Shown here: positions 1 to 64,000 of the stretch, piece by piece
Layout: each line of letters starts with the position of its first letter
How positions within the stretch are numbered: position 1 is the first letter of the stretch
Source of the DNA: Gemmatales bacterium
GTDB lineage: Bacteria; Planctomycetota; Planctomycetia; Gemmatales; HRBIN36
Length of the DNA stretch: 64,000 nt
Reading direction: 5' to 3'
Assembly (NCBI GenBank): GCA_025060195.1
Contig: JANXCQ010000008.1
Coordinates: forward strand, 1 to 64,000
Made by a program: the position numbers and the translations under genes
Notes under the pieces: generated by a model
Told to the model about the DNA's origin: nothing
The model's database searches: none
The model's input: the letters and a program-made list of their open reading frames with translations, nothing else

Positions 1-1996
1 GTTTCATTGTAAACTGAGTCGTCAGGTTCTCTGCTCCTGTAGGAGGTGCTGCGGTGGTGGCATTCTGGTAAAGGGATTACAGCCTCATCGCTCTATGGCT
101 AAGTATCTGTGTGAGCATCTTAGAATGAGCACTGGAAATGCGGTAGCTGGCATGCGTCGGCTCTTGTTTGGATCAAATCGTTCACTGGATATTAGGTTGA
201 AGTAAACTGGCTAGGTTCAAGGTAGGGACAGTTGTAGGCGATGAGTTGTGCGTAATGAGTTTGGGCAGTTATCGGACGGGTCGGCTAAGTCAATATTAGC
301 GACACTCAAATTCGGCGGCGAATTTTGTCAATGGCAACGCCCTGGACTTAGATATGAGCCGATGGTTTGTAGAATGCGCCATTGATAGTAATCTGCCGCA
401 TCGCTCTAATATTATTTCCCCATTATCCTCTAACAAAGCTCTCACGGCCACGGCCATCTGATTCAACGCTGTAGGTAATTTTAGCCCTCGCTTGAAGACC
501 TTTTCTCGGCAGTCATTCCATAGGTATTAGCACGAAATCCAGCGTTAGCAAATAGCCTGGAACAGATCCCGACCTTCCAGGTGCATCTGCCTCGTCTGCG
601 ATTCTGCTCGAGTGAACACATACTGTGCGGGTAAGCAGAGCATGCGCACCCGGGTATCAGGCTCCAACCAATTCGGCGGGACGTTTACTCGAAAACATTT
701 TACTTCCCTGGTTGCCTTACTCATCGCCACGATGAGGCGATGCAGTCGGCCCGTCGCCGGCAGAACGTTCGTCCGCTATATTTGGACTTTGCATGTGCCA
801 GGTGAAGCAACATTGTGGCCGTAGGTGTTTCGGGTCGGCCCGCAGGGAACGCTCGTCATTATGCTGAGGCTCCTTCTGACCGCCGCATTTGCTACGACTG
901 AGGCGTCTGCGCGAGGAAACATTAACCCATTCAAACAACCACCGGAGCTGCGGCATCGTCGTCCCTTTGTGCGGCCTACCATAGCTGTGGAGGAGAATCC
1001 TATTCTCAGATGGTCTGGCCTAGTTGCTCCCTGGTCATCAGCTGCTTCGGCCGATTGTGGATGCTAGGCGAAGTCCTCGCGGCTGCATAGCGACGCTCCT
1101 GTCCGGCGTCCTCGGTCTTGGCAGATGCAGGTCGGCATCCAGTAACCTATGCAATCGTCGCCGCATTGCGACCGAATGCACCGTATTCATCCAGCTCTCC
1201 ACCTGTGTCATACCATCCTGGGATCTCGGCTGTACCCTAAGCGTCTGATTCCCCACTGAGAGGTAATCTTGTTTCGAAAAGAATTGCGATTAGGCCCCAT
1301 GGGTCTTAGCGCAACTCCTACACTGCCTGTGCCGTCCATCGCTGGTGCTGATGGCGTAACAGCTGGAAGTATCACACTTAGGGAGCCAGTTGCCTGGTCC
1401 TAACAAGGGAAGGCGATTGGCCAACGCTAAGGCGATAGGCTCATTGCGATTTGCCCAGTTAGTACGTCGTAACGGGAGCATGTATTGCGTGCCGCCTAAT
1501 GCATGTGGAGTTGGTTCGACCGATTGACTGGAGATGTTAGATCGGAGCCCGCGGCAGCAGCGCTCTGAGTGGTGTGCGGTGCGATCTGACGGAAACAGGT
1601 GCGAAAGCGACTGAGAAAAGGAGAAGATGCCCCAAGTTGGACGTTTGCAGAGCCGTCGTCAGGCACCTTCCGAACCGGGAAATTCCGAATCGCTGGCAGA
1701 ATACACAGGCTTCTGAATAGCGCTGCCACATGATTCTTTCACGAGGTGGCTAAGGAAGGAAATGTAGCCAATGTGCGTTTAGGTGTTTGTGTTGAATTGG
1801 GAAGCGGTCGCTGGGAGAGGTCAAACTGATGGTTCGTATTGCCTCAGCAACCTTGCAACTAGCTGTATGCCCGGCTTTGGAACCGTTTGTCGGGTCGGGA
1901 AAAATTGTGCTCGGAAAGTTGACGATGGCAGCGTTGGTTCCAAAAATAGTAGTCCTTGCTTCGCAGCGTCGGAACAAAGCATAACATGAACTGGGC

Positions 1997-2263
1997 TTGG
2001 AGACCGCAATCAAGCGGAGTAAGCGGGTGGTACTCAAAGGCGCCAGTCCCCGCGAAGTGGGGCGCTATTTCGCCCTAGCGCAAGTAGGCTTGGAGATGGC
2101 CCTGCCGATTGCGGTCGGTGCCTGGCTGGACTATCGCTGGAGAACTATGCCGTGGCTGGTGATTACGGGAGTCATTGTGGGATTTGCCGTGGGGATGACG
2201 CATCTGTGGTTGCTGCTTCGGGAGCCTCCCCAGCAAGACTCAGGCAAGGATTCTACGGCGTGA
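1997..2263 (+). CDS. AtpZ/AtpI-like small membrane protein of F-type ATPase operon (TTG start)
   Basis: 88 aa, two hydrophobic segments, EVGRYFALAQVGLEMALPIAVGAWLDYRW pattern typical of AtpZ/I; directly upstream of atpB cluster. Confidence 0.75.
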   Translation: METAIKRSKRVVLKGASPREVGRYFALAQVGLEMALPIAVGAWLDYRWRTMPWLVITGVIVGFAVGMTHLWLLLREPPQQDSGKDSTA

Positions 2264-2661
2264 CAGACCGCTGGCTGCGTCCCTGGATAGGCTTGCTGGA
2301 ACTGGCTCTGCTGACTGCGGTCTGCTTGGGCATGGGTGTGCTGGCAGTCTTGGTGCTAAGTCAAAATCGGGTAATACCGTCGCTCCCTGCGATTACGGCC
2401 ATTGCTCTGGTGCTCATCCCTGCGCTGCTAGCCCATGCTGTCGCTTTAGGCGCGAGCAGAACCCCCCAGGCCACAGTGACTTCGGCACTAGCTGGTACAG
2501 GTATCCGCCTGATTGTTACTCTTGGCGGATCTGTGGTCGTGGTGCTCGCCGTATCCTGGGGCAGTAATCTGGGCTTTTGGATGCCCCTCATGGCTTCGTA
2601 TTTGGGCGTGCTGATTATTGAACTGCTTTTCGCGCTTCGCCGTGTCGCTCCACCGCAATAA
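2260..2661 (+). CDS. Hydrophobic ATP synthase I-like membrane protein
   Basis: Same frame as ORF 2152..2661; GTG start near 2260 overlaps the end of the previous gene; several TM segments; position between atpZ and atpB. Confidence 0.55.
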   Translation: MTDRWLRPWIGLLELALLTAVCLGMGVLAVLVLSQNRVIPSLPAITAIALVLIPALLAHAVALGASRTPQATVTSALAGTGIRLIVTLGGSVVVVLAVSWGSNLGFWMPLMASYLGVLIIELLFALRRVAPPQ

Positions 2662-2755
2662 AACCAGCTTGGGATCACTGGCATAAAACTTGCTAAGCAG
2701 GCTCAGCCCATCCTTGCCACCAGCTATATCTTAGGCAACGAAGACTCGCTCGATT

Positions 2756-3769
2756 ATGGCACACAGCCCTCTCGAACATTCGAAAGACTCAGCTGTCTGG
2801 ACTTTCTTTGACAACCGTCTGACAGGTAAGGTGGAACTCCATTTACCCGCGATTCCCTTACCGTTTCGAGAGGAGCCGTTCCAGATTACAAAGTTTATGG
2901 TGATTGAGTTGCTCGCGGCTTTGTTACTCATCGTGATTTATGTCCCAATCGCACGCCGTGCGCGGACTGGTCAGCCCCCGAAGGGATATTTCTGGAATTG
3001 CTTTGAGGTGATATTGACTTTTCTGCGGGACGAAGTGGCCAAGCCGTATATTGGCGAGAAAGATGCGGATCGATTCGTGCCGTATATCTGGACGGTGTTC
3101 TTGTTTATACTGTTTTGCAACTTACTGGGCTTAGTACCGTTTCTCGGCTCACCCACGGGGGATCTAAGCGTTACGGGTGCGTTGGCGCTATGTAGTTTCC
3201 TTTTGATCCATGGAGCCGCTATCCGATCTCAGTTGGCCCACGGAGGACATCACGCGGAGCATCATGGCGAAGGCGAGCACGGGCACGATGCCCACCATGG
3301 CCGTGCAGAGCATTCGGGGACTGATGTAGTACCTTCTGTGGAAAAACATGCTATTGCCTTACCGCACCAGGGTAACCGCGTCCCGCTATTACTCGCTCCG
3401 TTGGTGGGACTATATCGGTATGTTTTAGCGCACGTGCCACAGACTGGGATTCCTTTGGTCGTGGGCTGGCCGTTGATCGTGATGATCGTTGCCATTGAGT
3501 TCTTGGGCCACGTGATTAAGGCCAGTGTGCTGGCGGTGCGACTGTTCGCTAACATTTTCGCGGGACATACGGTTCTGGCCTTTATCATGTCGTTTATCGT
3601 GATGGCCAAGAACGCACACCCCGTCGTCTGGGGGGTGGTCACCTTTGGAAGCATATTAGGCGTAGTGGCGTTGAGTTTGCTCGAGATTTTCGTGGCTTTT
3701 TTACAGGCATTTATCTTTACCTTTCTAACGGCGCTTTTCCTGGGCTTTCAACTACACATGGAACACTAA
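2756..3769 (+). CDS. atpB: ATP synthase F0 subunit a
   Basis: Conserved C-terminal ASVLAVRLFANIFAGHTVL...; contains internal His-rich insert. Confidence 0.95.
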   Translation: MAHSPLEHSKDSAVWTFFDNRLTGKVELHLPAIPLPFREEPFQITKFMVIELLAALLLIVIYVPIARRARTGQPPKGYFWNCFEVILTFLRDEVAKPYIGEKDADRFVPYIWTVFLFILFCNLLGLVPFLGSPTGDLSVTGALALCSFLLIHGAAIRSQLAHGGHHAEHHGEGEHGHDAHHGRAEHSGTDVVPSVEKHAIALPHQGNRVPLLLAPLVGLYRYVLAHVPQTGIPLVVGWPLIVMIVAIEFLGHVIKASVLAVRLFANIFAGHTVLAFIMSFIVMAKNAHPVVWGVVTFGSILGVVALSLLEIFVAFLQAFIFTFLTALFLGFQLHMEH

Positions 3770-3801
3770 TTTTTCCAAAGAAGCGACTTTCAGAATAGCC
3801 C

Positions 3802-3819
3802 ATTCTCATTGATGAGAAT
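3802..3819. repeat. Perfect inverted repeat ATTCTCAT-TG-ATGAGAAT in the atpB-atpE gap
   Basis: 8-bp arms read directly from sequence. Confidence 0.6.
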
Positions 3820-3921
3820 CCTTAGAAACCTTTCGCAAAAATTCGCTAGGAAATCTATAGCCTGAAGCGGAAAGATGAAATCAGGGGATGAATCCTTAAC
3901 CGCAAGATGAAAGGAGGAACG

Positions 3922-4236
3922 ATGAATAAGACCTTGGCAACTTGGAGCCTGATGGTTGTGGCCTTGCTGCTAAGCGTGTTGCCTGTCACAGCGCAACAGG
4001 GTGGATTTTCCTTACTAGAGGGAAACGCAGCGGGAGCTGGCTTCGGCACAGCGTTAGTGCTTATTGGCGCCGGTTGGGGCTTCGGTCGCATTGGGCAGGC
4101 AGCGCTGGAAAGTATGGCGCGGCAACCGGAAATAGCGCCACGCATTCAAACTGGTATGCTAATCATCGCGGCTTTGCTGGAAGGAGCCACTTTCTTTGCT
4201 TTGATCGTGTGCATTATCATGGCGGTCAAGGCGTAA
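3922..4236 (+). CDS. atpE: ATP synthase F0 subunit c
   Basis: GAGWGFGRIGQAALESMARQPE loop and LLEGATFFALIV ion-binding helix; good RBS (AAGGAGGA) before ATG 3922. Confidence 0.93.
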   Translation: MNKTLATWSLMVVALLLSVLPVTAQQGGFSLLEGNAAGAGFGTALVLIGAGWGFGRIGQAALESMARQPEIAPRIQTGMLIIAALLEGATFFALIVCIIMAVKA

Positions 4237-4366
4237 TGGTTTATCCTCTGCCGGTCTTGCCCAAAACTATCCGTGCCCACTGGGATCGCAGGGGTCATGA
4301 ATCTGCATAAGGGGGCATACGAAGGACTCATTGGTTGCTGCGTCACATTGTGGAGGTAATCTAGTG

Positions 4367-5083
4367 ATGGGGTCGCAGGTACAAGTAATAGTAATAGGCT
4401 GCCTTTGGTTGCGGAAGATGTTCTGGGGTAGCGTGTTGGCTTCTGCCTTGCTTTGGGGCAATATCGGATTGTCTTGGGCAGCAGCCGCAGCCCCCATGCA
4501 TGGAGCGTCCGCGGCTGAACACAGCCATGGTAGCGGGGACGAGGGGCCACTTTCCTTTTCGCTGGACTTGGCCGTTTGGTCGCTGGTGGTCTTTGGCCTC
4601 TTACTAGTAGTTTTGAGCAGACTGGCTTGGCGACCGATGTTGGAGGGCTTGAAACAGCGGGAAGAAAACATTCGCCGCGCTTTGGCAGAGGCGGAGCAAG
4701 CACGAGCTGAGGCGCAACGGATCCGTGAGCAACTGCAACAGGAGATGCAGCGCTGCGGCGAGAAAGTTCGGGAGATTCTTGACGAAGCCCGTCGTGATGC
4801 GGAGCGAACGGCCGAGGAAATTCGTGCGCGGGGCATGGCGGAAGTCCAAGCAGAGCGCGAACGACTCATGCGGGAGTTGGCGCGAGCCCGCGATCAAGCC
4901 TTGCAACAAATCTGGCAGGAGGCGGTGCGCCTAGCCGTGCTCATCTCTGAGAAGGCTATTCGGCGCTCACTTAGTGAAGATGATCACCGCCGACTTTTGG
5001 ACGAGGCACTGGCCGAACTGCGACAACACGGCGAGCGTTACGAGCGAGAACACGCGGTACTGGTCGGCAATTTCCAACCCTAA
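4367..5083 (+). CDS. atpF: ATP synthase F0 subunit b with N-terminal extension
   Basis: Single TM followed by long charged coiled-coil; operon position; GGAGG upstream of ATG 4367. Confidence 0.88.
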   Translation: MGSQVQVIVIGCLWLRKMFWGSVLASALLWGNIGLSWAAAAAPMHGASAAEHSHGSGDEGPLSFSLDLAVWSLVVFGLLLVVLSRLAWRPMLEGLKQREENIRRALAEAEQARAEAQRIREQLQQEMQRCGEKVREILDEARRDAERTAEEIRARGMAEVQAERERLMRELARARDQALQQIWQEAVRLAVLISEKAIRRSLSEDDHRRLLDEALAELRQHGERYEREHAVLVGNFQP

Positions 5084-5208
5084 GAGGGAAGGCCCTGATG
5101 GCTGGGCTTTGCCGGGTCTCTATTTACCAAGGTGGAAGCACATTCGTTGTGCCTTCGGCTGATGCCTGGCGCTAATCCAGAGTGATGAATTGAACTTGCA
5201 AAGAAATC

Positions 5209-5886
5209 ATGAGCGAACACTTACAGCCTTCACACACCTATCCTCAGCCTCGAGCTATAGACCGGCCCTTGTATCCAACAGTGCTGGATATCAAGGGCGA
5301 GCAAATTGCGCGGGTTTATGCGGAAGCATTGCTGCAAGCGGCCCGCGGTCAGCAGGCGGAGGATGAAGTATTAGAGCAGCTTGACTCTCTGGTGGAGGAC
5401 GTGTTAGGCAGCAGTCCTGAGCTGGAGCTTTTCTTGTCCAGCGGCAGTATCTCGCGACGGCGTAAGGCCGAAATGATCCGCAAGTTGTTCGAAGGTCGCG
5501 CGCATCCATTGGTGCTGCATTTTCTGCTAGTGCTCAACGATCATGATCGCCTCAATTTGCTCCGCACCACGGTGCGGGCATATCAGCAACTGCGCGATCG
5601 GGAGGCGCGACGGCTGCGGGTGGAAATACGCTCCGCAGTGCCTTTGGGTGAAGGCTACCTGGAACGGATTGCCGGACAACTACGCGAAATTTTCCGTATT
5701 GAGCCGCAAGTAACCAACCGCGTCCAGCCCGAGCTGCTCGGTGGCCTAATTGTCCGGCTGGGCGACTGGGTCTTCGACGGCTCCGTTCGCAGCCACTTAG
5801 ATAGATTACAAAAGGAACTTTTAGCGAGGGCGGCCCATGCGATTCAAACCCAACGAGATCGTTTCAGTACTACAAGCGGAGATTGA
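5209..5886 (+). CDS. atpH: ATP synthase F1 subunit delta
   Basis: [12 protein letters not shown]..., C-terminal [23 protein letters not shown]; operon position. Confidence 0.92.
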
Positions 5887-7525
5887 ACAGTATCGCACCC
5901 AACTGGAGGCCCGCGAAGTCGGGCGTGTCCTAGAAGTCGGAGACGGTATCGCCCGGGTATATGGACTTAGTGGCGTCATGTCGGGCGAAATGGTCGAGTT
6001 TACCCGCACCGGTGTCATGGGGCTCGCTTTCAACCTCGAGGAAACTTCCGTCGGTATCATCATTCTGGGCGACTATCTGAACATCCGGGAGGGCGATGAG
6101 GTTCGAGCCACAGGGCAACTTTTGCGCGTCCCCGTTGGCGATGCCTTGATTGGCCGCGTGGTCGATCCGTTAGGCAATCCGTTGGATGGTAAAGGGCCGA
6201 TTGTGACCCCCTTCACTCGCCTGGTTGAATCTCCGGCCCCTGGAGTGGCCGAACGCCAGCCAGTGAATGTGCCCTTGCAAACGGGTATTAAGGCTATCGA
6301 TAGTATGACGCCCATCGGTCGCGGGCAGCGAGAGTTGATCATCGGCGACCGCAAGACCGGCAAGACGGCGATCGCGGTGGATACTATCATCAACCAGAAG
6401 GATGAAGATGTAATTTGCGTGTATGTCGCCATTGGTCAGAAAGAGTCCACGGTGGCTCAAGTTATTGAAGCGTTGCGGCAACACGGGGCAATGGATTACA
6501 CCATCGTCGTGGTGGCGTCATCGTCGGCCCCGGCAGCGTTGCAATACATCGCGCCTTATGCCGGCTGTGCCATGGCTGAGTATTACATGTACGAACAGGG
6601 CCGCGACACCTTATGCGTATATGATGACCTAAGCAAGCAGGCGGCAGCCTATCGGCAATTGTCGCTGCTCATGCGTCGTCCGCCAGGACGGGAGGCATAT
6701 CCTGGCGATATCTTCTACTGTCATTCGCGGTTACTCGAGCGCTCGGCCAAATTAGCGGAGCATTGGGTAATCGTGCCCGAATCGGTGCCCGATAAGGAAG
6801 TCACGCCGGAACATTCCGTGGTACGTAACGAGGATGGTTCACCGCGGGTCTTCAAAGGGCCGCTTGAAAAGGAGCATGCACGAAAGGACGTGCTGCCGAA
6901 TCATCCTGGCTGCAAACTAGCAAAGTTACCGAAGTCGGGCGGTTCGCTCACGGCGCTACCTATTATCGAAACGCTCGAGGGCGAAGTTTCCGCGTACATC
7001 CCGACTAACGTGATTTCCATTACCGACGGCCAGATTTACCTGCAACCGAGCTTGTTCTTCGCAGGAGTGCGGCCTGCGATTGACGTGGGAATCAGCGTGT
7101 CTCGCGTAGGTGGGAAGGCCCAGATTCCCGCGATGAAACAGGTGGCGGGGAGTCTGCGACTCGATCTGGCAGCTTTCCGCGAATTGGAGGCGTTTGCTCA
7201 ATTAGGCACCGAATTAGATAAAGCCACGCAGGCCCAGCTGGAACGCGGCTACCGTATGGTCGAAATCCTGAAGCAACCACAATACAAGCCCATGCACGTG
7301 GCCGACCAGGTCATGATTATCTTTGCGGGCACGCGTGGTTATTTGGATAACATTCCTGTGCGCCATGTGGCCGCTTGGGAGGAGCAGTTCCTTCGCTTTA
7401 TGCGGGAACAAGTCCCCGAAGTACGCAATGCTCTGATTCGCGAAAAGAAGCTCACGCCAGAAATCGAGGCCAGCCTAATCAAAGCCATTGAGTTCTTCCA
7501 GACGCAATTCAAGCCACCTGCTTAG
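5837..7525 (+). CDS. atpA: ATP synthase F1 subunit alpha
   Basis: [13 protein letters not shown] Walker [15 protein letters not shown]; 562 aa with internal insertion. Confidence 0.97.
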
Positions 7526-7543
7526 CCATCGCGAGGTTCGACC

Positions 7544-8509
7544 ATGCCAAAATTGCGGCACCTGGTATTGCGACGCAAGGCGATTCAAAATATCCGCAAG
7601 ATTACACGCACTATGGAACTCATTGCCACGGCGCGGTTCAAGCGGGCTCTGGATCGCGCGGTGGAGGCCGAGGCGTATACTCGCAAAATCGCCGAACTCG
7701 CAGCCGATCTAAGCGCTGCGACTCTACCTGCCTCGGCGGGGCACACCCTGCAGCATCTCCTTCTGGAGAAGCGTGAACCCGTACGCAGCAGTTTGCTCTT
7801 AGTCATCTGTTCCAATCGCGGGCTTTGTGGCGGCTATAATTCTGCTATCTTACGGGTCGCTACTGAGCGCATGCAACAATACGAACAATCGGGAGTGCGG
7901 TTATACTTGGAACTATCTGGCAAGCGGGCGATCGCTTATTTCCGCTATCACGGCGTACCCTCCGAAGCACAATACACCCACTTCGAGGATAAGCCGCGCT
8001 TTGAAGAGGTGGAGGTCCTGGCTAATCGTTACTTAGACGGCTATCTAACGCGGCGTTACGACCAGGTAGAAGTGGCTTACATGAAGTTTCTAAGCGCGTC
8101 GCGACAAACGCCAGTTGTGGAAACGCTGTTGCCGTTGAGTACGATCGCTCCGCCTGTACGCCGACCCGGTTGGGGCACTAGCGCTACGTCTCCCATTGCG
8201 GAACCGACACCTGCTAGCCTTGCGAGAAGCACGTCAGTGGTAAGTAGCACTATCGAGTACGAATTCTTGCCCGACCCTCGCAGTATTCTGGAAGAATTGC
8301 TGCCGATGTCGCTAAAAGTGAGGCTGTTTAAGTGTTTCCTGGATGCTGCCGTCAGTGAACAAATTGCCCGTCGCATCGCCATGAAACAGGCGACTGACAA
8401 CGCCACGGAAATGATCCGCGTTATTACGCGACAATACAACCGAGCTCGTCAGGCGCATATCACTAAAGAAATCCTCGAAGTACTCAGCGGTGCCGAAGCG
8501 CTGAAGTAG
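7544..8509 (+). CDS. atpG: ATP synthase F1 subunit gamma
   Basis: N-terminal RRKAIQNIRKITRTMELIATARF and C-terminal MKQATDNATEMIR..YNRARQAHITKEILEVLSGAEAL. Confidence 0.95.
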   Translation: MPKLRHLVLRRKAIQNIRKITRTMELIATARFKRALDRAVEAEAYTRKIAELAADLSAATLPASAGHTLQHLLLEKREPVRSSLLLVICSNRGLCGGYNSAILRVATERMQQYEQSGVRLYLELSGKRAIAYFRYHGVPSEAQYTHFEDKPRFEEVEVLANRYLDGYLTRRYDQVEVAYMKFLSASRQTPVVETLLPLSTIAPPVRRPGWGTSATSPIAEPTPASLARSTSVVSSTIEYEFLPDPRSILEELLPMSLKVRLFKCFLDAAVSEQIARRIAMKQATDNATEMIRVITRQYNRARQAHITKEILEVLSGAEALK

Positions 8510-8601
8510 TGGACCAAGCACGATGACCATTGTCAGCCTTGGATCGAACGATTCCTCGAAGTCATATCTTAGCGCCTCCTGATAACTCACGTGGAGTGTA
8601 A

Positions 8602-10068
<1,467 letters not shown>

Positions 10069-10128
10069 CCTGGGCGCTTCGATCACGTTCATGAGTCTGA
10101 TAGCTGCATCTGCCCCGGGAGAATAAAC

Positions 10129-10533
10129 ATGCCCCGCGAGGGATTGCACTGCCAGGTTATCACGCCGGAACGAATCGTAGTGGACGAGCGGGCTGATTTC
10201 GTGGCTCTGCCGCTTTACGATGGCGAATTAGGCGTGCTACCAGGCCGTGCGCCGCTGGTCGGACGCTTGGGTTTTGGGGAATTGCGCTTACGCCGAGGTG
10301 AGGAGATCAAGCGCTACTACGTAGATGGCGGATTCGTGCAAATCAAGCGAGATACAGTAACCTTACTGACGGCCAAGGCAGTGCCCGCCCACGAACTGGA
10401 CGTCCGCGCTCTGGAAAACGAGTTGGCTCAACCCCTAGCTCCCGCCGCTACCGCTGAGGCACGCGAAAGGCAGCAGGCCCAGCGTGAGCGCCAGCGCGCC
10501 ATGCTCCGCGTTGCTCAGAAACAGCAGATCTGA
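10129..10533 (+). CDS. atpC: ATP synthase F1 subunit epsilon
   Basis: HCQVITPERIVVDERADFVALPLYDGELGVLPGRAPLVGRLGFGELRLR. Confidence 0.93.
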   Translation: MPREGLHCQVITPERIVVDERADFVALPLYDGELGVLPGRAPLVGRLGFGELRLRRGEEIKRYYVDGGFVQIKRDTVTLLTAKAVPAHELDVRALENELAQPLAPAATAEARERQQAQRERQRAMLRVAQKQQI

Positions 10534-10675
10534 TTCCTTGCTAACGTTGCCAACTAATTTGACATCGACTCAGAGGGAAGGTGAAACTAGAAGTCGCCGA
10601 TTTTATGCATGATCCCGCAAAACAATTTCATCGCTCGGTAACGATGCGCCCCAAGACGGTTAGGGAAGCTGCCGC

Positions 10676-12853
10676 TTACGATTGAACGCGTTTAGCTGAG
10701 CGGCCCCGTTCGTGGGTGTCGGCGAGGCGGAAGTCCACTTCATGACGGTATAAGTCCACGTGCACCACTTTGACCCGCACGCGGTCGCCCAGACGAAAAC
10801 GCCGTTTGGTGCGTCGGCCGACCAGGCTATACGTACTTTCGTCGTGATAATAATAATCATCGGTCAAACTGCTAATGTGTACCAAGCCATCCACAGGTAG
10901 CATGGGGGATTGGGCAAAGAATCCATAGGGTTCGACGCCTGTGATGATCGCGTCCAGTTCCATGCCAATACGCTGGCTCAGAAAATCGAGCAGTTTGATG
11001 CGAATTAACTCGCGTTCGGCTTCATCGGCCCGCCGTTCGGTATGGCTACAGTGGGCTCCCAGGGCAAGTAACTCCTGTTCATCGGCACTCACCTTGCCCG
11101 TATGAAGCCAACGACCTAAAAGCCGATGCACGATCAGGTCGGGATAACGTCGAATCGGCGAGGTAAAGTGGCAATAATGCTCGCTGGCCAGGGCGTAATG
11201 CCCCTCGGGAATCGGACTATATTCCGCTTGCTTCAGGCTCCGTAACAGAGCATAATGCACTGCGTGGACTTCAGGCCGATGCCGCGATTGTTCCAGCACG
11301 CGTTGCAGTTGGAAACGGTCGGTGGCGTAACGGGGATCTATATCATAGCCCAGTTTTCGGACGAATTCGGCAAATTCTCGCAGTTTATGGGGCGCAGGCG
11401 GTGCATGAATACGACGCAGGAACGGCACTCCCAGAGATTGCAGGTGCTCCGCTACAGCTTCGTTAGCAGCTAACATGAACTCCTCGATGATCTGATGACT
11501 CACATCATGGGGCACATAGTGAGCGCCGCAGACCCGACCCTCAGCGTCGTATTCGAGTTCGACCTCGGGGATGTAAAGCTCCAACGCGCCCCGTTGTTTA
11601 CGCCGTTCCCGTAAAATCAACGCCAAGTCCCGCATCCGCAGCAACAAGGTGCGAATTTCCTCGGGTAAGGCCAGCTGTTCGGCTTCGGGAGCCCCCTCGA
11701 GGACTTGCTGGACTTGCGTGTAGGTCAACCGCCGCGCCACACGAATAGCGGCCTCCGTGAAGCGGGCGCGAACGCGCTGGCCATGCTGGGTAAATTCAAG
11801 AAGCACACTCTTGACATATCGCACGCGACCTTGTTGCAGACTCGCTAGATGGTTAGAGAGCACCTCAGGGAGCATGGGCAGCACGCGCTGGGGCAGATAA
11901 ACGCTATTTCCCCGTTCACGGGCCTCCCGATCCAACGCACTGCCTGGTGGGACGAAATAAGCGACGTCGGCAATATGCACCCCTAAATGCCAATGACGCC
12001 GATGTGAATCGTAGGTGAGGGATATGGCGTCGTCAAAATCGCGGGCGTCTTCGGGATCAATTGTGATGGTAAGCCAGTTGGTAAAATCTTCACGACCACG
12101 CAAGTTGGTTTCACTAAAGCGAGCCGCTTGTTCCCGTGCTTCTGCCAGTGCCTCAGCGGAGAAGGCCACGGGCAGTTGAAAGGCACGAATCACCGAAAGC
12201 GTATCCACGCCGGGTGCCCCGCGGGGACCTAGCACTTCGGTGATGACCCCTTCCCCAGGCAACCCGGGCGCGGGAAAGCGGATAATCTCGACGACCACCT
12301 TGTTCTCAGGTCGGGCATTTTTCGCGCCTGCGTCGCCAACCCAGATCGGTTCGCTGAACTGTGTGCCGTCTATGATAACAAACCCTTCGCCCCCACGCTC
12401 AACGTAAGTGCCAACGAAATGGTGAGAGGCCCGCTCCACAACGCGCACAATTCGCCCGACGAGTCCGCGTTCAGGCCCCTTCGCTCGGCGCGTTAGGCGC
12501 ACCAGCACTTCGTCGCCTGTTGCCGCATCGCCCACCTGGTCGGACGGGATGAAAATCTCCCCTCGTCCGTACTTTTCTACACCGTGCGGCCGAACGAAAC
12601 CGAAGCCCGCGGCCGTCTTATGAAAGACCCCGATCAACGTGGTGCCTTCACTCGCCTCCGCGTTTGCAAGGCGGACAACGTGATTGCGACCCCACGCTAA
12701 TTGTCCCTGTTGGATCAGTTCTTTTACCGTACGACGAAACTCCGCGTAAGCTTCTGCGGCAATGCCCAGCTTGCGGGCCAAGACCTTGACCTTGACAGGC
12801 TGATAATTCGGACGCTTGACGTATTGCAAAATCGTCTCGGCTAGGTTCTTCAT
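10676..12853 (-). CDS. rnr: Ribonuclease R (VacB/RNB family)
   Basis: RNB domain DPEDARDFDDAISL, HRLLGRWLHTG, C-terminal S1 domain; ATG at 12853 (MKNLAETIL) preferred over the listed 12922 start. Confidence 0.95.
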   Translation of the reverse strand: MKNLAETILQYVKRPNYQPVKVKVLARKLGIAAEAYAEFRRTVKELIQQGQLAWGRNHVVRLANAEASEGTTLIGVFHKTAAGFGFVRPHGVEKYGRGEIFIPSDQVGDAATGDEVLVRLTRRAKGPERGLVGRIVRVVERASHHFVGTYVERGGEGFVIIDGTQFSEPIWVGDAGAKNARPENKVVVEIIRFPAPGLPGEGVITEVLGPRGAPGVDTLSVIRAFQLPVAFSAEALAEAREQAARFSETNLRGREDFTNWLTITIDPEDARDFDDAISLTYDSHRRHWHLGVHIADVAYFVPPGSALDREARERGNSVYLPQRVLPMLPEVLSNHLASLQQGRVRYVKSVLLEFTQHGQRVRARFTEAAIRVARRLTYTQVQQVLEGAPEAEQLALPEEIRTLLLRMRDLALILRERRKQRGALELYIPEVELEYDAEGRVCGAHYVPHDVSHQIIEEFMLAANEAVAEHLQSLGVPFLRRIHAPPAPHKLREFAEFVRKLGYDIDPRYATDRFQLQRVLEQSRHRPEVHAVHYALLRSLKQAEYSPIPEGHYALASEHYCHFTSPIRRYPDLIVHRLLGRWLHTGKVSADEQELLALGAHCSHTERRADEAERELIRIKLLDFLSQRIGMELDAIITGVEPYGFFAQSPMLPVDGLVHISSLTDDYYYHDESTYSLVGRRTKRRFRLGDRVRVKVVHVDLYRHEVDFRLADTHERGRSAKRVQS

Positions 12854-13119
12854 CGGCATAGCATTATACGACATCGCACGTCTACGGCTTAGCTGCGGAA
12901 ACGAAACCAATCGCCTACCCACTTATTGCGAACCCGTTTATCAGACCATACGCAACGCACCAACCAAAGTTCATCGTCTGATGCCATATGTGCTTATCGC
13001 CTTGTAGACGAGAGAGCAAGAGGTAATCTGGCCAGTTCTCGTTGTTATAGGACGCCAAAACGATGTTAACTTTTGTGAGGCAATGGACGTATATTATGTA
13101 TGGACGCGGAAGCAAACTC

Positions 13120-13493
13120 GGGGGCGAATTGGATTCGACCGGGTGAGCAGAAGCGTCAGTGGCGTGTCGTGGTTGGTCGGTGGGCCACGTAAAAAGCCGA
13201 CCGCACTCAAAGTGCCGAAGCGCACTACGCTCTGGCTGCTTAATCTTCGTGCAGCCCCGAACCGCGAGCCTTGCCTGAGGGCGAGCGGAGCTCGGCATGG
13301 AGCATCAGGCCCAGGGCAGTGGCTGCCGGCGGAGCTGTCCTTGGTACGCATGGCCGGCTAGCGCCAGGTAGACCTTGCCTGCTAGGTCGCCTGGAGCGAA
13401 ACGGCACAGCGTAGCTGGCCAAAAAGCAGGCTACACACGTAGAAGCTGACGTGGAGCCACCTCGGGACGCGGGTTCGATTCCCGCCGCCTCCA
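13120..13493 (+). ncRNA. ssrA: tmRNA (one-piece), tag peptide (A)DRTQSAEAHYALAA*
   Basis: 5' GGGGGCGAATTGGATTCGACCGGG and 3' GCGGGTTCGATTCCCGCCGCCTCCA; 7-bp acceptor stem GGGGGCG/CGCCTCC; tag ORF GCC(13196)...TAA(13241-13243) ends ALAA*; 3' CCA not encoded after discriminator. Confidence 0.97.
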
Positions 13494-13800
13494 TTGACTA
13501 CACGTTACGCACCTGGGTTCTTAACTGTCAGTGGAGATCGAAGTTGCAGGTTCTTGCTGAGTAACGTGATTTCGTCGTGTCGCAAGCAAGCGTAGTTCGT
13601 AGAATGCCCTGGGAAAGTCGCTTGAGAGAAAACGCCGACTTCTTAGACAGCGGTCAGCGACGGTGACCTGTCTCCATCCGGTTGGCCAGGAGTTGACGCC
13701 TGCCACTTTACATTCCGTCGCATGACAATGAAGCGGGGGCAAAAAGGCTGAAGATAAATCCTCGCAACTATAGCCACACCATCTAGAAGGCTGAAACGTC

Positions 13801-14514
13801 ATGCGAGGGTGGCTGATCACCGGCACGGACACGGGCGTGGGTAAGACGGTAGTCGCGGCAGCGCTGGCTAGGTACTGTCGCGAACAAGGTTATCGAGTGG
13901 GAGTATGCAAACCTGTGGCGACGGGGGTACCAGAAGGCGCCATCGGCGAGGATACCCGTGCTCTCTTAGAAGCAGCGAATCTACCCCTGACCTGGGCGCT
14001 GCGCGTGACGCCTCTAGCTTTTCCCGAACCAGCGGCGCCCACAGTGGCGGCGCGCCTGCTAAATCGCTCTGTGGATTTTGAGGCCGTCGTTTCTGCCGTG
14101 CTATGGTGGCGCGACCATGCGGATTGGCTGGTGGTGGAAGGAATTGGCGGCCTACTATGCCCTCTGACCCCTGGTAAGACCGTGGCGGACCTGGCCGTGG
14201 CACTGAAGCTGCCGGTTGTGGTCGTGGCGCGGACCGCTTTGGGGACACTTAACCATACCCTGCTTACTGTTGAAGCGGCAAAGCGTCGTCATTTGAACCT
14301 CGTCGGCATAATACTCAACGAGGCTACCAAGCCTACAGGTAGCTGGGCCGAACGCACCTGTGAGCAGGAACTGCAACAGTGGGTCGATATACCCATTCTG
14401 GGACGCATTCCGCATAGCGAACTACCAGAGCGAGCGGCAAGGCGCGTCGTGCCGGCGATACTCGCACAGACGCGCTCGGCGGAAGAGAGAAACGTCCGTG
14501 CCCGGCAGAGCTAG
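13801..14514 (+). CDS. bioD: Dethiobiotin synthetase
   Basis: ITGTDTGVGKTVVAAALARYCREQGYRVGVCKPVATG; VEGIGGLLCPL. Confidence 0.93.
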   Translation: MRGWLITGTDTGVGKTVVAAALARYCREQGYRVGVCKPVATGVPEGAIGEDTRALLEAANLPLTWALRVTPLAFPEPAAPTVAARLLNRSVDFEAVVSAVLWWRDHADWLVVEGIGGLLCPLTPGKTVADLAVALKLPVVVVARTALGTLNHTLLTVEAAKRRHLNLVGIILNEATKPTGSWAERTCEQELQQWVDIPILGRIPHSELPERAARRVVPAILAQTRSAEERNVRARQS

Positions 14515-14520
14515 AGAGAT

Positions 14521-15882
14521 GTGACCATGCTAGTATTGGCCTTTCGCTGTGGCGCTTGTGGGCAGTTGTTGGCAGCGGAAGAAAGTTACCGCGGCCAGCA
14601 AGTGCAGTGCCCTGGGTGTGGTAAAAGTGTACGGGTACCCGTCCAAGCGCTGACCCTGCAGCTACCAACCGCAGTGCCTAGCACCCAGCTGTTATCTGAT
14701 GACGACCAGGCTAGCACAACTCAGCCGACTCCCGTAAGCTTGCTCGCGTCTTCTAAGGAATCCTTGGTCGCATCTACGCAGGAAGCGGCAACCTCGGAAG
14801 ACCCAGTACCGAGCCAGCGTGTCAGTGCCGAGACGGTTTCTAGAAGCGGAGCCACGATAGAACGTGATGGTGAGGGGCTGAGCGTTTCTTCTGGGGTTCA
14901 CCTTTCGCAGAACGAATCTGTCCCAAGTCTCCAGGCTGTTTCTGCCTTATCGGGAGCGGCACCAGCGGTTCCTGAAACTACCCGTGAAGCGGAGTGGCCA
15001 AGTTCGGCCGCGGAGACGTCGCTGTTAGACCGAGCTCGTGTTCGACCTCAGCCTGCCGTAGGTCGGCGCCGCATCCCTATAAGCTTTTGGCTCTTGGCCG
15101 TGCTCCTGCCAACAACGGTTACCTTCGTCGTAATCTCAGTGATTTTGTTCCGCTTGTGGCTCGCCGAATTGGCCCGTAAAGAGCGCCATCCTCTTGAGGA
15201 TTTGCCTGACACCGTCGAAGGAACGGCCGACGTCGGTGGACGACCCCGCACGGTGATTAACCCCGTGCAGCGGCCGCCGGAAGGAGCAGCAGTGCGACTG
15301 GGCGAAACGAGGCGTTATGATGGCATTGAGGTGACACCTCTGCAAGTACGTTGGCAACGAGTCATTTATGCCCGCACTGAGGATGGCCGAACTCGCGTAC
15401 CCGCCTCCGACCCCATGCTCGTATTGCACCTGCGAATTCGCAACGTCAGCGACCATATTATTCAACCGTTTGAACCGATTTTCAATGCCGCGTTCCGGGA
15501 GGGCCGAGCCGTATATACGTATTTGTCTGTCGGCGATGAGCGATTCTACGGCCCCTTACAAGACGTAGCCTTAGAGCGGCTCGAAGGCCAGACCTGTATC
15601 GAGCTCTGGCCCGCTAACCTGAAAGGGGACGAAGCGGCTGAGCCTGCCTCGCTACCGCCCAGCGAATTAGAGACCATAATCGTCGCTTATCAATCGCCGC
15701 AACGTCGCAAGATCGGGCACGCGCTGGAGAACTTACCGAGGGAAACATCGCTGGTTTGGCATGTGCATCTGCGTAAAGGTCGGCAAGACCGTTTGATTAA
15801 GGGAAGAGGTTACCGTCTTTGGCTGACCACGATTGTGCCAGTGCATTTCGCGATCAAAGACATCGTAAAACAGACGCCTTAG
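14521..15882 (+). CDS. Membrane protein with N-terminal zinc ribbon
   Basis: CGACGQLLAAEESYRGQQVQCPGCGK double CxxC, a TM segment, and a beta-rich C-terminal region. Confidence 0.6.
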   Translation: MTMLVLAFRCGACGQLLAAEESYRGQQVQCPGCGKSVRVPVQALTLQLPTAVPSTQLLSDDDQASTTQPTPVSLLASSKESLVASTQEAATSEDPVPSQRVSAETVSRSGATIERDGEGLSVSSGVHLSQNESVPSLQAVSALSGAAPAVPETTREAEWPSSAAETSLLDRARVRPQPAVGRRRIPISFWLLAVLLPTTVTFVVISVILFRLWLAELARKERHPLEDLPDTVEGTADVGGRPRTVINPVQRPPEGAAVRLGETRRYDGIEVTPLQVRWQRVIYARTEDGRTRVPASDPMLVLHLRIRNVSDHIIQPFEPIFNAAFREGRAVYTYLSVGDERFYGPLQDVALERLEGQTCIELWPANLKGDEAAEPASLPPSELETIIVAYQSPQRRKIGHALENLPRETSLVWHVHLRKGRQDRLIKGRGYRLWLTTIVPVHFAIKDIVKQTP

Positions 15883-15909
15883 ACTAGCAGCGGCTTATAA
15901 GGACGCAAA

Positions 15910-16779
15910 ATGGGCCAGCCGAGAGTTAGGTGGCAAGATTCTCTTCTTGGCCGTTGGACGGTGAGCAGTCGGTCGAGTCGCACTTGGCTGAGCAAGGCCC
16001 GCGTTATCATTACTGGAGCGTCACGAGGTATCGGGGAAGCCTTGGCCAAGCGTTTGGCTAATCACGGGGCAAGTCTTTGCCTGGCAGCTCGTTCGGCCGA
16101 CACGGTGCATCGGTTGGCTCAGTATTTACGCACTTTCAGCGGCAGTCAGATGCTTGCCCTGGGAATGGACGTAACCAACGCTGAGGATCGTAAGTTGCTT
16201 ATCGAAAGCACGGTGTACTACCTGGGTGGGCTGGATGTGCTCATCAATAATGCAGGAATCGGAGCCTCTGGTTTGTTTGAGGAAGCCAGTCCCGAACGCT
16301 TGCGCCTGATCATGGAGACGAACTTTTTCGCAGCGGCGGAACTGATGCGCTTGGCCATTCCCCATTTGGCGCAAAGTCCGCTCGGAGGCATGATCGTTAA
16401 CATCTCCTCCGTTTTGGGCCGGCGTGCCATCCCGGGATATGTTGAGTACTGCGCCAGCAAATTTGCCCTGACTGGCCTATCCGAAGCGCTGCGAGCGGAG
16501 TTAATGCGCTATGGCATACACGTGCTCAACGTTTGCCCGGGCCTGATTGACACACCGTTCAATCAGCACATGCTGGAACAGCGCTTTAATCCCCCGTGGC
16601 GTGAGACAGAACGCATGTCAGCCACTCGGTGCGCTCGCGAAATTGTCTCGGCGATGCTGAGGCGGAAAAACGAAGTGGTCATTACCACGGCGGGGAAATT
16701 CTTGGTGTGGGCGAATCGGCTCGCACCCAGCCTGGTCGATTGGGTGATGGCAAAACTAATGCGGCGGTATCGGCCATGA
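15910..16779 (+). CDS. Short-chain dehydrogenase/reductase
   Basis: ITGASRGIGEALAKRLA; NNAGIGASG; YCASKFALTG. Confidence 0.9.
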   Translation: MGQPRVRWQDSLLGRWTVSSRSSRTWLSKARVIITGASRGIGEALAKRLANHGASLCLAARSADTVHRLAQYLRTFSGSQMLALGMDVTNAEDRKLLIESTVYYLGGLDVLINNAGIGASGLFEEASPERLRLIMETNFFAAAELMRLAIPHLAQSPLGGMIVNISSVLGRRAIPGYVEYCASKFALTGLSEALRAELMRYGIHVLNVCPGLIDTPFNQHMLEQRFNPPWRETERMSATRCAREIVSAMLRRKNEVVITTAGKFLVWANRLAPSLVDWVMAKLMRRYRP

Positions 16780-17543
16780 CGTTGACTCTGCGGGATTGGG
16801 CGAGCGGCAACTCGTTACTGCACCGCATGGATGCCCGCTGGAAGCTTGTGGCGCTGTTCCCCGTCGCCTGTTTTATAGTCGCTGTCCCCCATTGGACCTT
16901 AGCGGGGTTGACGTTCCTGGTAAGCCTGGCTTGGCTTCGTTACGCGGGATTACCTTGGAAGTGGCTAATATCCCGATTGGCCAGCGTTGCCGGTTTCTTG
17001 ATGATAGTCGGGTTAGTTCTCCCGGTAAGCATCCCAGCTGAAGGTTGGTCTTTTGGGCCGGTGCGATTCTCGTATCGCGGGGTTGAGATCGCTGCCCTCG
17101 TTGTCTTGCGCGTGCTCACGGTAACGAGCCTCGGTCTGTTACTACTTGCCACCACGCCATTAGACTGCTTAGCTCGCGGCTTATTGGGCCTGGGACTGCC
17201 TCAAGTCCTAGTACAAATCCTGACCATGAGCCTGCGCTACGTTTACCTGTTGGGTGCCGAGCTTAGTCGCATTCGATTGGCCTTACGTGCCCGAGGTTAC
17301 CAAAGGGGCTTCTCCCCACACAGCTATCGCACTACCGCTTACGTGCTGGGCAGCTTGTTGTTACGCAGCCAAGAACGTGCTGAACGCGTCGCCCAAGCCA
17401 TGCGCTGTCGGGCCTTCGCAGGCCAATTGCGCTTATTGTCCGTGCCCGGAAATCACCTCGGCGATGTCCTGCTCGCGTTGCTTCTCGTTGTGAGTTTATC
17501 GCTACTCCCTTGGCTGGTCCTTCAGTGTATCCAGCGATTTTAG
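16776..17543 (+). CDS. ECF-type transporter transmembrane (T) component, CbiQ family
   Basis: MDARWKLVALF, ALRARGYQRG coupling motif, AMRCRAF; ATGA overlap with upstream SDR; listed ORF begins upstream of the true ATG. Confidence 0.85.
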   Translation: MTLTLRDWASGNSLLHRMDARWKLVALFPVACFIVAVPHWTLAGLTFLVSLAWLRYAGLPWKWLISRLASVAGFLMIVGLVLPVSIPAEGWSFGPVRFSYRGVEIAALVVLRVLTVTSLGLLLLATTPLDCLARGLLGLGLPQVLVQILTMSLRYVYLLGAELSRIRLALRARGYQRGFSPHSYRTTAYVLGSLLLRSQERAERVAQAMRCRAFAGQLRLLSVPGNHLGDVLLALLLVVSLSLLPWLVLQCIQRF

Positions 17544-17670
17544 CCAGAGCCTCGTAAATCCCGGTTCAGTTCAATAAACAATATCGGCGTGCTAAACACT
17601 GTATGAGATTCGCTCCAATAGGCAGCGAGACCGAAGATCAGAACTTAGCTCAAAGTTAGGCGCTCAGGGC

Positions 17671-18432
17671 ATGTCATGGATCCTCGAGGTACAAGGACTG
17701 AGTTACACTTGGCCAGGCGGATTCTCGGCGTTGGAGGATGTCACTTTTCAAGTGACCACCGGTGAAAGCGTGGCCGTGGTCGGACCTAACGGGGCAGGAA
17801 AGACCACACTCTTGCTCTGCCTAGCGGGTGTGGTATTACCGCAACGGGGCCAAATACGGATCGCCGGCTTTGACCCCCGCGACTCCGCCCAGCGCCAACA
17901 AATTCCGCGGAAGGTCGGACTGGTGTTTTCTGACAGTGATGACCAGCTCATTCATTGGACTGTGTACGATGACGTGGCTTTTGGCCCATTGAATCTGGGT
18001 TTGCCCGAAGCTGAAGTTCGCCGACGCGTGCAACGGGCGTTACAAGCCGTGGGCCTGGAGCACGCCGCTTTCAGGGTGCCGTTTCACCTTTCCAGCGGGG
18101 AAAAAAAGCGAGCGGCCCTGGCAGGCGTCCTCGCCATGGAGCCGGAAATCCTCTTGCTTGACGAGCCGACGCTTCACCTCGACCCTCGAGCGCGGCGCGA
18201 ACTGATCCGTATCCTCAATCGACTTGACGTCACTAAGCTCATCGCGTCGCACGACCTGGAATTCAACTTAGCGATCTGTCAACGGGCGTTCGTGCTCGAC
18301 CAAGGCCGGCTCGTTGCCGACGGCCCGATTCGCAAACTTTTCGCCAACGCCTCCCTGATGGAAGCCCACGGCCTAGAAGTCCCGCTCAGCTTGGTTCAAA
18401 GTCGCGATCCCCTGGCCGGTTCAGCTTCCTAG
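17671..18432 (+). CDS. ABC transporter ATPase, CbiO/EcfA-like
   Basis: GPNGAGKTTLL, VFSDSDDQLIHWTVYDDVAFGPLNLGL, LSSGEKKRAALAG, LLLDEPTLHLDP. Confidence 0.9.
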   Translation: MSWILEVQGLSYTWPGGFSALEDVTFQVTTGESVAVVGPNGAGKTTLLLCLAGVVLPQRGQIRIAGFDPRDSAQRQQIPRKVGLVFSDSDDQLIHWTVYDDVAFGPLNLGLPEAEVRRRVQRALQAVGLEHAAFRVPFHLSSGEKKRAALAGVLAMEPEILLLDEPTLHLDPRARRELIRILNRLDVTKLIASHDLEFNLAICQRAFVLDQGRLVADGPIRKLFANASLMEAHGLEVPLSLVQSRDPLAGSAS

Positions 18433-18647
18433 GATTGTAACCTTTTGTTATCATATTATCCTAGACGACTGAAGTTTCGGGTGGGCCCTCCAGGGCTTGA
18501 CGAAACGATAGCAGTGGGCTGTAACGTGCCATGATCATAGCCTAACCGGGCGAAGGTTCGCCGCAACGCTGACACCCTAATAGCCCCGATTAAGTATGGA
18601 ACTATTGGGCGATAGGAATGCACGTCGCAATAGCTTAGGAGAGAACC

Positions 18648-20243
18648 ATGAGAGCTTGGGCCACGAAAGTCCTCCTTGGGTTGCTGCTCGCGCTGACTTG
18701 TACTCCGACTCACGGGCAAGTGTTAGTCGGCACGATACGGTCGTTCGACGACCTGCTCGATACCGTGAAATACTTTGCCCACCTCGCCGGTCGCGATGAT
18801 GTCGCCCGGCAACTGGAACCCCTTTTAGATACGCTCACAGGAGGCAAAGGACTAATAGGCCTCGATCGCAAGAAACCGTTCGGTTTTTACTTGGAACGTC
18901 TTGCTCTCCTGGGCCCGACCCCGCCGGTCATTCTATTTTTGCCGACTACTCGCCAAGATGATTTCATCGAATTGCTGCGTGCCCTAAACTCACAGGTGGA
19001 ACAACCTGATGCTCAGGGCATCCGTGAGGTGACCTTGCCCACGGGCCAAAGAGCCTACCTCCGGTTTGACCACGGATATGCGTTTATCAGCTTGGATAGC
19101 CAGGCATTGGCTCGACAACTCCCTGACCCTAAAAGGTTGAACGCTGAGAATCAGAATAGGCCCCTCCTAATGTTGGTTATTCGCATGCGAGAGATTCCAT
19201 CTGCGCATCGCAAGCAGTTAGCAGCGCAGGTCCAGAAAATGGTCTTTGCGGGAGAGCAAAAGGAGCTGGAGGAATTAGACTTCAATAACTTTTTGCTGCA
19301 GTTGGTCGTACAAGCCCTTCAGCAGCACGCCATGCAATTGTTTCTGGACTTAGAGGAGGTTCGCGTAACTGCTGACTTAGATAAAGCCAATCACCAAGTT
19401 CAAGTTCACGTGGACATAACCGTGTCGCCCCGCAGTCCCAGCGAAGAGTTTGCCCGCGCTTGGTCGCAGATACCGAGCCGCTTTCATAGTTTGCGGGACC
19501 CGCGGGGCTCTAATGTGTTTGGCACCTTGCCGCTGCAGGGTCCCTGGCGCCACGCGGCGGATCGCCTGGCCAGGCATATCGAAAAAGCTATCGCCCAAAA
19601 ACCAAGCGATCAGCAAAAGCTCCTTCGCCGGCTTTACGAAGGAATCCTACCCACGCTGCAAAGTGAGGCCTTGGAGTTAGCCCTGTTGCTTCGCGGCCCC
19701 ACTACGGATGACAAATTGGTAGCGGTAGCAGCGGTACGACTCCGTGAAGGCGAGAAACTCGAATGGGCACTGCGGGAAATCTACAAAGTGTTGCCCGTAG
19801 AGGCCAAGGCGCCATTTCGCATAGATGCTCACCAGCTAGATGGCCGTAAGATACACGAAGTGCGAATGGCGCCCGTCGACCCCGCTTTCATGCGGGTGTT
19901 TGGCGAGGGGAAACTCATGTTTACGGTAGGGGGCGACTTTCTCTTAGTGAGCTTAGGTAAGCACGCTAATGAGGCCCTTAAGGAGGCACTAACGCAACTG
20001 AATCGTGAACAGCCTGCACAATCCGTGTTCGTGCAGGTGTCGTTGCGTCAACTGGCTCTACTCGGACAAGATGACCCTGGTGGCAAACAGTTCCGCCAGG
20101 CAGTGGAACGCACTTTCGTGGGTGCCGATGCTCACCGCGACCAACTTCGCTTGATTCAGGAATGTAAAGGAAACCGCTTATCGTTCCGCATGGAATTTCC
20201 CACCCTCTTGTTCCGAGCAGTGATCCTGGCCAACCAGCCTTAG
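18648..20243 (+). CDS. Secreted hypothetical protein (planctomycete-like)
   Basis: Signal peptide MRAWATKVLLGLLLALTCTPTHGQ; long continuous ORF. Confidence 0.6.
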   Translation: MRAWATKVLLGLLLALTCTPTHGQVLVGTIRSFDDLLDTVKYFAHLAGRDDVARQLEPLLDTLTGGKGLIGLDRKKPFGFYLERLALLGPTPPVILFLPTTRQDDFIELLRALNSQVEQPDAQGIREVTLPTGQRAYLRFDHGYAFISLDSQALARQLPDPKRLNAENQNRPLLMLVIRMREIPSAHRKQLAAQVQKMVFAGEQKELEELDFNNFLLQLVVQALQQHAMQLFLDLEEVRVTADLDKANHQVQVHVDITVSPRSPSEEFARAWSQIPSRFHSLRDPRGSNVFGTLPLQGPWRHAADRLARHIEKAIAQKPSDQQKLLRRLYEGILPTLQSEALELALLLRGPTTDDKLVAVAAVRLREGEKLEWALREIYKVLPVEAKAPFRIDAHQLDGRKIHEVRMAPVDPAFMRVFGEGKLMFTVGGDFLLVSLGKHANEALKEALTQLNREQPAQSVFVQVSLRQLALLGQDDPGGKQFRQAVERTFVGADAHRDQLRLIQECKGNRLSFRMEFPTLLFRAVILANQP

Positions 20244-20309
20244 AGCGACTTCGGGCCCAACTAGCATAGCTAACCATAACTTGCGACTCAATAGGCAAGG
20301 AGGCCCGCA

Positions 20310-20960
20310 ATGTCAGAATCCACATCATCCCCAGCGAGGACTCACGAAGCGAAAAGTATTTACCTTTCCCCTCATGAGGTGATACTGGGAGCTTCTATTC
20401 GGCCTGAGTTGCCTTCTGATACACAGCAAGCACCGTCCACGTCTGCCGCACCACCAATCGGTAAGATTCGTTATGATACCCGCCACTTGCTTCCCAGTTT
20501 CGTGTTGGGATTAGCGTTGAGTCTGGGCGCTGTGGTATTGGTCATTTGGCTCAACGGCCGACTACCTCGTGGGCTGGTTCCCCCAACGCTAACCCTGTTT
20601 TGGGCCAGCGGAGCTGCCCTGTGGGCGTTCCTCTTGTTCCGCTGGGCTTATCGCGGGCTATTGTGGCGTGTGGAAATCACCGAGCAAGAAATCATTTACC
20701 GACGCGGCTGGTTGTGGCCCCGTTGCAACGTAACGCTGGCGAGGCTAGCTCGTGTGGAAGTACGTCAACCATGGTGGCAGCGCTTATTCGGCTTAGGCGA
20801 GGTCGCCCTAATTCCCGAAGAGCCGGGGGCGGAAGCAACTGTGCTCGTCGGCATTGCTGAGCCTCACGCTTTGGCCGAACAAATCAGCTTTCGGATTCGA
20901 CACGCCCGCGAACGCCAAGTCCAAGCGCAAGGCCTGACCTTGTCTGAAACGAAACCCTGA
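20310..20960 (+). CDS. Membrane protein with PH-like (bPH_2) domain
   Basis: Two TM segments followed by WRVEITEQEIIYRRGWLWPRCNVTLARLARVEVRQPWWQRLFGLG. Confidence 0.6.
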   Translation: MSESTSSPARTHEAKSIYLSPHEVILGASIRPELPSDTQQAPSTSAAPPIGKIRYDTRHLLPSFVLGLALSLGAVVLVIWLNGRLPRGLVPPTLTLFWASGAALWAFLLFRWAYRGLLWRVEITEQEIIYRRGWLWPRCNVTLARLARVEVRQPWWQRLFGLGEVALIPEEPGAEATVLVGIAEPHALAEQISFRIRHARERQVQAQGLTLSETKP

Positions 20961-21062
20961 CATAGGTTGGTGCCCTAAAATAACTCAACGAAACGCTGGG
21001 ACAAACCCACGGGCCTTGGCAAGTGATGTTGGCCTGTGAGGCCCGATAATTCGCGAAGGCTC

Positions 21063-21875
21063 ATGGCCCGTATTTTAATGTGCCCGCCGGATTATTACGG
21101 CATCGAATATGAGATTAATCCCTGGATGAGCCGCTCACGCGGCGCTGTGCGTGAACGCGCGCAGCAGCAATGGCAACAACTCTATGGCATTTTGCTGCAG
21201 CTCGGTGCGACCATCGAACTGCTTCCGCCACAGCCTGGCTTGCCTGATTTGGTATTCACCGCGAACGCGGGCTTAGTGTTTCGCGAACAAGTAATCTTGT
21301 CTCACTTCCGTTACCCGCAGCGCCAGCGTGAAGAACCTGTTTTCGAGGCATGGTTTCGCCAGCATGGATTTGAGGTGCTCCGTTTGCCGGAGAACTTGTA
21401 CTTCGAAGGCGCAGGGGACGCTTTATTCTGCGGTCGCACCTTATTCGCGGGTTACCGAATCCGAAGCGACTGCCTGGCTCATCAAGAGGTGGCCCGCTTG
21501 CTCGGCCGCGAAGTGCTGCCCGTGGAGTTGGTCAACCCCCATTTCTACCACCTCGATACTTGTTTCTGTCCCTTGGCTCCTGGCGAGGCGATTTATTACC
21601 CCCCAGCGTTCGACAGCTACGCTCAACGCGTGCTGCGCGAACGTATTCCAAACTTAATCGTATGCCCGGAGCGCGATGCCTACCGCTTCGGTTGCAACGC
21701 TGTGGTCGTTCAGAAACATGTCGTGTTGAACACGGGCTGCGACGCCTTGGCCGGGCTACTGCAACATGCAGGTTATGAACCGATCCTCACCCCGCTCGAC
21801 GAATTTCTGAAAGCGGGCGGCAGCGCTAAGTGCCTCACGCTCCGGCTCGATGGTGAGGACGCTGCTATCTGGTAA
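21063..21875 (+). CDS. Amidinotransferase/dimethylarginine dimethylaminohydrolase (DDAH)-like
   Basis: PDLVFTANAGLVF, FEGAGDALF, NPHFYHLDTCFCPL, C-terminal GGSAKCLTLRL with candidate catalytic Cys. Confidence 0.8.
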   Translation: MARILMCPPDYYGIEYEINPWMSRSRGAVRERAQQQWQQLYGILLQLGATIELLPPQPGLPDLVFTANAGLVFREQVILSHFRYPQRQREEPVFEAWFRQHGFEVLRLPENLYFEGAGDALFCGRTLFAGYRIRSDCLAHQEVARLLGREVLPVELVNPHFYHLDTCFCPLAPGEAIYYPPAFDSYAQRVLRERIPNLIVCPERDAYRFGCNAVVVQKHVVLNTGCDALAGLLQHAGYEPILTPLDEFLKAGGSAKCLTLRLDGEDAAIW

Positions 21876-22073
21876 ACTCGGCGGGACTCGCGGGTGCGAG
21901 TTAGCGCTACTCCGCGGCAGGAATTCTATTCGAACCCCACTGTGCCTCGGTTGTCCTATTTAGCAAAACTTGTCATGAAGCGGGCGGCAGAATCGTTGAA
22001 TTAACGACGGGCGATATGAAGATGCTGAGTTAGAGCCAGCTCTGAAACATGCACGCACCAAGGATTCACAGCC

Positions 22074-22692
22074 ATGAAACAGCAACAGGCACTAAACCAC
22101 CCTGAATTCTCTACTGCGAGAGATCGAGCGCTTCAGGCAGGGCCTGAAAGAGCAGATGATAAACGCGGTCCAACAAGGGCATTTATTCGATGCGGAACAG
22201 TTGATGAAAACCTATCAGTTGCTTGATGAATTCGTCAGCAAGGTCCTTGACTTACGCCGACGGTGGCACGACCACTGTTCTAGGAAGCCCTCCCGATCAA
22301 GAGGCACGCGTTCTCATCTCAAGCGCGTAGAGCCAGGTTTACTGACGCCTGAACATGTTTATCGCATGCCAATACTGGAAGCCCTTGTAGAACTTGGCGG
22401 CGCCGCACCCTGCCAACAACTGATAGAGCGGGCGTATCAATAGATAGCTAACAAATTGAATGAGCACGATCACAAGCCTGTAGCTTCCGACAACGGATTG
22501 CCGCGTTGGCGGCATCGCATCCACTGGTGCCGATTTCGGCTAGTCCGCGAAGGGTATTTATCGAGTGATTCGCCTCGCGGCATTTGGCAAATTACCGACC
22601 GGGGACGAGAATATCTCTCTGCTCAAAAGTCTCACTCGAGCCACGGCCCTAACGGGGAGTTACGGCCGCATGTTGAGCCAACGGCTCGATAA
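22074..22692 (+). pseudogene. Disrupted Mrr_N-like winged-helix protein gene
   Basis: ORFs 22156..22443 and 22456..22692 are in the same frame, separated by an in-frame TAG; joined product contains LTPEHVYRMPILEALVELGGAAPCQQLIERAYQ*IANKLNEHDHKPVASDNGLPRWRHRIHWCRFRLVREGYLSSDSPRGIWQITDRGREYL; the only nearby upstream ATG (22074) is in a different frame. Confidence 0.75.
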
Positions 22693-22697
22693 GCTGT

Positions 22698-23342
22698 CTA
22701 TTCTGGCTTTCTCGTCAGATACTTCAAAAACCAATCCCGCGCCAGTTCGGCCACGCGTTCCAAGGCACCAGGTTCGGGAAACAGATGGGTAGCACCGGGA
22801 ATGACCACTAACTGATGCGGGCAACGCAGTAAGCGCATAGCACGCTGGTTCAGTTCCAAAACGACTTCATCCCGTTCGCCTACAAGCAGCAAGGTCGGCG
22901 CGCTAACCATAGGTAAGAAATCTTCCGCTAAATCAGGACGTCCGCCACGCGACACTACGGCCTGCACTCTTTGCGGTTCCTGGGCTGCCGCTACCAAAGC
23001 TGCTGCCGCGCCCGTGCTCGCTCCGAAATAACCGAGTGGTAGGTCGCGGGTTTCGGCTTGCTCTTCCAACCAACTCTTAGCACAACGCAACCGCTGTCCC
23101 AACAAGATTATGTCGAACACTTTTTGCCGATCCGTAGCCTCCATCTCCGTCAACAAATCCATCAGTAACGTGCCCAAACCTGCCTGTTGAAGTACGCCGG
23201 CTACGTATTGATTACGCGGACTGAATCGGCTGCTCCCGCTACCGTGGGCAAACACCACCACCCCTATAGCCGGTTCGGGTAGCGTTAACTCGCCGGCCAC
23301 TTGCACCCCATCACAAGCGATAGCCACATTCCTCCGCAACAC
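22698..23342 (-). CDS. Alpha/beta hydrolase (dienelactone hydrolase-like)
   Basis: GVVVFAHGSGSSRFSPRNQYVAGVLQQAGLGTLLMDLLT; GASTGAAAAL; likely GTG start 23342 overlapping end of amrS. Confidence 0.8.
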   Translation of the reverse strand: MLRRNVAIACDGVQVAGELTLPEPAIGVVVFAHGSGSSRFSPRNQYVAGVLQQAGLGTLLMDLLTEMEATDRQKVFDIILLGQRLRCAKSWLEEQAETRDLPLGYFGASTGAAAALVAAAQEPQRVQAVVSRGGRPDLAEDFLPMVSAPTLLLVGERDEVVLELNQRAMRLLRCPHQLVVIPGATHLFPEPGALERVAELARDWFLKYLTRKPE

Positions 23343-24450
23343 GGTCAGCTCCTTGCGATAAAGAAGTAGCGTTACCCAGCTCCTCGACGGGCCAACGCCA
23401 GAGGCCTGGTATTTTTTCTCCGCAGTTAGGACAAACACCCTTTGCTCCGAGATGGTTCTCCAGCACAGTAAAGCCGTGCCGGCGTATCAGAAGATTCCCA
23501 CACTTCGGACAATAGGTGTTCTCCCAACGCCCTACCCTGCCCGGCAAGTTTCCCGCATACACGAAACGCAACCCAGCCTCAGCCGCCAGCTCGGCCGCAC
23601 GACACAATTGTGCCGAACTCGTCCAATCCCGATCTTGCATCCGATAGTCGGGATGAAACGCCGTGACGTGCCAAGGGATATTCGCGTTTAATTCCGCCAA
23701 GAAGCGGGTCAAATCACGCAGTTCAGCTTCGCTATCATTGAAACCGGGAACTAGCAGCGTCACTACTTCCACCCAATATCGGCGCTGCACCAAGCCGCGG
23801 AGAGTTTCCAGCACTCGCTCCAAAGTGCCGCCCAACTGGCGATAATGGCGGTCGTTGAACGTTTTCAAATCAACCTTATACGCGGCGACATAGGGCCTCA
23901 GATAATCTAACACCTCCGGCGTGGCATTCCCGTTGGACACATACGCACCTAATAACCCATATGCCGAGGCCTGACGGAACACGGCAGCTGCCCACTCAGA
24001 GGTGATCAGCGGCTCGTTATAACTGGAAACCACCAAATCGGCGCCGCACTCAAGGGCTATGTTCACCAGTTCGTCAGGCCGAATCGGCGTGATCGGCACT
24101 CCAGCAGCGGGATCACGTAGCGCTTGGCTTGTCAGCCAATTCTGACAATAAGCACAATGCAGATCGCATCCCAACATACCGAAGGTCAAAGCTCGACTAC
24201 CCGGCAAAACGTGGTAAAACGGCTTTTTCTCGACTGGGTCGCACTGAAGAGCCGCCACGTAACCAAAAGGAACGCGTAATTGCTCGTGTTGGACGAAACG
24301 TACCCGGCAAATCCCCCGCTTGCCCTCGCCGATCAGGCAACGATGACCACAGGCTAGGCAACGTATCCGTCCCTGCTCCCGTCGACACAACTCCCCGACG
24401 CAAGTGTGTCGGTCTAGAAGCTCCTGGAAAGTTTCCCGGGCCGTTATCAT
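23311..24450 (-). CDS. amrS: AmmeMemoRadiSam system radical SAM enzyme
   Basis: GMLGCDLHCAYCQNW radical SAM CxxxCxxC; SYNEPLI; VSNGNATPEVLDYL; YKVDLKTFNDRHYRQLGG. Confidence 0.88.
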   Translation of the reverse strand: MITARETFQELLDRHTCVGELCRREQGRIRCLACGHRCLIGEGKRGICRVRFVQHEQLRVPFGYVAALQCDPVEKKPFYHVLPGSRALTFGMLGCDLHCAYCQNWLTSQALRDPAAGVPITPIRPDELVNIALECGADLVVSSYNEPLITSEWAAAVFRQASAYGLLGAYVSNGNATPEVLDYLRPYVAAYKVDLKTFNDRHYRQLGGTLERVLETLRGLVQRRYWVEVVTLLVPGFNDSEAELRDLTRFLAELNANIPWHVTAFHPDYRMQDRDWTSSAQLCRAAELAAEAGLRFVYAGNLPGRVGRWENTYCPKCGNLLIRRHGFTVLENHLGAKGVCPNCGEKIPGLWRWPVEELGNATSLSQGADRVAEECGYRL

Positions 24451-24773
24451 ACTCGGGGGTTTCCGTCTATTTGCTCCTCCTGACCTATTTTATTCCCACA
24501 CTCGTCAAATTATCCATCAGGAGCATGACCTTAGGCCACTAATCATTTCCGATTGCCCTCTAGAGATAATTTACTCATCGCGCACCTTGGTTCCATATCA
24601 AGCTAATGGCAACGTCTTTGCAGACTTCCAGCTATGGCGTTAGCAGACCATTTTCTTTGAGGCTGAAACTCACTGTCTCTCACGGACGCTTATTATTTAA
24701 CCGAGGAAAACACAGCGCCCGCGAATTTCGCCATTAACGAATCTAAAAGCAACGATTCGTGACTTGCTTACTT

Positions 24774-25934
24774 ATGACTAATGCCTCTGCCGCTTCTTCG
24801 CAAACCCTCGAAGACAAAATAAAGGCACAGGCGCGTAGTTTAGGGTTCGACTTAGTGGGTATCGCACCAGCCGCCGAACCTGCCAGTTGGCATTACTACC
24901 AAGATTGGCTCGCGCAGGGGTATGCAGGCCAGATGCACTATATGCATCATCAGGCCCCAGCGCGCTCCCACCCTCGCCACGTTTTTCCGCAAGTACGCAG
25001 CATTATTCTCGTCGGATTGAATTATAAGCCGAAGCACTTCGTTTCTCAGCAACCCCTGCCTGCTCATGTCGGGCGCGTGTCTGCTTACGCTCAATGCCGC
25101 GATTACCATCGCGTTCTACGAAATAAGCTAAAACAACTTTTGCGTTGGCTACAGCAAGAGGTTCCCGGCTGCCAAGGCCGCGCTGTTGTGGACTCCGCGC
25201 CTTTACTAGAGCGTGATTTTGCACGACGCGCGGGACTCGGTTGGTTTGGAAAAAATACTATGCTTATCAATAAACGCCTGGGCAGCTTTTTCTTTCTCGG
25301 CGCTCTATTAGTTGATGCCCCCTTGAAGCCGGACTCGCCGTCGGAAACTAATCACTGCGGTAGTTGCACTGCTTGTTTAGATGCTTGTCCCACGCAAGCT
25401 CTTGTTGCACCTTATACTCTAGATGCCCGCCGTTGTATTAGTTACCTCACTATAGAACTGCGCGGCCCGATGCCGCCAGAAATGCGCTCTCAGTTGGGCG
25501 ATTGGATATTCGGCTGCGATATCTGCCAAGATGTTTGTCCTTGGAACCGTAAGTCGCCAGTTGGCCAGTGCCCTGAACTTCGTCCCAGGCCCGACCTGGA
25601 GCAATTGGACCTTTATCAACTCTTTTTTCTAAGTGAGGAAGAATTTACCCGGAAATTTACTGGGACTCCGCTTATGCGAGCACGACGCGACGGATTACTG
25701 CGCAACGCCGCAATGGTACTAGGGAACCGTAAAGACCCATCTGCAATGCCCGCGTTACGACAAGGTTTGAACGACCCATCCCCTATTGTTCGCCAAGCCG
25801 CTGCTTGGGCCCTGGGCCAAATTGCCACTGCCGAGGCGTTTGCTGCCTTACGCACCCATCTCCCGAGGGAACACCATCCTGATGTGCGCGCAGCGATCCA
25901 GGATGCTCTTCGTAACCCGAATAGGCCGGACTAA
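24774..25934 (+). CDS. queG: Epoxyqueuosine reductase with C-terminal HEAT-type repeats
   Basis: CGSCTACLDACPTQAL and CDICQDVCPWN 4Fe-4S motifs; C-terminal DPSPIVRQAAAWALGQIA. Confidence 0.93.
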   Translation: MTNASAASSQTLEDKIKAQARSLGFDLVGIAPAAEPASWHYYQDWLAQGYAGQMHYMHHQAPARSHPRHVFPQVRSIILVGLNYKPKHFVSQQPLPAHVGRVSAYAQCRDYHRVLRNKLKQLLRWLQQEVPGCQGRAVVDSAPLLERDFARRAGLGWFGKNTMLINKRLGSFFFLGALLVDAPLKPDSPSETNHCGSCTACLDACPTQALVAPYTLDARRCISYLTIELRGPMPPEMRSQLGDWIFGCDICQDVCPWNRKSPVGQCPELRPRPDLEQLDLYQLFFLSEEEFTRKFTGTPLMRARRDGLLRNAAMVLGNRKDPSAMPALRQGLNDPSPIVRQAAAWALGQIATAEAFAALRTHLPREHHPDVRAAIQDALRNPNRPD

Positions 25935-26026
25935 TATAATAAGTATAGGTCTAGATCTAACAATGCATTCTAATCGCTCGATTATTGATCACCACCTAAC
26001 CAAGCATATATAGACTGGCCATTACC

Positions 26027-27043
26027 ATGTTTGTTGACCGCGTGGAAATCTATGTCAAAGGCGGGGATGGCGGACGGGGCATCATCAGCTTCCGGCGGGA
26101 AAAATATGTACCCCGGGGCGGTCCGGATGGCGGCGATGGAGGTAAGGGCGGGGATGTCATCATTCGCGCCGTGCCCGGCACGGATTCTCTCGCCGCGGTT
26201 GCGCACCAGAAACACTGGCGGGCCGAATCCGGAAAGCCTGGAGGGCCAAATAATCGGCATGGAGCCAACGGTCAGGACTTGATTATTCCCGTGCCGCCGG
26301 GCACTATCGTTCGCGACCGCGAACGAGGACATATCCTACGCGACTTAGTCCACCCAGGGGAGGAAGTGATCGTTGCTCGCGGCGGCCGAGGCGGCCGCGG
26401 TAACAAAGCCTTTGCCACCCCGACTTTCCGCACCCCGCGTATCGCCGAACCTGGGGAATCCGGAGAAGAACGTTGGCTCATTCTGGAGCTGAAGTTGATT
26501 GCGGATGTCGGGCTGATAGGTCTTCCAAATGCGGGCAAGTCCACCTTGCTTAGTCGCTTGTCCCGCGCCAAACCAGAAATCGCTGACTATCCCTTTACCA
26601 CTAAATATCCTAATCTGGGACTGGTCGTAGTAGGCGAAGACCGATCTTTTGTCCTGGCAGATCTGCCAGGCCTCATCGAGGGCGCCCATGCGGGACATGG
26701 GCTGGGGCATGAGTTCCTGCGCCACGTCGAGCGCACCCGCATCCTGGTTCATTTAGTCGAACCGCATCCGGCCGACGGCTCCGATCCGATCAACAACTAT
26801 CAAATCGTTCGCCGCGAGTTAGAACTTCACAATCCTGACTTAGTTAACCGCCCGGAAATAGTAGCGGTCAGTAAGGCTGATCTTACCGATGCAGAACAGG
26901 TGCGTCAACGCCTCAGTCAACATCTCGGTCGCGAAGTCCTTGCAATTTCCGCTGTTACCGGCCAAGGATTATCCGAATTAGTGCGACGGATTCTTCATCT
27001 GCTCGATCAGGTACATCCTGTAACCGGCTCGGCTCAGACATAG
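26027..27043 (+). CDS. obg: GTPase Obg/CgtA
   Basis: MFVDRVEIYVKGGDGGRGIISFRREKYVPRGGPDGGDGGKGGDV; GLPNAGKSTLLSRLS. Confidence 0.96.
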   Translation: MFVDRVEIYVKGGDGGRGIISFRREKYVPRGGPDGGDGGKGGDVIIRAVPGTDSLAAVAHQKHWRAESGKPGGPNNRHGANGQDLIIPVPPGTIVRDRERGHILRDLVHPGEEVIVARGGRGGRGNKAFATPTFRTPRIAEPGESGEERWLILELKLIADVGLIGLPNAGKSTLLSRLSRAKPEIADYPFTTKYPNLGLVVVGEDRSFVLADLPGLIEGAHAGHGLGHEFLRHVERTRILVHLVEPHPADGSDPINNYQIVRRELELHNPDLVNRPEIVAVSKADLTDAEQVRQRLSQHLGREVLAISAVTGQGLSELVRRILHLLDQVHPVTGSAQT

Positions 27044-27157
27044 GAAGGATAATCGTTTCGATCTTAGAGTTTTATATCTAAACGCAATGAACCGATAACA
27101 GGAATTCGTGTTAGCCTAGGTGCAGTCAACAGAAATACTCAGACATGGAGAGTGAAT

Positions 27158-28000
27158 ATGTCTGTCCTGGTGGATGTTGGTAACAGCCGAATGAAATGGG
27201 GTTTAGTGCGGGACCATGCTTTAACACAAGTTGTCTCTTTACCGCTACCAGAATCGCCGGACGTGGTGCCGGATTCCTGGACGGAGCACGTACTCCTTTG
27301 GCAACTCCCGCGAGGAACTACCTGGGTTTTATCCGGCACGAACCCCCCGGCCCTGCTTGTCTTACAAAATTGGTTGCAAACGCAAGGTTACAGAATTTGG
27401 AATGTGAGCAATTATCGCGAAATACCGCTTCGAGTTGAAGTAGATGTCCCCGAACGGGTCGGCATAGATCGATTATTAAACGCCTTGGCAGCTATACACC
27501 GAGGACCCGCGGGGCAACCGAAGCTGATCGTAGATATAGGTTCTGCCGTAACGGTAGACTGGGTGAATCCGGAAGATACTTTTTGTGGCGGGGCAATATT
27601 CCCCGGTTTCCGACTTATGAGTGAAGCGTTACATCGTTATACAGCACGCCTACCGCTGGTATCCCCCGTCCAGAATCTGCCCTCTTTGCCAGCAAAAAAC
27701 ACCGAATCGGCAATTCAAGCCGGGATGCTCGCTGCCATCGTGGGCGCCGTTAACTGGCTCTTGCCTAAGTATCTGCAAGGTGGTACCACGTGGCAACCGG
27801 GTCTGAACGAATATTCCTCGTCCACTGCCGATGCTCCTTTCGAGAAAATGCCTAGTTCCCCAGCGCTCAAGCCTGTTTTTTATCTAACTGGAGGGGATGC
27901 CTGGTTAATCAGGTCTTATCTAAACCCTGACTTTATTTTTTGGCCTGAGATGACACTTGAAGGCCTTTATCTAGTCGCTAAGTCTCATTCTATAGAATAA
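27158..28000 (+). CDS. coaX: Type III pantothenate kinase
   Basis: MSVLVDVGNSRMKWGLV; PERVGIDRLLNALAA; IVDIGSAVTVDWV; GGAIFPGFRLMSEAL. Confidence 0.88.
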   Translation: MSVLVDVGNSRMKWGLVRDHALTQVVSLPLPESPDVVPDSWTEHVLLWQLPRGTTWVLSGTNPPALLVLQNWLQTQGYRIWNVSNYREIPLRVEVDVPERVGIDRLLNALAAIHRGPAGQPKLIVDIGSAVTVDWVNPEDTFCGGAIFPGFRLMSEALHRYTARLPLVSPVQNLPSLPAKNTESAIQAGMLAAIVGAVNWLLPKYLQGGTTWQPGLNEYSSSTADAPFEKMPSSPALKPVFYLTGGDAWLIRSYLNPDFIFWPEMTLEGLYLVAKSHSIE

Positions 28001-28033
28001 TTGCTAAGGTACGATCGGAGAACGAAGCTAAGC

Positions 28034-29218
28034 ATGGATAAAACTTATATAAGTGTGCTAACGCCCCCTGGAGTTGCCGCAATTGCCGTGGTAGGTGTGG
28101 TTGGACATGATGCTCTTAGGATCGTGTCCCAGTTTTTCTTCCCAGCAACGGAGTCCAAAAACTTATCTAGTATGCCCCTGCAAGGACATCATAATCTCAG
28201 CACTGTTTTCTTTCCCCTAAATAGGGCCATTGTCGGTAAATTCACAGACGGAGTCAAGGAAGATCAAGCGGTATTGATAGTCAGGCAGCTCGAGCCGCTA
28301 CACTTAGTGGAATTGCACTGTCACGGCGGGTTAGCAGTCCTCGAATGGGTGCGGGGTTGTCTTGTACGTGCGGGGGCAATTCCCGTGGATCCAGACGCTT
28401 GGCTCAGGTTCAGCGCAAAGGACTCTCCTCGACAGGTCGCTCTCAGGATGCTCCAGCACGCTGCCACCCTGCGAACTGCTTCGATTCTTCTGGAGCAATT
28501 CCACGGCGCCTGGGAGGAAGGTGTGAACCAACTAGCGCAGGCCGTGGCTGAGAAATCCGCGCAGGCCATGAGTCTGGCCGCACGACTGGTGGAACTCATC
28601 CCGGTTGGGCAACACTTATGCCAGCCGTTTCGAGTCGTCCTGGCGGGAGCACCGAACACGGGAAAGAGCACACTGATGAACGCTTTGCTCGGCTATGCCC
28701 GCGCTATTACTTCCCCACAACCGGGAACTACGCGCGACCTCGTTACTGCTGAAATCGCCTGCGCAGGTTGGCCAGTCCAACTTATAGATACTGCCGGCTG
28801 GCGTGAAACTGCGGATCCTCTGGAACATCAGGGCATTGCCCGCGCGCAAGCGCTTTGGCAGCAGGCCGATTTAGTTCTCTGGCTTTGCGATCACGCCGCG
28901 GAGCCGGTTCTGCCGCCTTGTCCCTTACCGCGCTGGATACTCGTCGCTAATAAAGCAGATTTACCAGCTCGATGGCATTTGGAGGAGATACCCTTGGGAG
29001 CGGTGCCCAGTGTGGTCGTCTCTGCTTGCACAGGCTTTGGATTAGAAGACTTAGTCCACGCCATAGCTGCAAACTTAGTGCCGCATCCTCCCGAAAACCG
29101 CGAAGCGGTGCCTTTCACCCCTTCGTTAGCTCAACATGTGTTAGACCTACACCAGGCCCTTCAACGGCAGGATTGGCAAGCAGCCCAGTTATATGTCACC
29201 CAGCTATGGAATGCTTGA
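28034..29218 (+). CDS. MnmE/TrmE-like GTPase lacking the C-terminal CxGK motif
   Basis: N-terminal TPPGVAAIAVVGVVG, HCHGG; GAPNTGKSTLMNALLG; DTAGWRET; NKAD; ends ...QLYVTQLWNA. Confidence 0.75.
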   Translation: MDKTYISVLTPPGVAAIAVVGVVGHDALRIVSQFFFPATESKNLSSMPLQGHHNLSTVFFPLNRAIVGKFTDGVKEDQAVLIVRQLEPLHLVELHCHGGLAVLEWVRGCLVRAGAIPVDPDAWLRFSAKDSPRQVALRMLQHAATLRTASILLEQFHGAWEEGVNQLAQAVAEKSAQAMSLAARLVELIPVGQHLCQPFRVVLAGAPNTGKSTLMNALLGYARAITSPQPGTTRDLVTAEIACAGWPVQLIDTAGWRETADPLEHQGIARAQALWQQADLVLWLCDHAAEPVLPPCPLPRWILVANKADLPARWHLEEIPLGAVPSVVVSACTGFGLEDLVHAIAANLVPHPPENREAVPFTPSLAQHVLDLHQALQRQDWQAAQLYVTQLWNA

Positions 29219-29360
29219 CATATTAGTGTGCAACAAAACCAACTATATCATGATTGAGCAGCGCGTCGACTTGACTTATGCTATTAATTTCTTCACTGCA
29301 AACTGTCATCTCAGTGAGGAATCAGATGAGTAGGAACAAGCTTCAGCAACTTAGTATAGG

Positions 29361-30056
29361 TCATGACTTAATCAATTCTTGAGCACGTCGGAAAATGCTA
29401 ATTAACATAGTTTCGGTGAGCTTACCTGTAAAGGTATTCTGCTGGCTAGGATGGTAAGAACCGAGCAAGATATAAGGTCCAAGGGCTACTTCGGACCCGT
29501 GGCGAAATCGCGGCCGGGGTCGAACGTGAAAATTCAGTTGTTGCAAGGCACGAAGCACTCCGTTCCAAGCAAATTGACCTAACGCCACTATAAGCCGCAC
29601 CTTCTTCAGTAGGGCCAGTTCGCGGACTAAGTAGGCGAGACATTGGTCCATCTCTTGGGGAGAGGGGCGATTGCCTGGCGGCGCGCAACGCACTATAGCC
29701 GTGATATAACAGCCCCGTAATTGCAAGCCGTCGTCCCGACTCTTAGAAAACGGTTGGCTAGCTAAGCCGGCTTGATAAAGACATCGATAAAGGAAGTCTC
29801 CCGAGCGGTCGCCAGTAAACATGCGACCAGTGCGGTTACCTCCATGCGCTGCAGGCGCCAGTCCGCAGAGCAAAATCTGGGCTTCTAAGTCACCAAACCC
29901 CGGGAGCGGCCTAGCCCAGTAAGTTTCCTGGGCAAAAGCTCGACGGGGTTGGCACGCTACTGCCTCCCGCCACCTCACTAAGCGTGGACAGGCTCGACAG
30001 CCTATCACTTCTCGACAAAGTTGCTCCCAAGCCACTAAGTCCGAATCCTGGCGCAC
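29361..30056 (-). CDS. Type-5 uracil-DNA glycosylase (UdgB-like)
   Basis: CREVIGCRACPRL Fe-S Cys; GLAPAAHGGNRTGRMFTGDRSGDFLYRCLY motif; LLGSYHPSQQNTFTGKL. Confidence 0.9.
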   Translation of the reverse strand: MRQDSDLVAWEQLCREVIGCRACPRLVRWREAVACQPRRAFAQETYWARPLPGFGDLEAQILLCGLAPAAHGGNRTGRMFTGDRSGDFLYRCLYQAGLASQPFSKSRDDGLQLRGCYITAIVRCAPPGNRPSPQEMDQCLAYLVRELALLKKVRLIVALGQFAWNGVLRALQQLNFHVRPRPRFRHGSEVALGPYILLGSYHPSQQNTFTGKLTETMLISIFRRAQELIKS

Positions 30057-30059
30057 GGC

Positions 30060-31376
30060 TCACTCCGACTCCTGTGGCGCCCCTGGAGTTGTTGGGCTAG
30101 GATAGGTTTCGCCTTGCTCAGGAGTTGCCGAAGAGTCATTCACTAAAATTGTTAGTTGCTGGCGTAATGCCTGCTCTAAATTCCACAACTTAAGTGCCAG
30201 ACACAGGCTCCACAAATTAAGAACCATTGGTACTAAGAACAACCCAATCCCCATCCAGGCAAATAATGCTAATCCGCAAAAGGGCAGGGTCAGGCCGCGG
30301 ATGCCTTGAAAAAGAGAAGAAATGCTCTCGTAAAGGGCAGCACGTTCCTTGCGTAAGGCAAAATAAAGATTGCCAGTGGTTTGGGCCACTTCCGAAGCTC
30401 CTAAGACAATACCGCGAAGCACGGCTCCCAACCAGGCCATCAGTAACCAGTTTTTCCAGAAGCTGACAAATAGTGCTCCATAAGCGAAAATACCCATCCA
30501 GGCAAATGCAACGCGACCCGCTACAGGAGAGGTGCGGTCTATAAACAGACCCCACCAGGGCGAGGTGAACGCACCTAATAAAATCGGTAGCACTTGTACT
30601 AAGAGTGTAATTTCCAGTTGGTTTAATCGGAACACCTGATTGAGTAAATAAATCCACAGAGGTCTGCTCATAAGAAAGCCCGCGCCGGTGAGAAATATAG
30701 TACCTTGAAAGAGACGAAACATCTCATCACGGCGTAACACATGCCAAATTTGCTTCGGTGTGGGTAATTCACTAGCTCGGGCGCGCTTATGTGGCAAATC
30801 ATCAGGAATATTCAGGCGTGCGTAGAAAAATAAGCCAAATAGGCCCAGAAGTCCTCCCACGGGATAAATGATTCGATACAGCGCAGGTTTCCAGTCCATG
30901 AGTGCGGCAGCGCCTAAGAGGACGGGAACCGTTACTAAACTTTGAACTAATCGAAGTAGGCCAATAATTCGACCCCGATGGGTGTCGGGATAGGTGTACT
31001 TGTATAAGGCGGGTACCGCTAGACTAAGTGGCCCCGCCAGGAAGTAGTAAAGGGATAACCCAAGGGTAAAAGCTGACGCGCTAGTGATCCAGATGGTGGC
31101 CAGGAAAGGCAGAAGTCGCAGGGCCCCTGAAATGAGCGCCATATACTGTAAGCGTATCAGTCTGGCCCAGGCGGCCCAGACCGGTTGCAAAATCGAACAG
31201 GCAGGGAGCACGGCCACGAGAATCGCTACATGAGTTGCAGTTCCATCGAGCACGTGAACCACTGTTATTTGCGCTAACAGGGCCAAGCCAGACATAATTC
31301 CGGCGCTCACTGCGTAAATCGCTTCGTACATGAGGTTCCTGCGCACTTCGGGAGACAACTCGCTCAGTCCAAACAT
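30060..31376 (-). CDS. MFS-type transporter
   Basis: About 12 hydrophobic segments over 438 aa; MFS-like layout. Confidence 0.75.
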   Translation of the reverse strand: MFGLSELSPEVRRNLMYEAIYAVSAGIMSGLALLAQITVVHVLDGTATHVAILVAVLPACSILQPVWAAWARLIRLQYMALISGALRLLPFLATIWITSASAFTLGLSLYYFLAGPLSLAVPALYKYTYPDTHRGRIIGLLRLVQSLVTVPVLLGAAALMDWKPALYRIIYPVGGLLGLFGLFFYARLNIPDDLPHKRARASELPTPKQIWHVLRRDEMFRLFQGTIFLTGAGFLMSRPLWIYLLNQVFRLNQLEITLLVQVLPILLGAFTSPWWGLFIDRTSPVAGRVAFAWMGIFAYGALFVSFWKNWLLMAWLGAVLRGIVLGASEVAQTTGNLYFALRKERAALYESISSLFQGIRGLTLPFCGLALFAWMGIGLFLVPMVLNLWSLCLALKLWNLEQALRQQLTILVNDSSATPEQGETYPSPTTPGAPQESE

Positions 31377-31382
31377 GGACGG

Positions 31383-33635
31383 CTAAGATGACGACATAGC
31401 GGGGCCATCGAGATGGGGCGCGGAGATGCTGGTATTTATACTAAGCTTGGCCCCTAAGCTCCTGAGAGTTTCTATCAGTTTTTCGAGTGTATGACCGTGA
31501 ATTGCTAAGGTGGTTGGGCCCAGTTTCCGAGCAACATAAGGGGCAGTCTCGGGCCACTGGCACAGCCCGTTAGCAATTGCTTCAGACCCCGTCTCGAGTA
31601 TATAAGTGTGAGTTACCTTCAGCTCAATATGCGGCAGACTGATCAGTGAGATTACAGTGTCTGGGGCGGAAGTGCCGCAACGCAAAAGGAACCATTCTTG
31701 CAAACGTAACGCAGTCCATCCTTGCTGCCGTGCCCGTTGCAGCGAGTTTGGAGTAATCCGATAACGTGCAATCTGGCGCACCGAGTCTATATAAACCTGC
31801 TCAGCCAGTTGCAGCAACTCGGCCTCTAACAAGAGGTTAGCTTGATTGAGGGGGACTTCCAGGGTAACGCCGTCTGATAAGACACGGATTTGGGAAACAG
31901 TTGGCCGCAGGTAGTCCAAACTAGCTGTCACCCGCAAATGGCTATAGTCTATAGCATGAGATGGCTCGATGAGTAAAAATCGATCTCCGATTTTTACTCC
32001 ACTAATCCCGCGGCACAGAGCGGCTTCCCGGTGCTGGGCGCTTTCAAACTCCAGCAGCGTGCCGCGATGATAAACGGTGAGACGTTGCTGTTGCTGCGCT
32101 GAAGTGCCAATCAGGCTTCGCACAGTATCGGGCAGGGGTCGGCTGGAACGTTGCTCCAGCCAGTTGAGCAATTCGCTAGGTTGCCAGCCGGCCTGCAAAG
32201 CCTGGTGTACCATGGAATTATCTATTTCAAGCGTGGCCACCGGACTAATTGTCTTCCAACGAGCTATAGTGCTAAGATCAAGAATATCCTTCGGCGTAAG
32301 AGCTTGGCGATAGGCAATAATTTCCAGATTAGGGAGTACTAGGATATTCGATTGACTTAGTGAATCAAGACTGTAAGGTTGCTGCGAGAATAATGCGCGG
32401 CCTAATGGAGCGAGGCGAAGCAAAGTATGTTCTTCGTTCCAATGCAGGAAACCGAGTGCCCACATGATCCCTAAACAAGCAGACAAAGTGTGAACCGGTA
32501 TAAGCCGAGCGAGTTCGTCAGATTGGATTAGATTAACATCGTAGATTTCATTCGTTTGAACGCACGATGAGAGTTGCCGTAAGGAAATTCCCGCATTTTC
32601 AGGAAGCTGGACCAATATATAGGCGGTGTAGAGACAGGTGAATAACTGTAAAGCCAGAGCAGTGTGGTCAAGTTTGCCAAGGTCTATGGGTGTACTTAGG
32701 GGAGCATAGATATCTAGGAGGTTGTAGAGTAACCAGGCATTCCATACTTTCAGGCAGGCTTCCAACTTAGAGGCAGGAAGGGAACTGGTGCATGGCGCCG
32801 CATACAACGTCCAAGACGTGTAATGAACTTTAAGCAGTCCTAAGAGAGAAGCGAGCGCCACCCAGATGCGTGGATGCACTTGACAGTCAGGTATAGGACA
32901 GTGCCATGGTTCCAATTGCTCGCAGAGTTGTTGACCGTGTTTCTTGTAGGCTTGGCCAGTGCGTTTGATTCTAATGGGGGATTGCAACGCTACTTGTCTT
33001 ACTTTGGTTAATTGAATAAACGCGTCCAGGCCATCGGTTTCCTGGAAACGGTCGGGAAAAGGAACACCATGTAACTTAGTAGAAGCTGCTATATTCCAGG
33101 CTAAGTCAGTTAGATTAGGGTCAACGTAATAATACTTAGTAGCCGGTTGGCTTACATAGTTATTAGAATATTCGATACAGGGTATTAAGTCGATCAAAGA
33201 CTCTTTCTTGGCCTGTCGCGTGCGTAATCGCAGAAAATTCCAGGTCTGCCGGAGCATAACTTGTATGAGCCTTTCTGGTATGAGAGGATAAACGAGCAAT
33301 CGAAGCCAAGAGAAACGGAGCAATTGATACGGCTGTTGCCGGTGTATAGATTTCAGGGCGCGACTGAGAAGTGTTTTGTTGTCCCAGAGATTGAGTATCT
33401 GAGAGTCACAGGAGGAGGCCAACTGCGGATGACGGCGGGAGGACGCCCAAGCTGACCAAGCCTCCACGAGAGCTTGACACTGGTGGGGACCGAGACGCTC
33501 TAGGACACTGGGCCAATTGATCGGCGCGGGCAAGGAGATTTCCGACAACTGCCGAAGTCCATGCTGGAGGCAGTACTCACTAAATAGCTGGAGGGACAAG
33601 TTCGAAGTGGACGAGGCCTCGCGTGATAGGGCCAT
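31383..33635 (-). CDS. Large XPB/Ssl2-associated (helicase-associated domain) protein
   Basis: 750 aa, no helicase motifs; layout resembles the helicase-associated proteins found next to XPB in other bacteria; C-terminal segment resembles the XPB N-terminal domain. Confidence 0.55.
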   Translation of the reverse strand: MALSREASSTSNLSLQLFSEYCLQHGLRQLSEISLPAPINWPSVLERLGPHQCQALVEAWSAWASSRRHPQLASSCDSQILNLWDNKTLLSRALKSIHRQQPYQLLRFSWLRLLVYPLIPERLIQVMLRQTWNFLRLRTRQAKKESLIDLIPCIEYSNNYVSQPATKYYYVDPNLTDLAWNIAASTKLHGVPFPDRFQETDGLDAFIQLTKVRQVALQSPIRIKRTGQAYKKHGQQLCEQLEPWHCPIPDCQVHPRIWVALASLLGLLKVHYTSWTLYAAPCTSSLPASKLEACLKVWNAWLLYNLLDIYAPLSTPIDLGKLDHTALALQLFTCLYTAYILVQLPENAGISLRQLSSCVQTNEIYDVNLIQSDELARLIPVHTLSACLGIMWALGFLHWNEEHTLLRLAPLGRALFSQQPYSLDSLSQSNILVLPNLEIIAYRQALTPKDILDLSTIARWKTISPVATLEIDNSMVHQALQAGWQPSELLNWLEQRSSRPLPDTVRSLIGTSAQQQQRLTVYHRGTLLEFESAQHREAALCRGISGVKIGDRFLLIEPSHAIDYSHLRVTASLDYLRPTVSQIRVLSDGVTLEVPLNQANLLLEAELLQLAEQVYIDSVRQIARYRITPNSLQRARQQGWTALRLQEWFLLRCGTSAPDTVISLISLPHIELKVTHTYILETGSEAIANGLCQWPETAPYVARKLGPTTLAIHGHTLEKLIETLRSLGAKLSINTSISAPHLDGPAMSSS

Positions 33636-33638
33636 GGC

Positions 33639-33923
33639 TTATTGCTCTGCCGAACCAGTGGCTGCGCCCCTGAGCTCATCGACTGGAGAGACCACTCGAG
33701 GCAAATACCCGGCTTCTCTCAGGGCCTTAATCAGGTCGCCGACCTTCTGAGGAATGACCAACAGGGCATTATCGGCTAGCCGTAGGGCCAAATAGGGAGC
33801 TACCTTAGGCGAGCGCAACAATTCCGTGGCTAGATAAGCATCTTCCGCCACTACTATTTCCACGTTGCGATGGATACGCACTGGAATGCGCGATTGGGAC
33901 CTCTCCGAAGCACTGGGCATCAT
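33639..33923 (-). CDS. Small stand-alone XPB N-terminal-domain-like protein
   Basis: 94 aa VRIHRNVEIVVAEDAYLATELLRSPKVAPYLALRLADNALLVIPQKVGDLIKALREAGYLPR; resembles residues just upstream of the helicase core in the adjacent XPB; 4-nt overlap with XPB. Confidence 0.6.
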   Translation of the reverse strand: MMPSASERSQSRIPVRIHRNVEIVVAEDAYLATELLRSPKVAPYLALRLADNALLVIPQKVGDLIKALREAGYLPRVVSPVDELRGAATGSAEQ

Positions 33924-35635
33924 GCAGCGCCGACTCCTACGATGCTATGATTTGGACTTGAGAGTTCATCGGCATCCAAAATTTGATAAGTGTATCCTTG
34001 TTCAGTTAGAAAGAGTTGGCGATGCTGGGCAAATTCCATTTCTTTCGTATCGCGAGTTACTAAAGTATAGAAGCGTGCGCGGATTCCGTTGGGTTTGGGT
34101 CGGAGAATACGGCCGAGCCGTTGGGCTTCTTCTTGTCGCGAGCCGAAGGTGCCGCTCACCTGAATCAATACATTTGCGTCGGGCAGGTCAATGGCGAAAT
34201 TGCCCACCTTGGATAACACTAACCGTGGGAGTTTTCCCTCTCGAAAGGCTTGATAGAGCCGTTCACGTTCCGCGGTTGGTGTGCTGCCGGTGATGAGCGG
34301 TATGCGGAAGCGGTCGCGGATTTGCCGCAGTTGGCTCAGATATTGGCCAATGATAAGAACTTGATCCCCAGCATGGCGCTCTAAGAGCTTAGCAATGATA
34401 TCTAACTTAGCGGGGTTTTCGCTGGCGAGTCGGTATTTGTGGCGCGGTTCGGCCAGGGCGTATTCCATACGCCAATCTTCCACTAGCCGCACGCGGATTT
34501 CATAACACTGCGCTTCGGCAATCCAACCCTGGGTTTCCAGTTCGCGCCAAGGGACATCATACTTCTTAGGGCCTATTAACGAAAAAACATCGGCCTCGCG
34601 GCCGTCTTCGCGGACTAAAGTAGCAGTCAGGCCCAGTCGACGACGAGCCTGGATTTGGGCTGTGATCCGAAATACCGGAGCAGGAAGTAAGTGGACTTCG
34701 TCATAAATAATCAGGCCCCAGTCTTGCTGGTCAAAAATGCGGAAATGTGGGAATTCCTCGCTTTTTTCAGGACGATAAGTCAGGATGTTATAAGTGGCGA
34801 GCGTGACGGGGCCTAATTTCTTTGATTCGCCTGTATACTCGGCAATTTCCTGATCCGTAAGAGAAGTTTTATCTAACAATTCGCGACGCCATTGCTTCAC
34901 GGCGGAGATGCTGGTGGTCAGGACTAAGGTTTGGCGTTGGAGAAGTGCCATTACGGCTAATCCGACTATGGTCTTACCAGCTCCGCATGGCAGAACAATC
35001 ACGCCGCTACCGCCTCGCACGTCGCCGCCGGCGTAGAAAATCTCTGCGGCCTGTTTCTGGTAGGGCCGTAGTTGAAACGGGCGACCACTAAGTGTAGTTT
35101 CACGTAAGCGAATGTCTAAGAACGCGCCGGGGGTATATCCTGCTAAGTCCTCGGCTGGATAGCCGACGCTAATCAGCGCTTGTTTGATAAGCCCGCGATG
35201 CGCTGTGGGAACGCGAAACTCGTTAGCGGTTAATCGTTCTCCCAGGTATTGCCGCACCGCGGGATGACGCGCTAACTCTTCTAGTAACGGTCGGTCTGGA
35301 CAAACTAATCTCAGGCCCTGTTCGTCTTTTTCCAAGCGAACGCGGCCATAGCGGCTGACGATGTCTGGGATGTCGCGAATGATGTTGGCAGGAACGGGGT
35401 ACTTGCTATAGCGTTGCAGCACGTCGAGCATGGCTTGGGCCGTCATGCCCGCGGCCGCGGCGTTCCATAGCGAAAGTTCCGTCAACCGGTACGTGTGAAT
35501 GTGTTCGGGGCTGCGGATGAGTTCCGCAAAAGGGGCGAGGGCGTCCCGCACTTCGGGGTACAGAGGGTTGTCCACCTCGAGTAGCAGCGTGCGGTCGCTC
35601 TGCACGACCAGAGGGTTGTTGAGGTTGGTACCCAT
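33920..35635 (-). CDS. XPB/Ssl2-family DNA repair helicase (SF2)
   Basis: VLPCGAGKTIVGLAVM Walker A, IYDEVHLLP DEVH box, TATLVREDG; RLGRILRPK motif VI. Confidence 0.93.
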   Translation of the reverse strand: MGTNLNNPLVVQSDRTLLLEVDNPLYPEVRDALAPFAELIRSPEHIHTYRLTELSLWNAAAAGMTAQAMLDVLQRYSKYPVPANIIRDIPDIVSRYGRVRLEKDEQGLRLVCPDRPLLEELARHPAVRQYLGERLTANEFRVPTAHRGLIKQALISVGYPAEDLAGYTPGAFLDIRLRETTLSGRPFQLRPYQKQAAEIFYAGGDVRGGSGVIVLPCGAGKTIVGLAVMALLQRQTLVLTTSISAVKQWRRELLDKTSLTDQEIAEYTGESKKLGPVTLATYNILTYRPEKSEEFPHFRIFDQQDWGLIIYDEVHLLPAPVFRITAQIQARRRLGLTATLVREDGREADVFSLIGPKKYDVPWRELETQGWIAEAQCYEIRVRLVEDWRMEYALAEPRHKYRLASENPAKLDIIAKLLERHAGDQVLIIGQYLSQLRQIRDRFRIPLITGSTPTAERERLYQAFREGKLPRLVLSKVGNFAIDLPDANVLIQVSGTFGSRQEEAQRLGRILRPKPNGIRARFYTLVTRDTKEMEFAQHRQLFLTEQGYTYQILDADELSSPNHSIVGVGAA

Positions 35636-36009
35636 AGTGTCCTCGCAAATTCGGACAATTCGGAACATTCTATCTTAGCAAACAGCTACGACGTTTACAA
35701 TTTCGCCTCAGGCGGCTTGGTCGCGAGTTTTTCAGTAGCAAGGCACTGAAATAAGAACGCCCTTCATGGGCGGGAAACAGATGAGCCAGTCTTTCAGCCC
35801 TGTAGGAGCGATAAGGTCACGCAGCTGGAGCGATAACTTGGCCTGATGGAGCGGAAACCTTAGAAGTCCATCTCGGGCTTCAGCTCCCTGCGAGTCGAAT
35901 GGCGTTTCTCGCCGCGCAAGTTTCAGTGTGTATATTAACACTGCGGCGGCGTCGGCAGGGTGAGACGCGCAGTAGCCGAGAGTTATTAGGCAGAAGGGGA
36001 GGTCGGTCC

Positions 36010-37560
36010 ATGGCGCGGATGGAAAGCAGTCGGGGTTTGACGGCGTGGACGAGGCGGGAGTTTCTGGGACAAGCGGCCGCGGGTAGCCTGGTGGGAATGA
36101 CCTTCCTGCATCGGTTGCCGAGTGTTGCTGCGGCGCAGACGCAGGTGGCGCGGCTCATGGTGCAGTATCCTCAAGAAATTGAGCCGCTGGTTCGGCTTAT
36201 CGAGGAAACGCCGCGCGAGCGCTTATTGGAGGCAGTTGCGCAGCGCATTCGCGCAGGCACGAGTTACCAGCAGCTCCTGGCTGCGTTGATGTTAGCTGGA
36301 GTGCGGGGCATCCAACCGCGCCCTGTGGGATTCAAATTCCACGCGGTGCTGGTGGTCAATTCCGCTCATTTGGCGGCGATAGCGGCAGCAGACCGTGATC
36401 GCTGGCTCCCGCTGTTCTGGGCGTTGGATTATTTCAAGACGGCTCAGGAACGTAACCGCGTCGAGGGGGATTGGCGGTTACCACCACCGGCCGAGGACCA
36501 TCTACCTGCGCCGACCCGAGCAAAGGCCGAGTTTCTGGAGGCCATGGAGGCGTGGGACGAGGAACGGGCCGATCGCGCTATTACCGCGTTAGCTCGTAGT
36601 GCGGGACAGGCGGAGATTAGCGAATGTTTCTGGCGTTTGGCGGTACGGGATTTCCGCGACATCGGGCACAAGATTATCTACGCCGCGAATGCCTGGCGAA
36701 CCTTGCAGGTGATCGGCTGGCGCTGTGCCGAGCCGGTGCTGCGTTCGTTGGCCTATGCGTTGCTTGACCGCGGGCGGGATGGTGGAAATCCAGCCCAAAA
36801 TGATTTTCCCGCAGATCGCCCGGGCCGAGCTAATTGGAAACGAATCCGCGAAATTCGCGACGGTTGGCATACAGGCAAAGCGGATGCGAAAGCGGCGGCC
36901 GAACTGGTGGAGGCGCTTCGTACGGCCAGTCCCGATGAGGCCAGTGCTCAGGTGGTGCGCTTGCTCAACGCGGGAGTGAGTCCGCAGTCGGTCTATGACG
37001 GTTTGTTCCTAGCTGCAGGGGAATGGCTGGCGCGTCAGCCGGGAATCGTCGGCTTGCATTGTGTTACCATGACCAATGCCATGCACTTCGCGTTTCAGAA
37101 TAGTGGTGTGGATGAACATCGGCGTTACATTTTGCTCCAGAATGCTGCTTTCCTGGCGATGTTCCGCGATACCATGCGGCAACGGGGTAAGCTCAATGAA
37201 ACCTTGCGTCTGGATCAATTGGAGCCTGCGCCATCTGAAAAAACAGGCTCGGCCGCAGTTGAGGAGATTTTCGACCTGGTGGGTAGGGATACGCTCCTGG
37301 CAGCGCGAAAGACACTTGCGGCGTTGCAACAAGGGACAGTCGATCCTGCGGCGCTGATGGCCGAAGCGCGACGGTTGATTTTCGCCAAGGGCTTTGATTC
37401 CCACGATTATAAGTTCAGCTCTGCTGCCTTGGAGGACTTTTATCATACGAGTCCGGCCTGGCGAAACCGTTTCTTAGCCGCGGCTATGTTCAACCTCAAA
37501 GGTACGAGCCATCGGGATAACCAACTCATTCAGCGGGCTAGAGCCGCATTGGGTGCATAA
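36010..37560 (+). CDS. Tat-exported hypothetical protein
   Basis: TRREFLGQAAAGSLVGMTFLHRLPSVAAA twin-arginine signal; long ORF; ATG at 36010. Confidence 0.7.
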   Translation: MARMESSRGLTAWTRREFLGQAAAGSLVGMTFLHRLPSVAAAQTQVARLMVQYPQEIEPLVRLIEETPRERLLEAVAQRIRAGTSYQQLLAALMLAGVRGIQPRPVGFKFHAVLVVNSAHLAAIAAADRDRWLPLFWALDYFKTAQERNRVEGDWRLPPPAEDHLPAPTRAKAEFLEAMEAWDEERADRAITALARSAGQAEISECFWRLAVRDFRDIGHKIIYAANAWRTLQVIGWRCAEPVLRSLAYALLDRGRDGGNPAQNDFPADRPGRANWKRIREIRDGWHTGKADAKAAAELVEALRTASPDEASAQVVRLLNAGVSPQSVYDGLFLAAGEWLARQPGIVGLHCVTMTNAMHFAFQNSGVDEHRRYILLQNAAFLAMFRDTMRQRGKLNETLRLDQLEPAPSEKTGSAAVEEIFDLVGRDTLLAARKTLAALQQGTVDPAALMAEARRLIFAKGFDSHDYKFSSAALEDFYHTSPAWRNRFLAAAMFNLKGTSHRDNQLIQRARAALGA

Positions 37561-37597
37561 CCGAGAGGGTGGCGCGGGCCGAGAGTATAACTTGCTA

Positions 37598-37912
37598 CTA
37601 AAACTCTAACGTTTCTGGCCAAGCCGCGGGGACGACGAAAATCTTGCCGTCGCCAATTCTTCCGGTGCGTGCCGCCCGCATAATGCGTTGTACCGCTTCT
37701 TCGGCCAAGTCGTCGTGGACCCAGAGGATAATCTCAACTTTAGGCAGGAATGCCCCTTCATATTCGCTGCCGAGATATTTGCCTAGGTAACTCTTTTGGC
37801 GACCAAAACCTTTCACTTCGCGGATGATACAATCTTCAATCTCCAGGTCAGCAATGGCGTCAATCACTGCCTGGGCTTTGAAGGGCTTGACCACAACTAT
37901 GAGCTGGCGCAT
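37598..37912 (-). CDS. PII-family nitrogen regulatory protein
   Basis: VVVKPFKAQAVIDAI, GFGRQKSYLGKYLGSEYEGAFLPKVEI T-loop, RTGRIGDGKIFV B-loop. Confidence 0.9.
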   Translation of the reverse strand: MRQLIVVVKPFKAQAVIDAIADLEIEDCIIREVKGFGRQKSYLGKYLGSEYEGAFLPKVEIILWVHDDLAEEAVQRIMRAARTGRIGDGKIFVVPAAWPETLEF

Positions 37913-37960
37913 TAGTTTGCTCTCAAAGGAATCGGTATAGGCATGATTTCGACTCCTAAA

Positions 37961-38713
37961 TTAGTACCAACCGCCGCTCACTGGCAACACTTGGCCCGTG
38001 ATGTAGCTGGCAGCGGGCGAGGCCAAAAATAGGACGGCCTGAGCGACATCTGTGGTTTCGGCCAAGCGTCCCAGGGGGATTTGTTTTTCGTATTCGGCCA
38101 GGACCTCGGGGCGAATTCCCTGGAGCATGGCCGTGCGCATCAGGCCTGGTGCTATCGCGTTGACTGTGATATGACGCCGCGCCAACTCTTTTGCCAGGAC
38201 TTTCGTGAGAGCAATAACTCCCGCTTTGGCTGCGGCATAGTTAGCTTGACCGTGAAAACACGCCCAGGCGGATATCGAGGCAATGTTGATAATGCGCCCG
38301 CCATCGCGGAGGATATTGAGCGCGTACTTGCAGCAATAAAACACGCCGTGGAGGTTAGTATCCAAAACGCTATGCCAGTCGTCTAACGTCATGTTTTTAA
38401 CTGTGCGGTCGCGACAGATGCCCGCATTATTGACAAGAATGTCCAAGCCGCCCATGTCGGAGGCGACTTGTTGCATCATACGTTCCACGGCCTGCGGTTG
38501 ACGAACATCCGCTTCGATAACGAGCATGCGGCCAGCTGAGCGACGAAGTTGCTCAGCGAGATGCTCGGCGTCGCGTTGATTTTGGCCATCGGGATCGGCA
38601 AAGTAGTTGATAACACAATCGGCACCAGCTTGGGCAAACTCTTCAACCAGGGTTCGCCCGAGCCCGCGCGAACTACCTGTGACTAACACTACTTTCCCGC
38701 GAAAATCCCACAT
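37961..38713 (-). CDS. fabG: 3-oxoacyl-ACP reductase-like SDR
   Basis: VTGSSRGLGRTL, NNAGICRDRTVKNM, YAAAKAGVIALTK, ITGQVLPVSGGWY. Confidence 0.85.
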   Translation of the reverse strand: MWDFRGKVVLVTGSSRGLGRTLVEEFAQAGADCVINYFADPDGQNQRDAEHLAEQLRRSAGRMLVIEADVRQPQAVERMMQQVASDMGGLDILVNNAGICRDRTVKNMTLDDWHSVLDTNLHGVFYCCKYALNILRDGGRIINIASISAWACFHGQANYAAAKAGVIALTKVLAKELARRHITVNAIAPGLMRTAMLQGIRPEVLAEYEKQIPLGRLAETTDVAQAVLFLASPAASYITGQVLPVSGGWY

Positions 38714-38798
38714 CCCTGCCTAAATCTGGTATCGCCAGAGATGCGTGTGGTAATTGCCGTCGTGCGAGTTGGTTGACCGACGATTGGGGCTGTCTAGG

Positions 38799-38993
38799 TC
38801 AGTTATCTAAGTCGAGGGGAGGCCATTGACGGCGAATGCCTTCGTCTTCGATTTTGCGCAGCTGGCGATCAGTGATGCGATGCTTTTCCATGATAATTTG
38901 ACGCGACTTGCGTACGTCCTGAATCGAGTCCTGAATCTCGACCAATTCGCGGAAAATCTCCTTACGTTGAGCTACGGTTAGGCGCTTGGCTAC
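38799..38993 (-). CDS. Small basic/charged hypothetical protein
   Basis: MVAKRLTVAQRKEIFRELVEIQDSIQDVRKSRQIIMEKHRITDRQLRKIEDEGIRRQWPPL; compact helical, HTH-like pattern. Confidence 0.55.
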   Translation of the reverse strand, partial: VAKRLTVAQRKEIFRELVEIQDSIQDVRKSRQIIMEKHRITDRQLRKIEDEGIRRQWPPLDLDN

Positions 38994-39112
38994 CATGACT
39001 CGACTCTCCTCTGTTGGCCGGCCCCGGTGCAGACGGTTTGTCACTGGCGTCCTATCCATAATACGCAACCAACTTTACCAAAGTTGGCAGATTCTTCTTT
39101 CTGCGGCTAACT

Positions 39113-39313
39113 TTACCACCAACGTGGCGCTATTTCCGCTAAGATCCATAGAATGAGAAATACTGGCGCCATGAACATGAGCACCATATATAGCGCCCAC
39201 CGGAACGTCGAACGAAGGATAGTCGGCCAGTCGTCGCTGCGCACAGCAGAATAGACCAGGCTGATTAAGATGAGCAGAATCGGCAAATGCCAATAGATAC
39301 TGGCGTTGAGCAT
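39113..39313 (-). CDS. Small membrane protein
   Basis: 66 aa with two TM segments, adjacent to the next minus-strand membrane gene. Confidence 0.5.
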   Translation of the reverse strand: MLNASIYWHLPILLILISLVYSAVRSDDWPTILRSTFRWALYMVLMFMAPVFLILWILAEIAPRWW

Positions 39314-39330
39314 GTCTGATTAGGGCTCTG

Positions 39331-40005
39331 TCAGGACGAGGCTTCGCTGCTGCTCGTGGGATTGGTCGAGGTCTGACCGCGATGAGTGATACGCTCGAAC
39401 GGTCCGGCGTAGGCCTCGTAGATGACTAGTAGATTGAGCACACCAGCGAGCATAGTATAGAGTAAACCGAGGTCCCACCGTTTGCCCATATCCGGGCGTA
39501 ACTGGATGCGATTTAGTTCGCGGTGAAACTCTTTGATCTTCATTTCGCGCTCCCAACGTCCCACCGCGGGCCCTGCAGCACCAGGGGAAGGTTGATAGCC
39601 AGCGAAGAGTTGACTTTCTGGGTAACAATAGTTCCAGACCGCCGGCCAGGCGCTCACCCCCATCCAAAATTGCAAGGCGTAGGCGGGACGCCAATACACG
39701 TTGGCCAGCCAGTCGGGTAATCGAATATTCGACACGCGAAACTCCTCGCCTAGGGATTGCTGATACTGGGGCAGGAAGACGTTTTTCCACTGTCCCAGCG
39801 CTTGGCCGTAAAAAAACATGCCGTGCAGCACCACGAAAAAGACGAGGCCTTTGAGCAGCCGACCTGGCATATGCCAGCGCCAGCCTTGCCAAATCTGACC
39901 CAGACCAGGTACGGCGAAGCTCAGTATCCCTGCCCAGAGATCCGGATAGCGTTCCCGTTGAGGCGCGGAGGCTAACTTCCCCTCTGCCATGCTCGGTTCC
40001 ACCAT
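39331..40005 (-). CDS. Membrane protein, DUF6677-like
   Basis: YPDLWAGILSFAVPGLGQIWQGWRWHMPGRLLKGLVFFVVLHGMFFYGQALGQW. Confidence 0.6.
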   Translation of the reverse strand: MVEPSMAEGKLASAPQRERYPDLWAGILSFAVPGLGQIWQGWRWHMPGRLLKGLVFFVVLHGMFFYGQALGQWKNVFLPQYQQSLGEEFRVSNIRLPDWLANVYWRPAYALQFWMGVSAWPAVWNYCYPESQLFAGYQPSPGAAGPAVGRWEREMKIKEFHRELNRIQLRPDMGKRWDLGLLYTMLAGVLNLLVIYEAYAGPFERITHRGQTSTNPTSSSEASS

Positions 40006-40091
40006 GTACCTCGTTAAATCTTGCTACCATATCATAACGACTTTGACCAAGGAACGCCAACGTAATGAATGGCTTCGCTACGACTCGGACT

Positions 40092-40979
40092 TTACCAATG
40101 CCAACTGAGCCAGACGCCTAACCACAGCGCCGCTGATCCTAGTAGCAACAAGATTCCGATCCAGCCGAGCCAATTCAGCAGCGTGGGCGCCTGTTCCCCA
40201 AGTAGCAGGGTTTGCCAGAGCGTGGCGGTTGCCCACCGAAGCCAGCGGTACCCCTCCTGGGTCGGTGGCTCATCTTCATCAAGACTCACCTTAGCGGTGT
40301 CGCTGGGACTTTGCGCTGGTTCTGATGGTGTAACAGGCACTGAGTTCGTATCCTCACGTAACAACCAGGCCGGGCCTTTGTCGGGTAGGCTTACCGCTTG
40401 GGAAACGGAGTTGTCAGAAGGCGAGGAGAGTGCGGGCGTTTTAGATGTAGCCGAAGATGTTTTTTCGACGAGCTTTGCCTCAGCTTGGGGCGTTCGGGTT
40501 GGGAGTGTTCTGGGATCGTCCGAGGCTTGCGCAATAGTGCTAAGAGATTCACCACCAGTAATGCCGGCGCTATGCGTCGCCGCGAACGGGCTTGCAGAAG
40601 GTTTGGCTAAGTCGTTCGGCTCCTTCTGAGAACGTGGTGCTTGGCCTCCACTTTCCATTTTGGCTTGCTCAGAAGTAGCAACAAACTTTGCCTCATGCAG
40701 TGCAGTTTGGGAGTGAACTGACGGAGACGGTAAAATTGCTGCACCCAGGTCTTGCGCAGAACTGTCCCCGAAGGAGCCTGACTTAACAGGCCCCGCGGCG
40801 TCTAGGGCTCGCGTTGGGGATTCTGAAGACTCAGCATCGGGCGAAGGGGCTTCTGGCACATTCAACGGTGGCAAGGCTAACATGCGCTCCAACAACGCGT
40901 CCAGTTCCTCTAACTGTCGGCGCGTGCGTTCGCCTAGGGTGCGCCAATCAGTGACGGGTCCAGTCTTGCCCGTGCTCAT
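40092..40979 (-). CDS. Ser/Ala/Pro-rich protein with C-terminal membrane segment
   Basis: Low-complexity middle; C-terminal WLGWIGILLLLGSAALWLGVWLSW. Confidence 0.5.
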   Translation of the reverse strand: MSTGKTGPVTDWRTLGERTRRQLEELDALLERMLALPPLNVPEAPSPDAESSESPTRALDAAGPVKSGSFGDSSAQDLGAAILPSPSVHSQTALHEAKFVATSEQAKMESGGQAPRSQKEPNDLAKPSASPFAATHSAGITGGESLSTIAQASDDPRTLPTRTPQAEAKLVEKTSSATSKTPALSSPSDNSVSQAVSLPDKGPAWLLREDTNSVPVTPSEPAQSPSDTAKVSLDEDEPPTQEGYRWLRWATATLWQTLLLGEQAPTLLNWLGWIGILLLLGSAALWLGVWLSWHW

Positions 40980-41086
40980 GATTTTCTCTCCATGCCGGGC
41001 TTGTAGAGCAGCTCAAGAGCGATCGTGTGCCCCTATTACCCCGAGCGGCTCAGGTGCTGGCAGTAGCTCAAGCAAGGGTCAAAGTC

Positions 41087-42157
41087 TCAAGCGGCTTGTG
41101 TTTGAACTTTGGCCTGGGCCGTAGCATGGAGTAAGATTTCCACAGCCTGGACGAAACGGTCGGTGCCACGGCCGTCGAAGAAAGAGCGGCCCAAACGCGA
41201 CATGGAATAACGCTCACCCTCGTCGCTGAAAAGGCTGGCCACAATTTCTCGGAGGTGTTTGCCGGAAAATTGTTCCGCCGGGCCTAAGTGATGGGCAATC
41301 CCTTCGTCTTGCAGAGCCTGTGCTGTACGCAACTGGTCAGATTGGTCGGTTATCAAAATGCTAGGCACGCCGACATAGGCGAGTTCGCAAGCCCACGGGC
41401 CACTCGCGGCAATGGCTAAATGACTTCGCATCATGGCTAAGCCCCAGCTTGCCGGCTCGTAGGCACAAGCTACGCGCTCGCCATGTTTCTGCTCAAGCGC
41501 TTCCACAATTTTCGCCGCCTGGTGATGCGGCCAAGTGAGGATTTCAATCCGCCCAAGTTTTTTCATGGGCAACAGCGTCTTGACTATTTCCTCGGCGAGT
41601 TGCGCGCGGTCATCTCCGAGAGCCACAGCTATACGGAAAGGCTGGGGCGGTTCTAAGGAACGCTGAGGCCGCACGCGTTTGATTTCTGGTCGAATTAGAA
41701 CGTAACGTGCACCACAAAGAACCTGTCCGCCAGGACAGATATCGTAGTCTTCGGGGAGTCGGCTTAGCGTGGGATTGAGCACGAGTTGAGCATTGAGACG
41801 GTAAGCCGCCTGAGTATCCACCTGCACCACCAGGACGCCAGCAGCAACGAGTTCGGCGACGTAATCGGGACCGATTAACGGGCTGTCAAGAATTACGGCC
41901 ACCGCTTGCACACGGCGGATTTCGCATAGCAGATGCTCGAGGTCGAGCGGGGATCCGGCTTCGTGTTGGGCGGGAATCCATTCGTGGCCGCTACGCCTCA
42001 GCGTCAGAGCTAAGCCATTAGGTTCTAAGTGCGAGATAAAATAGCAAGGCCGGCGTCGCCGCTGCAGGCCGTAGGCCAGTACTTGGCAGCGATTCCAAGC
42101 GTCCCAGCCACTTTGGCTAGTAGCATCCACGCGCAACACGACAGGTTCTCGGCTCAT
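41087..42157 (-). CDS. PseG/SpsG-like nucleotide-sugar hydrolase/glycosyltransferase
   Basis: N-terminal VLRVDATSQSGWDAWNRCQVLAYGLQRR; C-terminal HLAIAASGPWACELAYVGVPSILI. Confidence 0.7.
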   Translation of the reverse strand: MSREPVVLRVDATSQSGWDAWNRCQVLAYGLQRRRRPCYFISHLEPNGLALTLRRSGHEWIPAQHEAGSPLDLEHLLCEIRRVQAVAVILDSPLIGPDYVAELVAAGVLVVQVDTQAAYRLNAQLVLNPTLSRLPEDYDICPGGQVLCGARYVLIRPEIKRVRPQRSLEPPQPFRIAVALGDDRAQLAEEIVKTLLPMKKLGRIEILTWPHHQAAKIVEALEQKHGERVACAYEPASWGLAMMRSHLAIAASGPWACELAYVGVPSILITDQSDQLRTAQALQDEGIAHHLGPAEQFSGKHLREIVASLFSDEGERYSMSRLGRSFFDGRGTDRFVQAVEILLHATAQAKVQTQAA

Positions 42158-42398
42158 GCTTGCTCAGTATGTGCGTGACTAGGCTCAGGCAAAAAAGACC
42201 CTGAGCTGGGTTCCGGATTTCATGAGCCAGGCGCAGGCGCGAACACATCACGCGGGTTGACTAAGGTGGACAATCGGAGGTGTGATTCGGGAAAGGCGCC
42301 TCTTCTCTGCCCGGCCCGCCATGGCCAGTGCTGAGCGAAGGTTCCGGTCTTCGTTCAGCGTGCCGCGATAATAACCGAGGTGTGTTTTTGTGAAAAGA

Positions 42399-43106
42399 TC
42401 ACTTTTCGACTTCGGCACACTGGCGTGCAGCGAAGTCGGACGCGCGTTCGCTTGCGTTCACCGACTCTGCCGTTTCCCGCAGCCACCAGCTCTCCAGGAA
42501 CAATGGGGTCAACGAGATGACAATAATGCCTCCTAAAATCAGGTACAGGTTTTTCCGCACCCAAGGTTGCTCGGCGAACAGATAGCCGGGCACGACAAAT
42601 GTCGCTACCCAGACAATGGCCCCTACCACGTTATAGGCGGCAAACCGGGGATAGCTCATCTGGCCAATCCCCGCCACAAACGGGGCAAAGGTTCGCAATA
42701 TCGGAATAAACCGGGCAAGGAAGATCGTCTTTCCCCCATGCCGTTCATAAAAGGCTTGTGCACGTAACAGGTGTTTTTTGTGGAAAATCCAGGATGTATC
42801 GCTGCGAAAGACGCGCGGGCCCACGCGGTAGCCGATGCTATAGTTGACCGCGTCGCCCAAGATTGCCGCCGCCATCAGCACGAGCATCACCCCTATGACA
42901 TTGATCTCCCCGAGCGACGCCAGCACGCCACACAAAAACAGCAGACTATCTCCCGGCAGAAATGGCATCACCACGAATCCCGTTTCGACAAACACGACGG
43001 CAAACAGAATCGCGTAAATCCATATGCCGTACAGGGCGATCCAGTCTCTCAGCGTGCCCTCCAGGTCAGTAAACAGGCGCAAAAATTCAGCCACCCATTC
43101 GGGCAT
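42399..43106 (-). CDS. DedA-family membrane protein
   Basis: FVETGFVVMPFLPGDSLLFLCG; GGKTIFLARFIPILRTFAPFVAGIGQMSYPRF. Confidence 0.93.
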   Translation of the reverse strand: MPEWVAEFLRLFTDLEGTLRDWIALYGIWIYAILFAVVFVETGFVVMPFLPGDSLLFLCGVLASLGEINVIGVMLVLMAAAILGDAVNYSIGYRVGPRVFRSDTSWIFHKKHLLRAQAFYERHGGKTIFLARFIPILRTFAPFVAGIGQMSYPRFAAYNVVGAIVWVATFVVPGYLFAEQPWVRKNLYLILGGIIVISLTPLFLESWWLRETAESVNASERASDFAARQCAEVEK

Positions 43107-43207
43107 AGCTAATTCCCTTTGTGCCTGTCGTGTCCGGCGGAAAAAAGTGGGAATCAGCCCCGCGGTTTGCACGGCTGCGTGCGATGCTTAGAGCACGCGG
43201 GCGCTAA

Positions 43208-45172
43208 CTATTCTTCTTCTTCGCGGAGTCGTGCCAGGACGCTGTAGTCTTCGAGGGTGGTGATGTCCCCGACCGTCTCGCGGCCCGCAGCAATATCGCG
43301 GAGCAGCCGACGCATGATTTTTCCTGAGCGGGTTTTCGGTAGTGCATCGGTAAAACGAATGTCATCTGGGCGCGCGATGGGACCGATCTCCTTAGCCACG
43401 TGTTCGCGTAGTTCTTGCTTGAGCGCCTCACTAGGCTGAACTCCTGCCGCTAAAGTCACGAAACACACTAAGGCCTCCCCCTTGATCGGATCAGGCCGAC
43501 CGACCGCGGCGGCTTCCGTTACTTTGGGATGGCTGACTAGGGCACTCTCCACCTCCATGGTGCTCAAGCGATGGCCCGCGACATTGAGCACGTCATCCAC
43601 GCGTCCCATCACCCAGAAGTAACCGTCTTCATCCTGGCGGGCACCGTCGGCGGTGAAATACACATGGGGGATTTGTTCCCAATACTGTTTGCGATAGCGT
43701 TCGTCGTCGCCGTACAAGGTACGCAGCATTGCCGGCCAAGGACGCTTGATTACCAGGTAACCGCCCTGACCGCGAGGCACGGGGCGGCCTTGTTTGTCCA
43801 CAATTTCGGCCACGACGCCCGGCAACGGGAACGTGCAGGAACCGGGTTTGGTGGGCGTCGCTCCGGGTAAGGGTGAAATCATGATCATGCCGGTCTCGGT
43901 TTGCCACCACGTGTCCACAATTGGGCACCGCTTCTGGCCGATTACCTCGTAGTACCACATCCAGGCCTCGGGGTTGATCGGTTCGCCCACCGAACCTAAC
44001 AAACGCAGTGACGACAGATCGTGTTGTTTGGGCCAATGTTCGCCCCAACGCATAAATGAGCGGATAGCTGTCGGCGCCGTGTAAAACACGCTTACCCGAT
44101 ACCGCTCAACAATTTCCCAGAAACGATCCTCTCGCGGATGATTCGGTGCCCCTTCGTAAAGCACGACGGTCGTGCCGTTGGCCAAGGGACCGTAAACCGA
44201 GTAACTGTGTCCCGTAACCCAGCCGATGTCGGCGGTGCACCAATAGGTATCCTCGTCGCGGATATCGAAGACCCATTTATGGGTCAGCGCCGCGCCGACC
44301 AGGTATCCGCCTGTGGTGTGCAGGACCCCTTTCGGTTTACCTGTGGAACCGCTGGTATAAAGAATGAACAGCGGATGCTCGCTATCGAGAGGCTCGGGTG
44401 GACAATCGGGCGAGGCGTTGGCAATCAGTTCGTGCCACCAGAAATCGCGCCCCGACGTCATCGGGACGTTTTCCCCCGTGCGCCGCACCACCACGACTTT
44501 TTCCACGGTGGGCGAACGTTGCAGGGCTTGATCGGTGTTGGCCTTCAAGGGCACGATCTTGCCCCGACGGTAACCGCCATCTGCCGTAATCACCACCCGA
44601 GCTTTAGCATCATTGTTCCGGTCAGCCAACGCCTCCGCGGAAAACCCGCCGAACACCACACTATGCGTAACGCCGATCCGCGCGCAAGCCAGCATGGCCA
44701 CTACCGCCTCGGGAATCAACGGCATGTAAATAGTAACGCGGTCGCCTTTGGTTAGGCCGAGCTGTTTCAACACGTTGGCAAATCGGCACACCTCTCGATG
44801 CAAGTCGAGATAACGCAGCACCCGAGTGTCACCTGGCTCGCCTTCCCATAGGATTGCCACCTTATTACGACGCCAGGTTGCTAGATGCCGATCCACGCAG
44901 TTATAACAAGCATTGAGTTGGCCGCCGATAAACCACTTGGCAAACGGCTCATTCCACTCTAAGACCTTATCCCAACGTCGGAACCAATCGAGAATGGCCG
45001 CCTGCTCGGCCCAGAAACCTTCGGGGTCGTCATAGGCCCGTTGCCAGAGGGCACGATATTCGTCCATGCTCTTGATATGCGCTCGTTGGGAAAACTCTGC
45101 CGCTGGAGCGAACACTCGTTTTTCCCGCAGCACACTTTCAATCATCACCGATTCCGCCGTCGCCGCGGACAT
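43208..45172 (-). CDS. acs: Acetyl-CoA synthetase
   Basis: [58 protein letters not shown]. Confidence 0.96.
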
Positions 45173-45337
45173 GAGCCACCCTCCCTTTGCCTTTCGCCAG
45201 GTTACACAACTCGTCTTTATCAGCCAGGTTTGGGGTTTATTGTAAAAACCACATACCATGCGCACAATCGCGAATACAAGCCTGGACAACCGCGGCGGGC
45301 CGTGCTGATAAACCAGGCATCAGCCTTACATTCAAGG

Positions 45338-46603
45338 TCACTCTACTGGGGGCGGGGAAGCGGGCAGAGGAAGTCTGAGTGGTATCCGCTGATTCTGCCG
45401 CAACACCGTGACAGTAACCGTGTCGCCCCATTGACGGTTCAGGTGCAGATGCGCGTGAAGTTGGCGGATCGTCATATCTTCCCGCAGCCCATCCAGTTCG
45501 ATGACGACATCGCCGTTACGAATCCCTGCCTGTTGTGCATGCGGGCCATACACTGCCTGAACGCTAATCGCCAAGGCGTTCTCGGCCAGACCCAGTTGAC
45601 GTTTCTGTTGCGGCGAAAGTGTACTGCCCCAGAATCCCGCACCGGGACCGACCAGGTGCAAAGTTTCCCGCCAGCTGGGATCGCGGCTGCGTTTCCAGCC
45701 TGCTGGCAGAGTAAGCACAATTTCGGTGGTCTTTTTTTCCCGTTGGATAGTCAACTTTACCTGGCCTGGGTCGGGCACCAGGGACAATTGGTGTGTGATG
45801 TCGCCGAAGGTGAGGACGGCCTGACCGTTGACTGCCAGCACTGCATCGCCTGCCCGCAGCCCTGCACGCTCCGCGGGAGAACGCGCCAGCACACGCCGAA
45901 TCAGTCGTTGGTCCACGGCATCCAGTTCCACGCCGAGAGTCGAAGGCGGCGGATAAATGAACACCATTTCTTTCCGCAGCCGTTTTTCCCGGCGCGCCTG
46001 GATCAGTTCTGCACCCTTGACATCATGGCAATGGATGCAGCCCTGGGGGCGACGCGGTATGATTTCCCGCATCACTGGCAAGTCTTCGGGCACACGTTTC
46101 GCTGGAACCGTTTTGTCATCGGGTTGGCGAACACCGCCTTGCCGATGCAAGTCCAGGACTTCCTTCATGGTGCGCAGCAGCGATTCTTTGTTCAGGTGCG
46201 ATTCGGCATCGTGATCTTCGCGGCCGCCGTATCGGGCGTAAATGTGCTCGTCGGCATTCATGAAAAACGCCATCCAGGTCAGGTCGTAATCAAAACGGAA
46301 CACATTGATATTCACGCCGTTCATGGCCTGAATCCGCACGCAGACAAACTGTTCCGCCAGCCGAGCCACCTCATCATCCTGACGGACGACCTGTCCGTCG
46401 AAAGGAGAACAAGCTGGTCACCTTTCGCACCGCAGGACAACAAACATCGGCTTACCGCTCTGACGCGCTAACCGTTTGCCCTCTTCATAGTCATAAACCC
46501 AGCGAATTTTGCCTTCGACAGGGGTGGGCTTCGCTCCCTGTCCGAAAGCGCTCATCGCCCAGCCTAATACGACACAGCCCACTATCCCGCAGCGCCTCAG
46601 CAT
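45338..46603 (-). CDS. Probable selenoprotein: secreted thioredoxin-like (UxxC) + CxxCH + PDZ domains, in-frame TGA at 46418-46420 read as Sec
   Basis: ORFs 46418..46648 and 45338..46369 are in the same frame; joined sequence ...KIRWVYDYEEGKRLARQSGKPMFVVLRCER-U-PACSPFDGQVVRQDDEVARLAEQFVCVRIQAMNGVNI...; SECIS-like hairpin 18 nt after the TGA; signal peptide MLRRCGIVGCVVLGWAMSAFGQ. Confidence 0.85.
46377..46406 (-). promoter_or_regulatory. Bacterial SECIS-like hairpin downstream of in-frame UGA
   Basis: RNA sense: UCCU-UUC-GACGGAC-AGGUC-GUCCGUC-AGGA; 7 perfect bp, AGGUC apical loop, 4-bp lower helix; stem begins 18 nt after UGA. Confidence 0.85.
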
Positions 46604-46789
46604 GGTTGCCTCCCTGGCGTGCATGGGCTTGAGTTCGTGGCACACCAAAGCTCCGCAGGTTCCCCTCCCATTGGGAAACCAACCGCCCTCTGGTGGTTTT
46701 CGGCCAGTTTGACGAGGCTGTCACAACATTTTCCATTACGTCTTGCACATCTTGGCACGGTTTTTCCTGAAGTTACTTCAACATGAATG

Positions 46790-47671
46790 TCACACGCCCA
46801 TAATGTTGTAGCCACAGTCCACATAAAGAATCTGTCCCGTGATAGCCGAGGCCAAGGGACTGCAGAGGAACAACACCGCATTGGCCACTTCCTCAGGCCG
46901 AATGGCACGGGGTAGGGGACTTCGTTGGGCCGCGTACTGAATCATTTGGTTGATATCCCCGATAGCCCGAGCGGCGCGGGAGGCGTAAGGCCCCGCGGAA
47001 ATTAGATTGACGCGAATGTTGTACTTGCCCAGATTCTGCGCAAGCTGTCGTGCGTCAATTTGTAAGGCGGCTTTCGCGGCCGACATCCCGCCTCCGTAAT
47101 GCGGTACCACCCGTTCGCCGCCCAAATAAGTCAACGCTACGGCCGAAGCCCCGTCGGGGCGATCCTTCATCAACGGCCAGGCACGCTGTAACAGGCCCGT
47201 CAGCGAATAGGCACTCACCGACAGAGCCGTTAAATACGCCTGCCGACTCGTCTCCAATTGAGTTTTTTTGATTTCGGGACTGAATGCGATGGAGTGAATG
47301 AGAATATCCAAGGCCCCGTATTCGCGGCTGATTACGTCTATCAAGCCTTGAATGGAATAATCGCTAAAGCGTTGGTAACGCCGATCATTCCGGGTCTGCT
47401 CGTCCACATCCTGCATGGTGTCGAAACGAACGTCGCAGGCCACCAGCTTTTCCACGTATAACATCCCCGCGCCATACGGTAATATGCGCGACTCAGCGTC
47501 CTGTTCGCGCGTCAGAATACTCTCCACAATCGTGTACACCCGCGGATGACAGGCAAAAATCAGCCGACAACCAGCCGCTTGCAAAGTTTTCGCTATGAAC
47601 CAGGCAAAGCCCTCGTTATCGCCTACACCCGTAACTAACGCGATTTTACCGCTCAAATCAATGGGCACCAT
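46790..47671 (-). CDS. fabI: Enoyl-ACP reductase (NADH)
   Basis: LSGKIALVTGVGDNEGFAWFIAKTL; YGGGMSAAKAALQIDARQLAQNLGKYNIRVNLISAGPYASRAA. Confidence 0.9.
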   Translation of the reverse strand: MVPIDLSGKIALVTGVGDNEGFAWFIAKTLQAAGCRLIFACHPRVYTIVESILTREQDAESRILPYGAGMLYVEKLVACDVRFDTMQDVDEQTRNDRRYQRFSDYSIQGLIDVISREYGALDILIHSIAFSPEIKKTQLETSRQAYLTALSVSAYSLTGLLQRAWPLMKDRPDGASAVALTYLGGERVVPHYGGGMSAAKAALQIDARQLAQNLGKYNIRVNLISAGPYASRAARAIGDINQMIQYAAQRSPLPRAIRPEEVANAVLFLCSPLASAITGQILYVDCGYNIMGV

Positions 47672-47974
47672 AGCCTTTTCCTCTCGATAATTCTTGCGCT
47701 TTGCTTGGCCGCGTTGCTTACTTGCCATTGTGCTAACACTTTCCCAAACAGTTGGCAAGACGAATCAACACCGGACCTTAGCCGTTCTTGTCCACGATAG
47801 TGCCACGTAGAGTATCAAAATTACGCCACCACGAATTTTCCAGGCGACGAAAGCGCTGCGGCGAACAGCGCATGTAAATTTACTACAGCGTCATCAATTC
47901 TTTATGCGGGTGTAGTGCGGCTCTCGGTCGGATTGCTACAATATGTAAATAAGTTCGCTGATGGAGGATTTGCC

Positions 47975-48544
47975 ATGATTAGTGCGTCCGAGTTGAAAAA
48001 GGGAACCGTGATTACCCTCGACGGCGCTCACTGGATTGTGGAGGATTACCACATCCAAAAAACCGCGCAACGCAAGCCGGTGTTGCAGGTGCGGCTCCGC
48101 AACATGCGGACGGGCCACGTCGTGGAACGCAGCTTCAGCGAAACGGATCGCGTCGAAGTGCCTGAAGTTGCCACCCGCCAATTTCAGTTCTTGTACGAGG
48201 ACCAAACGGGCTATGTCTTTATGGATGTGGAAACTTACGATCAAATCACCGTCCCCGCGGCGATTATCGGCAAAGGGAAATGGTTGCTCAAGGAGGGCGC
48301 AGAATTTCCCATCCGCTTGGTCGAAGGCCATCCCGTACAAGTCGTGTTCCCGCCTAACTTTGTGGATGAAGTGGTAGAAACTGGAGAAGGCTCGGCCTCT
48401 GGACACGCCAGCAACGTCATGAAAGACGCCAAACTTGCCTGCGGCTTAGAAATCAAGGTACCCCAATTTATCCGGGTCGGGGATCTGGTCCGAGTGGATA
48501 CGGAAACTCACAAATACCTAGGGAAGGAAACTCCAAAAAAGTAG
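47975..48544 (+). CDS. efp: Elongation factor P-like protein
   Basis: MISASELKKGTVITLDGAHWIVEDYHIQ; FMDVETYDQITVP; GLEIKVPQFIRVGDLVRVDTETHKYLGK. Confidence 0.88.
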   Translation: MISASELKKGTVITLDGAHWIVEDYHIQKTAQRKPVLQVRLRNMRTGHVVERSFSETDRVEVPEVATRQFQFLYEDQTGYVFMDVETYDQITVPAAIIGKGKWLLKEGAEFPIRLVEGHPVQVVFPPNFVDEVVETGEGSASGHASNVMKDAKLACGLEIKVPQFIRVGDLVRVDTETHKYLGKETPKK

Positions 48545-48614
48545 GGCAACGCTTTCCCGATCCGCGGCCCCGGCCTCTATACACCTAGCGAGGATTTGCC
48601 AACTATCCTCGGAC

Positions 48615-49718
48615 GTGCTTATGAGCTTCACCGACCAAAGTATCGGATTGTCTCCAAAGATTACTGAACGCCTACGTCGTCCCGTCTCACGCTGGCGCCG
48701 CGCCTGGGAGGCATTAATCCGCGCCAGCCTTGCTTCATGTGCCAGTTTCTCTTTGGTCATTACTTTTGCCATACTCGTATTACTCGTGTATCGCTCAATC
48801 CTCTTTTTTCAGGACAGGGAGTATTACGAGCAGCGTCAACTGGCGTTGCAGCTGGCAGCGGCTACATTTCTGGCTACACCCGACGTGAGTTTTCCCTGGA
48901 GTGCAGTTGGAGCCTTGTCAGGTTGGCCACGGCAAGAGTTTCGTGCCCTGGAACGAGAACCTGTTACCCTGAAGTATTTCCTCACTGGGACACGTTGGTC
49001 CGCGGGCATCAAGGGCGAAAAGTACGGCGTGTTGCCTTTGTTAGTGGGCACCCTGATGGTCACGGTGATTGCGGCCTGCTTAGCATTGCCTACGGGCGTA
49101 CTAACCGCCATCTTTCTCAGTGAGTACGCTGGGCCTCGACTCCGCGCATGGCTCAAACCTGTGCTGGAAATCCTAGCGGGCATTCCCACGGTCGTTTACG
49201 GTTACTTCGCTCTGACCACTATCACGCCGCTGTTGCAACAGTGGATTCCCGAAGTCAAGGCGAACAATCAGCTCAGCGGTGGCATTGTCGTTGCCATTAT
49301 GATTTTCCCTATGGTGACCAGTCTCAGTGAAGATAGCTTGCGAGCAGTACCGCAGGCGCTCCGTGATGCTTCGTATGCCTTAGGCGCTAACCGCTTTGAG
49401 ACCGCCACCCGCGTTGTGCTCCCCGCCGCGTTGTCAGGAGTGACGGCCTCGTTCCTGCTCGCCATTGCTCGTGCCATGGGTGAAACCATGGCGGTCACCT
49501 TAGCCTGCGGGGGACAACCCGCTCTCAGCTTCGACCCTCGCGTGGGCGTGGCCACTATCACCAGCTATATCGCTAACATTGCCGGCGGCGACGTCATGCA
49601 CTCCGGCACACATTTTCTATCGTTGTTCGCCCTCGCTTTAGTGCTGTTCCTGACGACCCTGTTGGTTAACCTGATCGGCGTGTTCATCCTGAGAAGATAT
49701 CGCCAAGTCTATGTGTGA
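48615..49718 (+). CDS. pstC: Phosphate ABC transporter permease PstC-like
   Basis: PLLVGTLMVTVIAACLALPTGVLTAIFLSEYAG; EILAGIPTVVYGYFAL; ALRDASYALGANRFETATRVVLPAALSGV. Confidence 0.85.
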   Translation: MLMSFTDQSIGLSPKITERLRRPVSRWRRAWEALIRASLASCASFSLVITFAILVLLVYRSILFFQDREYYEQRQLALQLAAATFLATPDVSFPWSAVGALSGWPRQEFRALEREPVTLKYFLTGTRWSAGIKGEKYGVLPLLVGTLMVTVIAACLALPTGVLTAIFLSEYAGPRLRAWLKPVLEILAGIPTVVYGYFALTTITPLLQQWIPEVKANNQLSGGIVVAIMIFPMVTSLSEDSLRAVPQALRDASYALGANRFETATRVVLPAALSGVTASFLLAIARAMGETMAVTLACGGQPALSFDPRVGVATITSYIANIAGGDVMHSGTHFLSLFALALVLFLTTLLVNLIGVFILRRYRQVYV

Positions 49719-49751
49719 TCCAGCCCTAGCTAAGATGTATCGGACGAGCTT

Positions 49752-51260
49752 ATGAGCCAGCTACCCGCTCGCACTGGTAATCCACTCCGTGATCCGCCCT
49801 GGACTTTCCGCGAGCTTTGGCCCAGCGCATTGCTGTGGTCGGCCCAGGCACCTCTGATCGTGCTTTTGCTGATAGCTCTAGACTGGCTCGTCGGTTGGAG
49901 CGGTGATTTCGCCTGGACCAATCTCTTTCTTCGCGGGCTGATCCTCACGGTGTTCCTCGGCATCGGCATCTTTTTGGGATACCTCCTGTATTGGTCGCGC
50001 ACGGTGCGCGCCCATGTTTTCGTTGGCATTACTGTGGCCGTAACGTCCATTTCTCTTTTCGTCCTGGCGTGGTTCATCCTTAGCTTGGTACGAGATGGCT
50101 GGCGATGGTTCGAAAACACTCAACGCGCGTTGCAGGAGCACAATCAAGCCCTACTGCGGCGGATGCAGGATTTTCAACAGGAATGCCAGCAGGAGCTGGA
50201 AAATTTCGATCTGGAAGCCAAGCAAGCCCGACAGTCTCTCGAACAGGAGATTCAGGAACAGTTGAAGATCGCCAGTTCTCCCGAGGAACGGGCCCAACTG
50301 GAAGAACAAGCCCATGCTCTGCGTCAGCGCCTGGAACAACGCCTTCAAGCCGCGCGCCAACGTTTGCTCGAAAACCAAGAACAAACCCGTCGCGAAATCG
50401 AAATCCAAGTCCGCGTCGAATGGCGCGACGATATCAGCGCCGTGTCCGCCCTGCGGCAGTTTTTATTAGGCACCGCCAAGGACGAACCTGCTCGGACAGG
50501 CATCCTCCCGGCGATCGTAGGGAGTTTCTACATGGCTATCATCGTGTTATGCGTCGCCGTACCTATCGGTGTGGGTGCCGCCGTGTACCTGGAGGAGTTT
50601 GGACGACGCACAGTCCTGGCCCACATCGTCGAGATCAACTTGGCCAACTTGGCAGGGGTGCCTTCGGTCGTGTACGGCATCCTCGGCGCCTTTATCTTCG
50701 TCGAGTTAATTTTCCAACCGCTAGTAACTCATGAGGGTCAGTTTCGCGTTCGCTGGTTGCAAGAATGGACCGAGTGGCTCTTTGGCAACCAAGTCAAGGT
50801 AGCGCACCGTAATACGCTCGGGGGCGGTCTGACCCTAGCCTTGCTCAGTTTACCTGTCATCATTATCACCGCCCAGGAAGCGATTCGTGCTGTGCCGGTC
50901 TCAGTGCGCCACGCCGCTTTGGCTTTAGGCGCAACCCATTGGCAGGTCATCTCGCACCACGTCCTGCCCTATGCTTTCCCCAACATTTTGACGGGCGTGA
51001 TTCTGGCCATTTCTCGAGTCCTCGGCGAAGCCGCTCCGTTGGTTCTCTTCGGTGCTTTTCTCTACCTCGACTTCACGCCCCATCTGTTTAGCCGCTTTAC
51101 CGTGCTGCCGATGCAAATCTATAACTGGGCCTCCCGGCCACAACCTGCGTGGCATTACTGTGCCGCCATGACCAGCTTAGTCCTGTTAGCGCTACTCCTC
51201 ATTCTCAATGCCGCTGCCATCGTGCTACGCCAACGCGGACAACGCCGATGGCGCTGGTGA
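49752..51260 (+). CDS. pstA: Phosphate ABC transporter permease PstA-like with internal coiled-coil
   Basis: GILPAIVGSFYMAIIVLCVAVPIGVGAAVYLEEF; NLANLAGVPSVVYGILGAF; HAALALGATHWQVISHHVLPYAFPNILTG. Confidence 0.83.
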   Translation: MSQLPARTGNPLRDPPWTFRELWPSALLWSAQAPLIVLLLIALDWLVGWSGDFAWTNLFLRGLILTVFLGIGIFLGYLLYWSRTVRAHVFVGITVAVTSISLFVLAWFILSLVRDGWRWFENTQRALQEHNQALLRRMQDFQQECQQELENFDLEAKQARQSLEQEIQEQLKIASSPEERAQLEEQAHALRQRLEQRLQAARQRLLENQEQTRREIEIQVRVEWRDDISAVSALRQFLLGTAKDEPARTGILPAIVGSFYMAIIVLCVAVPIGVGAAVYLEEFGRRTVLAHIVEINLANLAGVPSVVYGILGAFIFVELIFQPLVTHEGQFRVRWLQEWTEWLFGNQVKVAHRNTLGGGLTLALLSLPVIIITAQEAIRAVPVSVRHAALALGATHWQVISHHVLPYAFPNILTGVILAISRVLGEAAPLVLFGAFLYLDFTPHLFSRFTVLPMQIYNWASRPQPAWHYCAAMTSLVLLALLLILNAAAIVLRQRGQRRWRW

Positions 51261-51375
51261 AACGAGCTCCGTACATTGTGTTTTCAGTGTTTGGTTGCTA
51301 ATATATATTGACCGTTGGAGTGCCGTAGACGCTTACGCGCTGGATTGTGAACCAGACTAGCTTCAGGGGAAACTG

Positions 51376-52377
51376 ATGCGCGTCCTTCTGCGCTTGCTTA
51401 GCACCTTGATGGTGACATGCTTTACTCTTATTCTAGCATGCCTTCGACCACAGGGCGAACGGGTAGGCAAATATATAGTTGTGGGTACCTTCACCGATGA
51501 CGCCCAGCAGGATAAGTGCAAAGCCAACGCGGAAACCGTTCTCGCCCGGCATCCCGACATTAATTGCCTAGTTGGTCTTTGGGCTTATAATCCTCCCGCG
51601 CTACTACAGGTCGTCAAGGAAGCCGGCAAACTGGGCCAGGTTCACATCGTTGCCTTCGACGAAAATGAGGAAACGCTGCAAGGCATCAAAGACGGACACA
51701 TAGTAGGGACTATAGTTCAAGACCCTTATAACTTTGGATATCAATCCATGCGCATCTTGGCCGCCACACTTAGAAAACAGGATCTCATGCTGCCGGAAGA
51801 CCGTATCTTGTATATTCCTCATCGCATCATCACGCGCGACAATGTCGAGGAATTTCATAAACAACTCCGCGAATTGAAAGAGAAACCTGCCGAGCCTCCC
51901 AAGGGTGACCCGAAACAACGACTCTTCTTAGCTTTTATTAGTAACAATCCCCATGAATTCTGGACTATCTGCGAACGTGGGGTGCAAAAAGCGGCGGCAG
52001 ATTTCAACCTCCATTGTGAGTTTCACCGCCCGGCCCGTGGTACTCCAGAGGAACAACGGGCCATCCTCGAAACTTTAATGACGCGAGGAGTTCAGGGAGT
52101 AGCAATTAGCCCTGTGGACGCGGCTAACCAGGCTCAGTTTTTCGATGAAATCGCCTCCAAGATTCCCTTTATCGCTGCCGACAGCGACTTACCCCCGGGC
52201 AGTAAACGTCTGTGTTACGTCGGCACGAATAACGTGGAGGCCGGACGCGCCGCAGGGCGACTGGTGCGTCAAGTATTGCCCCAGGGAGGCAAAGTCGCTA
52301 TTTTTGTCGGCCGCTTAGATGTCCAGAATGCTGTGGAGCGAAGACAGGGTGTTTTAGAGGCTCTGAGTGAGCCATGA
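51376..52377 (+). CDS. Sugar-binding lipoprotein with permuted type I periplasmic-binding-protein halves
   Basis: N-terminal lipobox LILAC; C-terminal-half motif KYIVVGTFTDDAQQDKCKANAETVLARHPDINCLVGLWAYNPPALLQ... precedes N-terminal-half motif LFLAFISNNPHEFWTICERGVQKAAADF...; 4-nt overlap with rbsA-like gene. Confidence 0.75.
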   Translation: MRVLLRLLSTLMVTCFTLILACLRPQGERVGKYIVVGTFTDDAQQDKCKANAETVLARHPDINCLVGLWAYNPPALLQVVKEAGKLGQVHIVAFDENEETLQGIKDGHIVGTIVQDPYNFGYQSMRILAATLRKQDLMLPEDRILYIPHRIITRDNVEEFHKQLRELKEKPAEPPKGDPKQRLFLAFISNNPHEFWTICERGVQKAAADFNLHCEFHRPARGTPEEQRAILETLMTRGVQGVAISPVDAANQAQFFDEIASKIPFIAADSDLPPGSKRLCYVGTNNVEAGRAAGRLVRQVLPQGGKVAIFVGRLDVQNAVERRQGVLEALSEP

Positions 52378-53918
52378 CCTCTTCCCCAAGTCCTCAGCCC
52401 GCCACTCACCACGTTCCGCTTCTCGAAGCTGTGGGAATCAGTAAGTCCTTCCCCGGCGTCCAGGCGTTATCCCAAGTATCGCTCCGACTATATCCCGGCG
52501 AGATATTAGCTGTCGTGGGCGAGAACGGGGCTGGTAAGTCCACGCTTATGAAAATCCTGGCCGGCATTTTGCAACCCGATCAGGGACAAATCTTCTTAGA
52601 AGGCAAGCCTGTCCAGTTCCGGAATGTGCATGACGCCCAACGGCACGGAATCGCATTGATTCATCAGGAACTTAACTTAGTCCCTAATTTAGACATCGCC
52701 AGCAATATTTTTCTAGGACGTGAACCATGCGGTTGGCCGCCGCTCTGCTGGCTTTGTCGCGAAATTTACACTCTGGCGGCCAATTACGCCCAACAATTAG
52801 GCATTCGGGCACCTCTGACCACGCTGGTGAAAGATTTGCCGCTCGGTCAGCAACAGCTGGTCGAAATTGCGAAAGCCCTGGCGTCGGCCTCTCGTATCCT
52901 GATTATGGATGAACCCACTTCAAGTCTAACTCAAAGGGAATCCGAGCGCCTATTCGCTATCATTCGACAACTAAGTGACCAAGGGGTCAGCATTATCTAC
53001 ATTTCCCATCGTTTGCGTGAGGTGGAGCTCATTGCGAATCGGGTACTTGTGTTGCGTGATGGTCGCCAGGTGGGTGAGTTACAGCGCGGGCAGATCACCC
53101 ACGAGGACATGGTCCGACTCATGGTCGGAAGGGAACTGAGACAATTCTATCATCGCCATTTTGCCCCCTCGGCCCGTGATAAGATCTTGGTAACCGTGAG
53201 AGACCTTCGCCTTCATGCGCAGCAACGAAACCCCATCTCCTTTGACATTTATCACGGTGAAATCGTCGGCTTAGCCGGCTTGATGGGATCAGGACGTACT
53301 CGCTTAGTCCAAACTCTGTTCGGGTTATCTCCTAAGTTTTCCGGGAAAGTTTATCTCCATGGCCAGGAAGTAGAGATTTCTTCCCCTGCGGATGCCATCC
53401 AGGCGGGCATTTACTTAATTCCGGAGGACCGTAAGCAGTTTGGGCTGATCCTCAATGATACAGTCTGCCATAACATCAGCCTGCCCTCTCTGCGCGAACT
53501 AAGTCGCTACACCTTAGTGCGATCGCGGCAGGAGAGGACATTAGCATCGCAGTTGGTGCAGCAACTTAGTATCCGTACCCCGGGCCTGCAGCAAATGGTC
53601 GGCTTACTAAGCGGAGGGAATCAACAAAAGACCGTTCTCGCCAAATGGTTGGCGCGACAACCGCGTTGGTTGTTACTTGACGAACCGACTCGCGGTATTG
53701 ACATATACGCTAAATCAGAAATCTATGCTTTAGTAGATTCGCTCGCGCAACAGGGAGTTGCTATTCTTATGGTATCCAGCGAACTGGAAGAAATTTTAGG
53801 TTTATGCGACCGCGTCCTTGTTATGCACCAGGGGGAACTCGTGGGCGAACTCGACCGCAGCCACCTCAGTGAAGAAGCAATCATGCAATTAGCCACTGGA
53901 GGGAAGCATCTATCATGA
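52374..53918 (+). CDS. Sugar ABC transporter ATPase (RbsA-like, two ABC domains)
   Basis: GENGAGKSTLMKILAG; LPLGQQQLVEIAKAL; LLSGGNQQKTVLAKWLA; LLLDEPTRGIDIYAK. Confidence 0.95.
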   Translation: MTSSPSPQPATHHVPLLEAVGISKSFPGVQALSQVSLRLYPGEILAVVGENGAGKSTLMKILAGILQPDQGQIFLEGKPVQFRNVHDAQRHGIALIHQELNLVPNLDIASNIFLGREPCGWPPLCWLCREIYTLAANYAQQLGIRAPLTTLVKDLPLGQQQLVEIAKALASASRILIMDEPTSSLTQRESERLFAIIRQLSDQGVSIIYISHRLREVELIANRVLVLRDGRQVGELQRGQITHEDMVRLMVGRELRQFYHRHFAPSARDKILVTVRDLRLHAQQRNPISFDIYHGEIVGLAGLMGSGRTRLVQTLFGLSPKFSGKVYLHGQEVEISSPADAIQAGIYLIPEDRKQFGLILNDTVCHNISLPSLRELSRYTLVRSRQERTLASQLVQQLSIRTPGLQQMVGLLSGGNQQKTVLAKWLARQPRWLLLDEPTRGIDIYAKSEIYALVDSLAQQGVAILMVSSELEEILGLCDRVLVMHQGELVGELDRSHLSEEAIMQLATGGKHLS

Positions 53919-54877
53919 AGAAACTTTTCGGTTTATGGTTATTCTTCTTGGTGTTATATCTGGCTCTTTACTTAGCCCCTGATGCGACGCCAAACTTTGC
54001 CTTTCACTATAATCTTGGTCGGGACATAGGTTATTATGGTATTTTAACCTTGGGAGCAGGTATTTTGATTATCAGCGGGGGAATAGACTTATCCATTGGT
54101 TCCGTGGTGGGATTAACCGCAACATTATTTCCTATAATCTTACTAAGATTTGGAGAGGCGCATCCTCTCTCCCCGGTCTCGGCGATTCTGGTGATTCTGC
54201 TGCTCGGTGCTGCTATCGGTTGGACACACGGGATGCTCATCACAAAACTGCGATTACAACCATTCGTAGTGACCTTGTGCGGCCTGTTTATTTATCGGGG
54301 GCTGGCTCGCTGGATCAGCGAAGAAAAAGTTCAGGGCTTAGGAAATCAGTTCGGTCCCCTCAAAGACTTGCTCTACGCTCAACCTTTCGGATACCTTCCT
54401 AAGTTTCTCATCATTTTTCTGATCTTGGCAGTGATTTTGGGCATTTTCCTGCATCGTACTATATACGGCCGATATCTGTTCGCGATAGGTGGGAATGAGC
54501 GAGCGGCTCGCTATGCCGGTATTGCAGTAGATCGCTATAAGATTCTGGCATACATGATCTGTTCCACCTTGGCCGCGTTTGCAGGAATTCTGTTCATTAT
54601 GCAGCATAATTCGGCACTGCCATCGAATACAGGAAGTTTCTATGAGCTCTATGCTATAGCTGCCGCAGTGTTAGGTGGATGCAGCCTGCGCGGCGGGGAG
54701 GGCACGATCGTCGGAATGGCATTGGGGACGGCCATCATCTGGTTATTAGATCGCCTTACGCTCCTACTGGGTATTCGGAGCGAACTTTTACCTACCGTCG
54801 TAGGAGCATTTCTGTTAGCGGGCACAGTTTTGGAGGGCATCTGGCAGCGCTGGCAAAGCAGCTCGCACCAGGATTAA
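53915..54877 (+). CDS. Sugar ABC transporter permease (RbsC-like)
   Basis: GGIDLSIGSVVGL; ALPSNTGSFYELYAIAAAVLGGCSLRGGEGTIVG. Confidence 0.92.
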   Translation: MKKLFGLWLFFLVLYLALYLAPDATPNFAFHYNLGRDIGYYGILTLGAGILIISGGIDLSIGSVVGLTATLFPIILLRFGEAHPLSPVSAILVILLLGAAIGWTHGMLITKLRLQPFVVTLCGLFIYRGLARWISEEKVQGLGNQFGPLKDLLYAQPFGYLPKFLIIFLILAVILGIFLHRTIYGRYLFAIGGNERAARYAGIAVDRYKILAYMICSTLAAFAGILFIMQHNSALPSNTGSFYELYAIAAAVLGGCSLRGGEGTIVGMALGTAIIWLLDRLTLLLGIRSELLPTVVGAFLLAGTVLEGIWQRWQSSSHQD

Positions 54878-54882
54878 TAGCC

Positions 54883-56049
54883 ATGGCCCAGGCGTGCAAC
54901 CTGGAGGAAGTTACAAAGCTTTTGCAGTTGCATTTTCAACCACGCCTGCCCCAGCGCAAGGATTGGGGTATCGGCTGTCTGGGCGCAGGGTTTATTATGC
55001 GGGAATGCCACCTAGTGGCTTATCGCCAAGCTGGTTTTCGCCCGGCGGCTATTTATTCAAGGACTTATGAGCGCGCATATGATTTGGCCCAGCGCTTCGG
55101 TATACCGCGCTGTTATCGAAACTTAGAGGATCTGCTAAGCGACCCCGAAGTGGAGATCCTGGACATAGCTGTGCCTCCTGACCAACAACCTGATCTGATT
55201 AGAGAAGCGACTAAATACGCGGCGAAAATTCGCGGTATCCTGGCGCAAAAACCTTTAGCTATGAGTTATCGCTTGGGTCGCGAGATCGTAGAACTTTGCG
55301 AGCGGTGTAACATCAGATTAGCTGTGAATCACAATATGCGTTATGATCAGTCGGTGCGCGCTCTGAAAGATTTGCTGGAGCGAGGTTGGCTTGGCAGCAT
55401 CGTATTGGCCACCATCGAGATGCGCGCCATTCCTCACTGGATGCCTTGGGCTCAGGGCTTGCGTTCGCTTAGTACCTTTATCATGAGCATTCACCATTTG
55501 GATACATTTCGTTTCTGGTTCGGGAATCCGGAGCGGGTGCTGGCCAGTACGCGCCCTGATCCGCGCACGAAATTTCCGCACCGGGATGGTATTAACCTAT
55601 ATATTCTGGAATATGACCAGGGCTGTCGCGCCTGCGCTTGGGATGATGTGTGGACCGGTCCCTGCAAAGAAGGAAGTGAGGGGGACATCTATATCCGATG
55701 GCGGGTGGAAGGAACTGAGGGCCTAGCGCGCGGTACCATCGGTTGGCCTGCTTATCCCGCGCGCTGTCCTAGTACGTTAGACTTTACGACCCGCCAGTTC
55801 CCTGGTTATTGGTTCAGCCCGCGTTGGTCTGAAGTGTGGTTTCCCGATGCATTTGTGGGGACCATGGCGCAATTGCTCTGCGCTGTGGAGGAGAACTGCG
55901 AACCGGAAATCAGCGGTCGCGATAACTTGGATACGTTAGCTTTATGCGAAGCCGTTTTACTCAGTGCCCAGGAACATCGAGCGGTAACCTTAGATGAAAT
56001 TCGTAGGAATCCGCCTTACGAAGCGGTATGTGAGCCTAGGAACCCTTAG
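54883..56049 (+). CDS. Gfo/Idh/MocA-family oxidoreductase
   Basis: IGCLGAGFIMRECHLVAYRQAGFRPAAIYSRT; DPEVEILDIAVPPDQQPDLI; QKPLAMS; ATG at 54883 preferred over the listed start. Confidence 0.88.
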   Translation: MAQACNLEEVTKLLQLHFQPRLPQRKDWGIGCLGAGFIMRECHLVAYRQAGFRPAAIYSRTYERAYDLAQRFGIPRCYRNLEDLLSDPEVEILDIAVPPDQQPDLIREATKYAAKIRGILAQKPLAMSYRLGREIVELCERCNIRLAVNHNMRYDQSVRALKDLLERGWLGSIVLATIEMRAIPHWMPWAQGLRSLSTFIMSIHHLDTFRFWFGNPERVLASTRPDPRTKFPHRDGINLYILEYDQGCRACAWDDVWTGPCKEGSEGDIYIRWRVEGTEGLARGTIGWPAYPARCPSTLDFTTRQFPGYWFSPRWSEVWFPDAFVGTMAQLLCAVEENCEPEISGRDNLDTLALCEAVLLSAQEHRAVTLDEIRRNPPYEAVCEPRNP

Positions 56050-56067
56050 GAATGAGGATTGTGAGGC

Positions 56068-57426
56068 ATGGCGAATGTAAAGAATTTTGGGGCGGTGGGT
56101 GATGGGAAAACTGATGACACTGCAGCGTTCGAACATGCGATTAGAATGGGAGACGGTTTGTTAGAAGTGCCACGAGGCGATTATGTGCTGACCCGCCCAT
56201 TAGTAGTGGCGTTAGATCGTGTGGGACGTTTTAGTATAGTAGGCTCCGGAGGTCAGGCACGCTTGCTTATGAGAGGCGCAGGTCCGGCCTTGCATTTAGT
56301 AGGCACTCATAACCGAACTTCGGCTCCCAGCGATTTTCGGGAGGAGGTGTGGCAGCGGGAGCGGTTTCCTACGGTCAGTGATATAGAAATTGTAGGGGAA
56401 CACCCTGAGGCCGATGGAGTGCGCATTGAAGGGACTATGCAAAGTACATTAGTCCATGTGCTGATTCGCCGTTGTCGTTATGGCGTTCATTTCGTTAAGC
56501 GTGCGCGGAATGTGATTTTGGCAGGCTGTCATATTTATCACAATCGCCGAATTGGTGTTTATTTAGAGCACGTGAACCTGCATCAGATAAATATTTACGG
56601 TTGCCATATAAGTTATAATCCCGAAGGCGGCATAGTGGTGCGTGGCGGCGAGGTGCGTAATATACAGATTTGCGGTAATGATATCGAATACAATCATGAC
56701 GAAAAAATTGAAGGCTCGGCGGACGTATTATTCGACGTTGGCCAAGGAACTATTCGAGAGGGAACCATAATTGGCAATACTATTCAGGCGAGGGAAAGTC
56801 CCGGGGGTGCCAACCTGCGATTCTTAGGGAGAGGAGCAGGTAGTGCCCATGCCGTAGGCGCTCTGACCATAAGTGGAAATTTATTAGGAAGTCAGGAAAC
56901 AGTGTTACACTTAGTAGCGTCGCGAGGCATCGCAATCAGCGGCAACTCAATATATAGCGGTTATAAATATGCCTTAAGGGCGCAGGAATGTATTAACATT
57001 GTGTTTAGTGGCAACTCATTGGACTATAATTCCGATTATAAGGGGGAGTCCACGGACGGCATGCTATGGGAGCGGTGTCAACAGATCACTTTGCACGGTA
57101 ACGTACATGTGCATACTTTACCTGCCAAGCTCGAGTTGCCAGGCAGCTGGGTGTTTCGAGAGTGCCAGGACGTGACCATAGCGGGATGTCAGATTCTTGC
57201 GCCGCGCGGGCGCGGGATTTATTTGGAACGTTGTGAACGGGTTCTGATTAGCGGGTGTCGCATCGGTCCCGGGCAGGGGCTAGGCAATTACTTATCAGCG
57301 CTATGGGCTGATGAGCGAAGTCGTGCGGTTTATGTAACGCAGAATGTGGTTTCTAAAGGAAAAGAAGGCGATGTGATCCTGCCGAGCGGCTCCGGTCAAA
57401 GCGCGCACAACTTAGTTCTAGGATGA
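56068..57426 (+). CDS. Right-handed parallel beta-helix (pectate lyase-fold) protein
   Basis: N-terminal VKNFGAVGDGKTDDTAAFEHAI; repeated N/C-rich beta-helix rungs (ISGNLLGSQ, ISGNSIYSG, FSGNSLDYN). Confidence 0.88.
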   Translation: MANVKNFGAVGDGKTDDTAAFEHAIRMGDGLLEVPRGDYVLTRPLVVALDRVGRFSIVGSGGQARLLMRGAGPALHLVGTHNRTSAPSDFREEVWQRERFPTVSDIEIVGEHPEADGVRIEGTMQSTLVHVLIRRCRYGVHFVKRARNVILAGCHIYHNRRIGVYLEHVNLHQINIYGCHISYNPEGGIVVRGGEVRNIQICGNDIEYNHDEKIEGSADVLFDVGQGTIREGTIIGNTIQARESPGGANLRFLGRGAGSAHAVGALTISGNLLGSQETVLHLVASRGIAISGNSIYSGYKYALRAQECINIVFSGNSLDYNSDYKGESTDGMLWERCQQITLHGNVHVHTLPAKLELPGSWVFRECQDVTIAGCQILAPRGRGIYLERCERVLISGCRIGPGQGLGNYLSALWADERSRAVYVTQNVVSKGKEGDVILPSGSGQSAHNLVLG

Positions 57427-57460
57427 GAGCGTTCTTGCCTCGGAGTGTGTTGGGTAAGTA

Positions 57461-58618
57461 CTAACGTTCTTCCATCGTACCTGCGAAGAAACGTACTCGC
57501 GCGCGGGTGTCAGGTAACAGCTCGACGTCGTCGGGCAGGAAAATAGCGACACGCACGGAGACGCTGGCTTTGCTGCGATTGGCCTGCGGGATAATACGAG
57601 AAACCTTACCTGGTAGCACCTGTTGAGGCAAGGCATCAGGGCGAATCTCGCAGCGTTGATTACGGCGGATGTGCTGAAGGTCGCGTTCGCTAATGTCCAC
57701 TTCCACTTCGAGATTGCGTAAATCTGCTAAGTCGCAAATACTCGCGGACAGATTACTGGGAACATTGGGTAGGACGATGTCACCGACATCGGCCCGTTTG
57801 GTCAGAACCACGCCTGTGATCGGAGCCAGCACCTTGGTATTTTGTAAGTCGTATTCGGCATCTCGATAGGCAGCCTCTGAGGCGAGCATTTCCGCCTCGG
57901 CCTGACGAATCTCCTCGGGCCGAGAACCTTGGCGGAGTATTTGCAGTTGATAATACAAGGCGCGTTCGCGCTGACGGGCCTGTTGGAGAGCGCTCTCGGA
58001 GCGGTCGAGTTCCTCTGGAGTAGCGACGCGGCCTGCTAAGCGCAGGCGTTTCCAGTCGTTCTCGGCTTGGCGAAGAGCCGCTTGTGCTTCAAGCCAGGCG
58101 GCCTCAGCGCGATGAATCTCCTCCGGACGATTGCCGGCCTTTAGCAGTTCGTAACGTGCTTTCGCTTGTTGCCATAAGGCATACCGCCGGTCGCGTTCAT
58201 GCTGGAACTTCGTCGGGTCGATTTCGGCGATAAGTTCGCCAGCCTTCACGTATTTTCCCTCTTCGATGTAAAGGCGCAATATCTGCCCGCCTACTTTCGG
58301 ACTCACTTGCACCTTGCGCACGGGCACAACATAGCCGAGAGCTTCAAGCACCACTTTGTCAGGATTGGGCTGGTCCTGGTTCGGCGGCTCGCTGGGGTAC
58401 TGAGCGGGACTGGCGGGCTTAGACCCAGTGGCAATTTGTGGGGAAAACTTCGAACGGATAAGTTGCCCAGCCAGGAGGAGACACACGGCCAGCGTAACTA
58501 ACCACAACGCCCATGGAAGGCGTTGCCTCCACCGGCGCGGCGAACGGTCAACGTCTTCCGGAAGCTTGAGTCGGCGGACACGCTCTGCTAAAGTGTGAGT
58601 TGCGGTTGAATCAGCCAT
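57461..58618 (-). CDS. HlyD/RND-type periplasmic adaptor subunit
   Basis: Single N-terminal TM; VVPVRKVQVSPKVGGQILRLYIEEGKYVKAGELIAEID; coiled-coil hairpin; ITGVVLTKRADVGDIV. Confidence 0.9.
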   Translation of the reverse strand: MADSTATHTLAERVRRLKLPEDVDRSPRRWRQRLPWALWLVTLAVCLLLAGQLIRSKFSPQIATGSKPASPAQYPSEPPNQDQPNPDKVVLEALGYVVPVRKVQVSPKVGGQILRLYIEEGKYVKAGELIAEIDPTKFQHERDRRYALWQQAKARYELLKAGNRPEEIHRAEAAWLEAQAALRQAENDWKRLRLAGRVATPEELDRSESALQQARQRERALYYQLQILRQGSRPEEIRQAEAEMLASEAAYRDAEYDLQNTKVLAPITGVVLTKRADVGDIVLPNVPSNLSASICDLADLRNLEVEVDISERDLQHIRRNQRCEIRPDALPQQVLPGKVSRIIPQANRSKASVSVRVAIFLPDDVELLPDTRARVRFFAGTMEER

Positions 58619-59518
58619 GTGAGATGTCTTTTCGCCGCCATGCTGGAGTCGGTCATCAGCACTAGGTACACAGCGATACCCGGAGGACCAGCGTCTGCCT
58701 TCAAGGATATGGTAATTTTACGTTGTTCAACACACAATACCAGTGCTGTGCTCTGTGCGAACATCCTGATTTCAAACTGGTTCGCTTTATCACGTTAGAA
58801 GCGTGAAGCGTCTAAACATCGTAACGCTTTGTGAAAGCCTCGCTGAAGTAAGGCACTTTCAGCTCAGTGTGGCGCGATATGGCTCAGATTATCACGTGTC
58901 GAGATTTGCGGGGGAAGGAAATATAGCCCTTAGCGCAGCGGGCGGAGAAACATCATTGCTAACTTGGTTGCTTCTGTTACAACACAAATCGTGAAACTAG
59001 AGGACTTCAGCTAACGGGGAAAATCTCACTTTTTAGTGTTGCTTAAGCTAAAGGTTGCAACTATAGCCGGGGTGTACAGCCTCGTCTTAGCCTCTGATCA
59101 TAGGGAGTTTGCCCTAAGGGTCAGTCCCGACATTCATAACTTCGCTCCTACCTGTGTCTTGCGAGAGGCGGAATTTATCTAAATCCTTTGTAGGTAAGTA
59201 CCTAGGACAAGTCTGTGCCCTTGTCTCTGGGCGCTTATTGATTGCTGGAAGTAGCATGATCCAACATCTCACTGGTGCCCCATTTTAGCTTAGGCGGTGA
59301 TCAATAGGTGCCGCGCGCTAGACCCCGCAGTTAGGTCTGCCGGTAGAAGCGAGGTAGCGACATACGCGCCGGTAACGGAAGCGCGGTAACCCTAGAGCTT
59401 CACCAAGCGGTTTGATCGTCGGGAGGGATGGAACTGCCAGTATGGTAACGGGGTTGGATTATAGATGAGCTTGGGTGCTGGGGCGCAGCCATCGGCAGCA
59501 GCATCGGCATAGTCGCGG

Positions 59519-61174
59519 TTAGCTCGTAGGTTTGCCGACGCGTGGTTTGGCGGGCAACTCTTGGCGGAGACGGGATAACTCGTTGGGAAAGGGTATGCGT
59601 TGAGCTAGGCAATTGACGTAATTGTGTTCTAGCGCACGGACGACCAAGCGGTAGAACTCCGGTTGCAGGAACGGAGTTAGCCCATAAGCAGGGCGCTGAA
59701 GATTAGGACTGCGTTTGAGCACGGCTAGGAATCGCTCGTTAGATTCGAGCGGCCGATCTCGGTAGGCAAGCACGATGGCTAAACCCAGTTCGCCAACTAA
59801 CGCGTAGGCCTCCACCATGCTTTGCATCCAATCGCGGAATAATTTCTCGGCCCGCTCCAAGGCGGTGCGGTCTTCGCTGTAGGAGCGTAATAGGAGAACT
59901 GCCAAGTCGAGGCGATGTTGTACGCCTTGACGAAGTTTGACCATGTCCTTGTCGGGGCGTTCAGTAACGCGGACCAGGACAAGTAAAGCCTCTTCTTGCT
60001 CGCGGGCCGTAGGAAAGTCTTGTGGTTCCTCGAAAGAAGTACTATCGGGTATAACTGTTGGGGCGTTCCACCAGTGCTGACTCATGGCGTAACCAAGCCA
60101 GAAAGCTACGAGTAGGCTTAGCGCTACCGCAGTTAACCAGCTGAGCCAACGCTTTACTCTGTGCGCTAACGTCGCATGTATCGGCAGAGTGCGCGTACTC
60201 TTAGCGGCGTCTAGTGCCAATGTAGCACATGGGTCTTTGGAAACATTCGGCAGGGAAGAGGTGGTCCAAACGTCCTTGAGGAAGCGTTCTTGGAGGGCTA
60301 CAACCGCTCGGAGCAACTCGGCGGGGGTTTGAAAGCGGTCTTCGGGACGTTTTGCCATCATCTTGTGGACTAGAGCACAGACTTCCTCTGGCAAATCGGG
60401 ACGAAAGGATTGCAGTGGCGGCGGTTCTGCCTGAACATGCTGCACGGCCACGGCGAAAGCGTTTTCGCCCGAGAACGGAGGACGGCCTGCGAGCAGGTGA
60501 TAACAGGTCACGCCAAGAGAATAAATGTCGCTTCGGATGTCTAGGGGTTGGCCTTGAACTTGTTCGGGACTCATGTAGAGGGGCGTTCCAATAGTCATGC
60601 CCGTCTGCGTTAACCTTTGTGCTTCTTCGCCGTGCGTCATCCGCGACAGGCCGAAGTCGGCGACTTTGACTTCACCACGGCGCGTCAGCAGGATGTTTTC
60701 GGGTTTGATATCGCGATGCACCAGACCGACCTCGGCCGCCCGTTGCAGGGCCAAAGCCACCTGATGCAAGATGTGTAAGGCCATAGCTAAAGGAGCAGTG
60801 TTGTGGCGACGAAGATAGTCCCGAAGATTGCGACCATCCACATATTCCAACGCCATGTAATGCAGGCCGTCGCATTCGCCGAACGCATACACTTGAACAA
60901 TATTCGGATGATTAAGTTGGGCGACGATCTTCGCTTCAGCCCGAAAGCGTTTCAAAGAGACATCATGATTAGCGAGGTCACTTTTCAACAGTTTGATCGC
61001 TACCCGGCGACGCAAAGAAAGTTGCTCAGCTAGATAAACTTGGCCCATGCCCCCTTCGCCGAGTTTACGAATTAGGCGGAAGTCGGCCAGAACTTTTCCT
61101 GACAAATCAGAACTACCCGCAGCAACTGTTTGGGACAGTGGCACAGCCGCGTTGGGCAGCGTGGGATCAGTCAT
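59519..61174 (-). CDS. Serine/threonine protein kinase
   Basis: LGEGGMGQVYLAE; VHRDIKPENILL; VADFGLSR; GTPLYMSPEQVQG; TM segment at C-terminal side. Confidence 0.95.
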   Translation of the reverse strand: MTDPTLPNAAVPLSQTVAAGSSDLSGKVLADFRLIRKLGEGGMGQVYLAEQLSLRRRVAIKLLKSDLANHDVSLKRFRAEAKIVAQLNHPNIVQVYAFGECDGLHYMALEYVDGRNLRDYLRRHNTAPLAMALHILHQVALALQRAAEVGLVHRDIKPENILLTRRGEVKVADFGLSRMTHGEEAQRLTQTGMTIGTPLYMSPEQVQGQPLDIRSDIYSLGVTCYHLLAGRPPFSGENAFAVAVQHVQAEPPPLQSFRPDLPEEVCALVHKMMAKRPEDRFQTPAELLRAVVALQERFLKDVWTTSSLPNVSKDPCATLALDAAKSTRTLPIHATLAHRVKRWLSWLTAVALSLLVAFWLGYAMSQHWWNAPTVIPDSTSFEEPQDFPTAREQEEALLVLVRVTERPDKDMVKLRQGVQHRLDLAVLLLRSYSEDRTALERAEKLFRDWMQSMVEAYALVGELGLAIVLAYRDRPLESNERFLAVLKRSPNLQRPAYGLTPFLQPEFYRLVVRALEHNYVNCLAQRIPFPNELSRLRQELPAKPRVGKPTS

Positions 61175-61189
61175 TGCAGCGTCATTGGA

Positions 61190-62383
61190 TCAGGGCAACG
61201 GGTTGTCTACGCGCCATTGTTGCCATTTACGGAAGACTGCCTCGCGTTCACTCCGCTCGTTGAAGCCGAAGTAATGAGGCATATAGGTGCGAATGGGATC
61301 CAGGTTACCCCCTGGGTTGACCGCTTGCAGGACAGGGAATGGGTAGTCGCGTAATTTTTGCCCAGTCAAATGAATCAGCAACGTCAGCGCCCAGTCGCGT
61401 ATTTCCGTCTTATAAACTACTGGGTTATTTTGCTTGGCTACTTGGAAGGAGGTTACGTTGGTTTCGTCGGCCAGGAAACGTTCGATGAAGGCAATTTCTT
61501 TTTTACCACCGTATTTTGCCACCACGGTCAGGGCCAGTCCCCGGGCATAGCCGTGGACTTTCTTGTTTTCGACTACCTGTTTAGCCACAGCCATGAGTTC
61601 GGGTAAGTCGAAGTCCAAAGCTAAACTCAGGCCCTGTATGTGCATGTTGGTTTCAGTCTCTTGAGAAAGCCACGCAGCAAGCAGGCGGCGCAACACTCGC
61701 CCGCTCGCATCCCCATTAGTAATTGCCTGGCGAATGTTGTGTTGATAACAAAGGTTGTACAGCTGGTTGCGTGTATTCGGCCGCTGATCCTGATTGACCG
61801 GATGCGTTGCTAGAAAAATGGCCACGGCAAAAGCTTCAGGCGCGACCACCCCAGGGACGCGCGCAGCGTTGGTGAAAATCGTTTGGTAAATAGTTTCACA
61901 CAGCTGTTGAAAGGCCTCTCGAGCTTCGCGTTGCAGTTCCTCATCTTGAGAGCGTTCCGCCCGTTCCGTTTTATCGAGCACTTCATAACCGGCACGGACT
62001 ATATCTGCGTAAAACCGTCGCGTCTCAGGATCAGCGCCCACCAACTTGCTAAACCGTTCCCAAAGAGGCAAAGCCGCCTCCTCCTTGCTATTGCTGTCTA
62101 GGAAACGCTTGATTCGGTGCTCCAACCCGAGGCGCAGTAACTGACGGTGCAACTCAAAGCAGCGGCGGCGAATCTCAGGATCGGAGTCGCGCATGCCCGC
62201 TTGCACCGCAGGCAGTGCCTTATCCCCTAAGCGAATCAGGGCCTGACTCGCTGCCTCGCGCACGTGAAATTCTCGGTCGCCCAACTGCCTGACTAAATCT
62301 TCTGGGGTGGACGTTCCCGTTGCAGCTTCGGCCAAGCCAAGCAATACCCATCCAACTAGGCAGGAAAAAATTAGCGCTCTCAT
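61190..62383 (-). CDS. Secreted HEAT-repeat protein
   Basis: Signal MRALIFSCLVGWVLLGLAEAA; LGDREFHVREAASQALIRLGDKALPAVQAGMRDSDPEIRRRCFEL. Confidence 0.7.
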   Translation of the reverse strand: MRALIFSCLVGWVLLGLAEAATGTSTPEDLVRQLGDREFHVREAASQALIRLGDKALPAVQAGMRDSDPEIRRRCFELHRQLLRLGLEHRIKRFLDSNSKEEAALPLWERFSKLVGADPETRRFYADIVRAGYEVLDKTERAERSQDEELQREAREAFQQLCETIYQTIFTNAARVPGVVAPEAFAVAIFLATHPVNQDQRPNTRNQLYNLCYQHNIRQAITNGDASGRVLRRLLAAWLSQETETNMHIQGLSLALDFDLPELMAVAKQVVENKKVHGYARGLALTVVAKYGGKKEIAFIERFLADETNVTSFQVAKQNNPVVYKTEIRDWALTLLIHLTGQKLRDYPFPVLQAVNPGGNLDPIRTYMPHYFGFNERSEREAVFRKWQQWRVDNPLP

Positions 62384-62724
62384 GGTCGGCAGGTCTTCTA
62401 AGGGTAGGCTTCCGTAGCAATGATTTTTTGACGGGGTTCGAGCCCGCAAACCTCTATTTTTATGTTACCCACGAAACAGATGAATACCAAGTGTCCTGCC
62501 CTTGGCAATACGTCGCGCCAGCTACTGAATGCGGTTAATCAAGGATTTATTGACGGTCGGCCGTTATAACGGTATCAGCTCGACAAGAGAGCGCTTCCGA
62601 AATCTTCTGGTCCAAAATTCCGAATATCAGCTGCGAGGCTAACCTCGCGGCAAATCAGTTTACATAATGGCTCGCTAAGCCGCAACTCTTTGCTAAGCTG
62701 AAATCTTGCAAGTTGACGTATTGC

Positions 62725-63438
62725 TTAGCGACGTTGGCGGAGTTCACGGCGGATTTCCTCGAGTTCACGGGTCAATCGGTCGAGGCGAGATTCAAGATCG
62801 CGAGCGCGGTCGGCGGCTGGTGCAGTGGGTCGTTGCGGCGGTCCGAAGCGGGGCGCGGGTGGGCTCAAACGTGGCATCCAGCCCCACCGTGGCCAACCCG
62901 GGGCGAAGCGACCGGGTTGAGGCCACCAGGGTGCCCCAAAGCGGGGCCAGAACCCCCAACGACCCCACTGCGGTTGGGGGCCGCGACCAAAAGGAGGCCG
63001 ACGATCGCCGAAGCGACCCCGAGGTCGGTCGATCCGCGGTTTGTCCCCGGGACCAGGACGACGTGCCTCAGGTTTGCCAGAACGTTCTGGCCTGCGCGCC
63101 TCGGTTTGATCGGGTTTACGGGCTTTATCGTCGCCACGCGGTTCGGGCTTTCGGTCTGCTGCCGGTTTTCCCTCAGTTTCGAGGCGCCTGAGTTGCTCTT
63201 CGAGTTGCCGAACCATGTTTCTCGCGAATTCGAGTTGTTTGCGCACGCGTTCGATGGCTTCTTCGCGGCTGGCTGGTGGACGGAAGGGACCAAATCCTGG
63301 CCCGCCACGACCGAACGGGGGCTTGAATTCGGGCTTGGTCGGTTTTTCACTTTCAGGCTTATCGCGTCGTTCCTGAGCAAGGAGTGGCGCACCGCTGGCA
63401 AGAAACGCGACTAAGGTGATAGCTAAGCACCGTCTCAT
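62725..63438 (-). CDS. Secreted Arg/Pro/Gly/Trp-rich low-complexity protein
   Basis: Signal MRRCLAITLVAFLASGAPLLAQ; coiled-coil segments flank GRFGDRRPPFGRGPQPQWGRWGFWPRFGAPWWPQPG. Confidence 0.65.
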   Translation of the reverse strand: MRRCLAITLVAFLASGAPLLAQERRDKPESEKPTKPEFKPPFGRGGPGFGPFRPPASREEAIERVRKQLEFARNMVRQLEEQLRRLETEGKPAADRKPEPRGDDKARKPDQTEARRPERSGKPEARRPGPGDKPRIDRPRGRFGDRRPPFGRGPQPQWGRWGFWPRFGAPWWPQPGRFAPGWPRWGWMPRLSPPAPRFGPPQRPTAPAADRARDLESRLDRLTRELEEIRRELRQRR

Positions 63439-63598
63439 CGAACTGTCCTCCTACGAGTTACCTTTGCTTAGATGGGGCATGCGGTCGGGGTTCCCTACTC
63501 GCCCCGATCTTGGCCAACGTCATCATAACCGTGGCCTATTAAAGCCCTATGAGATTAAGAGTCGGCTGAGCGATTATGGATTAATAGTAAATGTGCTG

Positions 63599-64000
63599 TT
63601 AGCGCCAGGGCATAAGGTGGAAAGGAACAGGAGGGGGCAACTGGCCCTTTCGATAGGCCTCCTCGCCGAGCATATCGCGTAAATGTTTCAGACACATACG
63701 CCGGACACTAACCATGTAGTATTGGCATTGCACTTCGCGGACGGTATCCCAGATGCGGTAAAGTTCATCGAGTTGGTGGCGGTAAGATAGGCGTTCTGGG
63801 GGTAGATGGGGTTCATGGGCTTGGTGTTCGTCGAACCAGCGGGCACAGGCTCGATTGAAGTTGATGGCTTGTTGGACTATCTCCCCTTGGGGGAACAAAA
63901 ACGCATCGCTAAGAAATGGAGCATCGGCCAATTCGCGATAACGTTGACGAAGCATATGCAAGTCCGCGGAGAAGGTTTCGGGTTGAGTGAGCACATACGG
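63599..64000 (-). CDS. Hypothetical protein, possibly truncated by window edge
   Basis: Open to the window end (…PYVLTQPETFSADLHMLRQRYREL); amphipathic helical, no recognised family. Confidence 0.5.
   Translation of the reverse strand, partial: PYVLTQPETFSADLHMLRQRYRELADAPFLSDAFLFPQGEIVQQAINFNRACARWFDEHQAHEPHLPPERLSYRHQLDELYRIWDTVREVQCQYYMVSVRRMCLKHLRDMLGEEAYRKGQLPPPVPFHLMPWR

Follow-up and report, generated by a model that had tools for sequence, protein, structure and literature searches.

The question raised by this locus is what a protein of 94 residues, encoded between the gene for an XPB helicase and that for a protein of 750 residues, might contribute to its neighbours. Within the window (the whole stretch of 64,000 nucleotides that was analysed) the three genes follow each other on the minus strand in the order XPB (35668–33920), 94-aa gene (33923–33639) and 750-aa gene (33635–31383). 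The 94-aa gene overlaps the 3' end of the XPB gene by 4 bp, and the 750-aa gene begins 3 bp after the 94-aa gene. The initial annotation had proposed that one small domain appears three times in these proteins, the 94-aa protein being a stand-alone copy that perhaps regulates the helicase or dimerises with it.

The three genes and their shared domain

The XPB gene (33920–35668, minus strand, as for all features of the three genes) encodes 582 residues with the start as called; comparison with relatives points to one about 11 codons further downstream. Judged by its sequence, the product is a certain member of the XPB/ERCC3 family: it reaches 879 bits with the NCBIfam model repair_heli_XPB (NF045503, cut-off 610 bits), and both helicase domains (PF16203 and PF04851) are present. 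It also contains a single PF13625 match (residues 20–146, 35231–35611; Pfam 139 bits), the first half of which can be aligned with the NTD of XPB from yeast and from human. In the 750-aa protein (31383–33635), referred to below as the large protein, Pfam detects PF13625 in two stretches, the best of them at residues 602–703. This stretch belongs to module B (approximately residues 582–735, 31431–31892), which is preceded by a module A (approximately residues 430–565, 31941–32348) and by an N-terminal part predicted to be mostly helical (residues 1–425, 32361–33635).

The three segments that had been picked out by eye are residues 110–173 of XPB (35150–35341), residues 15–76 of the 94-aa protein (33696–33881) and residues 670–732 of the large protein (31440–31628), the last with the element order b-a-b-b-a in the predicted model. 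In an alignment with human XPB, the XPB segment lies after the NTD and before the first RecA domain, a stretch termed DRD-like (PMC6422496). When the 94-aa protein was used as a single sequence to search the whole 3.9-Mb genome, the only matches at E ≤ 10 besides itself were the segments of XPB and of the large protein (E 0.26 and 0.29, both in register); in relatives, single-sequence matches reach E 3e-5.

Family profiles for XPB, the small and the large protein were built from relatives and compared by hhalign. The small family matches the XPB N-terminal region with 75% (residues 24–76 of the small protein on 121–173 of XPB, 36% identity) and module B of the large protein with 89–94%. XPB and module B match each other over about 150 columns with 95–96%, and the two modules of the large protein match with 92%. 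The N-terminal part of the large protein and the XPB helicase core, taken as negative controls, stayed below 4%, and none of 150 column-shuffled small-family profiles reached the real score. On account of these probabilities, controls and shuffles, we regard the domain shared by the three protein sequences as real. The HMM-HMM comparison named as a check in the initial annotation thus gave a positive and specific answer: the three segments align in the proposed register, and the 94-aa protein is borne out as a stand-alone copy of a domain found in both neighbours. Two points have to be amended. All three named copies stand, but the total is four, a diverged and partial copy in module A having been missed. 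Further, the segment is a small domain of its own in the 94-aa protein, whereas in XPB and the large protein it forms only the second half of the longer PF13625 module.

Relation of the large protein to p52/Tfb2

A profile of the large family, made from 53 large proteins, was searched against all PDB sequences. Its best matches were Tfb2 of yeast, at E 0.0021, and p52 of human, at E 0.04; on Tfb2 it covers the clutch (338–408), followed by the beginning of the p8-binding domain (432–468). Compared by hhalign with p52 from human, yeast and Chaetomium, module A matched with 97% (E 9.7e-11), its clutch-like half and its p52-CTD-like half being aligned with the clutch and the C-terminal domain in order, and none of 60 shuffles came near the real score. 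The domain order used as the criterion for p52/Tfb2 (GTF2H4), a clutch followed by the p8-binding C-terminal domain, is therefore found in module A.

An AlphaFold2 model of the large protein (pLDDT 76, with most of modules A and B above 80) was compared by Foldseek with 350,542 chains. The best 19 were all p52/Tfb2, with E-values from 3.9e-8 to 4.5e-4, probability 1.00 and alignments of 366–556 columns, which also cover part of the N-terminal region. XPB chains came after these, and later Tfb5 (3dom_B, TM 0.71 of the target). The global TM-score to p52 is low (0.2–0.36), so that similar domains have a different arrangement in the model.

The large protein of the window does not match Pfam Tfb2 (PF03849, gathering score 34.5 bits), and that of a relative (L147:8744-11011) reaches 37.5 bits against 34.5, but as a sum over two stretches. 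At E ≤ 0.01 the Tfb2 model matched 12 of 294 Planctomycetota genomes, mostly in large genes as judged by comparison with the large-family search, and none of 14 control genomes. The Tfb2_C model gave 31 matches over 41 whole genomes; at least 13 of them lie in the large gene, at about residues 470–530 wherever the full gene is present. Shorter large proteins of 570 residues, taken alone (six sequences), gave 7.8% with p52 in hhalign. Taken together, profile and fold make a strong case for the large protein as a p52 homologue outside the Pfam family as defined.

The small protein compared with p8/Tfb5

Members of the small family are about 70–100 residues long in Gemmatales relatives and 65 residues long in another family. 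In searches of PDB sequences, the five best matches of the small family were Tfb5, the yeast p8, with E 0.042 for a profile of 20 sequences and E 0.007 for one of 60. The predicted model of the 94-aa protein (33639–33923) has the element order b-a-b-b-a at low confidence (pLDDT 62); its four best Foldseek matches were Tfb5 chains, with an E-value (0.23) not significant by itself. Direct comparison with three eukaryotic p8 sequences was weak (hhalign 6.5%), and 2 of 250 shuffles reached the score. The corresponding half of module B in the large protein scored higher against eukaryotic p8 (24%, 0 of 250 shuffles). The gathering score of Pfam Tfb5 (p8/TTDA, GTF2H5; PF06331) was reached by the small gene neither in its own genome nor over 61 genomes, where two weak matches of this model (E about 2) fall in the C-terminus of the large protein. 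When Gemmatales small proteins were mixed with those of the other family, the ribosomal protein uS15 (a short match) ranked above Tfb5; E-values near 0.005 from such short profiles are thus not decisive alone, and it is the p52 result that carries the argument. The 65-aa family by itself gave nothing against p8 (hhalign 0.1%). Scans with Pfam and NCBIfam also brought up DUF1455 and RNA polymerase subunit L for the small protein; both were below threshold and were rejected as unrelated. Since the direct comparison is weak, the Pfam cut-off is not reached and half-module B scores higher, we call the small protein p8-like in profile and fold and no more: the relation is weaker than that of the large protein to p52, and orthology to p8 is not proven.

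The small gene was found in 59 of 61 genomes, that of the window included. Among 69 loci whose genome records are named, in almost every case as Planctomycetota or members of this phylum, 55 contain all three genes, in every case in the order XPB–small–large on one strand, and a 4-bp overlap is the commonest junction. When 294 Planctomycetota genomes were sampled evenly, the large family was found in 127 and, at that search sensitivity, the small family in 12; a second look within one class recovered the small gene in 16 of 20 genomes. Three further families likewise have the small gene between XPB and the large gene or, at a contig end, directly before the large gene; in one of the three it encodes 65 residues and overlaps XPB. 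In many Planctomycetota families (loci L178, L180, L184, L186, L190 and L195) the XPB and p52-like genes are adjacent or overlapping, with no small gene recognised between them. The XPB–large pair is for this reason the wider unit, and the small gene is an extra member in some lineages. The 65-aa version was seen directly after XPB at L143:9039-9233, L145:8806-9000 and L189:6489-6683, its size being near that of human p8 (71 aa); at L143 and L189 it is followed by a shorter large protein of about 570–620 residues.

These data bear on how the small protein arose. The second half of PF13625 in the large protein (or in XPB) may have been duplicated into a free gene within the Planctomycetota, which would make the small protein p8-like by convergence and not an orthologue of p8. 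We hold the chances of such an independent bacterial origin to be evenly balanced. It would account for the small protein being nearer to module B and to XPB than to eukaryotic p8, and for the many families which have the pair alone. Yet Tfb5 is still the best match of the small family among all PDB sequences, the small gene occupies the same place in several families, and the gap in scores partly reflects profile depth, as the p8 comparison used only three eukaryotic sequences.

A putative bacterial XPB-p52-p8-like module

In eukaryotes, p52 and p8 pair through homologous domains and regulate XPB (PMC6422496, PMC9557730, PMC7708078); together they activate the ATPase of XPB and set an upper limit to it, with p8 in contact with the ThM motif (PMC7708078). 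Given this pairing, the p52 matches of the large protein in profile and fold, Tfb5 as the best match of the small protein and the conserved gene order, we think it likely that this gene trio specifies a bacterial XPB-p52-p8-like module, corresponding to the lobe of eukaryotic TFIIH that anchors XPB. In this reading the large protein is a p52/Tfb2 homologue carrying two clutch-type modules, one of which may pair, face to face, with its homologue at the N-terminus of XPB and so dock the helicase, while the small p8-like protein would pair with a p8-type half-module of the large protein. Such a trio could keep the RecA domains of XPB in place and govern the rate of its ATPase or translocase on DNA, most probably for the opening of damaged DNA. 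From the analogy with TFIIH we infer the physical assembly, the partners of each half-module, the regulation of XPB and the role in repair; this pairing scheme is the most parsimonious, because the bacterial proteins have a set of homologous domains that matches TFIIH. That the small protein regulates the helicase or dimerises with it, as suggested earlier, is plausible. The comparison suggests, however, that the direct partner of the 94-aa protein is the large p52-like protein, and that XPB may be contacted or regulated through it.

It seems unlikely that the small protein dispenses with a pair of the p52-p8 type and targets XPB or DNA by itself, for instance as a free damage-recognition-like domain or by competing with the homologous XPB segment. 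The DRD-like position of that segment would fit such a role, as would the basic character of many family members (RIPVKLHRRV), but a p52-like gene is constantly found in the neighbourhood, and in TFIIH it is p52 with which p8 pairs. That the similarity of the segments is due to chance or low complexity in short alpha/beta stretches is highly improbable and was rejected by shuffles and synteny: the domain is short and its single-sequence scores in the window's own genome are weak (E about 0.3), but the only other matches genome-wide are the two neighbours, the shuffled profiles all fell short, and matches in relatives are far stronger.

For the reading as an XPB-p52-p8-like module, one of the closest known systems is XPB-p52-p8 (Ssl2-Tfb2-Tfb5) of eukaryotic TFIIH. 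In both, the N-terminal domain of XPB is homologous, a p52-like protein combines a clutch with a p8-type C-terminal half, and a small p8-like protein stands by itself. The bacterial system differs in that its three genes are adjacent, its large protein is longer and has two modules, and its small protein falls below the Pfam Tfb5 cut-off. Models for p44 (Ssl1, PF04056) and p34 (Tfb4, PF03850) found no match at E ≤ 0.01 in the genome of the window (assembly 93% complete; the p34 search had no positive control), and on these searches the trio would be a submodule of TFIIH at most, not TFIIH.

Two other known systems can be compared. XPB of Mycobacterium tuberculosis, likewise bacterial and equipped with an N-terminal domain, is a helicase of 3'-5' polarity whose ATPase is DNA-dependent, but it has been studied as a lone enzyme (PMC3353954). 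Archaeal XPB-Bax1 also joins XPB to a regulatory partner (PMC7672443, PMC13024598). Bax1, however, is a nuclease which binds the thumb and the second helicase domain of XPB, whereas the planctomycete large protein matches p52; Bax1 was not among the PDB matches listed for it by sequence profile or Foldseek.

According to the 2012 study of mycobacterial XPB, no homologues of p44 or p52 had at that time been identified in bacteria, and XPB there was not thought to be part of a TFIIH-like complex (PMC3353954); a 2026 review calls the role of XPB in bacteria and archaea elusive (PMC13024598). A search of the open-licence literature brought up no report since then of a p52, a p8 or a TFIIH-like module from bacteria. 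The p52-like and p8-like genes beside XPB would give the bacterial helicase its partners, and this part of the human machinery for transcription and DNA repair may be matched in bacteria. If so, the origin of the XPB-p52-p8 part of TFIIH becomes testable, and a simple three-protein system would be at hand for the XPB-p52-p8 regulation, which is impaired in xeroderma pigmentosum and trichothiodystrophy. More tentatively, and with somewhat less than even confidence, the submodule may have been present in bacteria as an operon of three genes, either earlier than eukaryotic TFIIH or independently of it; p52 and p8 would then have true bacterial homologues, and the lobe would have been inherited or acquired as a unit.

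On the same strand after the large gene, with gaps of 3–6 bp, follow a gene of the uracil-DNA glycosylase (UDG) superfamily and one for an MFS transporter (29361–31376, minus strand). Both were rejected as parts of the system, the UDG gene being found at none of the other loci compared and the MFS gene only at a locus of the same genus, where the contig ends inside it. Upstream of XPB lies a divergent gene of 553 codons (35899–37560, plus strand); its product has no Pfam match at E ≤ 0.001, and it was otherwise seen only at the locus of the same genus.
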